From Amycolatopsis acidiphila (GTDB taxonomy: Bacteria; Actinomycetota; Actinomycetes; Mycobacteriales; Pseudonocardiaceae), in NCBI RefSeq assembly GCF_021391495.1, contig NZ_CP090063.1, forward strand, positions 4,278,001 through 4,342,000: DNA of 64,000 nt, read 5' to 3'. The notes under the pieces were generated by a model. That model saw only the letters and a program-made list of their open reading frames with translations, was not told where the DNA came from and did no database searches. Below, in pieces: positions 1-64,000 of this stretch; the stretch's first letter is position 1; the number at the start of each line of letters is the position of its first letter. The position numbers and the translations under genes are program-made.

Positions 1-499
1 CGGCGGCCGGTCCGACGACCACGGAGGCGTCCGTCACGCGACCGGTCACGACCACCTCGGCACCCGCGTTCAGGCATTCGGCGATGCCCCATGCCCCGAG
101 ATAGGCGTTGGCCGTGAGCGGCTCCCCGAGCCCCAGCTCCCCGGCACCGCCCACCAGGTCGTCGCCCTCGACGTGCGCCACGGCCACTTCGAGCCCCAGC
201 TTCGCCGCCAGCTCGCGGATCGCGTCCGCGAGCCCCGCCGGGTTGAGCCCGCCCGCGTTCGTGACGATCTTGACGCCCTTTTCCTTGGCCAGCCCGAGGT
301 TCTCCTCCAGCTGGCGCAGAAAGGTCCTGGCGTAGCCGCGGCCGGGGTCCTTGAGCCGGTCCCGCCCGAGGATGAGCATGGTCAGCTCGGCGAGGTAGTC
401 ACCGGTGAGCACGTCGAGCGGGCCGCCGGTGAGCAGCTCGCGGACGGCGGAGAAGCGGTCGCCGTAGAACCCGGAGGCGTTGCCGATGCGCAGGGTCAC
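1..499 (-). CDS. AtuA-like acyclic terpene utilisation protein (N-terminal part)
   Basis: The reverse strand encodes about 166 residues starting V-T-L-R-I-G-N-A-S-G-F-Y-G-D-R and continuing with LTGDYLAELTMLIL, KIVTNAGGLNPAGLA, VAHVEGDDL and VVVTGRVTDASVVVGPA. These are the conserved blocks of the AtuA/DUF1446 family, linked to acyclic terpene or branched acyl-CoA catabolism. The gene runs off the left edge, so its C-terminus is not visible. The GTG start overlaps the TGA of the preceding TIGR03084-like gene by four bases (GTGA), which suggests translational coupling and a shared role. Family assignment is from recognised motifs; the actual substrate is unknown. In actinobacteria such units usually continue with acyl-CoA dehydrogenase or carboxylase genes, which would lie outside this window. 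Confidence 0.85.
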   Translation of the reverse strand, partial: MTLRIGNASGFYGDRFSAVRELLTGGPLDVLTGDYLAELTMLILGRDRLKDPGRGYARTFLRQLEENLGLAKEKGVKIVTNAGGLNPAGLADAIRELAAKLGLEVAVAHVEGDDLVGGAGELGLGEPLTANAYLGAWGIAECLNAGAEVVVTGRVTDASVVVGPAA

Positions 500-1284
500 C
501 CGAACTGCCCCGCCTTCCGGCCGCGGCCGGGCGGGCCGGCGAACGCCTGCGCGATCTCCAGCCACTTCACCGCGTCCGCGCCTACGGCTTGGAGATCGGT
601 GTCGGCGGGATGCCGCCGCTGCGTGACGACCAGGCAGAAGTCGAGCGCGCTGCCGGTGACGCGCTGCGTGGCGTCCGCCGGCCCGTAGGCCCACAGCTCG
701 CCGTCGGGCGCCCGCAGCTCCACCCGGAACTCCGCGGCGGGCGGCGCCAGCGAGTGCACGGCGAAGGCGAAGTCCCGTGTCCGCACGCCGAACCGCGCGA
801 TGTGCCGGAGGCCGCCGCCCGGTTCGCGGCGCAGGCCGAGCGCGTCGTACACGTCCTGTGCGTGGGCCCAGGTCTCCATCAGCCGGGCGGTCGTCATCGA
901 CGCGGCGCTCATCGGCGGCCCGTACCAGGGGAACTTGCTGCCCGGCGGCGCCGCCGGCAACGCCGCGGCGAGCGCTTCTCGCCCCGCACGCCACCGCGCC
1001 AGCAGCTCCTCGCGCGGCTTCTTCGCCTCCTCGGCAATCCCTTCGCCGACGTAGCCGGGACCGGCGGCGAGCGCACGCTTGATCTCTTCCGGGAAGTCCC
1101 CCGGGGTGCGGACGGCGATCAGCGCCTTGGCGTCCGTCCAGGCCAGGTGCGCGATCTGATGGCCGATCGTCCAGCCCTCGGCCGGCGTCGGCGTCGCCCA
1201 GTCGGTGCCCGGCCCGGCCACGACGTCGTCCAGCGACTGGCTTTCGGCCGCCAGATCGCCCAGGATCGGTCCCAGATCCACCAC
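496..1284 (-). CDS. TIGR03084 / maleylpyruvate isomerase N-terminal-like metal-binding protein
   Basis: A 262-residue protein beginning VVDLGPILGDLAAESQSLDD. The block EGWTIGHQIAHLAWTD resembles the DinB/maleylpyruvate isomerase N-terminal fold, whose conserved histidines bind metal. METWAHAQDVYDALG supplies the second metal-ligand helix. The family commonly sits in acyl-CoA and terpene degradation clusters, but its exact reaction is not established. An ATG lies 20 codons upstream, but the GTG used here follows a strong GAGGAGG at about 8 bases, and homologues start at this point. It is first in a leftward operon with the AtuA-like gene. The promoter region contains the palindrome at 1335-1352. 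Confidence 0.8.
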   Translation of the reverse strand: MVDLGPILGDLAAESQSLDDVVAGPGTDWATPTPAEGWTIGHQIAHLAWTDAKALIAVRTPGDFPEEIKRALAAGPGYVGEGIAEEAKKPREELLARWRAGREALAAALPAAPPGSKFPWYGPPMSAASMTTARLMETWAHAQDVYDALGLRREPGGGLRHIARFGVRTRDFAFAVHSLAPPAAEFRVELRAPDGELWAYGPADATQRVTGSALDFCLVVTQRRHPADTDLQAVGADAVKWLEIAQAFAGPPGRGRKAGQFG

Positions 1285-1334
1285 CGCACCCGCCTCCTCG
1301 CGCCTGCAGCGAGCGTGGCATCGGTGCAGAGAAA

Positions 1335-1352
1335 AATCAAGCACGCTTGATT
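1335..1352. promoter_or_regulatory. Operator-like palindrome between divergent catabolic genes
   Basis: A perfect 8-base inverted repeat, AATCAAGC-AC-GCTTGATT, lies in the 94-base divergent region between the TIGR03084-like gene and the enoyl-CoA hydratase. Its size and symmetry are typical of TetR-family operators controlling acyl-CoA catabolism. It has CAAG/CTTG cores like the KstR2 site, but the spacing between cores is four bases instead of two. No regulator gene is visible in the window; it may lie to the left. Confidence 0.55.
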
Positions 1353-1378
1353 GTTTTATCCCCCGAAGGAGACCGCCG

Positions 1379-2203
1379 ATGGAGTACGCCGAGATCGTCT
1401 ACACCGTGGAGGACCACATCGCCACGGTCAGCCTGAACCGTCCCGAGGCCCGCAACGGCTACACCGTGCGGATGTCCGACGAGCTCGCGGACGCCTTCGA
1501 CCAGGCGGACTCAGACGAGCGGGTGCGGGTCGTGGTCTTCACCGGTGAGGGCGACGACTTCTGCGTCGGCGCGGACCTGTCGCAGGGCGGGTTCGACTTC
1601 GGCCCGGCCGAAGGCCCGTGGCAGGAGCCCGCCGGACGCTGCTCGAAGCGGGTCTACACGATGAACAAGCCGGTGATCGCGGCGATCCGGGGCGCGGCCG
1701 TCGGTGCCGGGATCACGATCACGCTGGCGTGCGACTACCGCCTCGCCGCGGCCGACGCCCGCTTCGGCTTCGTGTTCGCGCGCCGTGGCGTGTTCCCCGA
1801 GGGCGGGTCGGCGTGGTTCCTCCCCCGGCTCGTCAGCCTGGGCACGGCGCTCGACTGGATGATCAGCGGGCGGGTGTTCGGGGCCGGGGAGGCCAAGGCG
1901 GCGGGTCTCGTGCAGCGGGTGCACCAGCCCGGGGAGCTGCTGGACAAGGCGTACGAACTGGCGCGGGAGATCGCGGAGCGGACGGCGCCGGTGTCGGTCG
2001 CGGTCACCCGGCAGCTGCTCTACCGGATGTCCGGGGCCGAGACGCCGTTCCCCGCCTTCGAGCTCGAGTCGAAGCTGATCGCCGGGCTCCCGGACCACGC
2101 GGACGCGGTCGAGGGCGTGCTGTCGTTCTTCGAGAAGCGGGCGCCCCGGTTCCCCCTCGCGAGCGCCCGCGACCTGCCTCCGTATCTGCCCTGGCTGTCC
2201 TAG
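1379..2203 (+). CDS. Enoyl-CoA hydratase/isomerase family protein
   Basis: A crotonase-fold protein of 274 residues that should hydrate or isomerise an enoyl-CoA. Oxyanion-hole segments are visible as FCVGADLS and RGAAVGAGITITLACDYRLAA. The block FARRGVFPEGGSAWFLPRLV keeps the glutamate expected at the crotonase catalytic position. The ATG follows GAAGGAG at 7 bases, which rejects a 58-codon upstream extension. It is divergent from the TIGR03084-like gene and shares the palindromic intergenic region with it. From memory it resembles the EchA12-type hydratase near the M. tuberculosis ABC-F gene. Substrate cannot be read from sequence. Confidence 0.88.
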   Translation: MEYAEIVYTVEDHIATVSLNRPEARNGYTVRMSDELADAFDQADSDERVRVVVFTGEGDDFCVGADLSQGGFDFGPAEGPWQEPAGRCSKRVYTMNKPVIAAIRGAAVGAGITITLACDYRLAAADARFGFVFARRGVFPEGGSAWFLPRLVSLGTALDWMISGRVFGAGEAKAAGLVQRVHQPGELLDKAYELAREIAERTAPVSVAVTRQLLYRMSGAETPFPAFELESKLIAGLPDHADAVEGVLSFFEKRAPRFPLASARDLPPYLPWLS

Positions 2204-2218
2204 CAGATCCCGCCGACA

Positions 2219-2266
2219 CGCCCGCATCTTGGGGTACGTGCGCACTCATACCCCAAGATGTAGTCT
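2219..2266 (+). promoter_or_regulatory. Tandem NrdR boxes upstream of nrdAB
   Basis: Two 16-base sites fit the known NrdR palindrome with a central AT. The first, CGCCCGCATCTTGGGG, starts at 2219 and matches mainly in its right half. The second, CCCCAAGATGTAGTCT, starts at 2251 and matches at most positions. Their centres are 32 bases apart, the three-helical-turn spacing typical of tandem NrdR boxes before ribonucleotide reductase genes. The shared halves also create a perfect 11-base inverted repeat (2226-2236 with 2249-2259). NrdR would repress nrdAB when dATP is plentiful. Confidence 0.65.
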
Positions 2267-2384
2267 CTGGCTCACCGGTAGCCCCCAGCGCGGCAGACGC
2301 CGGCAGCACCGGTCACGCCTTTCGTCCAGCACGTCGTCGCCCCGTCGGCGTGCCGATCCCACGCGCCCTTTCTTGGAGTGATGC

Positions 2385-5300
2385 ATGTCTGTGGAGACCA
2401 CCTCACGGCCGGTGCGCAGCGCCGTGCAGGTCATCCGGCGCGACGGCAGCGTGTCCCCGTTCGACGCGAACAAGATCTCGGTCGCCCTGACCAAGGCCTT
2501 CCTCGCCGTCGAAGGGGACGCCGCCGCCGCGTCCTCGCGCGTCCACCACGTCGTCGGCGAGCTGACCACGCAGGTCGAGACCTCCCTGCTGCGCCACGCG
2601 AACGCCGAGACGTCGCTTCACATCGAGCAGATCCAGGACCTCGTCGAACTCGCGCTCATGCGCGGCGGTCACCACAAGGTGGCCCGCGCGTACGTCCTCT
2701 ACCGCGAGGAGCACGCGAAGGCGCGCGAGAAGCCCGTCGAACCCGGCTCGCCCGCGCACGTCGACTGGGCGCGCGTCGAGCACGTCGTCGCGGAGGCCGT
2801 CGCCGGGCTCGACGACGTGTCGGCGGAGCCGGTGCTGGCCGAGACCAGGCGCAACCTCTACGAGGGCATCACGCCCGGTGAGCTGGGCACGGCGCTGATC
2901 ATGGCCGCCCGCACGCTCGTCGAGAAGGAGCCCGGCTACTCCTACGTCACCGCGCGCCTGCTGCTGGACAAGCTGCGCGGCGAGGCACTGACGTATCTCG
3001 CGGGGCAACCGCGCCAGGCCGGCCACGACGAGATGAACTACCCCGGCTACTTCCGCGACTACCTCGCACGTGCGATCGAGCTGGAGCTGGCCGACGAGGA
3101 GCTGGCCGCCTTCAACCTGAAGAAGATCACCGCGGCGATCCGCCCGGAGCGCGACCTCGACTTCGGCTTCCTCGGCCTGCAGACCCTCTACGACCGGTAC
3201 TTCCTGCACCACGACGGCACCCGGTTCGAGCTGCCGCAGGCGTTCTTCATGCGTGTCGCGATGGGCCTGGCGCTGCGGGAGGACGAAAGGGAATCTCGTG
3301 CAGTGGAGTTCTACGAGCTGCTCTCGACGTTCCGCTTCATGGCCTCGACGCCGACGCTGTTCAACTCCGGCACCACCCGGCCGCAGCTGTCCTCGTGCTT
3401 CCTGACCACTGTGGACGACGAGCTCGACTCGATCTTCCAGTCCTACAAGAACAACGCGCTGCTGGCCAAGTACTCCGGCGGCCTCGGCAACGACTGGACC
3501 CCCGTCCGCGGCCTCGGCGCGCACATCAAGGGCACCAACGGCGAGTCCCAGGGCGTGGTGCCGTTCCTCAAGATCGCCAACGACACCGCGGTCGCCGTGA
3601 ACCAGTGTTTCGCGCCCGAGACCGGCATCTACACCGCCGACGGCGTCAAGGAGATCCAGAACATCCACCAGGGAGATCTGGTCCTCGGTTCGAGCGGCAG
3701 CTACCGCGAGGTGACCGACGTCCTCGCCTATGACCAGAGCGACCCGATGGTCGAGGTGAACGTCAAACACTCGGTGGAGCCGCTCACCGTCACCGCGGGC
3801 CATCCCTTCTTCGCAATTCAGGGCGTACCGCTCGGGCAGGAGAACCGCCGCACGCTCCAGTGGCTCGCCGAGGGCAAAGTACGCCCGGAATGGGTTGAGG
3901 CAGGCACTCTCACCAAGGGCGACTACATTGCCCAGGTAGTACCCGGCGAGGTAGTGCCGCTTCCCGGGTTCACCGAAGACGACGCGCGCCTTTACGGCAT
4001 CCTGCTCGGCGACGGTCATCTGTCGAAGGCCGGGCAACAGTGGGGTGTATCCGGAAACCCAGAGCTGGACACGCATCTGGAGTTCGTTCGCAAGTACCTC
4101 AACGAACGCGGCATCCACTTCTGGGAAACCGGGCGCGGCGACAGCTACCTCCAGATCCACTGGGCTGCCGGCCGAGGCGTGCTGCCCGACGCCGCCACGG
4201 GCCGGATAACCGGTGCCGGTGTCCCTACCCTGCCCTTCACGGCTCCCGACATCTACGACGACGAGCACAACAAGCACATCGCTCGCAGGCTCTCGCATCT
4301 GCCCAAAGCGCAAACGCTCGCACTGTTGCAAGGTCTGCTGGAGACCGACGGCGGCGTGTCCCGCGGAGTGGAGGCCTATTTCACGACGACCTCCCGGCCA
4401 CTCGCGGCCGGCGTGCGCTATCAGCTACTTCGGTTGGGAGTTCCTTCGGCCGGAGAGTACCGGGAGCGCGAGCAAAGCCATTTCGGACGCCGCTCGGATG
4501 GCCCCAGCACCACCTTCTCCGGCACCCTGAAGGCGTTCGATATCCGGGTTCCCGCGGTACCGGAGATCGCGCAGCTGATCGGGTGCCGCCCCCTCGCGAA
4601 GCGAAACTGGATCGAGTACCAGGGAATGGTCTTCTCCCGGGTACTCGACGTGCGAAGCGTCGATGTCGTACCGACTGTGTTCGATCTCAAGGTCGACGTG
4701 GACGAGTCCTACATGACTGTCGCGGGCCTGGTGCACAACGGCGGCAAACGGAAGGGCGCCGCCTGCGCGTATCTGGAGACGTGGCACGTCGACGTCGAGG
4801 AGTTCCTCGACCTGCGCAAGAACACCGGCGACGACCGGCGCCGGACGCATGACATGAACACCGCGAACTGGGTGCCCGACGAGTTCCTGCGCCGCGTCGA
4901 GGCCGACGCCGGCTGGACACTCTTCTCCCCCGACGAGACCCCGGACCTGCACGACCTCTACGGAACGGCCTTCGCCACCCGGTACCGCGAGTACGAGGCC
5001 GCCGCGGAGCGCGGCGAGATCAAGGTGTTCCGCCGGGTCCGGGCCGTCGACCTGTGGCGGCGGACGCTCACCATGCTCTTCGAGACCGGCCACCCGTGGA
5101 TCACCTTCAAGGATCCGTGCAACCTGCGCTCGCCGCAGCAACACGCCGGCGTCGTGCACTCGTCGAACCTGTGCACCGAGATCATCCTGAACACCAGCGC
5201 CGACGAGGTCGCGGTGTGCAACCTCGGCTCGGTCAACCTGCTCGCGCACGTGAGCGCGGACGGGCTCGACACCGAACGGCTGGCGCGCACCGTCCGGACG

Positions 5301-6281
5301 GCCGTGCGGATGCTCGACAACGTGGTCGACATCAACTTCTACACGATCCCCGAGGCGCGCCGGTCCAACCTGCGCCACCGCCCGGTCGGGCTCGGCCTGA
5401 TGGGCTTCCAGGACGCGTTGTTCGAGCTGGGCCTGCCACTGGCCTCGGCCGAGGCCGTCGAGTTCGCCGACCGCAGCATGGAGCACCTCAGCTACCACGC
5501 GATCTCGGCGTCGGCGGAACTGGCCGCCGAGCGCGGCCGCTACGAGTCCTTCGACGGATCGCTGTGGAGCAAGGGGATCCTGCCGATCGACTCGCTCCGC
5601 CTGCTCGCCGAAGCCCGCGAGGGCGACGACCTGGACGTCGACTACTCGTCCACCTTGGACTGGGACGCCCTGCGCGAGCGGGTGCGCGACACCGGCATGC
5701 GCAACTCCAACGTGATGGCGATCGCGCCCACCGCGACGATCTCCAACATCTGCGGGGTCGGGCAGTCGATCGAGCCGCAGTTCCAGAACCTGTTCGTCAA
5801 GTCGAACATGTCCGGCGACTTCACCGTGGTCAACCCGCACCTGGTGCGCAGTCTCAAGGAACGCGGCCTGTGGGACGAGGTGATGGTCGCGGACCTGAAG
5901 TACTTCGACGGCAGCCTCGGCCGGATCGACCGGGTGCCCGAGGACCTCAAGCGGCTGTACGCGACGGCGTTCGAGATCTCCAGCCGCTGGCTGGTGGACG
6001 CGGCCTCGCGACGGCAGAAGTGGATCGACCAGGCCCAGTCGCTCAACCTCTACCTCGACGCGCCCAGCGGCCGCAAGCTCGACGAGCTCTACCGCTACGC
6101 CTGGCACAAGGGCCTCAAGACCACGTACTACCTGCGGACACGCTCGGCCACCAGCGTCGAGAAGAGCACGTTGCGCGGCACCGACGGCAAGCTCAACGCT
6201 GTCCCGGCCGCTGCCGTCCCAGCCGCGCCCGAACCCGCTGCCTGCCGGATCGACGACCCCGACTGCGAGGCCTGCCAGTGA
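2385..6281 (+). CDS. nrdA: Ribonucleoside-diphosphate reductase alpha subunit with intein
   Basis: Class I ribonucleotide reductase large subunit, reducing ribonucleotides to deoxyribonucleotides with the beta subunit encoded next. The precursor is 1298 residues; removing the intein (residues 408-785) leaves 920. An ATP-cone (about residues 12-100, [24 protein letters not shown]) gives allosteric control. Active-site cysteines are visible as QLSSCFLTT (Cys338), [10 protein letters not shown] (Cys930) and VCNLGSVNL (Cys945), and the tail DPDCEACQ supplies the shuttle cysteines. Exteins join as AVAVNQ-GGKRKGA, the normal family sequence. The ATG lies behind the NrdR boxes. The TGA overlaps the nrdB GTG. 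Activity depends on splicing, which is questionable here because the +1 residue is Gly. Confidence 0.95.
3606..4739 (+). mobile_element. Intein with LAGLIDADG homing endonuclease inside nrdA
   Basis: A 378-residue insertion interrupts the conserved alpha-subunit sequence AVNQ/GGKRKG. It starts with Cys ([10 protein letters not shown], block A). It has the block B TxxH motif in TVTAGHPFF. It carries both LAGLIDADG-type motifs with their acidic residues, [11 protein letters not shown] (about 536-546 of the precursor) and GLLETDGGV (about 650-658). It ends in [11 protein letters not shown] with the usual His-Asn. Valine GTA and other A/T-ending codons are more frequent than in the flanking nrdA, consistent with separate ancestry. 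The first C-extein residue is Gly, not Cys, Ser or Thr, so canonical branched-ester splicing is not possible as written. Confidence 0.92.
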
Positions 6282-7306
6282 CCACCCTGATCGACAGTGA
6301 CGCCGGCCGGGTCAGCGTCGAGGACAAGGCGATGCTCAACGCCCGCGCCGACGTCAACCAGCTCCTGCCGCTCAAGTACTCCTGGGCCTGGGAGAAGTAC
6401 CTCGCGGGGTGCAGCAACCACTGGATGCCGACCGAGGTCTCGATGCAGGCCGACATCGCGCTGTGGAAGTCGCGCGACGGCCTCACCGAGGACGAGCGCG
6501 TGCTGCTCAAGCGCAACCTCGGGTTCTTCGCGACCGCGGAGTCCCTGGTGGCCAACAACCTCGTGCTCGCGGTGTACCAGCGGATCACCAATCCCGAGTG
6601 CCGCCAGTACCTGCTGCGCCAGGCGTTCGAGGAGGCCGTGCACACCCACACCTTCCAGTACATCTGCGAAAGCCTCGGGCTCGCCGAGGGCGAGCTGTTC
6701 AACATGTACCGCGAGGTGCCCTCGATCACCGCGAAGGACGCGTGGGCACTGAAGTACACCCGCGGCCTGGAGGCCGGGGCGCCGCAGGACGACCAGGACT
6801 TCCTGCGTGACCTCGTCGCGTTCTACGTGGTCTTCGAGGGGATGTGGTTCTACACGGGGTTCGCGCAGATCCTCTCGCTCGGCAGGCGCAACAAGATGGT
6901 CGGCATCGCCGAGCAGTACCAGTACATCCTGCGCGACGAGTCGATCCACCTGAACTTCGGCATCGACTGCATCAACCAGATCAAGATCGAGAACCCGCAC
7001 CTGTGGACGCCGGGGTTCCAGGCGGAGGTGCGCGGGATGCTGGTCGAGGCGTGCGAGCTGGAGGTGGCCTACGCGCGCGACACCATGCCACGCGGGATGC
7101 TCGGGCTGTCGGCGCAGCTGTGCGAGCAGTACATGCACTTCATCACCGACCGGCGCGCCCGGCAGATCGGGCTGGCGCCGGTCTTCGGTGCGGACGAGAA
7201 CCCGTTCCCGTGGCTGTCGGAGGCCATGGACCTGAAGAAGGAGAAGAACTTCTTCGAGACCCGGGTGACCGAGTACCAGACGGGTGGTTCGCTCGACTGG
7301 GACTGA
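6278..7306 (+). CDS. nrdB: Ribonucleoside-diphosphate reductase beta subunit
   Basis: The 342-residue small subunit forms the di-metal and radical cofactor that starts catalysis in NrdA. Ferritin-like metal-ligand helices are visible: [33 protein letters not shown] (ExxH), [14 protein letters not shown] and [16 protein letters not shown] (ExxH). The C-terminus, [17 protein letters not shown], is the acidic tail that docks on the alpha subunit and contains a tyrosine of the radical-transfer type. The GTG start overlaps the nrdA TGA as GTGA, so the subunits are co-translated. It has no intein. Control is presumably through the upstream NrdR boxes. Confidence 0.95.
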
Positions 7307-7390
7307 CAACGGGGCTTGCCAGTTGAGGTGGGGGGCGGCAACCTGGGGTGAGTGCGGCACGGCAGGGAGGCGGGCCGGAACGGCGGGGCC

Positions 7391-7407
7391 GCTTGCGGTG
7401 GGCAAGC
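7391..7407. repeat. Inverted repeat upstream of the P450 gene
   Basis: GCTTGC and GCAAGC form a 6-base inverted repeat around GGTGG in the 161-base region between nrdB and the cytochrome P450 gene. It could be an operator or a weak hairpin. No regulator is adjacent, and no convincing -35/-10 pair was seen. Confidence 0.35.
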
Positions 7408-7467
7408 AACTTGCTCCGCCACACGCACCGCCACGCAAGCCACTCTCACCACTCTCGAGGAGGCACT

Positions 7468-8898
7468 GTGACGATCCGCGACCGGATTCCGCCCCTGACC
7501 TCGATCCCCTTGCCCAACGCCGTGGACCGGCGGCTGCTGACCCGGCGGCGGCCGGTCAGCGAGCTCGCCGCCCCGCCGCCGGGCAGCGGTCTCGCGCCGG
7601 TGCTCGGCGACGCGGGCGCGCCGGTGATCGGGCACGCCCTCGCGTCGATGCGGTTCGGCATCGACTTCGCCCTGCACCACTACGAGACCTACGGCCCGGT
7701 CTCGTGGATGGGCTCGTTCGGGCAGCGGTTCGTGGTGCTCGCCGGACCCGAGGCCACCCAGGTCGCGCTGGTGAACAAGGACAAGGCCTTCTCGCAGGAG
7801 GGCTGGAAGTTCTTCATCGAGCGCTTCTTCCACCGCGGGCTGATGCTGCTGGACTTCGAGGAGCACCACCTGCACCGGCGGATCATGCAGGAGGCGTTCA
7901 CCCGCGACCGCCTCACCGGCTACGCGCGCCAGTTCGGGCCGGTGCTGCGGGACGGCATCGCGAACTGGGGCGAGACGGGACGGCCGCGGCTGTACTGGGC
8001 GCTCAAGCGGCTCACCCTCGACGTGGCCACCCGGGTGTTCATGGGCATGCGCTCGGAGTCGGGGCACGCGGCGCGGATCAACCGGGCCTTCGTCGACTCC
8101 GTGCGCGCGGCGACGGCGCTGGTGCGGTTCCCGGTGCCGGGCGGGCGCTGGGCCGCGGGCCTGGCCGGGCGGCGGACGCTGGAGGCCTACTTCGCCGAGA
8201 ACCTGCCCGCGAAGCGGCGCGCCAACGGCGAGGACCTGTTCTCCGCGCTGTGCCACGCGACCGGCGAGGACGGCGAGCAGTTCAGCGACGACGACGTGAT
8301 CAACCACATGATCTTCCTGATGATGGCCGCGCACGACACGACGACGATCACCAGCACCGCGGCCGCCTACCACCTGGCCAAGCATCCGGAGTGGCAGGAA
8401 CGCGCCCGCGAGGAGTCCCTGGCGCTCGGCGACGAGCTGCCCGGCCTGGCCGCACTGGACGAGCTGACGACACTGGACCTGGTGATCAAGGAGTCGCTGC
8501 GGCTGACCGCGCCGGTGCCGTCGCTGCCCCGCAAGGCGGTCAGGGACGTCGACGTGCTGGGCCACTACGTCCCGGCCGGCTCGTTCGTGAACGTCTCGCC
8601 GAACACCAACCACTTCTCGCCCGGCCACTGGACGGACCCGCACGCGTTCGACCCGGAACGGTTCGCCGAGGGACGGCGCGAGGACAAGTCGCACCGCTAC
8701 GCGTGGATGCCGTTCGGCGGCGGGGCGCACAAGTGCATCGGGCTGCACTTCGGCACGTACGAGGTGAAGGCGGTGCTGCACGAGATGCTGCGCGCGTACC
8801 GGTGGTCGGTGCCCGAGGGCTACCGGATGCGCTGGGACTACGTCTCGCTCCCGGTCCCGGTGGACGGGCTCCCCGTTCGCCTGACCCGGGCCGTGTGA
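7468..8898 (+). CDS. Cytochrome P450
   Basis: A 476-residue haem-thiolate monooxygenase. The I-helix oxygen-activation motif is AHDTTT. The K-helix ExxR is ESLRL, and the haem-binding loop FGGGAHKCIG carries the proximal Cys at about residue 423. HLHRRIMQEAFTRDRLTGYA is a conserved C-helix block. The GTG was chosen because GAGGAGG sits 4 bases upstream; the spacing is short, but no better start fits. There is no ferredoxin or reductase partner next to it, so redox partners must come from elsewhere. The sequence resembles mycobacterial CYP136-type and eukaryotic CYP26-like proteins, but I would not assign a family or substrate. Confidence 0.9.
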   Translation: MTIRDRIPPLTSIPLPNAVDRRLLTRRRPVSELAAPPPGSGLAPVLGDAGAPVIGHALASMRFGIDFALHHYETYGPVSWMGSFGQRFVVLAGPEATQVALVNKDKAFSQEGWKFFIERFFHRGLMLLDFEEHHLHRRIMQEAFTRDRLTGYARQFGPVLRDGIANWGETGRPRLYWALKRLTLDVATRVFMGMRSESGHAARINRAFVDSVRAATALVRFPVPGGRWAAGLAGRRTLEAYFAENLPAKRRANGEDLFSALCHATGEDGEQFSDDDVINHMIFLMMAAHDTTTITSTAAAYHLAKHPEWQERAREESLALGDELPGLAALDELTTLDLVIKESLRLTAPVPSLPRKAVRDVDVLGHYVPAGSFVNVSPNTNHFSPGHWTDPHAFDPERFAEGRREDKSHRYAWMPFGGGAHKCIGLHFGTYEVKAVLHEMLRAYRWSVPEGYRMRWDYVSLPVPVDGLPVRLTRAV

Positions 8899-8945
8899 AC
8901 CGGGTGAGCCGCGTCCGATCTCCCTACACCGCGGCGGCCTGAATA

Positions 8946-8960
8946 ATCACGAAAAGTGAT
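8946..8960. promoter_or_regulatory. Inverted repeat upstream of the GGDEF-EAL gene
   Basis: ATCAC-GAAAA-GTGAT is a perfect 5-base inverted repeat in an AT-richer patch of the 218-base region between the P450 and GGDEF-EAL genes. A TGATCA follows at 8972-8977. The patch could contain the promoter and a regulator site; no specific factor is indicated. Confidence 0.35.
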
Positions 8961-9116
8961 CGCATCTACACTGATCACCACTCGTTCAGCCGGTAGACAG
9001 TGCCGACCCGAGATGATGGCGTGACATCACTCCGGGCAGGTACCGGACCAGCGGGGGCGCGCGAGCGCTCCTGCTGGGGCTGACCTGGCCTTTGTCCATC
9101 CAACAAGAGGTGAAGC

Positions 9117-10970
9117 GTGCCGGAACCTGGTGGGGCGCCAGGGTTGGCCGAGGTCGTCCGGCGATGGGCGGTCCGACTGGCCGACACGGATGGGGTAGGT
9201 CTTTCCGCCGACGCACTGGCGGACGTCCTGCAGGGCGTCGCCCGCGACGTCCTGGCGAAGGTCGACGCGGGCCGCGAGGCCGCCATCCGGCGGTTCAGCG
9301 CGCTCTACTCGGCAGCGCCGATGGGCATCGCGCTGGCCGACCCGTCCGGGGAGATCGTCGAGGTCAACGCCGCGCTCGGCACGTTCCTGGGCCAGAAGCC
9401 GGAGGACCTGCGCGGCCGGCACATCGCCGACCTGGGCTTCTCCCGCCGCGACGGGGAAAGGCTGCGCGCCGGGCTCGAGGAGCTGGAGGAGACCGACGTC
9501 GAGCACTACCGCGAGCGCGTCCGGCTCGCGCACGCCGACGACGCCGGCACCTGGGCCGACATCACCCTCGCGTCCCTGCCCGGCGACCGCTCCGGCTCGG
9601 CGTACCCGGTGCTGATGGTGCTGGACGCCAACGAGGTGCACTCGCTGCAGGAGACGCTGCGCCACCAGAGCGTGCACGACGCGCTCACCGGGCTGTCCAA
9701 CGGCTCGCGCTTCAACACGATGCTCGAGGCCGCGCTCAGCCCGTCCGCTCGCGACCAGATCGCCTTGGTGTACCTGGACATCGACGGGTTCAAGGTCATC
9801 AACGACGGGCTCGGCGCCGGGGTCGGCGACCAGGTGCTGCGGGGGATCGCCCGCAAGCTCAAGGACGTCTTCGCCTCGCCCGACACGATCGTCGCCCGGC
9901 TCTCCGGCGACGGCTTCGCCATCCTGTTGCGCGGCAAGCTGAACCCGAGCGACGTGATCACGCTCGTCGAGCGCGCGCTGGAGGAGCTGGGCGAGCCGAT
10001 CTACCTCGGCGACCACGGCATCGGGGTCAGCGCGAGCGCCGGCATCGTCGTGCGGGACGTCACCGAGGGAGGTCCCGAGGACCTGCAGCGCGCCGCCGAG
10101 ATCGCCCTGCATCGCGCCAAGGAGGCAGGCAAGGCGCAGTGGATGCTGTTCGACCCGGAGCTCGACGCGCGCGACCGCGCCCGCTACCGGCTCGGCGCCG
10201 AGATCGCCGGGGCGCTGGAGAACGGCGAGTTCTCGCTGATCTACCAGCCGACGGTGCGGCTCGCCGACCACGGCCGGCTCGCCGCGGTGAACGCCGCCCT
10301 GCGCTGGCACCACCCGGAGCTGGGCGAGCTCGACTCGGCCGAGTTCTACCCGCTCGCCGACACCACCGGCATGACGATCCCGCTCGGCAAGTGGCTGCTG
10401 GCCCGGTCGCTCGCCGCGGCGGCCCGCTGGCGTGAGCGCTACGGCGAGGCCGCGCCGGAGGTGTGCGTGCGGCTGCCACGGCGCCTGGCGATCGAGCCCG
10501 ACCTGGTACGCCTGGTCAAGGACCAGCTGGACACCTACCGGCTGCCCGCGCACGCGCTGCGCCTGTGCACCGACAGCGCCTCGCTGCTCGACCCGCGTGG
10601 CGAGGTGCTGGAGTCGCTGTCGGTGCTGTCGGACCTTGGCGCGAAGCTGGTGCTGACGGTCAGCGGCTCGGCGGACCTGGAGCTGATCCCGGCGCACGGG
10701 CTGAAGGTGCAGCACGCGGTCCTCACCGGCCCGGCGGTGGACGCCGTGGCCGACAGCGAGGACGAGGCCGCCGCCCGCCACCTCGACCAGCTGATCACGC
10801 GGGCCCGCGAGCTGCAGCTGCGCATCGGCGCCGAGGGCGTGGTCGACGCCCGGCACGCCGAACGGCTGCGCGCCCACGGCGTGCTCGCCGCCCGTGGCCC
10901 GTTCGTCGCGACCTCGGCGACCGACGACGAGGTGGACGAGCTGATCGAACGGCACCGGGGGCAGCGGTGA
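9117..10970 (+). CDS. PAS-GGDEF-EAL protein with degenerate catalytic motifs
   Basis: A 617-residue cytosolic protein with a c-di-GMP turnover architecture. The PAS-like domain is around residues 63-180 (YSAAPMGIALADPSGEIVEVN). The GGDEF domain follows DALTGLSNGSRF, but the signature is SGDGF (263-267), lacking the Glu needed for cyclase chemistry. In the EAL-like domain the EAL motif is replaced by NAALRW (392-397), and the later DDFG and KxD motifs are not recognisable. So the protein probably binds a nucleotide or partner without making or degrading c-di-GMP. The GTG start is four codons before the GGAPGLAEVV segment. The stop overlaps the next gene's GTG. Confidence 0.85.
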   Translation: MPEPGGAPGLAEVVRRWAVRLADTDGVGLSADALADVLQGVARDVLAKVDAGREAAIRRFSALYSAAPMGIALADPSGEIVEVNAALGTFLGQKPEDLRGRHIADLGFSRRDGERLRAGLEELEETDVEHYRERVRLAHADDAGTWADITLASLPGDRSGSAYPVLMVLDANEVHSLQETLRHQSVHDALTGLSNGSRFNTMLEAALSPSARDQIALVYLDIDGFKVINDGLGAGVGDQVLRGIARKLKDVFASPDTIVARLSGDGFAILLRGKLNPSDVITLVERALEELGEPIYLGDHGIGVSASAGIVVRDVTEGGPEDLQRAAEIALHRAKEAGKAQWMLFDPELDARDRARYRLGAEIAGALENGEFSLIYQPTVRLADHGRLAAVNAALRWHHPELGELDSAEFYPLADTTGMTIPLGKWLLARSLAAAARWRERYGEAAPEVCVRLPRRLAIEPDLVRLVKDQLDTYRLPAHALRLCTDSASLLDPRGEVLESLSVLSDLGAKLVLTVSGSADLELIPAHGLKVQHAVLTGPAVDAVADSEDEAAARHLDQLITRARELQLRIGAEGVVDARHAERLRAHGVLAARGPFVATSATDDEVDELIERHRGQR

Positions 10971-11422
10971 AGCCCGGCGACCTGGTACCCGACTTCACGC
11001 TTCCCGACGAGACCGGCGAACCCCGTTCGCTGTCGGGCTTCCTCTCCGCGGGGCCCCTCGTGCTGTTCTTCTACCCGGCGGCGATGACGACGGGCTGCAC
11101 CGCGGAGAGCTGCCACTTCCGGGACCTGGCCGAGGAGTTCGCCGAGACCGGCGCCCAGCGGGTGGGCATCAGCCCGGACCCGGTGGCCAGGCAACAGGAG
11201 TTCTCCGCGAAGCACGGGTTCGACTACCCTCTGCTGTCCGATGTGGACGGTGCGGTGGCCACCCTGTTCGGCGTCCGGCGGAAGTTCGGCCCGCTGCTGA
11301 CCCGGCGGCACACGTTCGTGATCGACACCGACAGGCGCGTGCTCGAAGTGGTCAAGAGCGAGCTGCGGATGTCCGCGCACGCGGACCAGGCGCTGCGGGC
11401 GCTGCGCTCACGGGGCGTCTAG
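10967..11422 (+). CDS. bcp: Thiol peroxidase, BCP-type peroxiredoxin
   Basis: A 151-residue peroxiredoxin of the AhpC/TSA superfamily that reduces H2O2 and organic hydroperoxides with thioredoxin-type reductants. The active-site segment FFYPAAMTTGCTAESCHF places the peroxidatic Cys at 44 and a second Cys at 49, the five-residue spacing typical of BCP proteins. It starts at GTG overlapping the TGA of the GGDEF-EAL gene (GTGA), so the two are probably co-transcribed. Its 3' end overlaps the convergent GNAT gene by 15 bases. The upstream in-frame region is the shadow of the preceding gene and was excluded. Confidence 0.9.
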   Translation: MKPGDLVPDFTLPDETGEPRSLSGFLSAGPLVLFFYPAAMTTGCTAESCHFRDLAEEFAETGAQRVGISPDPVARQQEFSAKHGFDYPLLSDVDGAVATLFGVRRKFGPLLTRRHTFVIDTDRRVLEVVKSELRMSAHADQALRALRSRGV

Positions 11423-11944
11423 CCGCCAGTGCACGTGCACCCCGGTGCTCGCGGTACCACCCGGCAGCTCCGCCGGCGCGCCGCCGACCCGGGTGAAGCC
11501 CAGCCGCCGCGGGATGAGGCCGCTGCGCTCGTTGGCCTCGTCGTGGCGGATCTCCACCCGGTTGGCACCGATGCGGAACGCCTCCGCGGTCAGCAACGCG
11601 GCCGCCCTGGTCACCAGGCCGCGCCCGGCGTACGGCTTGCCGATCCAGTAGCCGATCTCCAGGCCGCCGTTGCCGATCCTGCTCATCAGCCCGCAGGCGC
11701 CGAGGATCTCGTCGTCCTCGGTGACGTTCGCGTAGTCGTAGGCCACCCCGTCCCGCCACTCCTGCTGGGTCTTGGTGAGGAACTCGACGCTGTCGGCCTC
11801 GCTGTACCCGGCCGCCGCCCACGGCATGAACGGCGCGAGGTGATCGAGCGAGTCGTGCACCGCGTGGTAGAGCGCGGCCGCGTCGTCGGGGCGCCAGCGG
11901 CGCAACCTGACCGCGCCGTCGGACAGTTCGGGTTCGGGTTCCAT
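11408..11944 (-). CDS. GNAT family N-acetyltransferase
   Basis: A 178-residue acetyl-CoA-dependent transferase of the RimJ/RimL type. Typical segments are VRLRRWRPDDAAALYHAV at the N-terminus, EILGACGLM, and the acetyl-CoA loop GYWIGKPYAGRGLVTRA. RVEIRHDEANERSGLIPRRLGF is the classic late block of ribosomal-protein N-acetyltransferases. The ATG (MEPEPELSDG) is taken as start; a longer frame runs back into the LCP gene and was rejected. The substrate may be a protein N-terminus or a small amine. It lies downstream of the LCP gene on the same strand, 41 bases apart. Confidence 0.85.
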   Translation of the reverse strand: MEPEPELSDGAVRLRRWRPDDAAALYHAVHDSLDHLAPFMPWAAAGYSEADSVEFLTKTQQEWRDGVAYDYANVTEDDEILGACGLMSRIGNGGLEIGYWIGKPYAGRGLVTRAAALLTAEAFRIGANRVEIRHDEANERSGLIPRRLGFTRVGGAPAELPGGTASTGVHVHWRLDAP

Positions 11945-11985
11945 GCGCTCGATGCTGCCGGTTCGGCGGCACCGAGCGCATCCCG

Positions 11986-13146
11986 TTAATTCATGATCGC
12001 GCTGTCCGGGATGGCGGTGTCCCCGCGCAGCGCGTCGAACAGCTGCTTGGACTTGGTCTTGTCCCAGTTCTCCGCGGACGCCGAGGTCACCGGGACCGTC
12101 GTGGTGACCACGCCGCCGTCGGAGATGCCGCGCATCGCCCATGCCAGGCCGACCAGGTTCTGCAGGTGGTCGCCCGAGTCCATGGTCAGCGCGTCCGGCG
12201 CGGCCGAGAGCAGCGGGAAGAAGTGGAACGGGTTGAGCAGTGTGCCCGCGGTCGCGATCTGGCTCACCAGCGCGCCGATGAACTTGCGCTGGTTCTCCAC
12301 CCGGTCCAGGTCCGAGCGCGGGGTCGCCTCGCTGTGCCGCATCCGGACGAAGCCCAGCGCGTGCGCGCCGTCGAGGGTCTGGCAGCCCGCCGGGATGGTG
12401 ATGTTGGTGAAGTCGTCGTGCATCTGCGTCGGCACGCACATGTCGACGCCGCCGATCGCGTCCACGACGTTCGCGAACCCGCCGAAGCCGATCTCGGCGT
12501 AGTGGTCCATGCGCAGGCCGGTGGCCTGCTCGACGGTCTTCACCAGCAGCTGCGGGCCGCCGATCGAGAACGCGGAGTTGATCTTGCCCTTGCCGTGGCC
12601 GGGAATGCTGACCTGCGAGTCGCGCGGCAGGCTCAGCAGGGTCGGCTTGGTGCTGTTGTCCGGCAGGTGCGCGACCATGATCGTGTCGGTGCGCGAGCCA
12701 CCGCCGGCGGCGGCGCTGTCCCCGGTGGCCAGCTGCTGCTCCTGCTCGGTGCTGAGCCCGTCGCGGCTGTCGGAGCCCACGATGAGCCAGTTCGTGCCCG
12801 ACGCCGCGGCCGGGCGGCCGCTGTAGTCGGACAGCGCGTCGACGCGGTTGATCGAGCTGTCCAGGTAGATCCAGACCCCGGCGAGGAACACCACGAACAG
12901 CACGACGAGGGTCAGCAGGATCTTGCCGAAGCCGAACCGGCGCCTGCGGCGCGGCCGCCCCGGCAGTGGCTGCTGGTCGTACGGCGCCTCGGGCGGCTGC
13001 GGCGGCGGCCCCGCCGGGCGCCGCGGCATCGGCCGCGCCGGGGCGCCGCGGCCCGGCAGCGGCAGCATCTGCGCCGACTGGTGCTGCCGCGGGCCTCGCG
13101 GCTGCGGGCGCGAATAGCCGCCACCGTAGTCACCGCCGTAGGTCAT
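11986..13146 (-). CDS. LytR-CpsA-Psr (LCP) family cell-wall glycopolymer ligase
   Basis: A 386-residue membrane-anchored enzyme of the type that transfers undecaprenyl-linked glycopolymers, such as arabinogalactan in actinobacteria, to peptidoglycan. A Pro/Gly/Gln-rich cytoplasmic N-terminus (1-70) is followed by one membrane segment (about 74-95, ILLTLVVLFVVFLAGVWIYL). The extracytoplasmic LCP domain shows NWLIVGSDSRDG, SRTDTIMVAHL, LLSLPRDSQVSIP, KINSAFSIGG, DAIGGVDMCVP and FVRMRHSEATPRSDLDR. The conserved Asp and Arg residues that bind the pyrophosphate lipid are present. The ATG is preceded by GGTGAGAAG. It follows the alpha/beta hydrolase gene with a 99-base gap that probably holds its own promoter. 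Confidence 0.92.
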   Translation of the reverse strand: MTYGGDYGGGYSRPQPRGPRQHQSAQMLPLPGRGAPARPMPRRPAGPPPQPPEAPYDQQPLPGRPRRRRRFGFGKILLTLVVLFVVFLAGVWIYLDSSINRVDALSDYSGRPAAASGTNWLIVGSDSRDGLSTEQEQQLATGDSAAAGGGSRTDTIMVAHLPDNSTKPTLLSLPRDSQVSIPGHGKGKINSAFSIGGPQLLVKTVEQATGLRMDHYAEIGFGGFANVVDAIGGVDMCVPTQMHDDFTNITIPAGCQTLDGAHALGFVRMRHSEATPRSDLDRVENQRKFIGALVSQIATAGTLLNPFHFFPLLSAAPDALTMDSGDHLQNLVGLAWAMRGISDGGVVTTTVPVTSASAENWDKTKSKQLFDALRGDTAIPDSAIMN

Positions 13147-13245
13147 GCGCTTCTCACCCGTCCCCGATCTCGGCCTGCGGTGTCCCAGTGAACCGCAAAC
13201 TTACGCAACAAGGACGTGTGACTCCCCGAAAGGGTTGTGCGCGCA

Positions 13246-13944
13246 CTACAGCGGCAGCCGTAACCGCTGGTCAGGTGCCTTCTTCCAGGCCGGCAGCGTG
13301 GCCGCGCCCGCGGCGTCGAGGGTGAACCCGCGCACCAGCCGGTTCCACGCCGGCGCGCGCAGCAGCATGGCGTGGGCCTCGGACATCAGCTCGAACCGCA
13401 CGAGCCGGGCGGCCACCAGCCGGGCCCGCTCCGCGTAGGCGTAGGACTCCGCCGGGTTCGTGACGTGGTCGAGCGTGCCGTGCGCGATGAGCACGCTGCG
13501 CTCCTTCACCGGCTCGACGGGCTCGCCACGCGGCGTCCACGGCGCGAGCGCGCACACCGCCGTCACCGCCGGATCGTCGGCGACCCGCAGCGCGACCCGG
13601 CCGCCCATCGAGTGCCCGACGAGGAACACCGGCGCACCAGGGCGTTCTTCGTGGATGCGCGCCAGCGCCCACCGAGCGTCGGCGACCGGGTGCAGCCCGG
13701 GCTCGTTCCAGCCGCGGACCCTGTTGCGCAGCAACCGGACCTCGACGCCGTGCCGGGCCGCCGCGGCGGAGATCGCGCGCGCCAGCGGCAGCATGCGCAG
13801 GTACGCCAGGCCCCATGGGCGCACCTGCGCCAGGCCCGCTTCGGCGCCGCCGTGCAGGACCAGCGCGACGGCCCGCACCGGCCCCTTGGCCGCCCACACG
13901 CGCAGGGCGGGAATCCGATCGGTCACTTCGTGATCAACGCCCAC
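13246..13944 (-). CDS. Alpha/beta hydrolase
   Basis: A 232-residue alpha/beta-hydrolase fold protein. The nucleophile elbow is VGHSMGGRVAL, HGG near residue 31 is a likely oxyanion loop, and TLDHVTNPAES and SEAHAML supply the Asp and His of the triad. No signal peptide is present, so it is cytosolic. Substrate unknown; candidates are esters or lipid thioesters. It starts at GTG and is divergent from the SIS-domain gene; the divergent region is only 32 bases. Confidence 0.8.
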   Translation of the reverse strand: MGVDHEVTDRIPALRVWAAKGPVRAVALVLHGGAEAGLAQVRPWGLAYLRMLPLARAISAAAARHGVEVRLLRNRVRGWNEPGLHPVADARWALARIHEERPGAPVFLVGHSMGGRVALRVADDPAVTAVCALAPWTPRGEPVEPVKERSVLIAHGTLDHVTNPAESYAYAERARLVAARLVRFELMSEAHAMLLRAPAWNRLVRGFTLDAAGAATLPAWKKAPDQRLRLPL

Positions 13945-13976
13945 GCCACCCCATTCTTCCCGATAGTGTCTCCCGC

Positions 13977-14678
13977 GTGATCGGAGATCTGGTGACTGAA
14001 GCGGTGCGTGCCGCCGAGACCGACAACGCCGAGCAGGTCGCGCGGGCGGCCGAGCTGGTGGTGAAAAGCCTGCGCGCCGACGGGCTGGTCTTCACCGCGG
14101 GCGCCGGCCACTCGCTGGCCGCCGTGGCGGAGACCTTCTACCGGGCCGGCGGGTTGGCCTGCGTGTACCCGCTGTACCACCCGCAGCTGCTGCCGCTGCA
14201 CGGCGCGCAGTCGAGCACGTCCGCCGAGCGCCGCAGCGGCCTGGCGGCCGAGGTGCTCGGCGCCGCGGCGCCCGGCCCGGAGGACGTGCTGGTCGTGTTC
14301 TCCACCTCCGGCGTCAACCCCTACCCGGTGGAGCTGGCGCGGGCCGCCCGCGCCGCCGGTGCGCCCGTCGTCGCCGTCAGCTCCCGGCGGTCGGTCGCCG
14401 CGGCGCCCCGGCGGGCCGGCAGCACCCTGATCGAGGAGGCCGACGTCGTGCTCGACACCGGCGTCCGCCCGGGCGACTCGAGCTTCCCGCCCGAGGAGCC
14501 CCGCACGGCCGCGCTCTCGACGATCCTCAACGCGTTCCTGTGGAACGCGGTCCTGGCGAAGGTGGTGACCCTGGCCGAGGACGCGCCACTGTGGCGCAGC
14601 TCCAACGTGGCCGGCGGGGACGAGGCCAACTCCGCGCTCTTCGCGCGTTACCAGCCCCGGGTGCCCGCCCTGGCCTGA
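13977..14678 (+). CDS. SIS domain protein (UPF0309-like sugar phosphate binding)
   Basis: A 233-residue protein with one SIS fold. Phosphosugar-binding features are FTAGAGHSLAAVAETFYRAGG near the N-terminus and the SIS core DVLVVFSTSGVNPYPVELARAARAAGAPVVAVSS. The SxxHGAQSSTSAERRSG segment resembles UPF0309 and N-acetylmuramic acid 6-phosphate etherase relatives. It may isomerise or bind an amino-sugar phosphate, but no catalytic residue can be named. GTG lies 7 bases after TAGTGT (13964-13969), so the mRNA may be leaderless. It converges with the ABC exporter gene. Confidence 0.8.
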   Translation: MIGDLVTEAVRAAETDNAEQVARAAELVVKSLRADGLVFTAGAGHSLAAVAETFYRAGGLACVYPLYHPQLLPLHGAQSSTSAERRSGLAAEVLGAAAPGPEDVLVVFSTSGVNPYPVELARAARAAGAPVVAVSSRRSVAAAPRRAGSTLIEEADVVLDTGVRPGDSSFPPEEPRTAALSTILNAFLWNAVLAKVVTLAEDAPLWRSSNVAGGDEANSALFARYQPRVPALA

Positions 14679-14682
14679 CGCC

Positions 14683-16548
14683 TCAGGCCGCGGCGGGCTC
14701 CTCGGCGAACTGCGTGTGATAGAGGTCGGCGTAGCGGCCCTCGGCGGTGAGCAGCTCCTCGTGCGTACCGCGTTCGACGATCTCGCCGCCCTCGACGACG
14801 AGGATCTGGTCCGCGGCGCGCACGGTGGAGAGCCGGTGCGCGATCACGAGTGCCGTCCGTCCGGCGAGCGCGTGCGTGAGCGCCTCGCCGACGGCGGCCT
14901 CGGACTCCGAGTCCAGGTGGGCGGTCGCCTCGTCGAGCACGATCACCCGCGGCTGCGCCAGCAGCAGGCGGGCGATGGTGAGCCGCTGCCGTTCCCCGCC
15001 GGAGAGCCGGTAGCCACGCTCCCCCACCACCGTCTCGAGCCCGTCGGGCAGCGACCGCACCAGGTCCGCGAGCCGGGCCCGCCGCAGCGCGTCCCAGATC
15101 TCCTCCTCGGTGGCGCCGGGTCGCGCGTAGGCGAGGTTGCCGCGGATCGTGTCGTGGAACAGGTGCCCGTCCTGGGTGACCACGCCCACGGTCTCCCGGA
15201 TCGAGGCGAAGCTCAGCTCCTTGACGTCCACATCGGACAGCCGGACGGTGCCGGAGTCGACGTCGTACAGGCGCGGCAGCAGGGTCGCGATGGTCGACTT
15301 CCCGGCGCCGGACGAGCCGACCAGCGCCACCATCTGCCCGGCCTCGGCGCGGAAGCTGATCCCGTGCAGCACCTCCTCGCCGCCCCGGCTGTCCAGAGTG
15401 GACACATCCTCCAGCGACGCGAGCGAGTACCGGTCGGGCGCGGGGTAGCCGAAGCGCACGTCGTCGAACTCCACCGTCACCCCGCCCGCCGGCACGGCAC
15501 GCGCCCCGGGCTGCTCGGTGATCATCGGGTCGAGGTCGAGCACCTCGAAGACCCGCTCGAACGACACCAGCGCGGTCATCACGTCGACGCGCACGTTGGC
15601 CAGCGCCGTCAGCGGGCCGTAGAGCCTGGTCAGCAGCAGGGCCAGCGCGACCACGGTGCCGGGCTGCAGCTGCCCGCGGATGGCCAGCCAGCCGCCGAGC
15701 CCGTAGACCAGCGCCTGCGCGAGGGCGGAGACGAGGGTGAGGCTGGTCATGAACCAGCGGGTCAGCATCGCGGTGCGGACACCGATGTCGCGCACCCGCC
15801 CGGCGCGCTCGCCGAACTCGTCGGCCTCCTGCCGCGGCCGCCCGAACAGCTTCACCAGCGTCGCGCCCGGCGCGGAGAACCGCTCGGTCATCTGGGTGGT
15901 CATGCCCGCGTTGAGCTGGGCGGACTCGCGCTGCAGGCTGGCCATCCGGCGGCCCATCCGGCGCGCGGGCAGCACGAACACCGGCAGCAGCACCAACGCG
16001 AGCACGGTGACCTGCCAGGAAAGGGTCAGCATCACCGCGAGCGAGAGCACCAGCTGGATGACATTGGTGACGAGGCCGGACAGGGTGGCGGTGAAGGTGC
16101 GCTGGGCGCCGATCACGTCGTTGTTCAGCCTGCTCACCAGCGCGCCGGTGCGGGTGCGGGTGAAGAACGCGATGGGCAGCCGCTGCACGTGCTCGAACAC
16201 CGCGCGGCGCAGGTCGAGGATCAGCCCCTCGCCGATGCGCGCGGACTGCCAGCGCTCCACGAGGCCGAACCCGGCGTCGGCGACCGCGAGCACGGCCACC
16301 ACCACCGCCAGCATGATCACCAGCCCGGCCTGGCGGCCGCCCACGATGGTGTCGACCACCTTGCCCGCGATCAGCGGCGTGGTGACCGCGATGACCGCGG
16401 AGACCACCGTCAGCACGAGGAAGACCCCCAGGCTGCGCCAGTACGGCCGCGCGAAGCGGGCCACCCGCCGCACGGTGCCGGGCGCCAGCCCGCGCGGTGT
16501 GTCGTTGCCGCGCATCGCCGAGCTCAGCAATGACCAGCTGTTGTCCAC
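14683..16548 (-). CDS. ABC exporter (fused permease and ATPase)
   Basis: A 621-residue half-transporter. Six transmembrane segments span about residues 30-320. The nucleotide-binding domain carries Walker A GSSGAGKST, Q-loop VGVVTQDGHLFHD, signature LSGGERQRL, Walker B VIVLDEATAHLD and switch IAHRLSTV. All catalytic residues are intact, so it should hydrolyse ATP and export a lipid, drug or peptide as a dimer. It starts with GTG (MDNSWSLLSSAM). A 23-base palindrome in its promoter region (16603-16625) may be the site of a repressor. No partner half-transporter is adjacent, so a homodimer is likely. Confidence 0.93.
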   Translation of the reverse strand: MDNSWSLLSSAMRGNDTPRGLAPGTVRRVARFARPYWRSLGVFLVLTVVSAVIAVTTPLIAGKVVDTIVGGRQAGLVIMLAVVVAVLAVADAGFGLVERWQSARIGEGLILDLRRAVFEHVQRLPIAFFTRTRTGALVSRLNNDVIGAQRTFTATLSGLVTNVIQLVLSLAVMLTLSWQVTVLALVLLPVFVLPARRMGRRMASLQRESAQLNAGMTTQMTERFSAPGATLVKLFGRPRQEADEFGERAGRVRDIGVRTAMLTRWFMTSLTLVSALAQALVYGLGGWLAIRGQLQPGTVVALALLLTRLYGPLTALANVRVDVMTALVSFERVFEVLDLDPMITEQPGARAVPAGGVTVEFDDVRFGYPAPDRYSLASLEDVSTLDSRGGEEVLHGISFRAEAGQMVALVGSSGAGKSTIATLLPRLYDVDSGTVRLSDVDVKELSFASIRETVGVVTQDGHLFHDTIRGNLAYARPGATEEEIWDALRRARLADLVRSLPDGLETVVGERGYRLSGGERQRLTIARLLLAQPRVIVLDEATAHLDSESEAAVGEALTHALAGRTALVIAHRLSTVRAADQILVVEGGEIVERGTHEELLTAEGRYADLYHTQFAEEPAAA

Positions 16549-16602
16549 AGCGCCCCTCCACCCTCGCCCCGAAATCTCGACATTACTTCAAGTTCTGTTC
16601 AC

Positions 16603-16625
16603 ATATGACCTGGACAACGTCATAT
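16603..16625. promoter_or_regulatory. Operator-like palindrome upstream of the ABC exporter
   Basis: ATATGAC and GTCATAT form a perfect 7-base inverted repeat around nine bases in the 233-base divergent region between the ABC exporter and the GT87-like gene. The surrounding DNA is AT-rich compared with the coding sequence, as expected for a promoter. Dimeric repressors of the PadR, MarR or GntR families bind sites of this size; which, if any, acts here is unknown. Confidence 0.5.
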
Positions 16626-16781
16626 CTGAGCACAAGCTTCCCGAAACCACCCACCATTTTCGCGCAGCGGCCCGGGTGCCGGTGTCCCGGGCGGCGGGTC
16701 CGCCGGGCATCCGCCTCCGGAAACCCCGGCTTGCGAGGATCCGGCAGGACGGCACCAAGGGCCCCTGTAATCTTGCTGGTC

Positions 16782-18077
16782 ATGGGTGTCGAAGCGTTGC
16801 ACTCTCCACTCGCCCGCACCCGTGCCGCGGTGTCGCCGCTGGCGCTGGACCTGGTCTTCTACCTCGGTTGCCTGAGCTACGCCGTGGCGACCGCGGCGGG
16901 CTCGGAATTCTACGGGTTCCGGGTGTGGGGCGGGTTCGCCGCGATCGGCTACGGGCTCGCCGCGGCGCACACGGTGTGGCTGTGGACGCAGCGCGGCCCC
17001 TCGGGCCGGTGGCGCTCCCGCCGCGCCGGCCTGGCCGCGATCGTCGTGTTCGCGATGCTGGTCCCGCTGGCCGTGCTCGTGGTGCGGCGGCTGACCGGTG
17101 TGGACTGGCTGATCACGCCCTACTCGTGGAGCGCGCAGCCCGAGGTGTGGGTGATCGAGCGGTCCGCGAGCCTGCTGCTGCGGCACGGAACGCCCTATGT
17201 GGACGTCACCGCGCTCGGCCGGCCCCCGGAGGTCAACGACTACACCCCCTACGGCCCGGTGATGGCGTTGTTCGGCCTGCCGCGCGCGCTGTTCGGCGGC
17301 AGCCCGGTGGCCGACGCGCTCACCGACGCGCGGCTGATGTTCGCACTGACCGCGTGCCTGTGCGCCTGGCTGACGCTCCGGCTCATGGGCAGGCCTCGGG
17401 TTCCGGTACGCGCGGTCCAGCTCGCGGTCGCCTGCCCGCTCACCGCGCTCACCTGGTCGGTGGCCGGACCGGACCTCGCGATCGTCGGGCTGCTGCTGGT
17501 GTCCGGCGCGCTGGCCGTGCGGGACCGCCCGGTGGGCTCGGCGATCGTGCTGGCGGCCGTGGTCAGCGCCAAGCTGATCGTGGCACCGGCCGTGGTGGTG
17601 CTCGCCGTGCTCGTGGCCGCACGGCTCGGCCGCGGCGCGCTCGCCCGGTTCGCGGGCACGTTCGTCCTGGCCGGAGCGGTGCTGACCGTGCCCGTGCTGC
17701 TGGTCGACCCGGCGGCGTTCGTCGAGCACGTGATCCGGTTCCCGGCAGGCCTCGGGGTCGTGACCTCGCCGGCGGCCAGCCCACTGCCCGGCTACCTCAT
17801 CGCGAGCACCGGAACGGCGGGAAAGGCCGTCGCCTTCGTGCTGCTGGGCTCGGCGGCGCTCGCGATACTGAGCTGGCTCCTGCGCCGCCCGCCGGTGACC
17901 GGCTCGGACGCGATGCTGCGGATCGCCGCGGGACTCGGGGCGTTCACCCTGCTCACTCCGGCCACGCGTTACGGATATCTGGTGTACCCGCTCGTGCTGC
18001 TGGGCGCGATGCTGTGTTTCCGCCGCGCGGAAGGCCGGAACCTCAGTGGTACTACTACTTCTTCTTCACCCGGGTAG
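16782..18077 (+). CDS. Multi-pass membrane protein, GT87-like glycosyltransferase
   Basis: A 431-residue hydrophobic protein with about 10-12 transmembrane helices. The loop RHGTPYVDVTALGRPPEVNDYTPYGPV after the second or third helix resembles the catalytic loop of GT-C enzymes that use polyprenyl-phosphate sugars (DUF2029/GT87), though the usual acidic pair is not obvious. It may build cell-envelope mannan or arabinan. The ATG (MGVEALHSPLA) has no Shine-Dalgarno sequence; TAATCT 8 bases upstream (16768-16773) suggests a leaderless message. The 3' end overlaps the convergent small HTH gene by 23 bases. The last residues GTTTSSSPG are an artefact-like tail of that overlap but are in frame. Confidence 0.75.
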   Translation: MGVEALHSPLARTRAAVSPLALDLVFYLGCLSYAVATAAGSEFYGFRVWGGFAAIGYGLAAAHTVWLWTQRGPSGRWRSRRAGLAAIVVFAMLVPLAVLVVRRLTGVDWLITPYSWSAQPEVWVIERSASLLLRHGTPYVDVTALGRPPEVNDYTPYGPVMALFGLPRALFGGSPVADALTDARLMFALTACLCAWLTLRLMGRPRVPVRAVQLAVACPLTALTWSVAGPDLAIVGLLLVSGALAVRDRPVGSAIVLAAVVSAKLIVAPAVVVLAVLVAARLGRGALARFAGTFVLAGAVLTVPVLLVDPAAFVEHVIRFPAGLGVVTSPAASPLPGYLIASTGTAGKAVAFVLLGSAALAILSWLLRRPPVTGSDAMLRIAAGLGAFTLLTPATRYGYLVYPLVLLGAMLCFRRAEGRNLSGTTTSSSPG

Positions 18078-18264
18078 CGCCACCGCGCCCGCGCAACTGC
18101 ACACCTGATTCGGAAAGTACGCGGTGCACAAAACCGTACGAACGTCCGGTCGACTCCGCGAGGGCACGAATACTGGCGCCCTTCTCGTATTTCTTCTTCA
18201 GGTCAGCGGCCAGCTTGTCGCGCGTGTTGCCGGTGATGCGCGCACCCTTCTTCAGGTCAGCCAC
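18055..18264 (-). CDS. Small helix-turn-helix DNA-binding protein
   Basis: A basic 69-residue protein. ARDKLAADLKKKYEKGAS-type sequence leads into a resolvase-like HTH, SIRALAESTGRSYGFVHRVLSESG, and a basic tail RGRGGATRVKKK. Small proteins of this type are conserved next to ABC-F genes in actinobacteria; from memory it matches the small HTH protein Rv1473A in M. tuberculosis. A transcriptional or nucleoid role is likely, but the target is unknown. GTG start, with GGAAGG and GGGAAG upstream. It is co-oriented with the ABC-F gene 250 bases upstream. Confidence 0.82.
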   Translation of the reverse strand: MADLKKGARITGNTRDKLAADLKKKYEKGASIRALAESTGRSYGFVHRVLSESGVQLRGRGGATRVKKK

Positions 18265-18470
18265 GTCTTCCCGCCTTCCTACGACAGTGTTCGGGGCCTG
18301 TCGCGGCCCTGCACAGGCAATGATCGATCACCGCGCCGCGGAATGCCAGGCGACGAGCGAAAAAATCCTCGGAAACGGTCGATATTGGGCCATTTCAGTG
18401 TGGTTGCCTACAACAACTAAACACCTGGGCCCCGTATTCACCGGGTCCCGTTATTGTTGGCGGCCAGTCA

Positions 18471-18508
18471 CCGCCCGCGCCGCTCGACTATCGAGCGGCG
18501 ACGGGCGG
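18471..18508 (-). terminator. Strong hairpin after the ABC-F gene
   Basis: GCCGCTCGA (18479-18487) and TCGAGCGGC (18491-18499) pair perfectly around CTA. CCGCCCG (18471-18477) and CGGGCGG (18502-18508) extend the stem after a small bulge. It starts 7 bases beyond the ABC-F stop codon. There is no clear T-run, as is common for actinobacterial terminators. Confidence 0.7.
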
Positions 18509-18514
18509 ATTGGA

Positions 18515-20143
18515 TCAGGCCAGCTGCACGAGCTCGAGGTAGTCGGCCGACCAGTGGTCCTCGGTGCCGTCGGGCAACAGGATCACCCGCTCGGGCTCGA
18601 GCGCCTCGACCGCGCCGGGGTCGTGCGTCACCAGGACGACTGCGCCGCTGTAGCTGCGCAACGCGTCCAGCACCTGCGCGCGGCTGGCGGGGTCGAGGTT
18701 GTTCGTGGGCTCGTCGAGCAACAGCACGTTCGCCGCGCTGGACACCAGGCCCGCCAGCGCGAGGCGGGTTTTCTCGCCGCCGGAAAGGGTGCCCGCGGGC
18801 TGGTCGAGCTGCTCGCCGGTGAACAGGAAGGAGCCGAGCAGGTTCCGCAGCTCCTGGGCGCCGGTGTCCGGGGCGAGGTGGCGGATGTTCTCCCACACGC
18901 TCGCGTCGTGGTCCAGCGTCTCGTGTTCCTGCGCGTAGTAGCCCAGCCGAAGCCCGTGCCCCGGCACGACCTGCCCGGTGTCGGGCTTCTCCATGCCGCC
19001 CAGCAACCGCAGCAGCGTCGTCTTGCCCGCGCCGTTGAGCCCCAGCACCACAACCTTCGAGCCGCGGTCGATCGCGAGGTCGACGCCGGTGAAGATCTCC
19101 AGCGATCCGTACGATTTGGACAGTTCCTCGGCGGTGAGCGGCGTGCGGCCGCAGGGGGCGGGCGCGGGGAACTTGATGTGCGCGACCTTGTCGGCGTGGC
19201 GCGTCTCGTCGAGGCTCGCCAGCATCTGCTCGGCCCGGCGCGCCATGTTCTTCGCCGCGACCGCCTTGGTGGCCTTCGCGCCGAGCTTCGCGGCCTGCTG
19301 CTGCAGGGCCGAGGCCTTCTTCTCCGCGTTCGCCCGCTCGCGGCGACGGCGCTTCTCGTCGGTCGCGCGCGCTTCGAGGTAACGCTTCCAGTTCATGTTG
19401 TAGTGGTCGAGCTCGCCGCGGGTGGCGTCGAGGAACCACACCTTGTTGACCACCTCGTCGAGCAGCTCGACGTCGTGGCTGATGATCACCAGCCCGCCCT
19501 CGTGCGACTTGAGAAAGCCGCGCAGCCAGTTGATGGAGTCGGCGTCGAGGTGGTTGGTCGGCTCGTCCAGCAGCAGGATCGTGTCCGAGCGGCCCGAGGA
19601 GCCGACATCCGAGGCGGCGAACAGGATCCGGGCCAGCTCGACGCGACGGCGCTGCCCGCCGGAGAGCGTGCGCAGCGACTGTGTGAGAACGCGCTCGGCC
19701 AGGCCGAGATTCGCGCAGATTCGCGCGGCTTCGCTCTCCGCGGCGTAGCCGCCGAGTGCGGCGAACCGCTCCTCGAGCCGGCCGTACTTGCGGATCGCCC
19801 GGTCGCGCGCGTTGTCGTCGACGAGCTCCGACATCGCCGTCTGCGCCTTCTCCATGTCGCGCAGCAATGCGTCCAGGCCGCGCGCGGACAGCACGCGGTC
19901 CTTGGCGGTGACGGACAGGTCGCCTTCGCGCGGGTCCTGCGGCAGGTAGCCGATCTCGCTGCCGTGGCGGACGTCGCCGGAGTAGGGCTCGCCCTCGCCG
20001 GCGAGGACCTTGAGCGTGGTCGTCTTGCCGGCGCCGTTGCGGCCGACGAGGCCGATGCGGTCGCCCGGCTGGATGCGCAGGGTGGTGTCGGCGAGCAGGA
20101 TGCGCGAACCGGCGCGCAGCTCGAGGCCGGTGGCCGTGATCAA
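18515..20143 (-). CDS. ABC-F family ribosome-associated ATPase
   Basis: A 542-residue soluble protein with two ATP-binding cassettes and no membrane helices. Cassette 1 shows GRNGAGKTT, LSGGQRRR and LLLDEPTNHLD. Cassette 2 shows GLNGAGKTT, LSGGEKTR and LLLDEPTNNLD. The linker between them (about 250-330) is long, basic and helical (EKRRRRERANAEKKASALQQQ), as in ABC-F proteins that act on the ribosomal E site. It may protect against ribosome-targeting antibiotics or assist translation. The start is TTG (LITATGLELRAG), with GGGAG 5 bases upstream; a 51-codon extension covers the leader and was rejected. A leader ORF and hairpin suggest attenuation control. Confidence 0.92.
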   Translation of the reverse strand: MITATGLELRAGSRILLADTTLRIQPGDRIGLVGRNGAGKTTTLKVLAGEGEPYSGDVRHGSEIGYLPQDPREGDLSVTAKDRVLSARGLDALLRDMEKAQTAMSELVDDNARDRAIRKYGRLEERFAALGGYAAESEAARICANLGLAERVLTQSLRTLSGGQRRRVELARILFAASDVGSSGRSDTILLLDEPTNHLDADSINWLRGFLKSHEGGLVIISHDVELLDEVVNKVWFLDATRGELDHYNMNWKRYLEARATDEKRRRRERANAEKKASALQQQAAKLGAKATKAVAAKNMARRAEQMLASLDETRHADKVAHIKFPAPAPCGRTPLTAEELSKSYGSLEIFTGVDLAIDRGSKVVVLGLNGAGKTTLLRLLGGMEKPDTGQVVPGHGLRLGYYAQEHETLDHDASVWENIRHLAPDTGAQELRNLLGSFLFTGEQLDQPAGTLSGGEKTRLALAGLVSSAANVLLLDEPTNNLDPASRAQVLDALRSYSGAVVLVTHDPGAVEALEPERVILLPDGTEDHWSADYLELVQLA

Positions 20144-20178
20144 GAGAACTCCCGGAGGCGGGCGGATGAGGGCAGCGT

Positions 20179-20212
20179 GCGGTGGCCCGGCGTCAGGCCG
20201 GGCGCGAACCGC
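20179..20212 (-). promoter_or_regulatory. Candidate attenuator hairpin in the ABC-F leader
   Basis: GCCCGGC (20185-20191) and GCCGGGC (20197-20203) pair around GTCAG. GCGGT (20179-20183) and ACCGC (20208-20212) can extend the stem. It lies between the leader ORF and the ABC-F ribosome-binding site, and its outer arm overlaps the leader stop codon. A ribosome paused on the leader ORF would affect folding. Attenuation is inferred, not shown. Confidence 0.5.
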
Positions 20213-20241
20213 TATTCCCTGAGAATCTCCAGGTACCCCAC
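20212..20241 (-). CDS. Putative leaderless 9-residue leader peptide before the ABC-F gene
   Basis: On the reverse strand, GTG GGG TAC CTG GAG ATT CTC AGG GAA TAG encodes M-G-Y-L-E-I-L-R-E. TACACT (plus-strand 20248-20253) lies 6 bases upstream, placing a transcription start at the first base of the GTG. A second GTG two bases earlier opens a different frame of 16 codons that ends inside the hairpin loop. Short ORFs of this kind regulate many antibiotic-responsive ABC-F and resistance genes by ribosome stalling. Confidence 0.45.
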   Translation of the reverse strand: MGYLEILRE

Positions 20242-20292
20242 ACGACCAGTGTAGCGAGCGGGGGCCACCGGTCTTCCCCGCGGTGGCCGGGC

Positions 20293-20949
20293 TCACCCCG
20301 GCCGGAGCAGGATCTCCACGTCCCGTGCGCGCTCCGCGGCTTCGTCGAGCACCGCCCGCCGTGGCTCGACCACGTCCAGAACCCGTTGTGCCGCAAGGGC
20401 GAACAGCGGTTCGAGCCGGCTGTCGCCACGCAGCTCGTCGAGCGCGTGCCGGTCCCCGCCGAGCACGACGGCGGCCAGTTCCGCCAGCCGCGGGACGAGC
20501 ACCTCGACGCCGTCGTCCGCGACGTCGCGCATCGCGTGCCGGGCCTGTTCCTCGCGCCGCCGGGCGAACCGCTGCTGCGACCAGCCGCCCGCGGCCGACC
20601 GGCCGTGCACGTGGTGCCGGTCGGTGCGCGAGAGGAGGACCTTGCCGTTCTCGGCGATCCCGAGGCTGTGCGCCCCGAGCCGCACCAGCAGCAGGCCGAT
20701 CCGGCGGGGGCGCTTCGCGTGGACGACCAGCCGGACGGTCGGCGGCCCGGTGCCGGTCAGCGGCGGGAACGGCACCACCACCGTCGCCGTCGCGCCGTTG
20801 CCGCCCGTCACGACCACTTCGGTCTCGGTCGCCGCGGTGTCGCTGATCCCGCCGTTGCGCCGGGCGAAGCCGTCGAACCAGCCGGCGAGCCGCTCCGGTG
20901 ACACCTGCACCACCCGGCCCCCGCCCGGCGCCTCCCGCCCGCCGGTCAT
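20293..20949 (-). CDS. acVLRF1-family peptidyl-tRNA hydrolase
   Basis: A 218-residue protein related to the eukaryotic Vms1/ANKZF1 release factors, which free nascent chains from tRNA on stalled ribosomes. The diagnostic loop is AAGGWSQQRFARRREEQ (about 120-135), with the catalytic-region glutamines at 125 and 126. The N-terminus RVVQVSPERLAGWFDGFARRNG is characteristic of the actinobacterial subgroup. The ATG overlaps the dGTPase TGA by four bases (ATGA), so the two proteins are translationally coupled. It precedes the ABC-F gene on the same strand, so two ribosome-linked genes sit together. Function is by family; not shown here. Confidence 0.85.
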   Translation of the reverse strand: MTGGREAPGGGRVVQVSPERLAGWFDGFARRNGGISDTAATETEVVVTGGNGATATVVVPFPPLTGTGPPTVRLVVHAKRPRRIGLLLVRLGAHSLGIAENGKVLLSRTDRHHVHGRSAAGGWSQQRFARRREEQARHAMRDVADDGVEVLVPRLAELAAVVLGGDRHALDELRGDSRLEPLFALAAQRVLDVVEPRRAVLDEAAERARDVEILLRPG

Positions 20950-22508
20950 AACACGAACGAGTCCGACCACGGCTGGGAAGACCGGCCCGACAGCGCGTCC
21001 AGCAGGGACACCGCCTGCCGGTCGGTCAGCGAGGACACGAAGTCGATCACCGCCCGGCCGCGCGCGAGCCCGCGCACGGCGTCCTCGCCCGTGACCGGTT
21101 CGCCGGTCGCGCCGACGAGCAGCTCCGGCGAGACCGAGGCCAGCTCGGTGAACTCGGCGTACGCCAGCTCGACCAGGTCGTGCAGCCGGCGCGGCAGCCT
21201 CGACTCCTCGTCCCGGTCGCCGAGCCAGGCGTCGAGCGCGTCGACCAGGGTGGTGATCAGGCTGGCCTGCCCGCGCTGGTGCAGCGCCAGCTCGGGCCGC
21301 AGCAGCACGAACTGGCGGTGCACGAACTTGAGTACAGCCACCTCGTGCCACTGCGCCGGGCGCAGCGTGACGTGCCCGGACCGGGTGCTCGGCGACTCCA
21401 GCACGGTGATCCCGCCGACCAGCCGCGAGGTCCACCGCGCGGAGAACGCTGCGGTGGCCTGCTCGGCCTCGATCGAGCCGTCGAACCCGCTGGCGAGCAG
21501 GCCGTCGACCAGCTCGGTGTGCACCCGCGCGACCGCGTCGGCGAACGCGTCGTCGTCGACGACCCACGAGTCGCGCGCGTGCATCCGGCGGCGCAGCAGC
21601 TCCAGCGACCGGCCGGGCCGCCGCGTCTGGGCCGCGAGCGTCGCACTGTCCAAACCGGCCAGTTCGAGCGCGTGCGCCAGCCACTGCCCCAGCTCGGTGG
21701 CGACCGGGGCGTGCTGCAGCACGCCGATCCGGTGGAAGTCCTGGATGTCGTGGATGGCGTAGGCGATGTCGTCGGCGGTGTCCATCACCGAGGCCTCGAT
21801 CGTCTGCTGCCACGGCTCGATCAGCCCGGCGTACGGTGCCCGCGCCCCCTCCACGTCGTCGAGCTCGGTGCTGTAGGCGGAGAACTTGCTCGACCCGGTG
21901 CCCGGCGCGTCGGCGGGCTCGGCGGCCCCGCGCGGCGGGTTCGGCATCGCCGAGGGGTGCGGCTCGGGCCGGTGCAGCCGGGCCCACGGGTACTTCAGCA
22001 CCGCGGCGCGCACCGCCGCCGTCAGGTCGAGGCCGACCGCGGACGGTCCGCGCACGTCGGTGGTGGTCAGGATGCGGAAGCTCTGCGCGTTGCCCTCGAA
22101 CCCGTCGGCGAGGCCGAAGCGGTGCCGGGCCACCCGGTCGAGCACCTGCTCGCCCAGATGCCCGAACGGTGGGTGCCCCAGGTCGTGGGCGAGCGCCGCG
22201 GCCTCGGCGACGTCCGGTTCGAGGCCGCCGAACTTGCCGATCAGCTCGGCCGCGTCGGGCGTGGCGAGCAGCCGGTCGCTGATCGCCCTGGCGACCTGCG
22301 CGACCTTCAGGCTGTGCGTGAGCCGGTTGTGCAGCAGCCCGGACCCCGCCGCGCTGACGACCTGGGTGACCCCGCCGAGCCTGGCGAAGAACGGGGACGC
22401 CACGATCCGGTCGCGATCGGCGCGGAACGGGTTGTCCGCCAGATCCGACCAGGTGGTGGCGGCCTCCGCCGCGTCATCCCTGCGGCGGGCCCGGAGATCG
22501 CTGTCCAT
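20946..22508 (-). CDS. dgt: Deoxyguanosinetriphosphate triphosphohydrolase
   Basis: A 520-residue HD-domain enzyme that hydrolyses dGTP and other dNTPs to the nucleoside and triphosphate. NRLTHSLKVAQVAR supplies the first His, AALAHDLGHPPFGHLGE carries the HD pair (108-109) plus a second His, and TADDIAYAIHDIQDF supplies the final Asp. The length fits the large dGTPase subfamily. The ATG (MDSDLRARRRDD) lies 6 bases after TAGCCT (22515-22520 on the plus strand), indicating a leaderless transcript. Together with nrdAB in the same window it would affect dNTP balance, though no joint regulation is visible. Confidence 0.93.
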   Translation of the reverse strand: MDSDLRARRRDDAAEAATTWSDLADNPFRADRDRIVASPFFARLGGVTQVVSAAGSGLLHNRLTHSLKVAQVARAISDRLLATPDAAELIGKFGGLEPDVAEAAALAHDLGHPPFGHLGEQVLDRVARHRFGLADGFEGNAQSFRILTTTDVRGPSAVGLDLTAAVRAAVLKYPWARLHRPEPHPSAMPNPPRGAAEPADAPGTGSSKFSAYSTELDDVEGARAPYAGLIEPWQQTIEASVMDTADDIAYAIHDIQDFHRIGVLQHAPVATELGQWLAHALELAGLDSATLAAQTRRPGRSLELLRRRMHARDSWVVDDDAFADAVARVHTELVDGLLASGFDGSIEAEQATAAFSARWTSRLVGGITVLESPSTRSGHVTLRPAQWHEVAVLKFVHRQFVLLRPELALHQRGQASLITTLVDALDAWLGDRDEESRLPRRLHDLVELAYAEFTELASVSPELLVGATGEPVTGEDAVRGLARGRAVIDFVSSLTDRQAVSLLDALSGRSSQPWSDSFVL

Positions 22509-22672
22509 CCGGCAAGGCTAGCGACGCGCGGCGGGCCCGGCGCGACCGCCACGTCCCGGATGCTGGGAAACCGCCCGGCGATACGGCCGTTCCGGCGAAC
22601 TCTCGGGACGCCCCGGTGAACATCAGTCGACATCTGTGGAGAAACGCCGTCTGACCGGCGAGTATCGGCTTC

Positions 22673-24376
22673 GTGCGCGCGTCCCCGAATGCCGTCCGGT
22701 TCGCCTTCCAGCCGTTGTACAGCCTGCACACCGGCGGCATCGTCGCGCTCGAAGCCCTCGCCCGCCCTGTCAAGGGCTCGGTGCACGAACTGCTCGACCG
22801 CGCGCACCGCGAGCAACGGCTGGCCGAGGTCGACGTCGCGCTCGCCGCCGACGCGGTGCGGGCCGAGGCCCGGCACGAGACGTTGCTCCCCCTGCACCTG
22901 AACCTGACCGCGCCCACCGCCGCCGCGCCCGAGACGGCGTTCGACCCGCTGCTCGACGCGCTCGCGCGGGCCCGCCGCCGGCCCCGCGAGGTGGTGCTGG
23001 AGATCGGGCCGCCGTTCGCGCAGGTGTGGCCCGAGCAGCTCCTGGCCGGCCTGCACCGGCTCGCCGAGCTCGGCTTCCGGCTCGCGCTCGACGGCCTCGG
23101 CCGCGCCGACCTGCCGTTCGCCCTGCTCGCCTCCGCACCCGTCGACCTGCTGAAGCTGGACCGCACCGTGCTGGGCGCCCTGCCGTCCAACGCCGCGTCC
23201 GTCGCGGTCGTGGAGTCGCTGCTGCACTACACCTCGCGCACGAACACCAGGCTCGTCGCGACCGGTATCGAGACAGAGGCCCAGCTGACCGCCGTCCGGA
23301 AACTGGGGGTCCGGATCGCGCAGGGCAACCTGTTCGCTCCGGCCGCCGACGGCGTCAACTGGACCCACCTGCTCACCCCCGCCACCCCCGAACCCGACGA
23401 GCGGGCGGTGCCGGGGTCTCTGGCCGCCCCGCGGGTGCGGGACTTCCTGCGCCCGGCGAGCACCCTGCCCCAGGCGGCGACCTGTGACGAGGTGCGCACC
23501 GCGCTCGCCGCGGGCGACGAGCCGACCGGCATCGTCGGCGTCGACGAGCACGACCGTCCACAGTGGTCGGTGGACCGGACGCGGTTCCTCGTCGCGGTCA
23601 CCGGTCCCTACGGGCACGCCCTGCACGCGAGGCGCCCGGCCGCCCGGCTGGCGGACTCGCCGCACGTGATCCACGCCGACGCCGGCGCGCTGGAGCTGCT
23701 GGAGCTGGTCACCGACGCCGACTGGGGCCGCACCGGCGACGACGTGGTCGTGGTCGACGAGCAGGGCCGCTGCCTGGGCGTGGTGCTGGTGACCGAGGTC
23801 GTGCGCGGGGTGGCCGAGGCGAAGGTCGAGGAGGCCGCGGCGCTCAACCCGCTCACCCGGCTGCCCGGCAGCGAGACCGTCGCCCGCGACATCGACCGCC
23901 GGATCGCCTGCCGCGAGCCGTTCGTGACCGCCTGGCTCGACGTCGACTCGTTCAAGGCCGTCAACGACAACGCCGGGTTCGCCGCGGGCGACGACCTGAT
24001 CCGCGCGCTCGGCCGGACGCTGACCGACCTGGCCTCGCGGCTGCCGCGGATGACCGTGAGCCATGTCGGCGGGGACGACTTCCTCATCGCCTGCGACGTC
24101 GACGAGATCGGCAAGATCGCGGGCGCGCTGCTGGACACGCCGTGGTCCGCCGAGGGCATGCCGGTCACGGTGTCGCTCGCGACCCTGGTGTGCGCCACCT
24201 CGACCATCTCGTCCTACCGCGAGGCCTCCCGGCGCCTGGCGCCCCTGAAGAAGCGCGCGAAGGCCGTGCCGGGGTCGAGCTGGGTGCTGGGCCGCCCGGA
24301 CACCGAGCGGGTCGAGATCCTGCGGGGCCGCCGCCCCCTGCCCGAGCCCCGGCCGATCCTCGACCACACCGCTTAG
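22673..24376 (+). CDS. EAL-CBS-GGDEF c-di-GMP signalling protein
   Basis: A 567-residue cytosolic protein in the order EAL, CBS-like, GGDEF. The EAL domain keeps EALAR (27-31), NLT, the metal-binding Glu in VVLEIGPP, KLD in LLKLDRT, and ETE in ATGIETEAQ; DDFG is altered to DGLG. The middle (about 260-400) contains a CBS-type pair ending VVDEQGRCLGVVLVTEVV. The GGDEF domain has NPLTRLPG, WLDVDSFKAVND and GGDDF (466-470), which keeps the acidic residue and may be active. It starts at GTG. The stop overlaps the convergent protease gene's stop by two bases. It may bind adenine nucleotides or S-adenosylmethionine through the CBS pair. Confidence 0.85.
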   Translation: MRASPNAVRFAFQPLYSLHTGGIVALEALARPVKGSVHELLDRAHREQRLAEVDVALAADAVRAEARHETLLPLHLNLTAPTAAAPETAFDPLLDALARARRRPREVVLEIGPPFAQVWPEQLLAGLHRLAELGFRLALDGLGRADLPFALLASAPVDLLKLDRTVLGALPSNAASVAVVESLLHYTSRTNTRLVATGIETEAQLTAVRKLGVRIAQGNLFAPAADGVNWTHLLTPATPEPDERAVPGSLAAPRVRDFLRPASTLPQAATCDEVRTALAAGDEPTGIVGVDEHDRPQWSVDRTRFLVAVTGPYGHALHARRPAARLADSPHVIHADAGALELLELVTDADWGRTGDDVVVVDEQGRCLGVVLVTEVVRGVAEAKVEEAAALNPLTRLPGSETVARDIDRRIACREPFVTAWLDVDSFKAVNDNAGFAAGDDLIRALGRTLTDLASRLPRMTVSHVGGDDFLIACDVDEIGKIAGALLDTPWSAEGMPVTVSLATLVCATSTISSYREASRRLAPLKKRAKAVPGSSWVLGRPDTERVEILRGRRPLPEPRPILDHTA

Positions 24377-24900
24377 CGCGCCGCCCGTTCGGGGCCGGCC
24401 GCGGCGAAGCCGTTCACCCAGTTCTGCTGGACCTGCGCCGCCTCCGCGGCGTCCGGGACGGCGTTCGTGCACGACGTGCCGGGACCGTGCCCGGACATGA
24501 TCTCCGAGCAGGGACCGGTGTAGTCGTCGGGCAGCCCGAGGTTGTGGCCCAGTTCGTGCGCGGCGATCCTGGTGGGGGCGAAGCCCTCTTCGACCTGCTG
24601 CCGGTCGATGTAGACCTGGCCGTGCCCGTGGCCGTCGGTACTGGTGTAGGAGCCCTGCCCGTCGTCGGTCTCGTGGAACACGATCGTCGCCGAACCGCCC
24701 TTGACCAGCCGCACGTCGGACACCGCCGCGTTCCAGTTCGTCGCCGCCTGGTCGATCTGGGTGAGGTAGTCCGGCGCGCCGGCCGAGCTGTAGTACAACG
24801 TGGTCACCCCGGCCGCGTCCGCGCTCGCGCCCAGACCGAGCTGGACGCCGAACGGGAGGGCCACGGCCAGCGCCCCCACGAGCACCCGCCTGCCAAGCAT
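24373..24900 (-). CDS. Snapalysin-family secreted zinc metalloprotease (M7)
   Basis: A 175-residue secreted small neutral protease. The first 30 residues form a signal peptide (MLGRRVLVGALAVALPFG... ADAA). The mature enzyme has the M7 zinc motif HELGHNLGLPD (115-125), with two His and the third ligand Asp, and a following PCSEIMS with a conserved Met-turn-like segment. Two cysteines (C-SEIM and TSC) probably form a disulfide. The second ATG is preferred because GGAGG lies 9 bases upstream of it and only 3 from the first. Promoter and palindrome upstream suggest specific regulation; Streptomyces relatives are controlled by a LysR-type activator, not seen here. Confidence 0.9.
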   Translation of the reverse strand: MLGRRVLVGALAVALPFGVQLGLGASADAAGVTTLYYSSAGAPDYLTQIDQAATNWNAAVSDVRLVKGGSATIVFHETDDGQGSYTSTDGHGHGQVYIDRQQVEEGFAPTRIAAHELGHNLGLPDDYTGPCSEIMSGHGPGTSCTNAVPDAAEAAQVQQNWVNGFAAAGPERAAR

Positions 24901-24943
24901 GCCCATCACCCTCCTTGCGGTTGGGAATTCACGTGCAAGGGAG

Positions 24944-24994
24944 ACGATAGGGATGCTCGGTCCCCCTTCAATACCACCGAAAGTACTGAAGGGG
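24944..24994 (-). promoter_or_regulatory. Promoter and overlapping palindrome for the snapalysin gene
   Basis: On the reverse strand, TTGAAG (plus 24966-24971) and TATCGT (24944-24949) are 16 bases apart, a reasonable -35/-10 pair about 44 bases before the start codon. The -35 lies inside an inverted repeat, CCCCTTCA (24963-24970) with TGAAGGGG (24987-24994), with further TAC/GTA pairing inside. A factor bound there would contact RNA polymerase at -35. Confidence 0.55.
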
Positions 24995-25040
24995 CACCGC
25001 AGCCGAGCGCGAAGCACGGCGACCGGCGAACCGGCGCGAA

Positions 25041-25074
25041 GAACCCCTCCCCGGCCGAGGCCGGGAAGGGGTTC
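25041..25074 (-). terminator. Terminator hairpin of the suf operon
   Basis: A 16-base stem (25041-25056 with 25059-25074) has one mismatch and a tight loop built on GGCCGAGGCC. It lies 12 bases downstream of the sufT stop codon and should end the suf transcript. It may also shield the protease promoter from read-through. Confidence 0.8.
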
Positions 25075-25086
25075 TCGCGAAACGAA

Positions 25087-25482
25087 CTAGACGGTGAAGC
25101 CGAGGGCGCGCAGCTGCTCGCGACCGTCCTCGGTGATCTTCTCCGGGCCCCACGGCGGCATCCACACCCAGTTGATGCGGAAGTCCTTGACCACGCCCGC
25201 GCTCCCGACGAGCACCGACGCCGTCTGGTCCTCGATCACGTCGGTCAGCGGGCAGGCCGCCGACGTCAGTGTCATGTCCAGCGTCGCGGTGTTGTCGGCG
25301 TCCACGTGGATGTCGTAGACCAGGCCGAGGTCGACGACGTTGATGCCGAGCTCGGGGTCGACCACGTCGCGCATGGCCTCTTCGATGTCCTCGATCTTCG
25401 CCACGTCACCGCCGGGCTGCGCCTGCTCGGGCAGGTCGGCGGCCGAACGGCCCTCGCGGGTCTGCGTCTGTTCCTCGGTCAT
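25087..25482 (-). CDS. sufT: SufT/MIP18-like iron-sulfur assembly factor (DUF59)
   Basis: A 131-residue protein that helps mature iron-sulfur proteins. After a variable acidic leader (1-30) the DUF59 domain begins IEDIEEAMRDVVDPELGINVVDLGLVYDI. The reactive-cysteine region is LTSAACPLTDVIEDQ, and WMPPWGPEKITEDGREQLRALGF is the conserved C-terminus. The ATG with GGGAG 7 bases upstream is chosen over an in-frame start 25 codons earlier. It is last in the sufRBDCSUT order, 75 bases after sufU. Confidence 0.9.
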   Translation of the reverse strand: MTEEQTQTREGRSAADLPEQAQPGGDVAKIEDIEEAMRDVVDPELGINVVDLGLVYDIHVDADNTATLDMTLTSAACPLTDVIEDQTASVLVGSAGVVKDFRINWVWMPPWGPEKITEDGREQLRALGFTV

Positions 25483-25557
25483 GCCGTCGCTCCCTCTGCG
25501 TTCTCGCGGGACACCCGCACCCGGTCGGTCCTCGCCCGGCGCGCTCCCGTTTCGCAC

Positions 25558-26000
25558 TCACTCATCCAGGCCTCCGGTCTTGACGAGCGCGTCCTTGAAA
25601 GCCATCCATCCCAGTAGAGCGCATTTCACCCGCGCCGGATACTTGGCGACCCCGGCGAACGCGACGCCGTCCTCGAGCACGTCCTCGTCCGGCTCCACCT
25701 GGCCGCGCCCCTGCATCAGCTCGACGAACTTGTCCATCGTCTTGAGCGCCTCCCCCACCGGCTTGCCGACGACCAGGTCGGTCAGCACCGAGGTCGAGGC
25801 CTGGCTGATCGAACAGCCCTGCCCGTCGTAGGAGATGTCGGCGACGGTGTCCCCGTCGAGCTTCAGCCGCAGCGTCACCTCGTCGCCACAGGTCGGGTTG
25901 ACCTGGAACGACTCGGCGTCGAAGGGGTCGCGCAGGCCGCGCCCGTGCGGGTGCTTGTAGTGGTCCAGGATGATGTCCTGGTACATCGACTCCAGGTTCA

Positions 26001-26001
<1 letters not shown>
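25558..26001 (-). CDS. sufU: SufU zinc-dependent sulfurtransferase
   Basis: A 147-residue NifU/IscU-like protein that accepts sulfur from SufS through its zinc site and passes it to SufBCD. The zinc ligand regions are VNPTCGDEVTL, YDGQGCSISQAS and ARVKCALLGW, giving the three conserved cysteines. The insert between the second and third cysteine (VGKPVGEALKTMDKFVELMQGR) is typical of SufU rather than IscU. Its ATG shares one base with the sufS TGA (TGATG). Confidence 0.95.
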
Positions 26002-27320
<1,319 letters not shown>

Positions 27321-27337
27321 TCAGTTCGGGGGAAAGC

Positions 27338-28099
27338 TCAGATGGCGGCAGCACCCACGTACTTGACGTAGCCGTTCTCCTCCAGCTCGTCCGCCAGCTC
27401 CTTGCCGCCGGACTCGACGATCCGCCCGCCCGCGAAGACGTGCACGAAGTCCGGGGTGATGTGGCGCAGGATCCGGGTGTAGTGGGTGATCAGCATGACG
27501 CCGGTCTCGCCCGACGCCTTGTACTCGTTGACGCCCTCGGAGACGATCCGCAGCGCGTCGACGTCGAGGCCCGAGTCGGTCTCGTCCAGGATCGCGATCT
27601 TCGGCTTGAGCAGCGCCAGCTGCAGGATCTCGTGACGCTTCTTCTCTCCGCCGGAGAAGCCCTCGTTCACGCTGCGCTCGGCGAACTCGGGCGAGATCTC
27701 CAGCTTGGTCATCTCGTCCTTGACTTCCTTGACCCAGTGCCGCACCTTCGGCGCCTCGCCGCGCACGGCGGTGACGGCGGTGCGCAGGAAGTTCGACATG
27801 GACACGCCGGGCACCTCGACGGGGTACTGCATCGCCAGGAACAGCCCGGCGCGCGCCCGCTCGTCGACCGTCATGTCGAGCACGTTCTCGCCGTCCAGCA
27901 GCACCTCGCCGGAGGTCACCTCGTACTTGGGGTGCCCGGCGATCGCGTAGGACAGCGTCGACTTGCCCGAGCCGTTGGGGCCCATGATCGCGTGGGTCTC
28001 GCCGGGGCGGATCGTCAGGTTGACGCCCTTGAGGATCTCCTTGGCGCCCTCGTCGGTCGTGACGCCGGCGTGCAGATCCTTGATTTCCAGTGTGGCCAT
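27338..28099 (-). CDS. sufC: SufC ATPase of the SufBCD scaffold
   Basis: A 253-residue soluble ABC ATPase that drives conformational change in the SufBCD complex. Walker A is GPNGSGKST, the signature is [13 protein letters not shown] (the variant typical of SufC), Walker B is [12 protein letters not shown] and the switch His is in ITHYTRIL. The ATG ([10 protein letters not shown]) is preferred over a long frame that overlaps sufD. It is separated from sufD by 35 bases. Confidence 0.96.
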
Positions 28100-28134
28100 G
28101 AGGTTTCTTTCGTCTTTCGTGGTGGCGGGGAAGG

Positions 28135-29301
28135 TCAGCTGCCGACGGCTTCGAGCTCGGTCTCGATCGCCTGCTGAAGGCGCTCGCGCACCTCCGGGAT
28201 GTCGATCTTCATCAGGATCTCGTGGAAGAACCCGCGGACCACCAGCCGGCGTGCGGTCTCCTCCTCGATCCCGCGCGACTGCAGGTAGAACAACTGCTCG
28301 TCGTCGAATCTTCCCGTCGCACTCGCGTGCCCCGCGCCGGCGATCTCGCCGGTCTCGATCTCCAGGTTCGGCACCGAGTCGGCGCGCGCGCCCTCGGTGA
28401 GCACCAGGTTGCGGTTGAGCTCGTAGGTGTCGGTGCCCTCGGCCGCGGCGCGGATCAGCACGTCGCCGATCCACACGGCGTGCGCGCCGTCGCCCTGCAG
28501 CGCGCCCTTGTACATCACGCGCGACTTGCAGTTCGTCTCCGCGTGGTCGACGAACAGCCGGTGCTCCTGGTGCTGCCCCGCGTCGGCGAAGTACAGCCCC
28601 AGCATCTCGACGTCGCCGCCCCGGTCGGCGAAGGTCGCCGTGGGCGACACGCGCACCAGGTCCCCGCCGAGGGTGACCACGATGTGCTTGAGCGTCGCGT
28701 CCTTGCCGAGCGCCAGGTGCTGCTCGGAGACGTGCACCGCGTCGTCGGCCCAGTCCTGCACGCTGACCACGGTCAGCGTCGCGCCCTCGCCGATGACGAA
28801 CTCGATGTTGTCGGCGTAGGTGCCCGAGCCCACGTGGTCGAGCACGATCGCGGCTTCGGCGTAGGCCTCGGCCCGCACCTGCACGTGCCCGTAGGCGGTG
28901 CTGCCCACACCCGGGCCGGTCAGCCGCAGCACCGTCGGCTTCGACGCCCGCGTCTCCTTCGGCACCGTCAGCACGGTCGCCGAGGTGAACGACGAGTACG
29001 CCTGGGCGGCGATCCGGTCACTGGGCTGCCCGGCCTGGCCGAGGCGGTTGTCCTCGCGGCCGACGGTCTCCACGCGCACCTCCGGCGCGGCGTCGGCGTC
29101 GACCTTGACCTCGCCGTCGGCGACCGCGGTGCCGTCGTGCAGGCCCCGCAGCCGCTTCATCGGGGTGAACCGCCAGTTCTCCTCGCGGCCGCCGGGAACC
29201 TCGAAGGCCTCGACGTCGTACCCGGTGTAGCGCTCCGCGCGGGAAGTGGCCGGGACGGTGACCTCCGCGGCTTGCGCGACGTTGTTGCTTGCCACCGTCA
29301 T
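28135..29301 (-). CDS. sufD: SufD scaffold subunit
   Basis: A 388-residue SufB/SufD-family beta-helix protein of the SufBCD complex. The N-terminal [19 protein letters not shown], the core [22 protein letters not shown] and the C-terminal [32 protein letters not shown] are family hallmarks. The His in DHAETNCKS is likely the residue near the nascent cluster site. The start is 1 base after the sufB stop, indicating tight coupling. Confidence 0.95.
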
Positions 29302-29302
29302 G

Positions 29303-30751
29303 TCAGCCGACGGCTCCTTCCATCTGCAGTTCGATCAGGCGGTTGAGCTCGAGCGCGTACTCCATCGGCAGCTCGCGCGCGATGGGCTCGACGAACCCGC
29401 GGACCACCATCGCCATCGCCTCGTCCTCGGTGAGGCCGCGCGACATCAGGTAGAACAGCTGGTCCTCGCTCACCTTCGACACCGTCGCCTCGTGCCCCAT
29501 GGACACGTCGTCGTTGCGGATGTCGACGTAGGGGTAGGTGTCCGAGCGGGAGATGTTGTCCACCAGCAGCGCGTCGCACTTCACCGTCGAGCGCGAGTGG
29601 TGCGCCCGCTTGGCGACCCTGACCAGGCCGCGGTAGGAGGTGCGGCCGCCGCCGCGCGCCACCGACTTCGACACGATCGTCGAGGAGGTGTGCGGGGCCA
29701 GGTGCTCCATCTTCGCGCCGGCGTCCTGGTGCTGGCCCTCGCCCGCGAACGCGACCGAGAGGACCTCGCCCTTGGCGTGCTCGCCCATGAGGAACACCGA
29801 CGGGTACTTCATCGTCACCTTGGAGCCGATGTTGCCGTCGATCCACTCCATGGTCGCGCCCTCTTCGCACTTCGCGCGCTTGGTGACCAGGTTGTAGACG
29901 TTGTTCGACCAGTTCTGGATCGTCGTGTAGCGGCAGCGGCCGCCCTTCTTCACGATGATCTCCACGACGGCCGAGTGCAGCGAGTCCGACTTGTAGATCG
30001 GCGCGGTGCAGCCTTCGACGTAGTGCACGTAGGCGTCTTCGTCGACGATGATCAGCGTCCGCTCGAACTGGCCCATGTTCTCGGTGTTGATCCGGAAGTA
30101 GGCCTGCAGCGGGATGTCCACGTGCACGCCCTTCGGCACGTAGATGAACGAGCCGCCGGACCACACCGCGGTGTTCAGCGCGGAGAACTTGTTGTCCCCG
30201 GCCGGGATCACCGAGCCGAAGTGCTCCCGGAAGATCTCCGGGTGCTCCTTGAGCGCGGTGTCGGTGTCCAGGAACAGCACGCCCTGGGCCTCGAGGTCCT
30301 CGCGGATCTGGTGGTAGACGACCTCGGACTCGTACTGGGCCGCGACGCCAGCGATGAGGCGCTGCTTCTCCGCCTCCGGGATGCCGAGCTTGTCGTAGGT
30401 GGCCTTGATGTCCTCGGGCAGCTCGTCCCAGCTCGCCGCCTGCTTCTCGGTCGAGCGGACGAAGTACTTGATGTTGTCGAAGTCGATGCCCGAGAGGTCG
30501 GCGCCCCAGTTCGGCATCGGCTTGCGCTCGAAGAGCTTCAGCGCCTTCAGGCGCGCCTCGAGCATCCACTCCGGCTCGGACTTCTTGGCGGAGATGTCGG
30601 TGACGACATCGGTGTTCAGCCCGCGGCGGGCGCTCGCGCCCGCGACGTCGGAGTCGGCCCAGCCGAACGCGTAGTTGCCCAGGGAGTCGATCGTCTGTTC
30701 CTGGGTCAGCGGCGCGGTGGCGGGATTGCGCTGCTCGGCAGCGGCAGTCAT
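29303..30751 (-). CDS. sufB: SufB scaffold subunit, intein-free
   Basis: A 482-residue scaffold protein where iron-sulfur clusters are assembled. Recognisable segments are [61 protein letters not shown], and [19 protein letters not shown], where the conserved cluster-site Cys of many SufB proteins should lie in the VKCDALL segment. M. tuberculosis SufB carries an intein; here the length and continuous sequence show none. The ATG follows GGAGGAA and overlaps the sufR stop as ATGA. Confidence 0.95.
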
Positions 30752-31488
30752 GCGCTTCCTCCATCCGGAGTTCGTGCTCGTTGTCCCTGCGGGCTCTCCG
30801 CCGGGACGTGGGTCGTGCACACGGAGTCACCGTGTGCGATGGTCGCCAGTCGCTGCACGTGGGTGCCGAGCAGCTTGGCGAATGCCTCGGTCTCCGCCTC
30901 GCACAGCTGCGGGAACTCAGCTGCGACGTGGGCGACCGGGCAGTGGTGCTGGCACAGCTGTTCGCCGCTGCCGACCTGACGGGTCGACGCAGCGTAACCC
31001 TCCCTGGTCAGCGCTGCGGCCAAGGCCTCGGCGCGCCGTGCCGGCTCGGCCGGCTCGGTGACCGCGCTCTCGTGCGGCTCGACCAGCGAGGCGACCCGGC
31101 GCTCGGCGAACGCCCGGACCGCGTCCTCGCCCGCGTGCTCGGCGAGGAACCGGATCGCGGACACGGCGAGGTCGTCGTAGGCGTGCCCGAACCGCGCCCG
31201 TCCCGCCTCGGTGAGCAGGAAGAGCTTGGCCGGACGGCCGCGCCCACGCGGGCCGCGCCGGGACGCGTCCCTCGTTTCGGCCTCCCCGTCGGCCAGCAGT
31301 GCGTCGAGGTGACGCCGCACCGCCGTCGGGGAGATGCCCAGCCGGTCCGCGACCACGACCGCGGTCATCGGGCCGTCCTCCAGCAGGAGGCGGGCCACTT
31401 CGTGCCTGGTCCGCCCCTCGGCCGTCGCCTGGGCGGGCACGGCCGCACCCGGAGCCGGGTGCTCCTGAGGTGTGCCGCTGTTTTTCAC
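30748..31488 (-). CDS. sufR: SufR iron-sulfur-sensing repressor of the suf operon
   Basis: A 246-residue winged-helix regulator. The DNA-binding domain (about 28-80) contains [25 protein letters not shown]. The C-terminal part carries [25 protein letters not shown] and SVCTTHV, the cysteine set that ligates a [4Fe-4S] cluster in SufR proteins. It should repress the operon while its cluster is intact. The GTG start has no Shine-Dalgarno and overlaps the operator candidate at 31485-31499. First gene of the operon; its TGA overlaps the sufB ATG. Confidence 0.93.
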
Positions 31489-31499
31489 AACATAAGTGT
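31485..31499 (-). promoter_or_regulatory. Candidate SufR operator at the sufR start codon
   Basis: On the reverse strand the sequence reads ACACT-TATGT-TGTGA. It matches the ACACT-N5-TGTGA arrangement that I recall for mycobacterial SufR. It overlaps the sufR GTG, so binding would block the transcription start of a near-leaderless message. The motif match is seen; the published consensus is from memory. Confidence 0.6.
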
Positions 31500-31591
31500 G
31501 TCGTATTTCCGGCCGGGAGGCAAAGACAGATCAACCGTCAGTGACCGGGGTCACCGTCACCGCCCTCAACGGAGCCGTTACGCCCCGCCGC

Positions 31592-31597
31592 TAGTCT
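31592..31597 (+). promoter_or_regulatory. -10 box of mptB (leaderless)
   Basis: TAGTCT fits the TANNNT pattern of the actinobacterial housekeeping -10. It ends 6 bases before the mptB GTG, so transcription would start on the start codon. No strong -35 is seen. Confidence 0.5.
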
Positions 31598-31603
31598 CTT
31601 CTC

Positions 31604-33211
31604 GTGGTAGTTGGCGAGCCGGACACCGGGGAGCGGCCTGCCGCGTCGCCGGTGGGGCCGCCGGCGACCGGGCCCCTCGAGAAGAACGAGCTGCGGGCAC
31701 TCGACGTGATCCGGCGGTTCGGCACGGTCGGGGCACTCTTCCTCGCCCTGGGCTCCCTCGGCGCCGGGGCCGCGCCGGTGCTCAACCCGGTGCAGGACAT
31801 CCCCGTGCTGCGGCTGTTCTCCCGCATCCCGACCGTCTCGCTCGCCATCGCCTTCACCGGCATGGGCATGCTCGTCATCGGCTGGCTCATGCTGGGCCGG
31901 TTCGCCCGGCCCGGCCGCGCCCGGCTGGTCAGCCGCGCGCAGCTCACCCGCACGCTGGTGATGTGGCTGACGCCACTGATGTTCATCCCGCCACTGTTCT
32001 CCCGCGACGTCTACAGCTACCTGGCCCAGAGCGAGATCGTGCACCGCGGGATGGACCCGTACGCGCTCGGCCCGGCGCAGGCGCTGGGCGTCGGCGACCC
32101 GCTGACCAGCGGCGTGTCGAACATGTGGCGCGAGACCCCGGCGCCGTACGGGCCGCTTTTCCTCAAGCTGGGCAGCTGGATCTCCGGGATCGTCGGCGAC
32201 GACATCGTCGCCGGGGTGCTGCTGCAGCGCGCGATGGCGCTGGTCGGCGTGGTGCTCATCATTTGGGCGCTGCCGCGGCTGGCGCGCCGGTTCGGGGTCG
32301 AGCCCGCGACGGCGCTGTGGCTCGGCGCGGCCAACCCGCTCGTGCTGTTCCACCTGGTCGCCGGGGCGCACAACGAGGCGCTGGGCATCGGGCTGATGGT
32401 GGCCGGGCTGGAGCTGGGCATCCGGCGGCTGCCGGTGCGGGTGGCGGGCGACACGCCGCCGCCGCTGGCACGCGGGGAGATCCTGTTCATCGTGCTGGGC
32501 GCGGTGGTCATCACGCTGGGTGCCGCGGTCAAGATCAACGCGATGATCGCGCTCGGCTTCTTCGGGGTGATGATCGCGCGGCGCTGGCACGGCAGGCTCG
32601 CCGACCTGCTCAAGGCGTGTGCGCTGATGAGCGCCGTGTTCGCCGTCGTGATGGTGGCGCTGTGCTACGGCACCGGGCTCGGCTTCGGCTGGGTGGGCGC
32701 GCTGGGCACGCCGGGGCTGGTGCGCAGCTGGATCTCCCCCACCGCCGAGCTCGCGAACCTCGGCGGGGTGCTGGGCATCGCGCTGGGGCTGGGCAACCAC
32801 ACCGACGCGCTGGTGTCCATCGTGCAGACCGCGGGCACCATCGTGGCCGCGCTCATCACGCTCAAGTTCCTGTGGGACAGCTTCCGCTGGCGCTACCGTC
32901 CCATCATCGGGCTCGGCGTGTCACTCGGCGCGTTCATGATGCTGCACGTGGCGATGCAGCCGTGGTGGCTGCTGTGGGCGGTCATCCCGCTCGCCGCCGC
33001 GGCGGGCACCTCGCGCTTCCGTGTCGCGGCGATGATCGTCAGCGCCGTCGTCGCCTTCCTCGTCGCCCCACCGGGCAGCAGCTTCGACGGCCGCGCGTAC
33101 GTGCCGCTGCAGGCCTATCTCGCCGCGCTCGTCGTCGTGGTGATCGCCCTGCTGGTGGTGCGGCGCACCGCGCCGATGCTGCTGAAGCGGGACGCGAAGC
33201 CGGTCACATAG
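31604..33211 (+). CDS. mptB: Polyprenol-phosphomannose-dependent alpha-1,6-mannosyltransferase MptB
   Basis: A 535-residue membrane GT-C enzyme with about 12-13 transmembrane helices. It extends the alpha-1,6-mannan core of lipomannan-type glycolipids, taking mannose from polyprenyl-phosphomannose. The catalytic first loop LFSRDVYSYLAQSEIVHRGMDPYALGP carries the acidic residue expected for GT-C enzymes, and NPLVLFHLVAGAHNEALGIGL and VKINAMIALGFF are conserved later blocks. The GTG start has a -10 box just upstream and no Shine-Dalgarno. It is divergent from sufR, as in M. tuberculosis from memory. Confidence 0.92.
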   Translation: MVVGEPDTGERPAASPVGPPATGPLEKNELRALDVIRRFGTVGALFLALGSLGAGAAPVLNPVQDIPVLRLFSRIPTVSLAIAFTGMGMLVIGWLMLGRFARPGRARLVSRAQLTRTLVMWLTPLMFIPPLFSRDVYSYLAQSEIVHRGMDPYALGPAQALGVGDPLTSGVSNMWRETPAPYGPLFLKLGSWISGIVGDDIVAGVLLQRAMALVGVVLIIWALPRLARRFGVEPATALWLGAANPLVLFHLVAGAHNEALGIGLMVAGLELGIRRLPVRVAGDTPPPLARGEILFIVLGAVVITLGAAVKINAMIALGFFGVMIARRWHGRLADLLKACALMSAVFAVVMVALCYGTGLGFGWVGALGTPGLVRSWISPTAELANLGGVLGIALGLGNHTDALVSIVQTAGTIVAALITLKFLWDSFRWRYRPIIGLGVSLGAFMMLHVAMQPWWLLWAVIPLAAAAGTSRFRVAAMIVSAVVAFLVAPPGSSFDGRAYVPLQAYLAALVVVVIALLVVRRTAPMLLKRDAKPVT

Positions 33212-33235
33212 CAAGGGGTCGTAGGCTTGTCGGTC

Positions 33236-34162
33236 GTGAGCACACCTGCCGTCGAGATCACCGGGCTGGTGAAGCGCTACGGCGCCAAGACCGCGGTCGA
33301 CGGCCTGGACCTGAAGATGGACCGGGGCCGCCTGCTCGCCCTGCTCGGGCCCAACGGCGCCGGCAAGACCACCACCGTCGAGATCTGCGAGGGGTTCCTG
33401 CGCCCCGATGCCGGCCGCGTCCGCGTGCTGGGCTTCGACCCGGCGCGCGAGGGCGCGGCGCTGCGCCCGCGCATCGGCGTGATGCCGCAGGGCGGCGGGG
33501 CGTATCCGGGGGTGCGGGCCGGCGAGATGCTCGGGCTGGTCGCCTCCTGCGCCGCGCGACCGCTGGATCCCGCGTGGCTGCTGGAGATCCTCGGCCTGTC
33601 GCAGGTCCGCCGCACCCCGTTCAAACGCCTCTCCGGGGGCCAGCAGCAGCGCCTGTCGCTCGCCTGCGCGCTCGTGGGGCGCCCGGAGCTGGTGTTCCTC
33701 GACGAGCCGACCGCGGGGATGGACCCGCAGGCCCGCCGCCTGGTGTGGGACCTTCTGGGCGCCCTGCGCGCCGACGGGGTGAGCGTGCTGTTGACCACAC
33801 ACCTGATGGAGGAGGCCGAGGCGCTGGCCGACGACGTCGTGATCGTCGACCACGGCAGGGTCATCGCGGAGGGCACGCCCGCCGCGCTCACCGCCGAGGA
33901 GGGCGACGCGGCGCAGCTGCGGTTCAAGGCCCGCGCCGGGCTCGACACCGAGCTGCTCTCGGCCGCGCTGCCGGAGGGGTACAAGGTGCACGAGCCCACC
34001 CCGGGCAGCTACCACGTGCTCGGCCACGTCGACCCCCAGGTCGTCTCGACCGTGACCTCGTGGTGCGCGCAGCAGGGCGTGCTGGCGGAGGAGCTGCACG
34101 TGGGCAAGCGGGACCTGGAAGAGGTCTTCATCGAGCTGACCGGACGGGAGCTGCGCTCGTGA
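33236..34162 (+). CDS. ABC transporter ATP-binding protein
   Basis: A 308-residue ATPase of a DrrA/ABC-2 type exporter. Walker A GPNGAGKTT, Q-loop VMPQGGG, signature LSGGQQQRLSLA, Walker B LVFLDEPTAGMD and the H-loop TTHLMEE are intact. The C-terminal 80 residues form the extra domain typical of DrrA-like proteins. The GTG (VSTPAVEITGLVKRYG) lies 8 bases after TAGGCT (33222-33227), so a leaderless start is likely; a TTG three codons earlier is possible. It overlaps the permease gene by four bases. Confidence 0.9.
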   Translation: MSTPAVEITGLVKRYGAKTAVDGLDLKMDRGRLLALLGPNGAGKTTTVEICEGFLRPDAGRVRVLGFDPAREGAALRPRIGVMPQGGGAYPGVRAGEMLGLVASCAARPLDPAWLLEILGLSQVRRTPFKRLSGGQQQRLSLACALVGRPELVFLDEPTAGMDPQARRLVWDLLGALRADGVSVLLTTHLMEEAEALADDVVIVDHGRVIAEGTPAALTAEEGDAAQLRFKARAGLDTELLSAALPEGYKVHEPTPGSYHVLGHVDPQVVSTVTSWCAQQGVLAEELHVGKRDLEEVFIELTGRELRS

Positions 34163-34944
34163 GCACGTTCGCCCCGGGCACCTTCACGCCCGAGCCCGGC
34201 GCCGGGCGACGCGGCCGGATGCTGCTGACGCACGCGAAGGTCGAGACGAGCCTCACCCTGCGCCACGGCGAGCAGATCCTGCTGACGCTGCTGATCCCGC
34301 TCGCGCTGCTGATCGGCCTGACGCTGCTGGACATCCTGCCGACCGGCGACCTCGGCCAGGTGTCCAAGGTGGACTGGGTGACGCCGCGGATCTTCGCGCT
34401 GGCCGTGATGTCCTCGGCCTTCACCGGGCAGGCGATCGCGCTCGGCTTCGACCGGCGCTACGGCGTGCTCAAGCGCCTGTCGGCGACGGCGCTGCCGCGG
34501 TGGCTGCTGGTGGCCGGGCGGATCGTGGCCGCGCTGGTGGTGGTGCTGCTGCAGGTCGTCGTGCTCGGCCTGGTGGCGGCGGCGATGGGCTGGTCCCCCT
34601 CCGGCGCGGGGCTGGCCGAGGCGGTGCTGCTGCTCGTGCTGGGCACGCTGAGCTTCGGCGCGCTGGGCGTCCTGCTGGGCGGGTCGCTGCGGGCCGAGGC
34701 GGTGCTGGCCCTGGCGAACATCGTGTGGTTCGTGCTGCTGCTCGCGGGCGGCATCCTGCTGGCCCCCTCCGCGCTGCCCTCGGGCGTGGCGGCCGTCGTG
34801 GAGCTGTTGCCCTCGGGCGCACTGGCCGAAGGCCTGCGCGAGGCACTGGTGAACGGCACGCTCGCCTGGGAGCCGGTCGTGGTGCTGCTGGCCTGGGGCG
34901 CGGTGGCGGGCGCCGTCGCGACGCGCACCACTCGCCTCACCTGA
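34159..34944 (+). CDS. ABC-2 type transporter permease
   Basis: A 261-residue membrane protein with six predicted helices, forming the channel for the ATPase encoded just upstream. HGEQILLTLLIPLALLIGLTLL is helix 1 and FDRRYGVLKRLSATALPRWLLVAGRI is the conserved coupling loop of ABC-2 permeases. The GTG overlaps the ATPase TGA (GTGA). The substrate is unknown. Its position before heme A synthase is conserved in actinobacteria, from memory, which suggests a link to cytochrome or envelope biogenesis. Confidence 0.9.
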   Translation: MSTFAPGTFTPEPGAGRRGRMLLTHAKVETSLTLRHGEQILLTLLIPLALLIGLTLLDILPTGDLGQVSKVDWVTPRIFALAVMSSAFTGQAIALGFDRRYGVLKRLSATALPRWLLVAGRIVAALVVVLLQVVVLGLVAAAMGWSPSGAGLAEAVLLLVLGTLSFGALGVLLGGSLRAEAVLALANIVWFVLLLAGGILLAPSALPSGVAAVVELLPSGALAEGLREALVNGTLAWEPVVVLLAWGAVAGAVATRTTRLT

Positions 34945-34983
34945 CCGGGCGGGGTGCTGTCCATGGGACCAAGGTCCCGCGCC

Positions 34984-34989
34984 TATCCT
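34984..34989 (+). promoter_or_regulatory. -10 box of ctaA (leaderless)
   Basis: TATCCT ends 6 bases before the ctaA GTG, matching the leaderless pattern seen at several other genes in the window. Confidence 0.5.
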
Positions 34990-34995
34990 CGATCC

Positions 34996-35970
34996 GTGGC
35001 TGTGAACTCCCTCGTCGCCCGGTTGCCCCTCCCCTCGCGCGCCGTCCAGAAGGCCGTGGGCATCGCGGCGGTGGTGGCGCAGGCCGGGATCGGCGTTACC
35101 GGGTCGGTCGTCCGGGTCACCGGGTCCGGCCTGGGCTGTTCGACCTGGCCGCAGTGCCAGCCCGGCAGCATGGTCCCCGTCGAGCACTCCGAGTACCACA
35201 CGCTCAACCAGTGGATCGAGTTCGGCAACCGGATGCTCACCGGCGTGGTCATCGCCGTCGCCGTGCTGGCCGTGCTCACCGCGTGGCGCGTGCACCTCGC
35301 CACGCCCCGCAAGCGGCTCCTCGTGCTCGCCTGGACGATGCCCGGCGGTGTCGTGCTGCAGGCCGTCGTCGGCGGGATGACCGTGCTCGCGAAGCTCGAG
35401 TGGTGGACCGTGGCGATCCACTTCCTCGTCTCCACCCCGCTCATCTGGCTCGCGGTGCTGCTGCTGCACGGTTTCCTCGAAGGCGACGAGCCGCCCCGCA
35501 GGCTCGTCCCGCCCATCGCGCGCGCCTTCCTGACCGCCCTCGTCGTCGCGATGTGGGCGATCCTGGTCGCCGGCACCACCGTCACCGGCGCGGGCCCGCA
35601 CGGCGGCGATGCCAACACCCACCGCCTCGACGCGCCGATCGAGACGCTCGCCCGGATCCACAGCGGCATCCTGGTGGTGTACCTGATCGTGCTCGCCGTC
35701 TTCGGCCTCACCCTGTTGCGCACGGGCGCCCCGCAGCGCCTCTGGCGCCGCTACGGCGTCGTGTGGCTGGTCGCCGTCGCGCAGGGTGTCCTCGGCGTCG
35801 TGCAGTACGCGCTGGGCGTCCCCGAAGCCCTCGTCTCGCTGCACGTCCTCGGCTCGGCGCTGGTCATCGTGGCGACAGCGGCGTTGTGGTGCGGCGCGCG
35901 CGACCGCGGGGCACCACCGGTCCGTGACGTTTTCCCGCAACAGTCAGGGGAACTCACCGCGGCGGGGTGA
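34996..35970 (+). CDS. ctaA: Heme A synthase (COX15/CtaA)
   Basis: A 324-residue membrane enzyme oxidising heme O to heme A for cytochrome aa3. About eight helices are present. VTGSVVRVTGSGLGCSTWPQCQPG is the conserved N-terminal loop with a Cys pair, HTLNQWIEFGNRMLTG gives a heme-ligand His, and AIHFLVST, ARIHSGILVVY and SLHVLGSALV provide the other His ligands. GTG is used; SD is absent. ctaB, the preceding pathway step, is at 55890-56870. A weak inverted repeat (ACGGCAG 35972-35978 with CTGCCGT 35996-36002) follows the stop. Confidence 0.92.
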   Translation: MAVNSLVARLPLPSRAVQKAVGIAAVVAQAGIGVTGSVVRVTGSGLGCSTWPQCQPGSMVPVEHSEYHTLNQWIEFGNRMLTGVVIAVAVLAVLTAWRVHLATPRKRLLVLAWTMPGGVVLQAVVGGMTVLAKLEWWTVAIHFLVSTPLIWLAVLLLHGFLEGDEPPRRLVPPIARAFLTALVVAMWAILVAGTTVTGAGPHGGDANTHRLDAPIETLARIHSGILVVYLIVLAVFGLTLLRTGAPQRLWRRYGVVWLVAVAQGVLGVVQYALGVPEALVSLHVLGSALVIVATAALWCGARDRGAPPVRDVFPQQSGELTAAG

Positions 35971-36107
35971 CACGGCAGGACCGCAACAGGTCATACTGCC
36001 GTAACGCCGCAGCGGTGTAGGCGCCAGACCGAGGCACTAGGCTCAGGGCTGGCAAAAGGGCGGATTGTCCGGCTTCCGCCCCGGAACGGAGTGAGGTCAT
36101 TTCCCGC

Positions 36108-37037
36108 ATGAGTGCCACCGACATCCGACCCGGCGCGAAACCCCTGGTCTCGCACAGCCGGTCGACCGGCCAGATGATCGTGCTCAAGGCGTTCCTGCTG
36201 ATCCCGTTCGCCGCGTTGCTCGCCGCCCTGCCGCTGGCCTGGGGGTGGGGCCTGAACTGGCTCGACCTCGCGCTCGCCGCGGCGTTCTACGCCGTGGCCA
36301 CCCTCGGGGTGACCGTCGGGTACCACCGCTACTTCACCCACGGCGCGTTCAAGGCGGGCCGCCCGCTGCGGGTGGCGCTGGCGATCGCGGGCAGCATGGC
36401 CGTGCAGGGCTCGGTGATCTTCTGGGTCGCGAGCCACCGCCGCCACCACGCGTTCGCCGACCGCGACGGCGACCCGCACTCCCCCTGGCTGTTCGGCACC
36501 TCGCCGGCCGCCCTGCTGCGCGGCTTCTGGCACGCCCACATGGGCTGGATGTTCCAGCGCGAGGTCACCAACTACGACCGCTTCGCCCCGGACCTGGTCG
36601 CCGACCGCGACCTGCGGGTGGTCAACCGCTACTTCTGGCTGTGGATCACGCTGAGCCTCGCGCTGCCGGCGGTGCTGGGCGGCCTGCTGAGCTGGTCGTG
36701 GTGGGGCGCGGTCACCGCGTTCTTCTGGGCCGGGCTGGTGCGCATCGCCTTCCTGCACCACGTGACCTGGTCGGTGAACTCGATCTGCCACATGGTCGGC
36801 GACCGGCCCTTCGCCAGCCGCGACAAGGCGGCCAACTTCTGGCCGCTGGCGATCCTGTCGATGGGCGAGTCCTGGCACAACTCCCACCACGCCGACCCGA
36901 CCTGCGCCCGGCACGGTGTGCTGCGCGGCCAGGTCGACGTGTCGGCCCGGGTGATCTGGTTCTTCGAGAAGCTCCGCTGGGCGCGCGACGTCCGGTGGCC
37001 CAAGCCCGAACGGCTCGCGGCCAAGCGGATCGCCTGA
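36108..37037 (+). CDS. Acyl-CoA delta-9 type fatty acid desaturase
   Basis: A 309-residue membrane di-iron desaturase. The three histidine boxes are present: GYHRYFTH, SHRRHHAFAD and SWHNSHHADP. Four helices flank the boxes. ATG is preceded by a GAGTGAGG sequence. TAGGCT at 36038-36043 could be the -10. It would adjust membrane fluidity; the nearby hopanoid operon also acts on membrane order, although no shared regulation is visible. It is followed by a very strong hairpin. Confidence 0.9.
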   Translation: MSATDIRPGAKPLVSHSRSTGQMIVLKAFLLIPFAALLAALPLAWGWGLNWLDLALAAAFYAVATLGVTVGYHRYFTHGAFKAGRPLRVALAIAGSMAVQGSVIFWVASHRRHHAFADRDGDPHSPWLFGTSPAALLRGFWHAHMGWMFQREVTNYDRFAPDLVADRDLRVVNRYFWLWITLSLALPAVLGGLLSWSWWGAVTAFFWAGLVRIAFLHHVTWSVNSICHMVGDRPFASRDKAANFWPLAILSMGESWHNSHHADPTCARHGVLRGQVDVSARVIWFFEKLRWARDVRWPKPERLAAKRIA

Positions 37038-37095
37038 CCGGATGGCCGGGCCCGCCCGCCGGGCTAGCGCCGGCCCGCGGGCCCGGCCATCCGGT
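37037..37095. terminator. Very long bidirectional hairpin
   Basis: An 18-base perfect inverted repeat (37037-37054 with 37078-37095) surrounds a GC-rich centre that can pair further. The left arm begins at the last base of the desaturase TGA; the right arm lies within the 3' coding end of the convergent gene at 37064-37378. It should stop both transcripts. Confidence 0.75.
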
Positions 37096-37378
37096 GGCGG
37101 TGCTCGGCGCCGATCTTGACCGCGTTCACGGTCGCGGCGTCCCATTCGGCGAGTTCGAGGCCCTCGACCGCCTCGACGAGCGCCTCGCCGGTGGCCGGGG
37201 CGGGCACGATCACGTCGCCCAGCGCGCCGTCGGCGCCGACGAGCACGACACGCGCGCCCGCCCGGCCGATGTTCTCCACCACGCCCTTGGCGGGCTTGCC
37301 GTGGTCGGCGACGAACCTGCGCGCCGAGGCCAGCTGCTTCGCGGTCGGCGCCGGGGTCTTCTCGTTCTCTTCAGCCAC
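37064..37378 (-). CDS. Small hypothetical protein
   Basis: A 104-residue protein I do not recognise. The acidic N-terminus (VAEENEKTPAPTAKQ) is followed by a mixed alpha/beta region, RFVADHGKPAKGVVENIGRAGARVVLVGADGALGDVIVPAPATGEALVEAVEGLELAEWD. The tail RHRMAGPAGRR is encoded within the terminator hairpin. There are no membrane segments or cysteines. The GTG start follows TAGGAT with 7 bases between, so it may be leaderless; AGGA within the same hexamer could be a Shine-Dalgarno instead. An ATG three codons earlier is possible. It lies divergent to qor. Confidence 0.65.
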   Translation of the reverse strand: MAEENEKTPAPTAKQLASARRFVADHGKPAKGVVENIGRAGARVVLVGADGALGDVIVPAPATGEALVEAVEGLELAEWDAATVNAVKIGAEHRHRMAGPAGRR

Positions 37379-37469
37379 GTGCAGCATCCTAAGGGCTGCG
37401 GCGGAACATCTCAGCGGGTGTGAGACTTGGGACCTGACAGACCCGTATCCCACGCATGCAGGAGGACCC

Positions 37470-38441
37470 ATGCCCACGGCAGTGCAGATCCGGCAGACCG
37501 GCGGCCCCGAGGTGCTGGAGGTCGCCGAGGTCGAGATCGGCGACCCGGGGCCGGGTGAGCTGCTGGTGGACGTCGCGGCCGCGGGCGTGAACTACATCGA
37601 CACCTACCACCGCAGCGGGCTCTACCCGATGGAGCTGCCGCTCACGCTCGGCCTCGAGGGCGCGGGCACCGTCGCCGCGGTCGGATCCGGTGTGCCGGAC
37701 TTCGAGCCCGGCGACCGGGTCGCGTGGCAGGGGCAGATCGGCAGCTATGCCGCACAAGCCAAGGTGGCCGCGAAGATCGCCGTGCGGGTGCCGGACGGCG
37801 TCCCGGACGAGACGGCCGCCGCGCTGATGCTGCAGGGCATCACCGCGCACTACCTGGTCCGCTCGACGTACGAGGTCGACGACGGCGACGACGTCCTGGT
37901 GCACGCGGCCGCCGGTGGCGTCGGCCTGCTGCTGACCCAGCTGGCGAAGGCCCGCGGGGCGCGGGTGATCGCCACGGTGTCCACCGAGGAGAAGGAGAAG
38001 CTCGCCCGCGAGGCCGGCGCGGACGACGTGATCCGGTACGACCAGGCCGACTTCGCCGAGCGGACCCGCGAGCTGACCGGCGGCGAGGGTGTCGCGGTGG
38101 TCTACGACGGCGTCGGCAGGACGACGTTCGACGGCAGCCTCGCGAGCCTGCGCGTGCGGGGCGTGCTGGCGCTGTTCGGCGCGGCGAGCGGTCCGGTCCC
38201 GCCGGTCGACCCGCAACGCCTCAACAAGGGCGGCTCGCTGTACCTGACCCGGCCGACCAGCGCGCACTACGTGCGCACTCGCGAAGAGCTGGACTGGCGC
38301 GCGGGCGAGCTGTTCCAGTCCGTTGTGGACGGTTCGCTGAACGTCCGGGTGGGGCACCGCTATCCGCTGGCCGACGCCCGCCAGGCGCACGAGGACCTGC
38401 AGGGCAGGCGGACCACCGGGAAGCTCCTGCTGCTGCCCTGA
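37470..38441 (+). CDS. qor: NADPH:quinone oxidoreductase (zinc-independent MDR family)
   Basis: A 323-residue medium-chain reductase that reduces quinones with NADPH. The catalytic domain shows GVNYIDTYHRSGLYP and LGLEGAGTVAAVGSGV. The Rossmann loop is AAAGGVGLLLTQLAKARGARVIATVS. There are no zinc ligands. The ATG follows GGAGGA at 5 bases; a long upstream frame belongs to the shadow of the small divergent gene. It converges with hpnH across a strong hairpin. Confidence 0.92.
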   Translation: MPTAVQIRQTGGPEVLEVAEVEIGDPGPGELLVDVAAAGVNYIDTYHRSGLYPMELPLTLGLEGAGTVAAVGSGVPDFEPGDRVAWQGQIGSYAAQAKVAAKIAVRVPDGVPDETAAALMLQGITAHYLVRSTYEVDDGDDVLVHAAAGGVGLLLTQLAKARGARVIATVSTEEKEKLAREAGADDVIRYDQADFAERTRELTGGEGVAVVYDGVGRTTFDGSLASLRVRGVLALFGAASGPVPPVDPQRLNKGGSLYLTRPTSAHYVRTREELDWRAGELFQSVVDGSLNVRVGHRYPLADARQAHEDLQGRRTTGKLLLLP

Positions 38442-38456
38442 GCGCCGTGGAACGGA

Positions 38457-38489
38457 CCGGACCGCCAGGCTCGAGGCCTGGCGGTCCGG
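38457..38489. terminator. Bidirectional terminator between qor and hpnH
   Basis: A 14-base perfect stem, CCGGACCGCCAGGC with GCCTGGCGGTCCGG, surrounds the loop TCGAG. It lies 15 bases after the qor stop and 30 bases after the hpnH stop on the other strand, so it serves both transcripts. Confidence 0.85.
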
Positions 38490-38519
38490 GAACCGCGGTC
38501 GCGGGACGGCCGCACCGCC

Positions 38520-39524
38520 TCAGGCGCCGACCGCGGCGCGGATCGTCTCCTTCAGCGAGCTGGTGGTCGCGATGACCGCGGTGGGCTCGTAACCGCAGTG
38601 CGCCATGCAGTTGGCGCACCGGGGGTCCTTGCCCCGGCCGAACTTGTCCCAGTCGGTCTCCTCGATCAGCTCGCGCCAGGTCTTGGCGTAGCCGTCGTCG
38701 AGCAGGTAGCACGGGCGCTGCCAGCCCAGCAGCGAGTAGGACGGGATGCCCCACGGCGTGCACTCGAAGTCCTTCTTGCCCTCGATGAAGTCGAGGAACA
38801 GCGGCGAGTGGTTGAGCCGCCACTTCTTGCGCCGCCCGTCGGCGAAGGCCTTCGAGAACAGCTCACGCGTCTGCTGCACGCCGAGGAAGTGCTCCTGGTC
38901 GGGCGCCTTCTCGTACGCGTAGCCCGGCGAGAGCTGCATGTTGTCCACGCCGACGACGTCGTTGAGGTAGTCCAGCACGTCGATGACGTCCTGCGGGGTG
39001 TCGGTGTTGAAGAACGTCGTGTTCGTCATCACCTTGAACCCGAGGTCCTTCGCCATCTTGATCGCGTCGATCGCCGCCTGGAAGCCGCCCTCCTTGCGCA
39101 CCGAGGCGTCGTGCTTCTCCTCGAGGCCGTCGATGTGCACCATCCACGCGAAGTTGCGGTGCGGCTTGAACTTGTGGATGTGCTTGGACAGCAGCAGCGC
39201 GTTCGTGCACAGGAACACGATCTTGCCCCGCTCCAGCAGGATCCGGGTGATCTCGTCGATCTGCGGGTGCATCAGCGGCTCGCCGCCGGCGATGGAGACC
39301 ATCGGCGCGCCGCTCTCCTCCACCGCCCCGATGGCCTGCTGCACCGGCATCCGCTGCTTGAGCAGATGCGCGGGCTGCTGGATCTTCCCGCAGCCACCGC
39401 ACTTGAGGTTGCACGCGTACAGCGGTTCCAGCTCCACCAGCACCGCGTACTTGTCCCTGCGCTGCAACTTCTGCTTGGCCAGGTAGGCGCCGAGCCGGAT
39501 GGACTGACGCAACGGCATTGCCAT
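38520..39524 (-). CDS. hpnH: Adenosyl-hopene transferase (radical SAM)
   Basis: A 334-residue radical SAM enzyme that adds a 5'-deoxyadenosyl unit to diploptene, the first step toward extended C35 hopanoids. The cluster motif CNLKCGGC places Cys at 38, 42 and 45. SIAGGEPLMHP is the SAM-binding region. The C-terminal Cys-rich part (FECTPWGIPSY, RPCYLL, DPRCANCMAHCGYEP) is typical of HpnH. It starts 3 bases after the hpnG-ispH stop and is last in the hopanoid operon. Confidence 0.95.
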   Translation of the reverse strand: MAMPLRQSIRLGAYLAKQKLQRRDKYAVLVELEPLYACNLKCGGCGKIQQPAHLLKQRMPVQQAIGAVEESGAPMVSIAGGEPLMHPQIDEITRILLERGKIVFLCTNALLLSKHIHKFKPHRNFAWMVHIDGLEEKHDASVRKEGGFQAAIDAIKMAKDLGFKVMTNTTFFNTDTPQDVIDVLDYLNDVVGVDNMQLSPGYAYEKAPDQEHFLGVQQTRELFSKAFADGRRKKWRLNHSPLFLDFIEGKKDFECTPWGIPSYSLLGWQRPCYLLDDGYAKTWRELIEETDWDKFGRGKDPRCANCMAHCGYEPTAVIATTSSLKETIRAAVGA

Positions 39525-39527
39525 GAT

Positions 39528-41000
39528 CTACCCCACTTCCCGAGGTAACGTGAATCGGACGTCTTCGTCGGCCACCTGGCTGTCCCGTACCGAGGTACGG
39601 CCGAGCCCGGCCAGGCACTGAGTCAGTTCCTCCACCAGGTGCGGCGGCGCGGAAGCACCCGCGGTGATCCCGATCCGCCCTGCACCGGCGAGCCAGCGCA
39701 TGTCCACTTCGGACACGTCATCGACCAGGTGGGCCGGCGCGCCGTGCCGGCGCGCCACCTCCACCAGCCGCTTGGAGTTCGACGAGTTCGCCGAGCCGAC
39801 CACCAGCACCAGGTCGGCGTGCTCGGCGACGGCGCGCACGGCGCGCTGCCGGTTCGTCGTGGCGTAACAGATGTCGTCCCGCCGCGGCACGGCCATCGCC
39901 GGGAACCGTTCGCGCAGCACGGAGGCGATCTCCTCCGCCTCGTCCACGGCCAGCGTCGTCTGCATCGCGTAGGCGACCTTCTCCGGGTCGCGCACCCGCA
40001 CCTGCGCGGCCGCCGAGGCGTCCTCCACGACGACGACCTGCTCCGGCGCCTCGCCGATGGTGCCTTCCACCTCCTCGTGGTCGGCGTGCCCGATGAGCAG
40101 CACCGTGTCCCCGCGTGAGCTGTACCGGCGGACCTCGTTGTGCACCTTGGTCACCAGCGGGCAGGTCGCGTCGATCACCTTGAGGTCCTTGGCCACCGCG
40201 TCCTGGCGCACGGCCGGCGCGACACCATGCGCGGCGAGCACGGTCGTGGCGCCCGGGGGCACCTCGTCGACCTCCTGCACGAAGATCGCGCCCATGCCCT
40301 CGAGCCTGCGCACCACGTGGGCGTTGTGCACGATCTGCCGCCGCACGTAGACCGGCGCGCCGTACCGTTCGAGCGCGCGCTCGACGATCTCGATCGCCCG
40401 GTCCACCCCCGCGCAGAACGAGCGCGGGCTGGCCAGCAGGATCTCCCCGGCCCCCGCCGCCTCACACCACTCGCGCAGGGCCGGCGCGGCCGCCCGCAAC
40501 GACCGCAGCCCGGCGATGCCGCGCAGCACCGTGCCGGGGCGCCACAGTGGACGGTCGGGGGTGTCCACCACGGCGCGTACCACGGCCAGCGGCCCCGGTA
40601 CGGTGGCGAACTGGGCGGACTCCATGTCCACCGCGAGCGCACCCCTGGCGGCGAACCGGCCCCGGTCGACGCCGTCCACCAGCGACTCCGACGAAGCGAC
40701 CGGTCCGGTGTGGACGGTCAGCCCGAGGCGGCGCAACGACGCCGCCAGCAGCGGCGCGGACCGCAGCCGCACCGGGCCCTCCGGGCCGTCGAGCTCGGTC
40801 GCCACCACCAGGTCGCCGGGTCGCACGCCGTCGGTGACCGCGCCCCCGATCCCCGCGACGAGCACCGGCGCACCGCCGGTCAGCCGCTCGGCCGACTCGG
40901 CCGCCCGCCGCGGTCCCATACCCGTGTGCAGCACGCGCACCCCGGGCGCCCGCAGCGCCGCCGCCTCGAGGTACATCGGCGCACACACCACACCGGTCAT
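39528..41000 (-). CDS. Fusion of HpnG-type nucleoside phosphorylase and IspH
   Basis: A 490-residue two-domain protein. Residues 1-183 resemble the hopanoid-associated phosphorylase HpnG, which removes adenine from adenosylhopane: HTGMGPRRAAESAERL, VAGIGGAVTDGVRPGDLVVA and the nucleoside-site ALAVDMESAQF. Residues 185-490 are a complete 4-hydroxy-3-methylbut-2-enyl diphosphate reductase, with cluster cysteines in SPRSFCAGVDRA, DATCPLVTKVH and DDICYATTNRQ, and the catalytic Glu in DHEEVEGTIGEA. One polypeptide thus joins the last MEP-pathway step and hopanoid side-chain processing. The ATG overlaps the shc TGA by four bases. Confidence 0.9.
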   Translation of the reverse strand: MTGVVCAPMYLEAAALRAPGVRVLHTGMGPRRAAESAERLTGGAPVLVAGIGGAVTDGVRPGDLVVATELDGPEGPVRLRSAPLLAASLRRLGLTVHTGPVASSESLVDGVDRGRFAARGALAVDMESAQFATVPGPLAVVRAVVDTPDRPLWRPGTVLRGIAGLRSLRAAAPALREWCEAAGAGEILLASPRSFCAGVDRAIEIVERALERYGAPVYVRRQIVHNAHVVRRLEGMGAIFVQEVDEVPPGATTVLAAHGVAPAVRQDAVAKDLKVIDATCPLVTKVHNEVRRYSSRGDTVLLIGHADHEEVEGTIGEAPEQVVVVEDASAAAQVRVRDPEKVAYAMQTTLAVDEAEEIASVLRERFPAMAVPRRDDICYATTNRQRAVRAVAEHADLVLVVGSANSSNSKRLVEVARRHGAPAHLVDDVSEVDMRWLAGAGRIGITAGASAPPHLVEELTQCLAGLGRTSVRDSQVADEDVRFTLPREVG

Positions 41001-42892
41001 GAGCCCTCCAGGTAGCGACCGAGCGCCGAGACCGGGAAGACCAGCCGGTAGAGGTGGTAGTTGATGTAGAAGTCGCCGGGGAACCCGGTGCCGGTGAACT
41101 GCGGCTCGTCCCAGGTGCCGTCAGGACGCTGCGTCTCCGCCAGCCACCGCACGCCACGCTCCACAGTGGACGAACCACGCTCGCCGGCCGCGAGCAGCGC
41201 CAGCAACGCCCACGCGGTCTGCGAAGCGGTCGAGTCGCCCTTGCCGATCCACGCCGGGTCCCGGTAGGACCGCAGGTCCTCGCCCCAGCCGCCGTCGGGG
41301 TTCTGGCACCGCGCGAGCCAGGCGACCGCGCGCCGGATCACCGGATCGGCGGGCGAGACCCCGGCCGCCACCAGCGCGGGCACCACGGCACCCGTGCCGT
41401 AGAGGTGGTTGGCACCCCACCGGCCGAACCAGGAACCGTTGTCCTCCTGCGCGTCCAGCAGCCACTGCACCCCGCGGCGGCACTCGCGGGTACCCGTGAG
41501 CCCCTCCGCGGCCAGCATCTCCACCACGTGCGCGGTGACGTCGGCCGACGGCGGGTCGATGACGGCCCCGAAGTCGCAGAACGGCAGCTTCGTCGTGAGC
41601 GTACGGGTGTTGTCCGCGTCGAAGGCGCCCCATCCGCCGTCGCTCGACTGCATGCCCCGCAGCCAGATGGTCGCGCGGTCGACGGCCTCCTTCAGCCGCG
41701 GCCGGTCCGGGTACGCGGTGCGCCGCAGCGCGAGCACGATCTCGGCGGTGTCGTCGGTGTCGGGGTAGACGTCGTTGGCGAACTCGAACGCCCACCCGCC
41801 CGGCGGCGTCGTGGGCCGCTTCACCGCCCAGTCGCCGGTGACCCGGATCTCCTCGCCCAGCAGCCAGTCCGCCGCCTTCAGCAGCGTGGGGTCGTCGGCG
41901 GGCACGCCCGCGTCGTGCAGCGCGGTCATGGCCAGGCCGGTGTCCCACACCGGCGACTGGCAGGCCTCCAGCCGCCGCACCACGCCGTCCGGTGTCTCCT
42001 CCCGGATGATGAAGCCGTCGAGGCCCTCGAACCCGGCCTTCACCGCGGGGTGCTCGAACGAGTAGCCCAGCAGGTGCAGCGCGAGCAGCGAGTACACCCA
42101 CGGCGGCTGGATGCCGCCCCACGAGCCGTCGGCCTCCTGCCGGGCGAGGATCCACTCCGCCGCCTGGCGCATCGCCAGCCCGCGCATCGGCTTCACCGGC
42201 AGCTTGGCGTAGGTGTGCAGCGCCTTGTCCAGGTATCCGAAGGCGCCCGCCCAGGTCCACGGCTTGAGGTTCGTGCGCGCCCGCTTGCCGGTCCGCAGCT
42301 CGTCCACCCCGAACGCCATCGGGCGGACCGGGCGCAGCGTGGCGACGATGGTCAGCGGGACCACGGTCTGGCGCGCCCAGCACCCCCAGTCGTAGACGTT
42401 GAGCGGGAACCAGGACGGCAGGAAGATCAGCTCCGGCGGCATGTTCGGCAGCTCGTCCCAGGACCACAGCCCGAACAGCGCCAGCCAGATCCGGGTGAAC
42501 ACCCGGGTGGCCTCGAGCCCGCCGTTCGCCAGCACGAACTTCTGCGCGGACCGCATGTGCGGCGCGGCAGGCGAGTCGCCGGCCAGCCGCAGCGCGACCC
42601 ACGCCTCGACGGTCGTGGACAGGTCGCCGGGGCCACCGTAGAAGGTCGCCCAGGTGCCGTCCGCCCGCTGCTGCGAGCGGATCCAGCGCGCGGCCTCCTC
42701 GGTCTCGGTCGCGGTGCGGATGCCGAGGAACTCCCGCAGCAGCAGGTCCTCGGCGTCCATCGTGACGTTGGTCTCCAGCTCGCCCTTCCACCAGCCGCCG
42801 TCCTCCTGCAGCCCCTTGAGGTGCGCGACCGCGCGCGCGAGCGTGTCGGCGGGGTTTCGCAGCGCGCTGGGGGTTTCGGCGATCTGGGTCAT
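40997..42892 (-). CDS. shc: Squalene-hopene cyclase
   Basis: A 631-residue terpene cyclase converting squalene to hopene and diplopterol at the membrane. The protonating DxDD motif is DTDD (378-381) in NDVYPDTDDTAEIV. Several QW repeats are visible (GSWGGIQPPW, DGGWGAFDADN, NGSWFGRWG, DGGWGEDLRSY, DGTWDEPQFTGTGFPGDFYINYH). The ATG (MTQIAETPSAL) shares one base with the upstream TGA. A far longer reverse frame is only the read-back of the upstream gene and was rejected. Confidence 0.97.
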   Translation of the reverse strand: MTQIAETPSALRNPADTLARAVAHLKGLQEDGGWWKGELETNVTMDAEDLLLREFLGIRTATETEEAARWIRSQQRADGTWATFYGGPGDLSTTVEAWVALRLAGDSPAAPHMRSAQKFVLANGGLEATRVFTRIWLALFGLWSWDELPNMPPELIFLPSWFPLNVYDWGCWARQTVVPLTIVATLRPVRPMAFGVDELRTGKRARTNLKPWTWAGAFGYLDKALHTYAKLPVKPMRGLAMRQAAEWILARQEADGSWGGIQPPWVYSLLALHLLGYSFEHPAVKAGFEGLDGFIIREETPDGVVRRLEACQSPVWDTGLAMTALHDAGVPADDPTLLKAADWLLGEEIRVTGDWAVKRPTTPPGGWAFEFANDVYPDTDDTAEIVLALRRTAYPDRPRLKEAVDRATIWLRGMQSSDGGWGAFDADNTRTLTTKLPFCDFGAVIDPPSADVTAHVVEMLAAEGLTGTRECRRGVQWLLDAQEDNGSWFGRWGANHLYGTGAVVPALVAAGVSPADPVIRRAVAWLARCQNPDGGWGEDLRSYRDPAWIGKGDSTASQTAWALLALLAAGERGSSTVERGVRWLAETQRPDGTWDEPQFTGTGFPGDFYINYHLYRLVFPVSALGRYLEGS

Positions 42893-43902
42893 CAGGCCTC
42901 CCTCGTGACGATGAACTGCGCGAGCGACAACAGCTCCTCTCGCGCGTGGTCGGGAATGCGCGCGTCCTCGAGCTTGCGGCGGCCCGCGGCCATCCGGCGG
43001 TAGGCCTCGTCCAGCGCCCACTTGCGCCCACCCGCCTGCTCGATCAGCTCGGCGGCGCGGCGCACGGACTCCTCCCCCGGCGGCTCCGTCCTGGCCAGCC
43101 ATTCCGCCACCTCGCGGCCCAACCCGCCACCGTGCGTGATCGCGTAGGTCACCGGCAGGCTCTTCTTGCGCGCCCGCAGGTCGGAGTACACCGGCTTGCC
43201 GGTCACCGCCGTCTCCCCCCAGATCCCGAGCACGTCGTCGACCAGCTGGAACGCCAGGCCGAGGTCCGCGCCGAAGCCGGCGAGCGCGTCGACGGTCGCG
43301 CGGTCGGCGCCGGCGAGCACCGCGCCGATCGCGGTGCTCGCGGACAGCAGCGCACCGGTCTTCCCGGCGGCCATGTCCAGGCATTCGTCGAGGCCGACGT
43401 CGTTGCGCTGCTCGAAGGCGACGTCGAGCACCTGGCCGCGGATGAGCTCGTTGGTGGCCTCGGCCAGCAGCCGGGCCGCGGCGACCGCGCACGGCCCGTC
43501 GACGTCGAGCAGCACCTCCTGGGCGAGCGAGAGCATCGCGTCGCCGGTGAGGATCGCGCTCGCCGCACCGCGCACCGCCCACACCGTCGGCCGGTGCCTG
43601 CGCTCGGTGTCGCCGTCCATCAGATCGTCGTGCAGCAGCGAGAAGTTGTGCACCAGCTCGACGGCGACCGCGCCCGGCAGGCCGACCGCGGGCTGCGCGC
43701 CCGCCGCCTCCGCGGACAGCAGCGCCAGCGCCGGCCGGACCGCCTTGCCGCCGCCCGAGGTCGGGTTGCCGTCGAGGTCGGTCCAGCCCAGGTGGTAGTA
43801 CGCGATCGAGCGGCTGGTCGGGTCGAGCCGGTCCAGCGCGGCCCGCATCGCCGGCAGGATCGCCTGCCTGCCCTGCTGCAGGGAGTCGAGAACAGCGGTC
43901 AT
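42892..43902 (-). CDS. Polyprenyl diphosphate synthase
   Basis: A 336-residue trans-prenyl synthase. The first Asp-rich motif is LLHDDLMDGD and the second FQLVDDVLGIWG (DDxxG). It probably makes farnesyl diphosphate, the substrate of HpnC and HpnD, or geranylgeranyl diphosphate; chain length cannot be told. The GGGKAVRPALALLSAEAAG segment gives the isopentenyl diphosphate-binding Lys and Arg. It overlaps hpnE by one base (TGATG) and shc by one base. Confidence 0.92.
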   Translation of the reverse strand: MTAVLDSLQQGRQAILPAMRAALDRLDPTSRSIAYYHLGWTDLDGNPTSGGGKAVRPALALLSAEAAGAQPAVGLPGAVAVELVHNFSLLHDDLMDGDTERRHRPTVWAVRGAASAILTGDAMLSLAQEVLLDVDGPCAVAAARLLAEATNELIRGQVLDVAFEQRNDVGLDECLDMAAGKTGALLSASTAIGAVLAGADRATVDALAGFGADLGLAFQLVDDVLGIWGETAVTGKPVYSDLRARKKSLPVTYAITHGGGLGREVAEWLARTEPPGEESVRRAAELIEQAGGRKWALDEAYRRMAAGRRKLEDARIPDHAREELLSLAQFIVTREA

Positions 43903-45266
43903 CAGTCGTCCTTACTCTCGCGCGAAGTGGAACCGTCGTGGACGCCTGCGACGCCGAGGACGGCCCGGGCGGCCGCGTCACCGCTGCGCACGGCGCCCTC
44001 CATCGTCGCGGGCCACCCGGTGGCCGTCCACGCACCGGCGAGCACGACCCCGCCGGCGGCGGTCACTGCTCCCGGGCGCAGCGCGGCGCTGCCGGGGGCC
44101 GGACGGAAGGTGGCGTGCCGCTCGCGGGTGACGAAGAAGTCGCGCACCCCCGCGTCCGCGGCGGCGGGCAGAACCGCCCGCAGTGCGGGCAGGATCCGCT
44201 CGCGAACGTCCCGCACGGGGACGTCGACCAGGTCGTCGGCGGCCGACAGCGAGACGGCCAGGTACTGCCCACTGTCCACACCGGACTGTGCGGTGCGGTC
44301 GAACACCCACTGCACCGGCGAGTCGACCGCGGCGAAGAACGGCTCGTCGAGCACCCGGCGGTCGAACACGACGTGCGCGTTGACGATCGGGGAGCTGCCG
44401 AGCCGGGCGGCCCAGCCCTCGGGCAGGCTGACGCTGCCGGCGGGCAGCAGGCGGTGCGCGGCGTCCGGCGGGACGGCCAGCACTACGCGGTCGGCCACGA
44501 ACTCGGTCTCCCCCGCCACGACCCGCCACCCGTCGTCCGCACGGGTGAGCGCGGTGACCTTCGTGCCCAGCAGCACCTGGGCCCCGGCCTCGGTGAGCCG
44601 CGCCTTCGCCGGGTCGCCGTGCAGCTCGCGCAGCGGGACCTTCGACCAGCCGATGTCCGCCGCGGCGGCGTCGGTGAGCAGTCCCAGCTGGAACACCGTC
44701 GCGGCCAGGGCGAGCGACGCGTCCGTCGCCGGGGCGTTGAGGGTGGCGATGCCGACGAGGTCCCACAGCTTCGTGATGGCCCGTTCGCTCTGCCCGTGCC
44801 TGCTCAGCCAGCCCGCGAAGGACTGCGCGTCGGTGCTGGGCGAGGCCGGGTCGACCCCGCGCAGCGCGAGGGCGGCGCCGGCGAACTTCAGCCGGTCGGC
44901 CAGCGGCAGCGGCCGGTACTTCAGCACCGAGTCCGCCAGGTGCAGGGGCGCGGGCAAGGCGTTGCGCCGCAACCAGACCGGCTCCCGCAGCCGGGGTGAG
45001 CGGACCTGGATGGCCAGCCTCGGCTGCAGGTGCACCTTGTCCAGCACCCGCAGCCGCCGCAGCAGGTCCAGGTAGGACGTGCAGCAGCGCAGGAACACGT
45101 GCTGGCCGTTGTCCACGTCCAGCTCGCCCCGGCGGAACGAGTGGGTGAGCCCGCCGAGGTGGCCCTTGGACTCCAGCAGGGTCACGTCCAGACCGGCGTC
45201 GGCGCAGCGCAGCGCCGCGGTGATGCCCGCGAGGCCACCGCCGATGACCGCGACCCTCGGTGTCAC
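43902..45266 (-). CDS. hpnE: Hydroxysqualene dehydroxylase
   Basis: A 454-residue FAD-dependent amine-oxidase-like enzyme that reduces hydroxysqualene to squalene. The dinucleotide motif VAVIGGGLAGITAALRCADAGLDVTLLES is at the N-terminus, and VVLAGAWTATGWPATMEGAVRSGDAAA is the C-terminal FAD motif. The GTG overlaps the hpnD TGA (GTGA). HpnC, HpnD and HpnE together replace squalene synthase. Confidence 0.93.
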   Translation of the reverse strand: MTPRVAVIGGGLAGITAALRCADAGLDVTLLESKGHLGGLTHSFRRGELDVDNGQHVFLRCCTSYLDLLRRLRVLDKVHLQPRLAIQVRSPRLREPVWLRRNALPAPLHLADSVLKYRPLPLADRLKFAGAALALRGVDPASPSTDAQSFAGWLSRHGQSERAITKLWDLVGIATLNAPATDASLALAATVFQLGLLTDAAAADIGWSKVPLRELHGDPAKARLTEAGAQVLLGTKVTALTRADDGWRVVAGETEFVADRVVLAVPPDAAHRLLPAGSVSLPEGWAARLGSSPIVNAHVVFDRRVLDEPFFAAVDSPVQWVFDRTAQSGVDSGQYLAVSLSAADDLVDVPVRDVRERILPALRAVLPAAADAGVRDFFVTRERHATFRPAPGSAALRPGAVTAAGGVVLAGAWTATGWPATMEGAVRSGDAAARAVLGVAGVHDGSTSRESKDD

Positions 45267-46120
45267 GACAGCCGTCCCGACAGCGCGCGCGCCGCCACTC
45301 CCAGCTTCTCCCGGCCGGACAGCGAGAGCCGGCGATCGAACACGAGGGAAGGCTGGTCGTTGATGCGTTCCAGGAGCTGCCGGTAGATGCCCGCCATCGC
45401 CAGGCAGGACGCCGAGCTGCGCCGGTCGAGCAGCGGCGCCAGGCGCAGCCCGTCGGCGTACCACTCCCGGGCCCGCGCGGCGCTGTGCCGGATGAGCGCG
45501 CTCAGCCCGCCGTCGGTGTCCTTCAGCCGGCCCTGCTCGTCGAGCGCCAGCTCCACGCCGAACGCGTCGAGGTCCTGCTGCGGCAGGTACACCCGGCCGT
45601 TCATCAGGTCCTCGCGGATGTCGCGCAGGATGTTGGTCTGCTGCAGCGCGATGCCCAGCGCGTCGGCGTAGCGGGAGGCGTCGGGATGGGGCTTGCTGCC
45701 GAACACCCCGAGGCACAACCGCCCGACGGAGCCCGCCACGCACCGGCAGTAATCGGTCAGCTCGTCGAAGCTGCCGTACCGGCGGCCCTCGATGTCCATC
45801 CAGACGCCGTCGAGCAGCTCGTCGAACGCGCCCAGCGGGATCGGGTACTGCTTCGCCGCGTCCCCGACCGCGACGAGCACCGGGTCCGTGCTGGTGTCCA
45901 GCTCGGCCAGCGACTTGCGGACCTCCTCCAGCCGGACCGACTTCTCCTCGATCGGCAGGTCCCCGTCGCCGATGTCGTCGACCCGGCGCGCGAGCGCGTA
46001 GACCGCGCACAGAGCGGAGCGGCGCCGCCGCGTCAGCAGCCGGATGCCGTAGTAGAAGTTGCGGGCCTCTGTCTTCGTGATCCGTTCACACGCGGCGTAA
46101 GCGACTTCGATATCGGTCAA
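45263..46120 (-). CDS. hpnD: Presqualene diphosphate synthase
   Basis: A 285-residue prenyltransferase condensing two farnesyl diphosphates to presqualene diphosphate. The metal-binding motifs are ARRVDDIGDGD and ILRDIREDLMNGRVYLPQQDL. The start is TTG (LTDIEVAYAACERI): it overlaps the hpnC TGA as TTGA, and a longer frame only repeats the hpnC region. The hpnD-type block KTEARNFYYGIRLL follows at once. Confidence 0.93.
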   Translation of the reverse strand: MTDIEVAYAACERITKTEARNFYYGIRLLTRRRRSALCAVYALARRVDDIGDGDLPIEEKSVRLEEVRKSLAELDTSTDPVLVAVGDAAKQYPIPLGAFDELLDGVWMDIEGRRYGSFDELTDYCRCVAGSVGRLCLGVFGSKPHPDASRYADALGIALQQTNILRDIREDLMNGRVYLPQQDLDAFGVELALDEQGRLKDTDGGLSALIRHSAARAREWYADGLRLAPLLDRRSSASCLAMAGIYRQLLERINDQPSLVFDRRLSLSGREKLGVAARALSGRLS

Positions 46121-47007
46121 CGGCGGCCTCCCCGCAGCAGCAGCTTCGAAAGGTGGATCAGCACGTCCCGCTTGCGGGGCCGGGGCGTCGCGGAGAGGAC
46201 GTCCCAGTTCGCGCGGCGGAGCGCATCGACGGTCGCCAGACCGCCGGCCAGGTAGCCGGCGATGGCCAGGCGCGCCCAACCATGCAGCAGCCGCACCAGC
46301 GGCGCACCTTCGGTCAGCTGATCGAGTGCTTTACCCACCTGGGCCGCGACGGCCTGGCGGACCGCCGCGTTCGCCCGCTCCGCGTCGAGGTCGGCATCGG
46401 TCGCGCCGAACCGCGCGAGGTCGTCCTGGGGCAGGTAGACCCGGCCCGCGCGCTTGTCCTCTGCCACGTCCTGGCAGTGCTCGACGAGCTGCAGCGCGGT
46501 GCAGACCAGGTCCGAGAGCCGCTCGGCCTCGGCCGAACGGACGCCGAAGATGCGCAGCACGATGCGGCCGACGGGGTCGGCCGAAAGGGTGCAGTAACCG
46601 GCGAGCTCGGCCTGGGTGGCGTAGCGGGTGACCTTCTGGTCCTGCAGGTTGGCCCGCACGAGCCGGTCGAACGGCTCCTTGTCCAGGCCCCGCGCGCGGA
46701 TGACCGGGACGAGCCGGCGCAGCACCGGCTCGGCGGGCTCGCCGTCCCATGCCCGGGAGAGATCTTCACGAAAACGCAGCAGAGCCGCGGTCCGGTCGCC
46801 TTCGGCCTCGTCGCCGAGGTCGTCGATCACTCGCGCGACGTCGTACAACGCGCTCAGGTCGTGGCGCAGCGCCCGGGGAAGTATCCGCAGCGCTACCGGA
46901 AAGTTCTCGGCCTGTTTCTTTTCCTCCAGCGTGGCCACCCTTCCTGCTGGCCGCGGGGACAGCCCGGAGGCGCCGACCGTGTCGGAACCTGTCGGTGCGG
47001 GGCTCAT
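46117..47007 (-). CDS. hpnC: Hydroxysqualene synthase
   Basis: A 296-residue relative of phytoene/squalene synthases that turns presqualene diphosphate into hydroxysqualene. KQAENFPVALRILPRALRHDLSALYDVARVIDDLGDEAEGD carries the first Asp motif, and HCQDVAEDKRAGRVYLPQDDL the second. The ATG (MSPAPTGSD) is taken as start since upstream sequence lies in the AT-richer divergent promoter. First gene of the hopanoid operon, divergent from pucR across 133 bases. TTATGG lies 4 bases upstream of the ATG, too close to judge as a -10. Confidence 0.92.
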   Translation of the reverse strand: MSPAPTGSDTVGASGLSPRPAGRVATLEEKKQAENFPVALRILPRALRHDLSALYDVARVIDDLGDEAEGDRTAALLRFREDLSRAWDGEPAEPVLRRLVPVIRARGLDKEPFDRLVRANLQDQKVTRYATQAELAGYCTLSADPVGRIVLRIFGVRSAEAERLSDLVCTALQLVEHCQDVAEDKRAGRVYLPQDDLARFGATDADLDAERANAAVRQAVAAQVGKALDQLTEGAPLVRLLHGWARLAIAGYLAGGLATVDALRRANWDVLSATPRPRKRDVLIHLSKLLLRGGRR

Positions 47008-47140
47008 TCGCCCATAATCCACCGGGAGGGGGCCGTGGTTCTTCGCACAGGAAACAAATTCCGGGAAGGCCGGGTTATCACGAGCGGACAGTCTTAACCC
47101 GATCGAAGGACGGTCTACGGCATAAGGGTGGAGGTAGCCG

Positions 47141-48355
47141 GTGGAAGTGGGCAGAAGAGCAGACTCGTCGGAGACGAAACTGGAGGAGCTCGCCGCCGCG
47201 ACCGCCGAACGGCTGCCCAGGATGCTCGACGACGTCACCCGGTTGCTGAGCCACGACTGGCCGGACTACGCCGACTTCATCGTGACCGAACGGGACGAAG
47301 TGCTCGTTTCGGCCAACATGTTCCTGCACCGGCTGATGAAGATGGCCAAATGGGACATCACCGAGCTGCCGGGGGTTTCCGACCAGCCGCCCGAGCAGCT
47401 CGGCGAGCAGCCGCTGTTCGAGGAGATCGGCCGCGCGCAGTGGCAGCAGGGGCGGGACCTGACGAGCCTGCTGTCGGCCTACCAGATCGGCGCGCGGGTG
47501 GCGTGGCACCACGTGGCGGAGGTGGCGCTCGAGGTCGGGGTGCCCTCCGACGTGTTCGCCTCCCTCGCCGAAGCGGTGTTCATCTTCATCGACCAGCTGT
47601 CGTCCGCGTCCGCCCGCGGTTACGTGCTCGAGCAGTCCGAAGCCGCCGCGGCCCGGGAGCGCCTGCGTGACGACCTGGGCAACATGCTGCTGTCCGACCG
47701 GTCCGACTCCGGCGCCGTGCGGGCGGTGGCCGCGCGGGTGGACTGGCCGCTGCCCCGGGAGGCGGCGGTGATCCTCGTCGAGCCCGACAACCCCGTCGGC
47801 GGCGCCCTGCTGGCGCGGCTGGACCACTCGTGCCTGCACGTGCGGCGCCAGCGGATGATGTGCGCGATCGTGCCGGACCCGGACGGCCCGCAGCGGCGCG
47901 CGCGGCTGGCCACGGCGCTGCGCGGCGCGGGCGCGGTGGTCGGGCACGCCGTGCCGCTGGAGCACCTGCCGGCGAGCATGCGGGTGGCGGAGGTGGCCGT
48001 GCAGCTGCGGCGCACGCACGTGCTGGAGGACGACCCGGTGTTCGTCGACGAGCACCTGGACTCGATCATCGTGCACCGCGACGCCCGGCTGCTCGAAGCG
48101 TTCCGGGCGCAGTGCCTCGCGCCGCTGGACGAGCTGGGGCCGGTCACCCGCCAGCGGCTGTGCGAGACGCTCGCGTCCTGGCTGCGGCACCTCGGCGACC
48201 GGCGTGCGGTGGCCGAGGAGCTGCACATCCATCCCCAGACCGTGCGCTACCGGCTCACCCAGCTGCGCGAGCTGTTCGGCGAGCGCCTCGACGACCCGGA
48301 CAACCGGCGGCGGCTCACCCTCGCGCTGGCGTGGGGCGTGCCCGAGCGTGACTAG
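47141..48355 (+). CDS. PucR-family transcriptional regulator
   Basis: A 404-residue regulator. The N-terminal half (to about 180) is the RsbR/GGDEF-like sensory region of actinobacterial PucR proteins (RLLSHDWPDYADFIVTERDEVLVSANMF). The C-terminal HTH is ETLASWLRHLGDRRAVAEELHIHPQTVRYRLTQLRELFG. It starts at GTG. It is divergent from the hopanoid operon and may control it, but this is inferred from position only. From memory the gene corresponds to Rv1453. The stop overlaps the convergent PAP2/acyltransferase gene by four bases. Confidence 0.88.
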   Translation: MEVGRRADSSETKLEELAAATAERLPRMLDDVTRLLSHDWPDYADFIVTERDEVLVSANMFLHRLMKMAKWDITELPGVSDQPPEQLGEQPLFEEIGRAQWQQGRDLTSLLSAYQIGARVAWHHVAEVALEVGVPSDVFASLAEAVFIFIDQLSSASARGYVLEQSEAAAARERLRDDLGNMLLSDRSDSGAVRAVAARVDWPLPREAAVILVEPDNPVGGALLARLDHSCLHVRRQRMMCAIVPDPDGPQRRARLATALRGAGAVVGHAVPLEHLPASMRVAEVAVQLRRTHVLEDDPVFVDEHLDSIIVHRDARLLEAFRAQCLAPLDELGPVTRQRLCETLASWLRHLGDRRAVAEELHIHPQTVRYRLTQLRELFGERLDDPDNRRRLTLALAWGVPERD

Positions 48356-50346
48356 GCCACCTCGTCGAGGACCTTCCGGAACTCCTTGACGAACGCCTCG
48401 GCGTCGTCGACGAAGGCCGGGTCGGTGGCCACGCTCATCGAGAACGATCCGTACCAGCCCAGCACCCCGACGACGAACGGGGTGCCGGGGGCGATCGGGA
48501 TGATCGGGAACGCCGTGATGAGCGGGTAGCCGGCGAAGGTGACCTGCCAGCTCGCGCCCGGCATGTTCGAGGCCGTGCCGTTGAAGAACCGCCCGCCGTA
48601 GACCGTGCGGGCGAACCACGCGTGGAACACCGGCGGCATCAGGTTCGCCACGGTGTGCTGCACGAACCGCGACGCGATCGCCCGGGTGCCGGTCCGCAGC
48701 CTCGTGCTCGCCTTCGCGATGGCGGCCAGCCGGTCGGTCTCGGCCATGTCCCCCATCGGCACCTCGACCATCACCGCGGCGGTGACGTTGCCCGCCATCC
48801 CCGCCCGCTGCTCCGCCGCCATCAGCGGCACCGAGACCAGCAGCTTCTCCGGCAGCGGCCCCTTGGCGACACGGCGCAGCGCGGCGGCCGTGCCGGCCAG
48901 CAGCAGGTCGGTGACGCGGACCCCGTGGCGGCGGGCGAGCCTGCGCATCCACTCCAGGTCCAGCTTCAGCGTGCCGAACTCGCGTGCCGGGGAGTCCGAC
49001 ACCGGCAGCCGCGTCTGCGGGCGGGAGTCGGTGGCCAGCTGCGCGATGCCCAGGACGCCACCGGCGAGCTGCCGGAGCGGGCCCGGCCGCTTCACCTCGC
49101 CGAGCGCCGAGGTCAGGTCCGGTGAGCTGAACAGGTCGAGCATGAGGTTGATCGTGCCGATCCCGTCCGCCACCGAGTGGTGCACCAGCGACACGACGGC
49201 CGCGACGTCCTCCTCGACGCCGTTGACCACGCAGAACCGCCACAGCGGCCGGTCCCGCGGCAGCTGCTGCCCCGCCAGCTCGGCGACGAGCCGGTGCAGC
49301 GCGCCCATCCCGCCCGGGCGGCCGTCGCGGGACAGGTCGAACACGGGCACGTGCCAGGACCAGTCGATGTCGGCGTGCTCGACCCAGCGCCACCGGCGCC
49401 AGCGGGTCGGCGGCCCCAGCCGCTTGCGGAACTCGGGGCGCTCGGCCAGCTTCGCGGTGATGGCCGCCCTGGCCACCTCGTGCGTGGGCGGCGTGCCCGC
49501 GCGCGAGGTGTCCAGCATGATCAGGCCGCCGACGTGCTGCGGCGCGTCCGGCGTCTCCACGTGCAGGAAGAACGCGTCCGACGCCGGGATCCGGTCCGTT
49601 TCTCGTCTCGCCACGTCCGCGATCATGACACCGGCCGCCACGACGACGACAGCGCCCGCCGCGTCGAGCCAGTAGTGGTTGCCGGTCGCCAGGATCACCG
49701 CGAGGGTGACGAGCACGTGCACCGCGCTGAGGGCCTGCACCGCCCGGCCGCCCGAGATCCGCGCCAGCACCACCGACACCCACAGCGCCCAGCCCACGTG
49801 CAGGGAGGGCATCGCGGCGAGCTGGTTGGCGTTCTCCACCAGCGGCGAGCCCCACGAGCCGACCGTGTGCCCGAGCCGGACGGTATCGGCGAAGCCCGCG
49901 CCGGGGAGCATCCGCGGCGGGGCGACGGGAAACAGCCAGAAGCACAGCAGGGCCAGCAGGTTGAGCCAGGCGAACGAGTTGCGCACCTGCCGGTAGTGGC
50001 CGGGATGACGCAGATAGACCCAGACCAGCAGGATCAGCGCGCTGGCGATGTAGGTGACCGCGTACTCGTAGTTCGCCAGGGTGCGCAGCCAGCCCTGCCC
50101 GGCCAGCCACTGGTTCATCGGCAGCTCGAAGTCCAGGTGCAGGGCCCGTTCCAGCCACAGGATCGCGGCACCGCTGTCCAGCGCGCGCAGTTCGCGCGAC
50201 GGCAGCGGCTTCGCCTCGATCAGCAGGTAGACGGCGAAGAGCGCCACACCTGCGAGCAGCTCACCCCACCAGCGGGGGCGCGTAGCCGACCCCGGCTGGT
50301 ACCGCAGCGTTAACGGGGAGTTGGTTGACGACCCGGCTGTGAGCAC
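48352..50346 (-). CDS. PAP2 phosphatase fused to WS/DGAT O-acyltransferase
   Basis: A 664-residue fusion. Residues 25-245 form a membrane PAP2/Aur1-like domain with about six helices; AMPSLHVGW (179-186) and GNHYWLDAAGA (222-232) are its catalytic motifs. Residues 250-664 are a wax ester synthase/diacylglycerol acyltransferase, with LVHHSVADG (HHxxxDG; His 389-390, Asp 394) and the C-terminal SNMPG and PLITAFPIIPIAPGTP blocks. It could dephosphorylate phosphatidate or transfer a head group and then acylate the product, making storage lipid. GTG lies 7 bases after TATATG, suggesting a leaderless mRNA. Confidence 0.88.
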   Translation of the reverse strand: MLTAGSSTNSPLTLRYQPGSATRPRWWGELLAGVALFAVYLLIEAKPLPSRELRALDSGAAILWLERALHLDFELPMNQWLAGQGWLRTLANYEYAVTYIASALILLVWVYLRHPGHYRQVRNSFAWLNLLALLCFWLFPVAPPRMLPGAGFADTVRLGHTVGSWGSPLVENANQLAAMPSLHVGWALWVSVVLARISGGRAVQALSAVHVLVTLAVILATGNHYWLDAAGAVVVVAAGVMIADVARRETDRIPASDAFFLHVETPDAPQHVGGLIMLDTSRAGTPPTHEVARAAITAKLAERPEFRKRLGPPTRWRRWRWVEHADIDWSWHVPVFDLSRDGRPGGMGALHRLVAELAGQQLPRDRPLWRFCVVNGVEEDVAAVVSLVHHSVADGIGTINLMLDLFSSPDLTSALGEVKRPGPLRQLAGGVLGIAQLATDSRPQTRLPVSDSPAREFGTLKLDLEWMRRLARRHGVRVTDLLLAGTAAALRRVAKGPLPEKLLVSVPLMAAEQRAGMAGNVTAAVMVEVPMGDMAETDRLAAIAKASTRLRTGTRAIASRFVQHTVANLMPPVFHAWFARTVYGGRFFNGTASNMPGASWQVTFAGYPLITAFPIIPIAPGTPFVVGVLGWYGSFSMSVATDPAFVDDAEAFVKEFRKVLDEVA

Positions 50347-50385
50347 ACTCCGTCATATAGCACGAAAACCCCGCCGGGCGCTCGC

Positions 50386-51084
50386 TCAGCCGACGGGTGC
50401 CGGCGCCGGCCCGGCGGCGTTGCGCCAGCCCATCCGCAGCGTCACGCCCGGCACCCGGCGCAGCTTCCGCCAGCCGTGCCCGGCGCACACCGCGATGGTC
50501 AGCGCGGTGAGCAGCGTGCTGAGCACGCCGCGCGAGAGCAGTCCCGCCTCGACGCCCCAGTGCAGGAAGCCGATGGTCATCGCGGCGTCGATGAGCCGCG
50601 AACCGCCCCACATCAGGGCGACCTCGACGAACACCCGGTTCACCGTGCGGTGGGCGAACAGCTCCGCGGGCAGGCGGACGAAGTCCCGCGCCAGCCGGGC
50701 GGTGATGGGCCTGCCGATCACGGCGCTGCCCACGAAGATCAGGAACATCACGACCGAGCCGAGTGCCGGCTGCAGCACGTACACCACGGCGCTGGAGGTG
50801 ATGAGGGCGAAGCAGGCGCGGCTGACCAGCATGCCCGTGCACAGCAGCAGCGTCCGCGGCAGGTCCCGGCGCATCATCCGGCGGGCGCCGATGACGAACA
50901 CCGACCAGCCGAGCACCGCGCACAGCGCCGGCACCAGGCCCGCGAAGTGCAGCAGGACCGCCAGCAGGGCGCTCGGGACGACGACGGTCTCCAGGAGCAG
51001 GACCAGCGCTCGCGCCAGCGTCCCCCGCAGATGGGGGATCTCGATCACCAGATGGCGCTCGGGGTGCGCGTTCGCGTGCTTCAC
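50386..51084 (-). CDS. VC0807-like multi-pass membrane protein
   Basis: A 232-residue protein with six hydrophobic segments. LARALVLLLETVVVPSALLAVLLHFAGLVPALCAVLGW and the tail of short loops resemble the VC0807 family, whose function is unknown. The basic loops (RRMMRRDLPRT) suggest a cytosolic N-terminus. GTG with AGGAG 11 bases upstream is preferred; a GTG four codons earlier overlaps that AGGAG. It lies 39 bases upstream of the PAP2/acyltransferase gene, in the same direction. Confidence 0.7.
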   Translation of the reverse strand: MKHANAHPERHLVIEIPHLRGTLARALVLLLETVVVPSALLAVLLHFAGLVPALCAVLGWSVFVIGARRMMRRDLPRTLLLCTGMLVSRACFALITSSAVVYVLQPALGSVVMFLIFVGSAVIGRPITARLARDFVRLPAELFAHRTVNRVFVEVALMWGGSRLIDAAMTIGFLHWGVEAGLLSRGVLSTLLTALTIAVCAGHGWRKLRRVPGVTLRMGWRNAAGPAPAPVG

Positions 51085-51104
51085 GTTTCGTATCACTCCT
51101 GGGC

Positions 51105-52070
51105 CTAAGTGTCCGGCGGTTGCGCGGGGGCCGCAACTTTGCGGGGCACGTTACCGGCGTTCGGGTAAACGCCATGTGTTGCCGTCCGGGTGGTTTCCCG
51201 TTGCACGGTGGGCGAATGGGCCAAACCGAACACGCCCGCCACCAGCAGCGCCGCGGCGCCGGCCGAGGCGGCGAGCGGACCGGGCGAGGTGGAGAGGGTG
51301 GCGTGGAAGGCGAGCATGCCGAGCACGTAGCTCACGGCCGGGTTGACGATCGACATCACCGCGATGGCGGCCGAGAGCGATCCGGAGCCGTAGGCCTGCT
51401 GGCCCAGCAGCAGACCGCTGAGGGTGGACAGCGCGAGCACGTAGCCGGGCCAGTCGAGCGCGGTGGCCAGCACGCCGTGGTTGAGCAGGTCGTCGGTGGT
51501 GAGCTTCATCAGCGCGGCGCTGATCGCGTAGCAGACGCCGGCGGCGCTCGCGATGAGCGCGCTGTGCATCAGCGGGCCACGGCCCTGGGCGATCTGCACG
51601 AGCGTCACCACGGCCGCGGCGGCGACCACGACCGCCACCACCAGTCTCCCCCGGTCGGGGGAGCCGTCCAGCGGGGCCGCGCCCTCGACGGCGAGGAAGC
51701 ACGCCACCCCGCCGCTGATCGCGACGGCGGCGACCCAGTCCCGGGCCGCGGGCCACTGCCGGATGACGGCCGAGGCCATCGGCAGCGCGAACAGCAGCTG
51801 GGTGACCAGCAGCGGCTGGACCAGTGCGATGGAGCCGAAGTGCAGGGCGGCGGCCTGGCTGACGAAGCCGAGCAGGTTGGTGAGCCAGCCGGTGATCCAG
51901 ATGCGCTGCCGGACGAGCCTGCGGATGAGCCAGAGGATGGGGATGCGGTGCCGGTTGGCCCGGTGCTCGGTGTCGGCGTCGGCCACGACGAGCACCGCGC
52001 TCCGCTGGAGTGCGGCGGAGGCGGCAAAAAGAAACGCGGTCGCGAAACCGAGGAGAACCGGGATCAACAC
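51105..52070 (-). CDS. DMT/EamA-like permease
   Basis: A hydrophobic protein of about 321 residues with nine to ten helices, similar to EamA-like drug/metabolite transporters of actinobacteria (VLIPVLLGFATAFLFAASAALQRSAVLVV; LVQPLLVTQLLFALPMASAVI). The C-terminal 35 residues are soluble. The GTG chosen has GGGGAG 13 bases upstream; a TTG nine codons earlier (end 52097) is the alternative. Substrate unknown. It is 20 bases upstream of the VC0807-like gene. Confidence 0.8.
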   Translation of the reverse strand: MLIPVLLGFATAFLFAASAALQRSAVLVVADADTEHRANRHRIPILWLIRRLVRQRIWITGWLTNLLGFVSQAAALHFGSIALVQPLLVTQLLFALPMASAVIRQWPAARDWVAAVAISGGVACFLAVEGAAPLDGSPDRGRLVVAVVVAAAAVVTLVQIAQGRGPLMHSALIASAAGVCYAISAALMKLTTDDLLNHGVLATALDWPGYVLALSTLSGLLLGQQAYGSGSLSAAIAVMSIVNPAVSYVLGMLAFHATLSTSPGPLAASAGAAALLVAGVFGLAHSPTVQRETTRTATHGVYPNAGNVPRKVAAPAQPPDT

Positions 52071-52112
52071 ATCGAGTTGCAGCGCTCCCCAGGGCAAAAA
52101 GATTCCGGCATC

Positions 52113-52874
52113 TCAGCCGGAACCACCGAATCGGGCCGCCAACCCACGGTACACGCCCGGCAGGACACCCCGCACGAGTACCGGCAGCCGTAACCAGCGC
52201 GGAACATACTGATCAGCGCGGTCTTCGCGGGCCGCGCGCAGCACCGCCGCGGCGACGCGGGCGGCGGGAACGGGGCGCGGGGAACTGCGTTCGTAGGGCC
52301 GCCCGCGCCGGGCGAAGAATTCGGTGTCCACCACTCCGGGCACGACGACCCCGATTCGCACCGCCGTTCCGGCGAGCTCGAATCGGAGGCTTTCGGCGAA
52401 ACCGTCCAATCCGGCTTTCACGGCCGAGTAGACCGATTCGCCGGCGACTCCCGTCCGCCCGGCGATCGAGGTGACGAACACCACGCGCGCGGCGGGCCGG
52501 ACGCGCAGCGCGGGCAGCAGCGCCCGGGTGAGCTCGATCGGGGCGGTCAGGTTCACGTCGACCACCCGCCGCACGTCCTGTGCGGTCATCTCGCCGAACG
52601 GACCCGCCCAGCCGACGCCCGCGTTGTTCACCAGGACGTCCACCCGGCCGAAGCGGGCCAGCATCTCCTCCGCCAGTGCGGGGACCGCCGCGACGTCGGC
52701 CAGGTCCCCGGTCACCACCGCGCCGCCGGTGCGCTCGGCCAACTCGGCCAGCCGCGCGGTGTCCCGGCCGTGCAGGACGAGCGTGGCCCCGGCGTCGTGC
52801 AGCGCGAGCGCGGTGGCGGCGCCGATACCGGACGACGCACCCGTCACCACCGCCACCGCCCCGCGCAGCTCCAT
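52113..52874 (-). CDS. SDR family oxidoreductase
   Basis: A 253-residue classical short-chain dehydrogenase. The cofactor motif is TGASSGIG and the active site SIAGRTGVAGESVYSAVKAGLDG contains Ser, Tyr-x-x-x-Lys. NNAG is present. The RDT segment after the second strand (HGRDTARL) favours NADP(H). A cationic C-terminus (RWLRLPVLVRGVLPGVYRGLA) may associate with the membrane. Substrate unknown. Confidence 0.9.
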   Translation of the reverse strand: MELRGAVAVVTGASSGIGAATALALHDAGATLVLHGRDTARLAELAERTGGAVVTGDLADVAAVPALAEEMLARFGRVDVLVNNAGVGWAGPFGEMTAQDVRRVVDVNLTAPIELTRALLPALRVRPAARVVFVTSIAGRTGVAGESVYSAVKAGLDGFAESLRFELAGTAVRIGVVVPGVVDTEFFARRGRPYERSSPRPVPAARVAAAVLRAAREDRADQYVPRWLRLPVLVRGVLPGVYRGLAARFGGSG

Positions 52875-52879
52875 CGGCG

Positions 52880-53464
52880 TCAGCCGGTGACCTTGACCGC
52901 GTCCACGACGAACACCAGGGTCTCGTTGGGCTTGATGCTCTGGTTGCCCGTCGCGCCGTAGCCCTTGTCCGGCGGGATGATCAGCAGGCGGCGCCCGCCC
53001 TGCTTGACGCCGACCAGGCCCTCGTCCCAGCCCTGGATGACACTGCCCTGACCGAGCGTCAGCGGGAACGCGCCGCTCGCGAAGGAATTCTGCTGGTCGA
53101 CCTTGTCCGACCAGGTGTACAGGTCGTAGTTGACCTGCAACTGGCTGCCGTTCTTGGCCGCCGGGCCCGTGCCGGGCTGCAGGTCCTCGGTCAGCAGCGT
53201 GGTCGGCGCGCCGCAGGTGTCCGGGATCGTCACGGTCGGCTTGCTGCCGAACTGCCCGGTCACCTTCACGTCGTCGGCCGTGCAGGGCTTCAGCTGCTGC
53301 GTCGTCGGCGCCGCGGCGGCCGACGCGGAGACGCCCGCCGGGTTGGGCGCCGGGTACGTCGGGCCGTCCCCGGGCGGGTAGGACGAGGGCTCCTGGTGGG
53401 GAGAGCAGGCGGCGATGCTCAGCGCGGCGGCCACCACGATCATGATCTTGCCAGCGTTACGCAT
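52880..53464 (-). CDS. FKBP-type peptidyl-prolyl isomerase lipoprotein
   Basis: A 194-residue exported prolyl isomerase. The N-terminus MRNAGKIMIVVAAALSIAAC ends in a lipobox (LSIAAC), giving a lipid anchor. A Pro/Ser/Ala-rich linker (22-60) precedes the FKBP domain, with VNYDLYTWSD, GSVIQGWDEGLVGVKQGGRRLLIIPPDKGYG and TLVFVVDAVKV. The ATG lies behind GGTGAG. It may fold cell-wall proteins. Confidence 0.9.
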   Translation of the reverse strand: MRNAGKIMIVVAAALSIAACSPHQEPSSYPPGDGPTYPAPNPAGVSASAAAAPTTQQLKPCTADDVKVTGQFGSKPTVTIPDTCGAPTTLLTEDLQPGTGPAAKNGSQLQVNYDLYTWSDKVDQQNSFASGAFPLTLGQGSVIQGWDEGLVGVKQGGRRLLIIPPDKGYGATGNQSIKPNETLVFVVDAVKVTG

Positions 53465-53496
53465 GGCGCTCACCTTAACCGGGCGTTGACCAGTCC

Positions 53497-55794
53497 TTAT
53501 CCGGCACCCACAAGTGGTTCCAGCGCGTGCTCGGTGTAGACGACGCCCAGCCGCCGGGTCGCGCGCGTGAGCGCGACGTACAGGTCGTTCCAGCCTCGCG
53601 GGGAGCCGGCCACGATCTCCTCCGGCGCGAGCACCAGCACGCCGTCGAACTCCAGGCCCTTGGCCTCCTCGACGCCCAGCAGCGACAACCGCTCGTCCTC
53701 CGGCAGCTCCTCGCGCAGGGCCGCGAGCCGCCCGGCCGGGCAGAGCACCGCGACGGTGCCCCCGTCGGCCGCGCGCAGCTCGCCGGCGACGATCTCCCGC
53801 AGGCTCGCGTCCCCGAGCGGGCGCTGCCACGGCGGGATCCCGCTCTCGCGCACCGATGCCGGCGCACGCAGCCGCGGGTCGACGTTCGCGAGCGCGCCGG
53901 CGGCGAGGTCCATGATCTCGGCCGGGGTGCGGTAGTTGACGGTCAGCTCGCGCAGCCGCCACCGGTCCTCGACGTACGGGCTCAGCATCTCGCCCCACGA
54001 CGAGGCGCCCGCGGCCGCGCCGGTCTGCGCGACGTCGCCGACCAGGGTCATCGACCGGCTCGGGCAGCGGCGCATGAGCAGCCGCCAGTCCATCGGCGAC
54101 AGCTCCTGCGCCTCGTCGACGATCAGGTGCCCGAACGTCCAGCGCCGGTCCCGCGCGGCCCGCTCGGCGGCGGTCAGCTCACTGCGGCGCTGCTGGCGTT
54201 CGGCGAACAGCTCGGCGTCGAGGATGTCGCTGACCCGCAGGATCTCCTCGTCGACGATCTCCTCGTCCTGGTCGAGGATGTCCAGCACGCCCTCGGCGTA
54301 CGCGCGCTCCTCACGTTCCCGGCGCTCGCGGGCGGCACGCTCCTCGGTGTCGTCCTCGCCGAGCAGCTCCGCCAGTTCGTCGAGCAGGGGCACGTCGGCC
54401 GGGGTCCACCGCGACTTCGGCGGGCGGACGAGGGACGCGCGCTCGGCCTCGGTCAGCCGGCCGCCCGCCGCGGACTTCAGCCGCTCGGGTGCACCGAGCA
54501 GGTCGCGCAGCAGCCGCTGCGGGGTCAGCCGCGGCCACAGCGAGTCCAGCGCCGCGAGCACCTTGTCCGAGGCGGCCAGCTCGGCCCGGATGTCGGCCCG
54601 GTCCCCCGCGTCGAGGACCTCGGCACCGGCGGTCTCCCCCTCGTCGAGCGGGATCTCCGGCACGCCCTCGAACAGGTCCACCTCCAACCGCCCGCTCGCC
54701 TGCTCGGCCAGCGCGTCCAGCAGCTGGTCGACGAACACCCGGCGGGCGACGTTGTGCGGGCGGAGGGTGGCGCGTGCCCTGGCCCTGGCCTGCTCGCAGG
54801 TGGCGCGGTCCAGCTCCAGCACGCCGTCGTCGAACTCGACCTCGAGCACGTCGTCCGGCACCTGCTGCCGGTCGGCGACGGCATCGGCGAGCACCTCGAT
54901 CATGGTCCGGCGGCCCTTGACCTCGGCGGCCTCGCGGGTGTCCGCACCCGTGGCGCGCACCCCGGGGAACAGCTGGCCGACGGTCGAGAGCAGCACGCCG
55001 GTCTCGCCGAGCGACGGCAGCACCTGGCCGATGTAGCGCAGGAACGTGCTGTTCGGCCCGACCACCAGGACGCCGCGCGTGGCCAGCTGCTGGCGGTAGG
55101 TGTAGAGCAGGTACGCGGCGCGGTGCAGGGCCACCGCCGTCTTGCCGGTGCCGGGCCCGCCCTGCACGACGAGCACACCGCTCAGCTCGTCGCGGATGAT
55201 CCGGTCCTGCTCGGCCTGGATGGTGGCGACGATGTCGCTCATCTCGCCCGTGCGGCGGCGCTCCAGCGCGGCCAGCAGCGCCGCCTCTCCGGCGAGCCCG
55301 AGGTCGTGCCCCTGGTCCGCGGCGCGCAGGTCGAGGATCTCGTCGTCGAGCGCGACGACGCGGCGGCTGAGGGTGCGGATGTGGCGCCGCCGCCGCACGC
55401 CCTCGGGCGAGGCCGCAGTCGCCAGGTAGAACGGCCGCGCCGCCGGGGCACGCCAGTCGAGCAGCAGCGGCTCGTAGTCGCCGTCCTCGTCGAACAGGCC
55501 CAGCCTGCCCACGTAGGTGGTCTCGCCGGAGTCGAAGTCGAGCCTGCCGAAGCACAGCCCCTGCTCGACCGACGAGAGCTGCGCCAGCCGCTCGGAGTAC
55601 GTGGTGGTCGCGACGTCCCGCTCGGTGCGAGCCTGCGGGGTGCCCCCCGCCTGCCCGAGCGCCCCGGTGAGGCGCCGCTGGGCGAACTCCCGCTCGGCGT
55701 CCAGCTTGCGGTAGAGCAGCGACACGTAGTCCTGCTCCCCCGCGAGGTCTCCTGCGTTGTCGGGTTCCCGTTCTGGGGACACGGACAAGAGCAA
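53497..55794 (-). CDS. helR: HelR/HelD-like RNA polymerase-recycling ATPase
   Basis: A 765-residue superfamily 1 helicase-like ATPase. Walker A is GGPGTGKTA (around 213-221), Walker B LIVDEAQELSPMDW, motif III TLVGDVAQTG, and late motifs NYRTPAEIMDLA and YVALTRATRRLGVVYTEH. The N-terminal coiled coil EQDYVSLLYRKLDAEREFAQRR enters the RNA polymerase secondary channel in HelD proteins. HelR members also give rifamycin tolerance by displacing the drug. TTG (55794), with GAAGG 4 bases upstream, and GTG (55782) are both possible starts. Confidence 0.85.
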   Translation of the reverse strand: MLLSVSPEREPDNAGDLAGEQDYVSLLYRKLDAEREFAQRRLTGALGQAGGTPQARTERDVATTTYSERLAQLSSVEQGLCFGRLDFDSGETTYVGRLGLFDEDGDYEPLLLDWRAPAARPFYLATAASPEGVRRRRHIRTLSRRVVALDDEILDLRAADQGHDLGLAGEAALLAALERRRTGEMSDIVATIQAEQDRIIRDELSGVLVVQGGPGTGKTAVALHRAAYLLYTYRQQLATRGVLVVGPNSTFLRYIGQVLPSLGETGVLLSTVGQLFPGVRATGADTREAAEVKGRRTMIEVLADAVADRQQVPDDVLEVEFDDGVLELDRATCEQARARARATLRPHNVARRVFVDQLLDALAEQASGRLEVDLFEGVPEIPLDEGETAGAEVLDAGDRADIRAELAASDKVLAALDSLWPRLTPQRLLRDLLGAPERLKSAAGGRLTEAERASLVRPPKSRWTPADVPLLDELAELLGEDDTEERAARERREREERAYAEGVLDILDQDEEIVDEEILRVSDILDAELFAERQQRRSELTAAERAARDRRWTFGHLIVDEAQELSPMDWRLLMRRCPSRSMTLVGDVAQTGAAAGASSWGEMLSPYVEDRWRLRELTVNYRTPAEIMDLAAGALANVDPRLRAPASVRESGIPPWQRPLGDASLREIVAGELRAADGGTVAVLCPAGRLAALREELPEDERLSLLGVEEAKGLEFDGVLVLAPEEIVAGSPRGWNDLYVALTRATRRLGVVYTEHALEPLVGAG

Positions 55795-55817
55795 CCCGCC
55801 TTCACTTCAGGATTGAT

Positions 55818-55844
55818 GGTCGGCTTGGGCAACCAACGACCCTA
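55818..55844 (-). promoter_or_regulatory. Candidate promoter with palindrome upstream of helR
   Basis: TAGGGT on the reverse strand (plus 55839-55844) fits a -10. GGTCG (55818-55822) and CGACC (55837-55841) form an inverted repeat covering the likely transcription start, with a TTG/CAA pair inside. It loosely resembles the rifamycin-associated element (GGCTTG...GCAAG core) but the spacing is off by one base. Confidence 0.35.
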
Positions 55845-55889
55845 CCCGCCGGGGAATTCCCGGTACGGCGGATTTTTCCCGCGCCGGTC

Positions 55890-56870
55890 CTAGAAGGGCA
55901 GGCCGAGCGCGGGCAGGCCGATCGCGGAGTCGACGGCCAGCGCGCAGAACACGACCATCAGATAGGTGTTGGACCGGTGGAACAACGCCATCGGCTTGGT
56001 CTCCACCCCGCGCCGGACCTGCCGTTGCAGGGAGTGCGCGTAGAAGAGGAACCAGGCGCCCGCCAGCACCGCGAACGAGGCGTAGAGCCAGCTCGTCACC
56101 GGCAGCAGCAGCAGCGTCCAGGCGACCATCACCCAGGAGTAGATGACGATCTGCCGGGCCACGTGCTCCGGCGTCGCGACCACGGGCAGCATCGGCACGC
56201 CGGCGCGCTCGTAGTCGTCGCGGTACTTCATGCCCAGCGCCCAGGTGTGCGGCGGGGTCCAGAAGAAGATGACGCCGAACATCACGAAGGCGGGCCACTG
56301 CACCGTGCCGGTCACCGCGGCCCAGCCGATCACCACCGGCATGCAGCCCGCGGCGCCGCCCCACACCACGTTCTGCGCGGTGCGGCGCTTGAGGCCGAGG
56401 GTGTAGACGAAGATGTAGAACAGGATCGTCGCGATCGCGAGCACGGCGGCGAGCAGGTTCACCGTGAAGAACAGCATCAGGAACGAACCCGCGCCGAGCA
56501 CGAGGCCGAACACCAGGGCGTTGCGCCGTGGCACCGAGTCGCGCACGAGCGGGCGCCGCTTGGTGCGGTTCATCACCTTGTCGATGTCGGCGTCGATCAC
56601 GCAGTTGAGCGTGTTCGCGCTGCCTGCGGCCATCGCCCCGCCGACCAGCGTGGCCACGATGAGCCACGGGGACGGGATGGTGCGGGCCGCGAGGAACATC
56701 GCGGGGATGGTGGTGACCAGCAGCAGCTCGATGACCTGCGGCTTGGTCAGTGCCAGGTAGGCGGCCGCACGGCCGCGGAGCCGTCGCAGGCCACCGGCGG
56801 GCGGTTCGCCCCCGGGGTGGTCGGCGCTGGTGCGCTCACTGCGGCCGTGCGCAGCGTTCACCAACGACAT
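55890..56870 (-). CDS. ctaB: Protoheme IX farnesyltransferase (heme O synthase)
   Basis: A 326-residue UbiA-family membrane enzyme that attaches farnesyl to heme B, upstream of CtaA. Motif 1 is [23 protein letters not shown] and motif 2 [14 protein letters not shown]. Nine helices are predicted. ATG (MSLVNAAHG) with GGGAG 4 bases upstream is chosen over an upstream GTG-like extension. Divergent from tkt, as in M. tuberculosis from memory. Confidence 0.94.
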
Positions 56871-57158
56871 TTCGCTCCCTGGGTCAGATTCGGGCGGCGC
56901 CGGCACGAGGCGCGACACCGCAACTGATCGTAGTCGCGGGGTGCACGCCGATCGCTCGTGGGGTTCGCGTGTCGGCCTTCCGGCGCTCGGGTACCCGACC
57001 TACTAGGCTGCCCCCGAAGGGCTGGGCGGAGGCCGCGCGCACAGGGTCCAACCAGGAATATTGTGTCTTCGGTATCGATTGAGACGAATGGGCACCTGCG
57101 CGCGCGAACACGCCAAGTGACGAAACAGACAACGACGAGCATCGGGAGTTCGAGTTCA
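56871..57158. other. Divergent ctaB-tkt intergenic region
   Basis: 288 bases between ctaB and tkt, the longest intergenic stretch in the window. A possible -10, TAGGCT, is in CCTACTAGGCTGCC near 57000-57010, pointing toward tkt. The AT-richer patch GGAATATTGTGTCTTCGG follows. No RNA gene or clear operator was found. Confidence 0.4.
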
Positions 57159-59270
57159 GTGTCCGAAACCGCCTCTATCAGCGAGAACAACCCTCTGCTC
57201 CGGCGGAACGTGCCCGCCGACTGGACGGACCTCGACACCCGCGCCGTGGACACCATCCGCGTGCTCGCCGCGGACGCCGTCGAGAACTGTGGCAGTGGCC
57301 ACCCCGGCACGGCGATGAGCCTGGCGCCGCTGGCCTACACCCTCTTCCAGCGCGAGATGCGGCACGACCCCGCCGACCCCGAGTGGCCCGCGCGTGACCG
57401 GTTCGTGCTCTCCGCCGGGCACTCCAGCCTCACCCTCTACATCCAGCTCTACCTCGCCGGCTACGGTCTCGAGCTCGAGGACCTCAAGCAGCTGCGGAAG
57501 TGGAACTCCAAGACCCCGGGGCACCCCGAGTACCAGCACACCCCCGGCGTCGAGGTGACGACCGGCCCGCTGGGCCAGGGCCTGGCGAACGCCGTGGGCA
57601 TGGCGATGGCCGCCCGCCGCGAGCGCGGGCTGCTCGACCCCGAGCCCGCGCCGGGCGAGAGCATCTTCGACCACCACATCTACGTCATCGCCTCCGATGG
57701 CGACATCGAGGAGGGCGTCACCTCCGAGGCCTCCTCGCTCGCGGGCCGCCAGGAGCTGGGCAACCTCGTCGTCTTCTACGACGACAACAAGATCTCCATC
57801 GAGGACGACACGAACATCGCCCTGTCGGAGGACACCGCCAAGCGGTACGAGGCCTACGGCTGGCACGTCCAGGTCGTCGAGGGCGGCGAGGACGTCGTCG
57901 CCATCCAGGACGCGATCAAGGCCGCCAAGGCCGACCCGCGCCCGTCGTTCATCCTGCTGCGCACCATCATCGGCTATCCCGCGCCGACGAAGATGAACAC
58001 CGGCAAGGCGCACGGCGCCGCGCTGGGCGCCGAAGAGGTCGCCGCGGTCAAGAGGATCCTCGGCTTCGACCCGGAGAAGAGCTTCCAGGTCGAGGACGAG
58101 GTGCTCGCGAGCACCCGCAAGGCGCTCGACCGCGGCAAGCAGTGGCGCGCCGAATGGCAGGAGAAGTTCGACGCCTGGGCGGCGAAGAACCCCGAGCGCA
58201 AGGCGCTGGCCGACCGGATGTCCACCCGGACCCTGCCCGATGGCTGGGCCGAGAAGCTGCCGACCTGGGAGCCCGACGCCAAGGGCATCGCGACCCGCAA
58301 GGCCTCCGGTGAGGTCCTCTCCGCGCTCGCCGACGTGCTGCCGGAGCTGTGGGGCGGTTCGGCCGACCTGGCCGAGAGCAACAACACCACGATGAAGGGC
58401 GCCGACTCGTTCGGCCCGGAGAAGGCCTCCACGAAGATGTGGAACGCCAACCCCTACGGCCGCACGCTGCACTTCGGTGTCCGCGAGCACGCGATGGGCG
58501 CGATCCTCAACGGCATCGCACTGCACGGCGGCACGCGGCCCTACGGCGCCACCTTCTTCACCTTCTCCGACTACATGCGCCCGCCCGTGCGGCTGGCCGC
58601 GCTGATGCACGCGCCGGTCATCTACGTGTGGACGCACGACTCCATCGGACTCGGCGAGGACGGCCCGACGCACCAGCCGATCGAGCACCTCGCCGCGCTG
58701 CGCGCGATCCCGGGCCTGAACATGGTCCGCCCGGCCGACGCCAACGAGACCTCGGGCGCCTGGAAGGCGGCGCTGGAGGACAAGCGCCACCCGTCCGGGC
58801 TGGCGCTGACCCGGCAGAACGTGCCGGTGCTCGAGGGCACGTCGATCGACGCCGTCGCCAAGGGCGCCTACGTCCTGGCCGACGCCTCCGAAAGCGCAGC
58901 GGGCGAGCCCGACGTGATCCTGATCGGCACCGGGTCCGAGGTCCAGCTGGCCGTCGAGGCCCGCAAGGTCCTCGAAGCCGACGGAGTTCGAACCCGAGTG
59001 GTCTCCATGCCGTGTTTCGAGTGGTTCGAGGCACAGGACGAGGCCTACCGGGAGTCGGTGCTCCCGGCCGGGGTCAAGGCCCGGGTGGCGGTCGAGGCCG
59101 GCATCGCGCAGCCCTGGTACCGCTACGTCGGTGACGCCGGTGAAATCGTGTCGATCGAGCACTACGGTGCCTCGGCCGACTACCAGACCCTGTTCCGCGA
59201 GTTCGGGTTCACCGCCGACGCCGTGGTCGACGCCGCGCGCAGCTCGCTCGCCAAGACCAAGAAATCCTGA
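57159..59270 (+). CDS. tkt: Transketolase
   Basis: A 703-residue thiamine-diphosphate enzyme of the pentose phosphate pathway. VENCGSGHPGTAMSLAPLAYTLF is the N-terminal substrate region. The ThDP motif begins IASDGDIEEGVTSEASSLAG and ends VVFYDDNKISI. The catalytic Glu is in LHFGVREHAMGAI, and THDSIGLGEDGPTHQPIEHL is the transketolase signature. GTG (VSETASISENNP) with GGGAG 10 bases upstream is the start. First gene of the tkt-tal-pgi-zwf-opcA operon. Confidence 0.96.
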   Translation: MSETASISENNPLLRRNVPADWTDLDTRAVDTIRVLAADAVENCGSGHPGTAMSLAPLAYTLFQREMRHDPADPEWPARDRFVLSAGHSSLTLYIQLYLAGYGLELEDLKQLRKWNSKTPGHPEYQHTPGVEVTTGPLGQGLANAVGMAMAARRERGLLDPEPAPGESIFDHHIYVIASDGDIEEGVTSEASSLAGRQELGNLVVFYDDNKISIEDDTNIALSEDTAKRYEAYGWHVQVVEGGEDVVAIQDAIKAAKADPRPSFILLRTIIGYPAPTKMNTGKAHGAALGAEEVAAVKRILGFDPEKSFQVEDEVLASTRKALDRGKQWRAEWQEKFDAWAAKNPERKALADRMSTRTLPDGWAEKLPTWEPDAKGIATRKASGEVLSALADVLPELWGGSADLAESNNTTMKGADSFGPEKASTKMWNANPYGRTLHFGVREHAMGAILNGIALHGGTRPYGATFFTFSDYMRPPVRLAALMHAPVIYVWTHDSIGLGEDGPTHQPIEHLAALRAIPGLNMVRPADANETSGAWKAALEDKRHPSGLALTRQNVPVLEGTSIDAVAKGAYVLADASESAAGEPDVILIGTGSEVQLAVEARKVLEADGVRTRVVSMPCFEWFEAQDEAYRESVLPAGVKARVAVEAGIAQPWYRYVGDAGEIVSIEHYGASADYQTLFREFGFTADAVVDAARSSLAKTKKS

Positions 59271-59291
59271 CCAGAAAAGGGGATGAACGTC

Positions 59292-60401
59292 ATGAGCGAC
59301 CGACTTGCCCAGCTGTCCGAAGCCGGTGTCTCGATCTGGCTCGACGACCTGTCGCGTGAGCGGCTCAACTCCGGCAACCTCGCCGGCCTGATCCGCGACA
59401 AGCACGTCGTCGGGGTCACCACCAACCCGACGATCTTCGCCAACGCGCTGTCGGACGGTGAGGCCTACGACGAGCAGGTCCGGGAGCTCGCGGACCGCGG
59501 CGCCGACCTCTCGGCCACCGTGCGCGAGCTGACCACGACCGACGTGCGCAACGCCGCGGACCTGTTCCGCGACGTCTACCGCGCCACCAACGGGGTCGAC
59601 GGCCGGGTCTCCATCGAGGTCGACCCCCGCCTGGCCAAGGACGCGGAGAAGACCGCGGCCGAGGCGCAGGACCTGTGGAAGACCGTGGACCGGCCGAACA
59701 TCTTCATCAAGATCCCGGCCACCGAGGAGGGTCTGCCCGCCATCACGCGCACCCTCGCGGAGGGCCTCAGCGTCAACGTCACGCTGATCTTCTCGGTCGA
59801 GCGCTACCGCAAGGTGATCGACGCCTTCTTCGCCGGCCTGGAGCAGGCCAAGGCCAACGGCCACGACCTGCGCGGCCTCGAGTCCGTGGCGTCGTTCTTC
59901 GTGTCCCGGGTGGACACCGAGGTCGACAAGCGCCTGGACGCGATCGGCACCGACGAGGCCAAGGCGCTGCGCGGCGAGGCCGCCATCGCCAACGCCCGGC
60001 TCGCCTACGCCGCGTACGAGGAGCTGTTCGCCTCCGAGCGCTGGCAGGCGCTCGCCGGCGCCGGGGCCAACCCGCAGCGCCCGCTGTGGGCCTCCACCGG
60101 CGTGAAGGACCCGTCGTACTCCGACACCCGCTACGTCGACCAGCTGGTGGTCCCCAACTCGGTGAACACCATGCCGGAGAAGACACTGCTCGCAGTCGCC
60201 GACCACGGCGAGATCGACGGTGACAAGGTCACCGGCACCGCCGGCCAGGCGCAGGCGGTGTTCGACCAGCTCTCGGCTGTGGGCATCGACATCCCGGACG
60301 TGTTCCGCACGCTCGAGGACGAGGGCGTCGAGAAGTTCGAGAAGTCCTGGCAGGAGCTGCTCGACACCGTCGAGGGGCAGCTCGGAAAGGCGAAGAGCTG
60401 A
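59292..60401 (+). CDS. tal: Transaldolase
   Basis: A 369-residue class I transaldolase exchanging dihydroxyacetone units between sugar phosphates. The Schiff-base Lys is in [13 protein letters not shown], and [12 protein letters not shown] and [12 protein letters not shown] are conserved. The second ATG (MSDRLAQL) is preferred, since AAAGGGG lies 10 bases before it and only 1 before the first. 21 bases from tkt. Confidence 0.95.
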
Positions 60402-60402
60402 C

Positions 60403-62022
60403 ATGGTGGGGGACGAAACCACGGTCACGATCGTCGACGGCGGGCTCGCGGCGAAGGCCGCGCCGCTGATCGACAAGTTGGTCGCCGACCAGGTCGCCTC
60501 GAAGCTCGCCGCGCAGGATCCCACGCTGTGGGGCCCGGACGCCGAGTCCGAGGCCTCGATCCGGCTGTCCTGGACGACGCTGCACAAGACCTCGCGCCCG
60601 CTGATCGGCGAGATCGAGGCGCTGCGCGAGGAGCTGCGCGGCGAGGGCGTCGACCGCGTCGTGCTCGCGGGCATGGGCGGCTCGTCGCTGGCGCCCGAGG
60701 TGATCACCGGGACCGAGGGCACACCGCTGACGGTCCTGGACACCACCGACCCCGGCCAGGTCGCCGACGCGCTCGCCGGCGACCTGCAGCGCACGGTCAT
60801 CGTGGTGTCCTCGAAGTCCGGCGGCACCGTCGAGACCGACAGCCACCGCCGCATCTTCGCCAAGGCCTTCACCGAGGCCGGCATCGACGCGGCGCGGCGC
60901 ATCGTCGTGGTCACCGACCCCGGCTCGCCGCTGGCGGAACTGGCCGAGCACGACGGCTACCGCAAGGTGTTCCTCGCCGACCCGCACGTGGGCGGCCGCT
61001 ACTCGGCCCTGACCGCGTTCGGGCTCGTCCCGGCCGGGCTCGCCGGCGCCGACGTGGCGCGACTGCTCGACCAGGCCGCCGCGGCGGCCCAGGTGCTGGG
61101 CAACGACGACGCCGCGAACCCGGCGCTGCGCCTCGGCGCGGCCTGGGCCGCGGCGCACGCCGACGGCGCGGAGAAGGTCGTGCTGGCCGACACCGGCTCG
61201 GGCATCACCGGCTTCGCCGACTGGGCCGAGCAGCTGATCGCCGAGTCCACCGGCAAGCAGGGCACCGGCCTGCTGCCGGTCGCGGTCGAGGGCCCCACGG
61301 CGCCCGGCTTCGCCGACGCCGGCCCGGACGCGACCCCGCTCGCGATCGGCCCCGAGGTCGGTGCCGCGAAGATCGCCACCGGCGGCCCGCTCGGCGCGCA
61401 GTTCCTGCTGTGGGAGTTCGCGACCGCGATCGCCGGGCGGCTGCTGGAGATCAACCCGTTCGACCAACCCGACGTCGAGGCCGCGAAGAAGGCCGCACGC
61501 TCCCTTTTGGACAACCCCGCCGCGCTCGAGGGCGGCGAGAGCCCGTCCACTGTGGACGGCGTGGTCGAGGTCTTCGCGCCGGAGGGCGTGTCCACCGACG
61601 GCGAGCTGGCCGACGTGCTGCGCGCGTTCCTCGCGACCGCGCCGGAACACGGCTACCTCGCGGTGCAGGCCTACCTGGACCGGCTCGACGACGCGTCGGC
61701 GGCGCTGTTGCGCCCAGAGCTCGCCCGCCGCAGCGGCCTGCAGACCACCTTCGGCTGGGGCCCGCGGTTCCTGCACTCGACAGGGCAGTACCACAAGGGG
61801 GGTCACCAGAACGGCATCTTCCTGCAGGTCACCGGCACGCCGGAGACCGACCTGGAGGTGCCGGACCGGCCCTACACCCTCGGCAAGCTGCAGCACGCCC
61901 AGGCACTGGGCGACGGGCAGGTGCTCGCCGAGCACGGCAGGCCGGTGCTGCGGCTGCACCTGAGCGACCGGGCCGCCGGCCTGGCTCAGCTCTTCCGTGC
62001 TGTACAGGAGGTCGGCGAGTGA
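60403..62022 (+). CDS. pgi: Glucose-6-phosphate isomerase
   Basis: A 539-residue isomerase linking glycolysis to the pentose phosphate pathway. The SIS-type substrate loops are VLAGMGGSSLAPEVI and VSSKSGGTVETD, and GGRYSALTAFGLVPAGLAG and STGQYHKGGHQNGIFLQV contain later active-site residues. It begins with ATG directly after tal (1 base gap). M. tuberculosis has pgi elsewhere, so its place in this operon is lineage-specific. Confidence 0.94.
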   Translation: MVGDETTVTIVDGGLAAKAAPLIDKLVADQVASKLAAQDPTLWGPDAESEASIRLSWTTLHKTSRPLIGEIEALREELRGEGVDRVVLAGMGGSSLAPEVITGTEGTPLTVLDTTDPGQVADALAGDLQRTVIVVSSKSGGTVETDSHRRIFAKAFTEAGIDAARRIVVVTDPGSPLAELAEHDGYRKVFLADPHVGGRYSALTAFGLVPAGLAGADVARLLDQAAAAAQVLGNDDAANPALRLGAAWAAAHADGAEKVVLADTGSGITGFADWAEQLIAESTGKQGTGLLPVAVEGPTAPGFADAGPDATPLAIGPEVGAAKIATGGPLGAQFLLWEFATAIAGRLLEINPFDQPDVEAAKKAARSLLDNPAALEGGESPSTVDGVVEVFAPEGVSTDGELADVLRAFLATAPEHGYLAVQAYLDRLDDASAALLRPELARRSGLQTTFGWGPRFLHSTGQYHKGGHQNGIFLQVTGTPETDLEVPDRPYTLGKLQHAQALGDGQVLAEHGRPVLRLHLSDRAAGLAQLFRAVQEVGE

Positions 62023-63548
62023 AGGAGCAGTGGACCAACCCACTGCGGGATCCCCGCGACAAGCGGTTGCCGCGCATCGCAGGGCCGTCCAGCATGGTGA
62101 TCTTCGGGGTCACCGGCGACCTGTCGCGCAAGAAGCTGATGCCCGCGATCTACGACCTGGCCAACCGCGGCCTGCTGCCGGCGGGCTTCTCGCTCGTCGG
62201 GTTCGCCCGGCGCGACTGGGAGAACGAGGACTTCGGCCAGCTGGTGCACGACGCCGTCGCCGAGCACGCGCGCACGCCGTTCCGGGAGTCGGTGTGGCAC
62301 CGGCTCGCCGAGGGCATCCGGTTCGTGCAGGGCAGCTTCGACGACGACGACGCGTTCGACCGGCTGGCCCAGACCGTCCGTGATCTCGATGCCGAGCGCG
62401 GCACCGGCGGGAACACGGCGTTCTACCTGTCGATCCCGCCGAGCGCGTTCCCGGTCGTGACCAAGCAGCTGGCCCGCTCCGGGCTGGCGCAGTCGGACGA
62501 CCAGTCCTGGCGCCGCGTGGTCATCGAGAAGCCGTTCGGGCACGACCTGGCCAGCGCCAAGGAGCTCAACGGCATCGTCAACGACGTCTTCCCCGAGGAG
62601 TCGGTGTTCCGCATCGACCACTACCTCGGCAAGGAGACGGTGCAGAACATCCTGGCGCTGCGCTTCGCCAACCAGCTGTTCGAGCCGATCTGGAACTCGA
62701 ACTACGTCGACCACGTGCAGATCACCATGGCCGAGGACATCGGTCTCGGTGGCCGCGCGGGCTACTACGACGGCATCGGCGCGGCGCGGGACGTGATCCA
62801 GAACCACCTGCTGCAGCTGCTCGCCTTCACCGCGATGGAGGAGCCGCTGTCGTTCGAGCCGCGGGCGCTGCGCGCGGAGAAGATCAAGGTGCTGTCGGCG
62901 ACCAAGCCGGTCGAGCCGCTGGACCAGACCACCGCGCGGGGCCAGTACACGGGCGGCTGGCAGGGCGGCAAGAAGGTGCCGGGCCTGCTGCAGGAGGCCG
63001 GGTTCGCCAAGGACTCGACCACCGAAACCTACGCCGCCGTGACGCTCGACGTGCAGACCCGCCGGTGGGCCGGGGTGCCGTTCTACCTGCGCACCGGCAA
63101 ACGCCTGGGCCGCCGGGTCACGGAGATCGCGGTCGTGTTCAAGCGCGCCCCGCACCTGCCGTTCGACTCCACCTCCACCGAGGAATTGGGCCAGAACGCG
63201 CTGGTGATCCGGGTGCAGCCGGACGAGGGGATCACTCTGCGGTTCGGTTCGAAGGTGCCGGGAACGACCATGGAGGTCCGCGACGTCACGATGGACTTCG
63301 GGTACGGGCACGCGTTCACCGAGTCCTCCCCCGAGGCGTACGAGCGGCTGATCCTGGACGTGCTGCTGGGCGAACCGTCGCTGTTCCCGGTGAACGAGGA
63401 GGTCGAGCTGTCCTGGAAGATCCTCGACCCGATCCTCGAGCACTGGGCCAAGCAGGGCGCGCCCGAGCCGTACCCGCCGGGCAGCTGGGGGCCGGCCTCG
63501 GCGGACGAAGTGCTCGCGCGTTCGGGCCGGAACTGGAGGCGTCCGTGA
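62019..63548 (+). CDS. zwf: Glucose-6-phosphate dehydrogenase
   Basis: A 509-residue enzyme oxidising glucose 6-phosphate to 6-phosphogluconolactone. The dinucleotide site is IFGVTGDLSRKKLMPAIYDL and the active site FRIDHYLGKETVQN. VVIEKPFGHD is also conserved. GTG overlaps the pgi TGA (GTGA). It should work with OpcA, encoded next. Confidence 0.96.
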   Translation: MKEQWTNPLRDPRDKRLPRIAGPSSMVIFGVTGDLSRKKLMPAIYDLANRGLLPAGFSLVGFARRDWENEDFGQLVHDAVAEHARTPFRESVWHRLAEGIRFVQGSFDDDDAFDRLAQTVRDLDAERGTGGNTAFYLSIPPSAFPVVTKQLARSGLAQSDDQSWRRVVIEKPFGHDLASAKELNGIVNDVFPEESVFRIDHYLGKETVQNILALRFANQLFEPIWNSNYVDHVQITMAEDIGLGGRAGYYDGIGAARDVIQNHLLQLLAFTAMEEPLSFEPRALRAEKIKVLSATKPVEPLDQTTARGQYTGGWQGGKKVPGLLQEAGFAKDSTTETYAAVTLDVQTRRWAGVPFYLRTGKRLGRRVTEIAVVFKRAPHLPFDSTSTEELGQNALVIRVQPDEGITLRFGSKVPGTTMEVRDVTMDFGYGHAFTESSPEAYERLILDVLLGEPSLFPVNEEVELSWKILDPILEHWAKQGAPEPYPPGSWGPASADEVLARSGRNWRRP

Positions 63549-64000
63549 TCATCGACCTGCCATCGACGACCACTTCCCAGGTCAACCGCAAGATGGTCGA
63601 GCTGCGTGAGCGCGGCGGGGCCGTGGCGCTGGGCCGGGTGCTGACGCTGGTCATCGTCGACGACGACGGCGAGCACCTCGAGGAGCACATCGACGCGGCG
63701 AACGAGGCCAGCCGGGAGCACCCGTGCCGGGTCATCGTCGTCGCGCGGGGGTCCCGCACGGCGGCCGCTCGGATCGACGGCCAGATCCGGGTCGGCGGCG
63801 ACGCCGGCGCGAGCGAGGTCGTCGTGCTGCGGCTCTACGGTCCGCTCGCGGCCCAGGGCCAGAGCGCGGTCGTGCCGCTGCTGCTGCCGGACGCGCCGAT
63901 CGTGACCTGGTGGCCCAGCGCGGGCCCGAAGGACCCGGCGGAGGACCCGATCGGCCTGCTCGCGCAGCGCCGGATCACCGACTCCGCCGCCGAGCGCAAC
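63545..64000 (+). CDS. opcA: Glucose-6-phosphate dehydrogenase assembly protein OpcA (5' part)
   Basis: The first 152 codons of OpcA, which activates Zwf in actinobacteria and cyanobacteria. VIIDLPSTTTSQVNRKMVELRERGG starts the protein, and LTLVIVDDDGE, CRVIVVARG and PLLLPDAPIVTWWPSAGP are typical. GTG overlaps the zwf TGA (GTGA). Truncated by the right edge. Confidence 0.93.
   Translation, partial: MIIDLPSTTTSQVNRKMVELRERGGAVALGRVLTLVIVDDDGEHLEEHIDAANEASREHPCRVIVVARGSRTAAARIDGQIRVGGDAGASEVVVLRLYGPLAAQGQSAVVPLLLPDAPIVTWWPSAGPKDPAEDPIGLLAQRRITDSAAERN

What the first reader, a model, noticed from the sequence alone, without database searches (positions are those of the whole stretch)
3606..4742. 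nrdA intein with glycine at the +1 C-extein position
Seen: the intein begins Cys and ends His-Asn, and the exteins rejoin exactly as AVAVNQ-GGKRKG, so the +1 residue is Gly encoded by GGC at 4740-4742. Known: canonical inteins need Cys, Ser or Thr at +1 for transesterification; some A-type bacterial intein-like domains lacking this residue still splice weakly or cleave. Inference: either a noncanonical splicing route operates in an enzyme needed for DNA synthesis, or splicing is slow or conditional, making nrdAB a regulated reductase (for example backed by a separate class II enzyme).
Basis: partly seen in the sequence, partly recalled or inferred. Interest (0 to 1): 0.75.

Follow-up and report, generated by a model that had tools for sequence, protein, structure and literature searches.

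The report
NrdA homing intein splicing before glycine
A self-removing protein insert sits inside the enzyme that makes DNA building blocks, at a spot where the residue that textbook inteins need (Cys, Ser or Thr) is glycine in every relative examined, including some bacteria with no other such enzyme found, so it very probably removes itself by a shortcut in the usual chemistry.

Summary
Window 3606-4739 encodes a 378-aa LAGLIDADG-containing intein in nrdA, Cys1 to His377-Asn378, followed by Gly (GGC, 4740-4742); the exteins rejoin as NQ^GG. It is no error or one-off: all 120 listed protein hits and all 82 genome or viral loci (four Gly codons) have Cys1, His-Asn and Gly+1, over five phyla. 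The other class 1 catalytic residues are invariant in 190 distinct inteins. Other inteins of the same genome and of the same NrdA proteins have Cys, Ser or Thr at +1. Of 81 carrier genomes 39 show no other class I/II reductase, and 29 of those no class III either, including five culture-collection strains. So the intein very probably splices. The likeliest route is the one proposed for type A BILs: Cys1 thioester, Asn cyclisation, direct attack by the freed Gly amine, no branched intermediate. No splicing was measured. New variant of a known kind.

The parts
2385..3605 (+). nrdA N-extein (407 aa, ATP cone and N-terminal domain, ends VAVNQ)
3606..4739 (+). intein, 378 aa
3606..3608 (+). Cys1 codon (TGT)
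   Evidence: Cys in 190 of 190 distinct inteins
3792..3803 (+). block B TAGH: Thr63 and His66
3990..4022 (+). endonuclease motif [11 protein letters not shown] (block C-like)
   Evidence: sequence; block name recalled
4323..4358 (+). endonuclease motif [12 protein letters not shown] (block E-like)
   Evidence: sequence; PF14528 31.8 bits over cut-off 22.5 at residues 644-693
4683..4685 (+). Asp360, block F:4
   Evidence: invariant; numbering
4734..4739 (+). His377-Asn378, C-terminal end of intein
4740..4742 (+). +1 codon GGC, Gly
4740..6281 (+). nrdA C-extein (513 aa and stop)
6278..7306 (+). downstream gene overlapping the nrdA stop, read as nrdB (GTG start)
   Evidence: frame; identity from recall, not scanned

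Best explanation
This is a mobile, homing-endonuclease-bearing intein, class 1 in all residues checked except one, fixed at one site of class Ia NrdA where the host supplies glycine at +1. It most likely still splices. Cys1 makes the N-terminal thioester (N-to-S shift helped by Thr63, His66 and Asp360). Asn378 cyclises with help of His377 and frees the alpha-amine of Gly+1. That unhindered amine then attacks the Gln-1 thioester directly and forms the native Gln-Gly bond. The side-chain transesterification and the branched intermediate are skipped. This is the route proposed for type A bacterial intein-like domains. Shown here: anatomy, Gly+1 in every member examined, invariance of the catalytic residues, no other conserved Cys in the splicing domain, carriers with no other detected reductase. 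Inferred: that splicing occurs, and the order of its steps.
Against: No splicing was measured. Reviews say BILs without a +1 nucleophile give mostly cleavage products (PMC7664689; PMC4031507), one says A-type BILs cannot ligate (PMC7765530), another that they can splice completely (PMC5874633); a Magnetospirillum BIL did not splice until its +1 residue was made Cys. So an enzyme this important would need a much more efficient version, and what makes it efficient was not found. The residue at the usual block F His position is mostly Glu (72 of 83), but Glu is aligned there in an ordinary archaeal intein too (2cw7). The AlphaFold2 model of a whole precursor (P0011) has low confidence on both sides of the insert (pLDDT under 50 at residues 200-271 and 653-693), so it does not support the idea that the host fold holds the two ends together. 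Most of the 29 sole-reductase genomes are MAGs, and the completeness of none of them was tested.
Confidence: 0.68

Rival explanations
1. Cleavage without ligation: the intein cuts at both ends and the two NrdA pieces work as a non-covalent complex (genes-in-pieces).
For: Type A BILs are said to cleave more than they splice. A reductase in pieces after insertion of a homing endonuclease is reported to retain function (Friedrich 2007, not held; seen as a cited title and a passage 'nrdA gene is still functional' in PMC3653736). Conservation of C1 and HN fits cleavage as well as splicing.
Against: The break would lie between residues equivalent to E. coli 294 and 295, in the substrate-specificity loop (loop 2, recalled; one search found no paper). 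In all 202 sequences read both reactive ends are kept.
Confidence: 0.13
2. Conditional splicing as a switch: splicing is slow or stimulus-dependent and NrdAB is a regulated reductase backed by NrdJ.
For: NrdJ is in the own genome; an NrdJ-like second hit is in all 19 genus genomes and NrdA is absent from one.
Against: 39 of 81 carriers show no other class I/II large subunit. 16 of 18 NrdA-bearing genomes of the genus have no intein. No Rfam family reaches its threshold in the window. Nothing was found that would sense a stimulus.
Confidence: 0.1
3. Ordinary branched-intermediate splicing through a substitute nucleophile inside the intein (Ser/Thr368 or Ser/Thr344), class 3 fashion.
For: Positions 344 and 368 are Ser or Thr in all 190 distinct inteins.
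Against: Ser or Thr stands at the place of 368 in some ordinary inteins with +1 Ser, Thr or Cys (L010, L025, by eye), so it is not special. Block F:4, the class 3 nucleophile, is Asp in all 190. A hydroxyl would have to replace a Cys.
Confidence: 0.06
4. Degenerate, non-splicing parasite tolerated in a dispensable gene.
For: In this genus NrdA seems dispensable (absent from 1 of 19).
Against: The splicing residues are invariant over five phyla, all 82 inteins read are free of stops, and many carriers show no other reductase.
Confidence: 0.03

Closest known systems
Class 1 inteins with LAGLIDADG endonuclease (e.g. TliVMA 7qsu, PI-SceI)
   Same: Cys1, block B TxxH, Asp F:4, C-terminal His-Asn, HINT fold with inserted endonuclease; conserved insertion site in an enzyme of DNA precursor synthesis
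   Different: +1 is Gly in every member examined, where PMC2814812 says that inteins insert before Cys, Ser or Thr (passage)
Type A bacterial intein-like (BIL) domains (C. thermocellum BIL, 2lwy)
   Same: His-Asn end without a +1 nucleophile; fold match 1.6 A over 129 residues; proposed ligation by a free amine
   Different: BILs are said to lie in non-conserved regions of variable proteins; this one lies in a conserved part of an essential enzyme, has a LAGLIDADG domain and an exact empty allele, and has the same +1 residue in every member examined
Class 3 inteins
   Same: depart from the class 1 order of steps
   Different: they lack Cys1 and have Cys at F:4; here Cys1 and Asp360 are invariant
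Other RNR inteins (NrdA sites SS^C and NLC^T; an nrdE-like gene with HN^C)
   Same: same host enzyme family
   Different: canonical +1 Cys or Thr

Membership tests
Class 1 intein | Cys or Ser at intein position 1 | tested here: met
   Cys in 190 of 190 distinct inteins
Class 1 intein | block B Thr/His and C-terminal His-Asn | tested here: met
   T63, H66, H377, N378 invariant in 190
Class 1 intein | Cys, Ser or Thr at +1 of the C-extein | tested here: not met
   Gly in 120 of 120 listed proteins and 82 of 82 loci
Intein (general) | exact insertion in an otherwise intact gene, exteins rejoining | tested here: met
   16 of 16 intein-free NrdA genes of the genus have NQ^GG in register
Intein (general) | excision with ligation of exteins | not testable with these tools
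   needs protein chemistry; inferred from sole-reductase carriers
Type A BIL | His-Asn end and no nucleophile at +1 | tested here: met
Type A BIL | located in non-conserved regions of variable proteins | tested here: not met
   VNQ^GG is invariant in 61 aligned NrdA precursors and present in 16 of 16 empty alleles; criterion
Class 2 intein | Ala1 and Cys+1 | tested here: not met
   Cys1, Gly+1
Class 3 intein | no Cys1, Cys at block F:4 (WCT motif) | tested here: not met
   Cys1 and Asp360 invariant
Class Ia RNR large subunit (host) | NrdA domains and catalytic residues | tested here: met
   PF03477, PF00317, PF02867 over their cut-offs; PRK07207 1577.7 bits over cut-off 965; catalytic residues invariant in 61 precursors (roles recalled)

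The most novel reading that the evidence does not exclude
A further mechanistic class of true homing inteins: obligate glycine at +1, no branched intermediate, ligation by direct attack of the freed Gly amine on the Cys1 thioester (comparable to sortase transpeptidation), efficient enough to supply the only ribonucleotide reductase of some free-living bacteria.
Probability: 0.5. Interest if true: 0.78.

Novelty: new variant of a known kind. Interest (0 to 1): 0.62.

Why it matters
The reviews seen here treat Cys, Ser or Thr at +1 as needed for splicing, and domains without it as poor splicers outside conserved genes. Here a widespread, mobile intein has Gly at +1 in every member examined, in an enzyme that many carriers seem unable to replace. 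That gives a testable case that efficient protein splicing needs no C-extein side chain. It could also be a source of inteins that leave a Gly-Gly junction without a Cys or Ser scar (general knowledge, not tested here).

Tried and rejected
Sequencing error or frame slip at +1: rejected, four Gly codons in 82 loci and in-register empty alleles. A shifted boundary with a nearby Cys, Ser or Thr as +1: rejected; in the window the first is Cys at +9, which is not invariant (P0044; L109, L110). Class 3-like Cys in block F: rejected. Ser/Thr368 as a special nucleophile: judged unlikely (by eye). Riboswitch or other known RNA near nrdA: no Rfam match at gathering thresholds in the window. Named phages and plasmids: no close relative (3 weak matches under 30% identity; none); two IMG/VR contigs carry the intein (2 of 33 pattern matches). 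Foldseek/VIA gave no unique nearest splicing domain; many inteins tie. The Hint_2 match in the window protein is under Pfam's cut-off (22.9 against 28.4). The whole-precursor model had low confidence beside the insert and was not used as support. The phylum sample (396 genomes) scored at most 4 candidates per genome; besides the own genome 16 genomes matched, at E 9e-7 or worse, and the six loci I read are other inteins; the rest were not read. Block sequences of the endonuclease were read by eye; its activity was not tested.

Literature: eight searches bear on Gly+1 or BIL-like nrdA inteins; none of the listings or passages I saw describes Gly+1 in nrdA inteins. One search listed 20 of 30 papers. 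Only the open library was searched. Of ten searches the other two asked about loop 2 (nothing) and genes-in-pieces. I recall that InBase listed an Azotobacter vinelandii RIR1 entry as a BIL, which would mean that the missing nucleophile was noticed in one species; no call showed this. A. vinelandii CA carries this intein with Gly+1 (L044).

Full report
Observation. The window carries a complete nrdA gene at 2385-6281 (+), 1298 codons without a stop. Its product has the ATP cone, N-terminal and barrel domains of a class Ia reductase, interrupted by a LAGLIDADG segment (PF14528 over its cut-off) and a Hint_2 match below its cut-off. The insert begins at Cys408 (3606) and ends at His784-Asn785 (4739), 378 aa; the next codon, GGC at 4740-4742, is Gly. 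Without it the exteins read AVAVNQ-GGKRKGA, as intein-free relatives do: NrdA was found in 18 of 19 genomes of the genus, the intein in 2 of the 18, and of the 16 empty alleles 15 read NQ^GGKRKG and one NQ^GGRRKG. Gly+1 corresponds to residue 295 of E. coli NrdA.

It is a family trait. A protein search found 1038 hits, of which the best 120 (window included) are listed; all 120 have this intein at the same site with Cys1, His-Asn and Gly+1. A scan of one genome per species found 140 relatives, the best 80 kept; a viral scan found 2. All 82 loci have Gln-1, Cys1, His-Asn and Gly+1, with all four Gly codons (GGC 52, GGT 14, GGA 9, GGG 7). Of the 74 of 83 rows long enough for a tree, 12 are Actinomycetota (window included), 48 Pseudomonadota, 7 Chlamydiota, 3 Verrucomicrobiota, 1 Acidobacteriota and 3 unplaced (many are MAGs). 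The actinobacterial inteins form one group (local support 98), as do their exteins (99), so Gly+1 is probably old in that phylum. Intein and extein identities correlate (r 0.75 over 6328 pairs from the 120 proteins), but cases such as Fulvimonas soli (intein 64-70% against extein core 51-55% in the most discordant pairs) suggest transfer between NrdA subtypes. Among 190 distinct inteins C1, T63, H66, D360, H377 and N378 never vary. PMC4031507 assigns Thr B:7, His B:10 and Asp F:4 to activation of the N-terminal splice site (section 8).

Controls. The same reading of junctions gives canonical +1 residues elsewhere. Other inserts over 100 residues within these 120 NrdA proteins that look like inteins have Cys (site SS^C, 1 protein) or Thr (site NLC^T, 6 proteins). 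Two other inteins of the window's own genome, in a topoisomerase subunit B-like gene and a radical-SAM-like gene (names from recall), have Ser and Cys. Six loci of distant inteins from the phylum sample that were read have Thr, Ser or Cys. So Gly+1 is peculiar to this allele among those compared.

Must it splice? Host catalytic residues are invariant in 61 aligned precursors (roles recalled), and the insert lies in the barrel domain beside the substrate site (loop 2 of class I reductases, recalled; not confirmed by a paper). I searched the own genome and the 80 carrier genomes for PF02867 proteins (class I and II large subunits). In 39 of 81 the intein-bearing NrdA is the only one; in five of these the gene is broken across contig ends or by a frame change (G448, G463, G480, G481, G486). 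Of the 39, 10 have class III NrdD (one match is a fragment), and one of those ten also has a monomeric class II enzyme. That leaves 29 genomes in which no other reductase was detected. Most are MAGs, and completeness was not tested for any, but five are culture-collection strains (Thiofilum flexile DSM 14609, Thiolinea disciformis DSM 14473, Thiothrix lacustris DSM 21227, Thiothrix eikelboomii ATCC 49788, Macromonas bipunctata DSM 12705) and two are MAGs titled as chromosomes; all seven have an NrdB match. In Thiofilum and Macromonas the NrdA frame is longer (1731 and 1747 aa) and holds a further insert. If the searches are complete, these bacteria live on NrdA made from this precursor. In the window's genus, by contrast, NrdJ is in the own genome, an NrdJ-like hit in all 19 genomes, and NrdA is missing once, so there the intein may cost little.

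Rivals. Cleavage with non-covalent reassembly is the serious one, because a phage nrdA in pieces is reported to work (original paper not held). A regulatory role is possible in hosts with NrdJ but untested. A substitute nucleophile (Ser/Thr344 or 368, hydroxyl in all 190) is unlikely: 368 is Ser or Thr in some ordinary inteins too.

Prior knowledge. PMC2814812 states that inteins insert before C, S or T and that BILs lie in non-conserved regions (passages). PMC4853749 reports an nrdA intein in Thiomargarita; the passages seen do not comment on +1. Eight searches of the open library gave no account of Gly+1 nrdA inteins. I recall an InBase entry calling the Azotobacter vinelandii one a BIL; unverified. 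I file it as a new variant: a true homing intein with a BIL-type C-terminal junction.

Noticed in passing
G000:C1:1282193-1283488 (L140, L142): Intein in a topoisomerase subunit B-like gene of the same genome (name recalled), ending HN|S.
   Followed up: partly
G000:C1:4428499-4429197 (L141): Intein in a radical-SAM-like gene of the same genome (name recalled), ending HN|C.
   Followed up: partly
G427:C1:31071-32831: NrdB of Thiofilum flexile is interrupted by about 930 bases in frame (open frame 724 aa), perhaps another intein.
   Followed up: no
G442:C1:2201790-2203586: Class III NrdD of Candidatus Thiothrix singaporensis is read through one in-frame TGA: selenocysteine, or an error.
   Followed up: no
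G480:C9 (L095): The intein-bearing nrdA of a verrucomicrobial MAG seems to change frame after the intein, and no other reductase was found: assembly error or real.
   Followed up: no
G493:C571 and C327 (L108): A gammaproteobacterial MAG has two nrdA genes, both interrupted by about 1.1 kb between the same two matched parts; only one was read.
   Followed up: no
L109, L110: Two IMG/VR contigs (159 and 102 kb) carry nrdA with the Gly+1 intein; L110's nrdA has a second insert near the NLC site.
   Followed up: partly
window 7348-8898: ORF downstream of nrdAB with a FGGGAHKCIG motif, cytochrome P450-like (named from recall).
   Followed up: no
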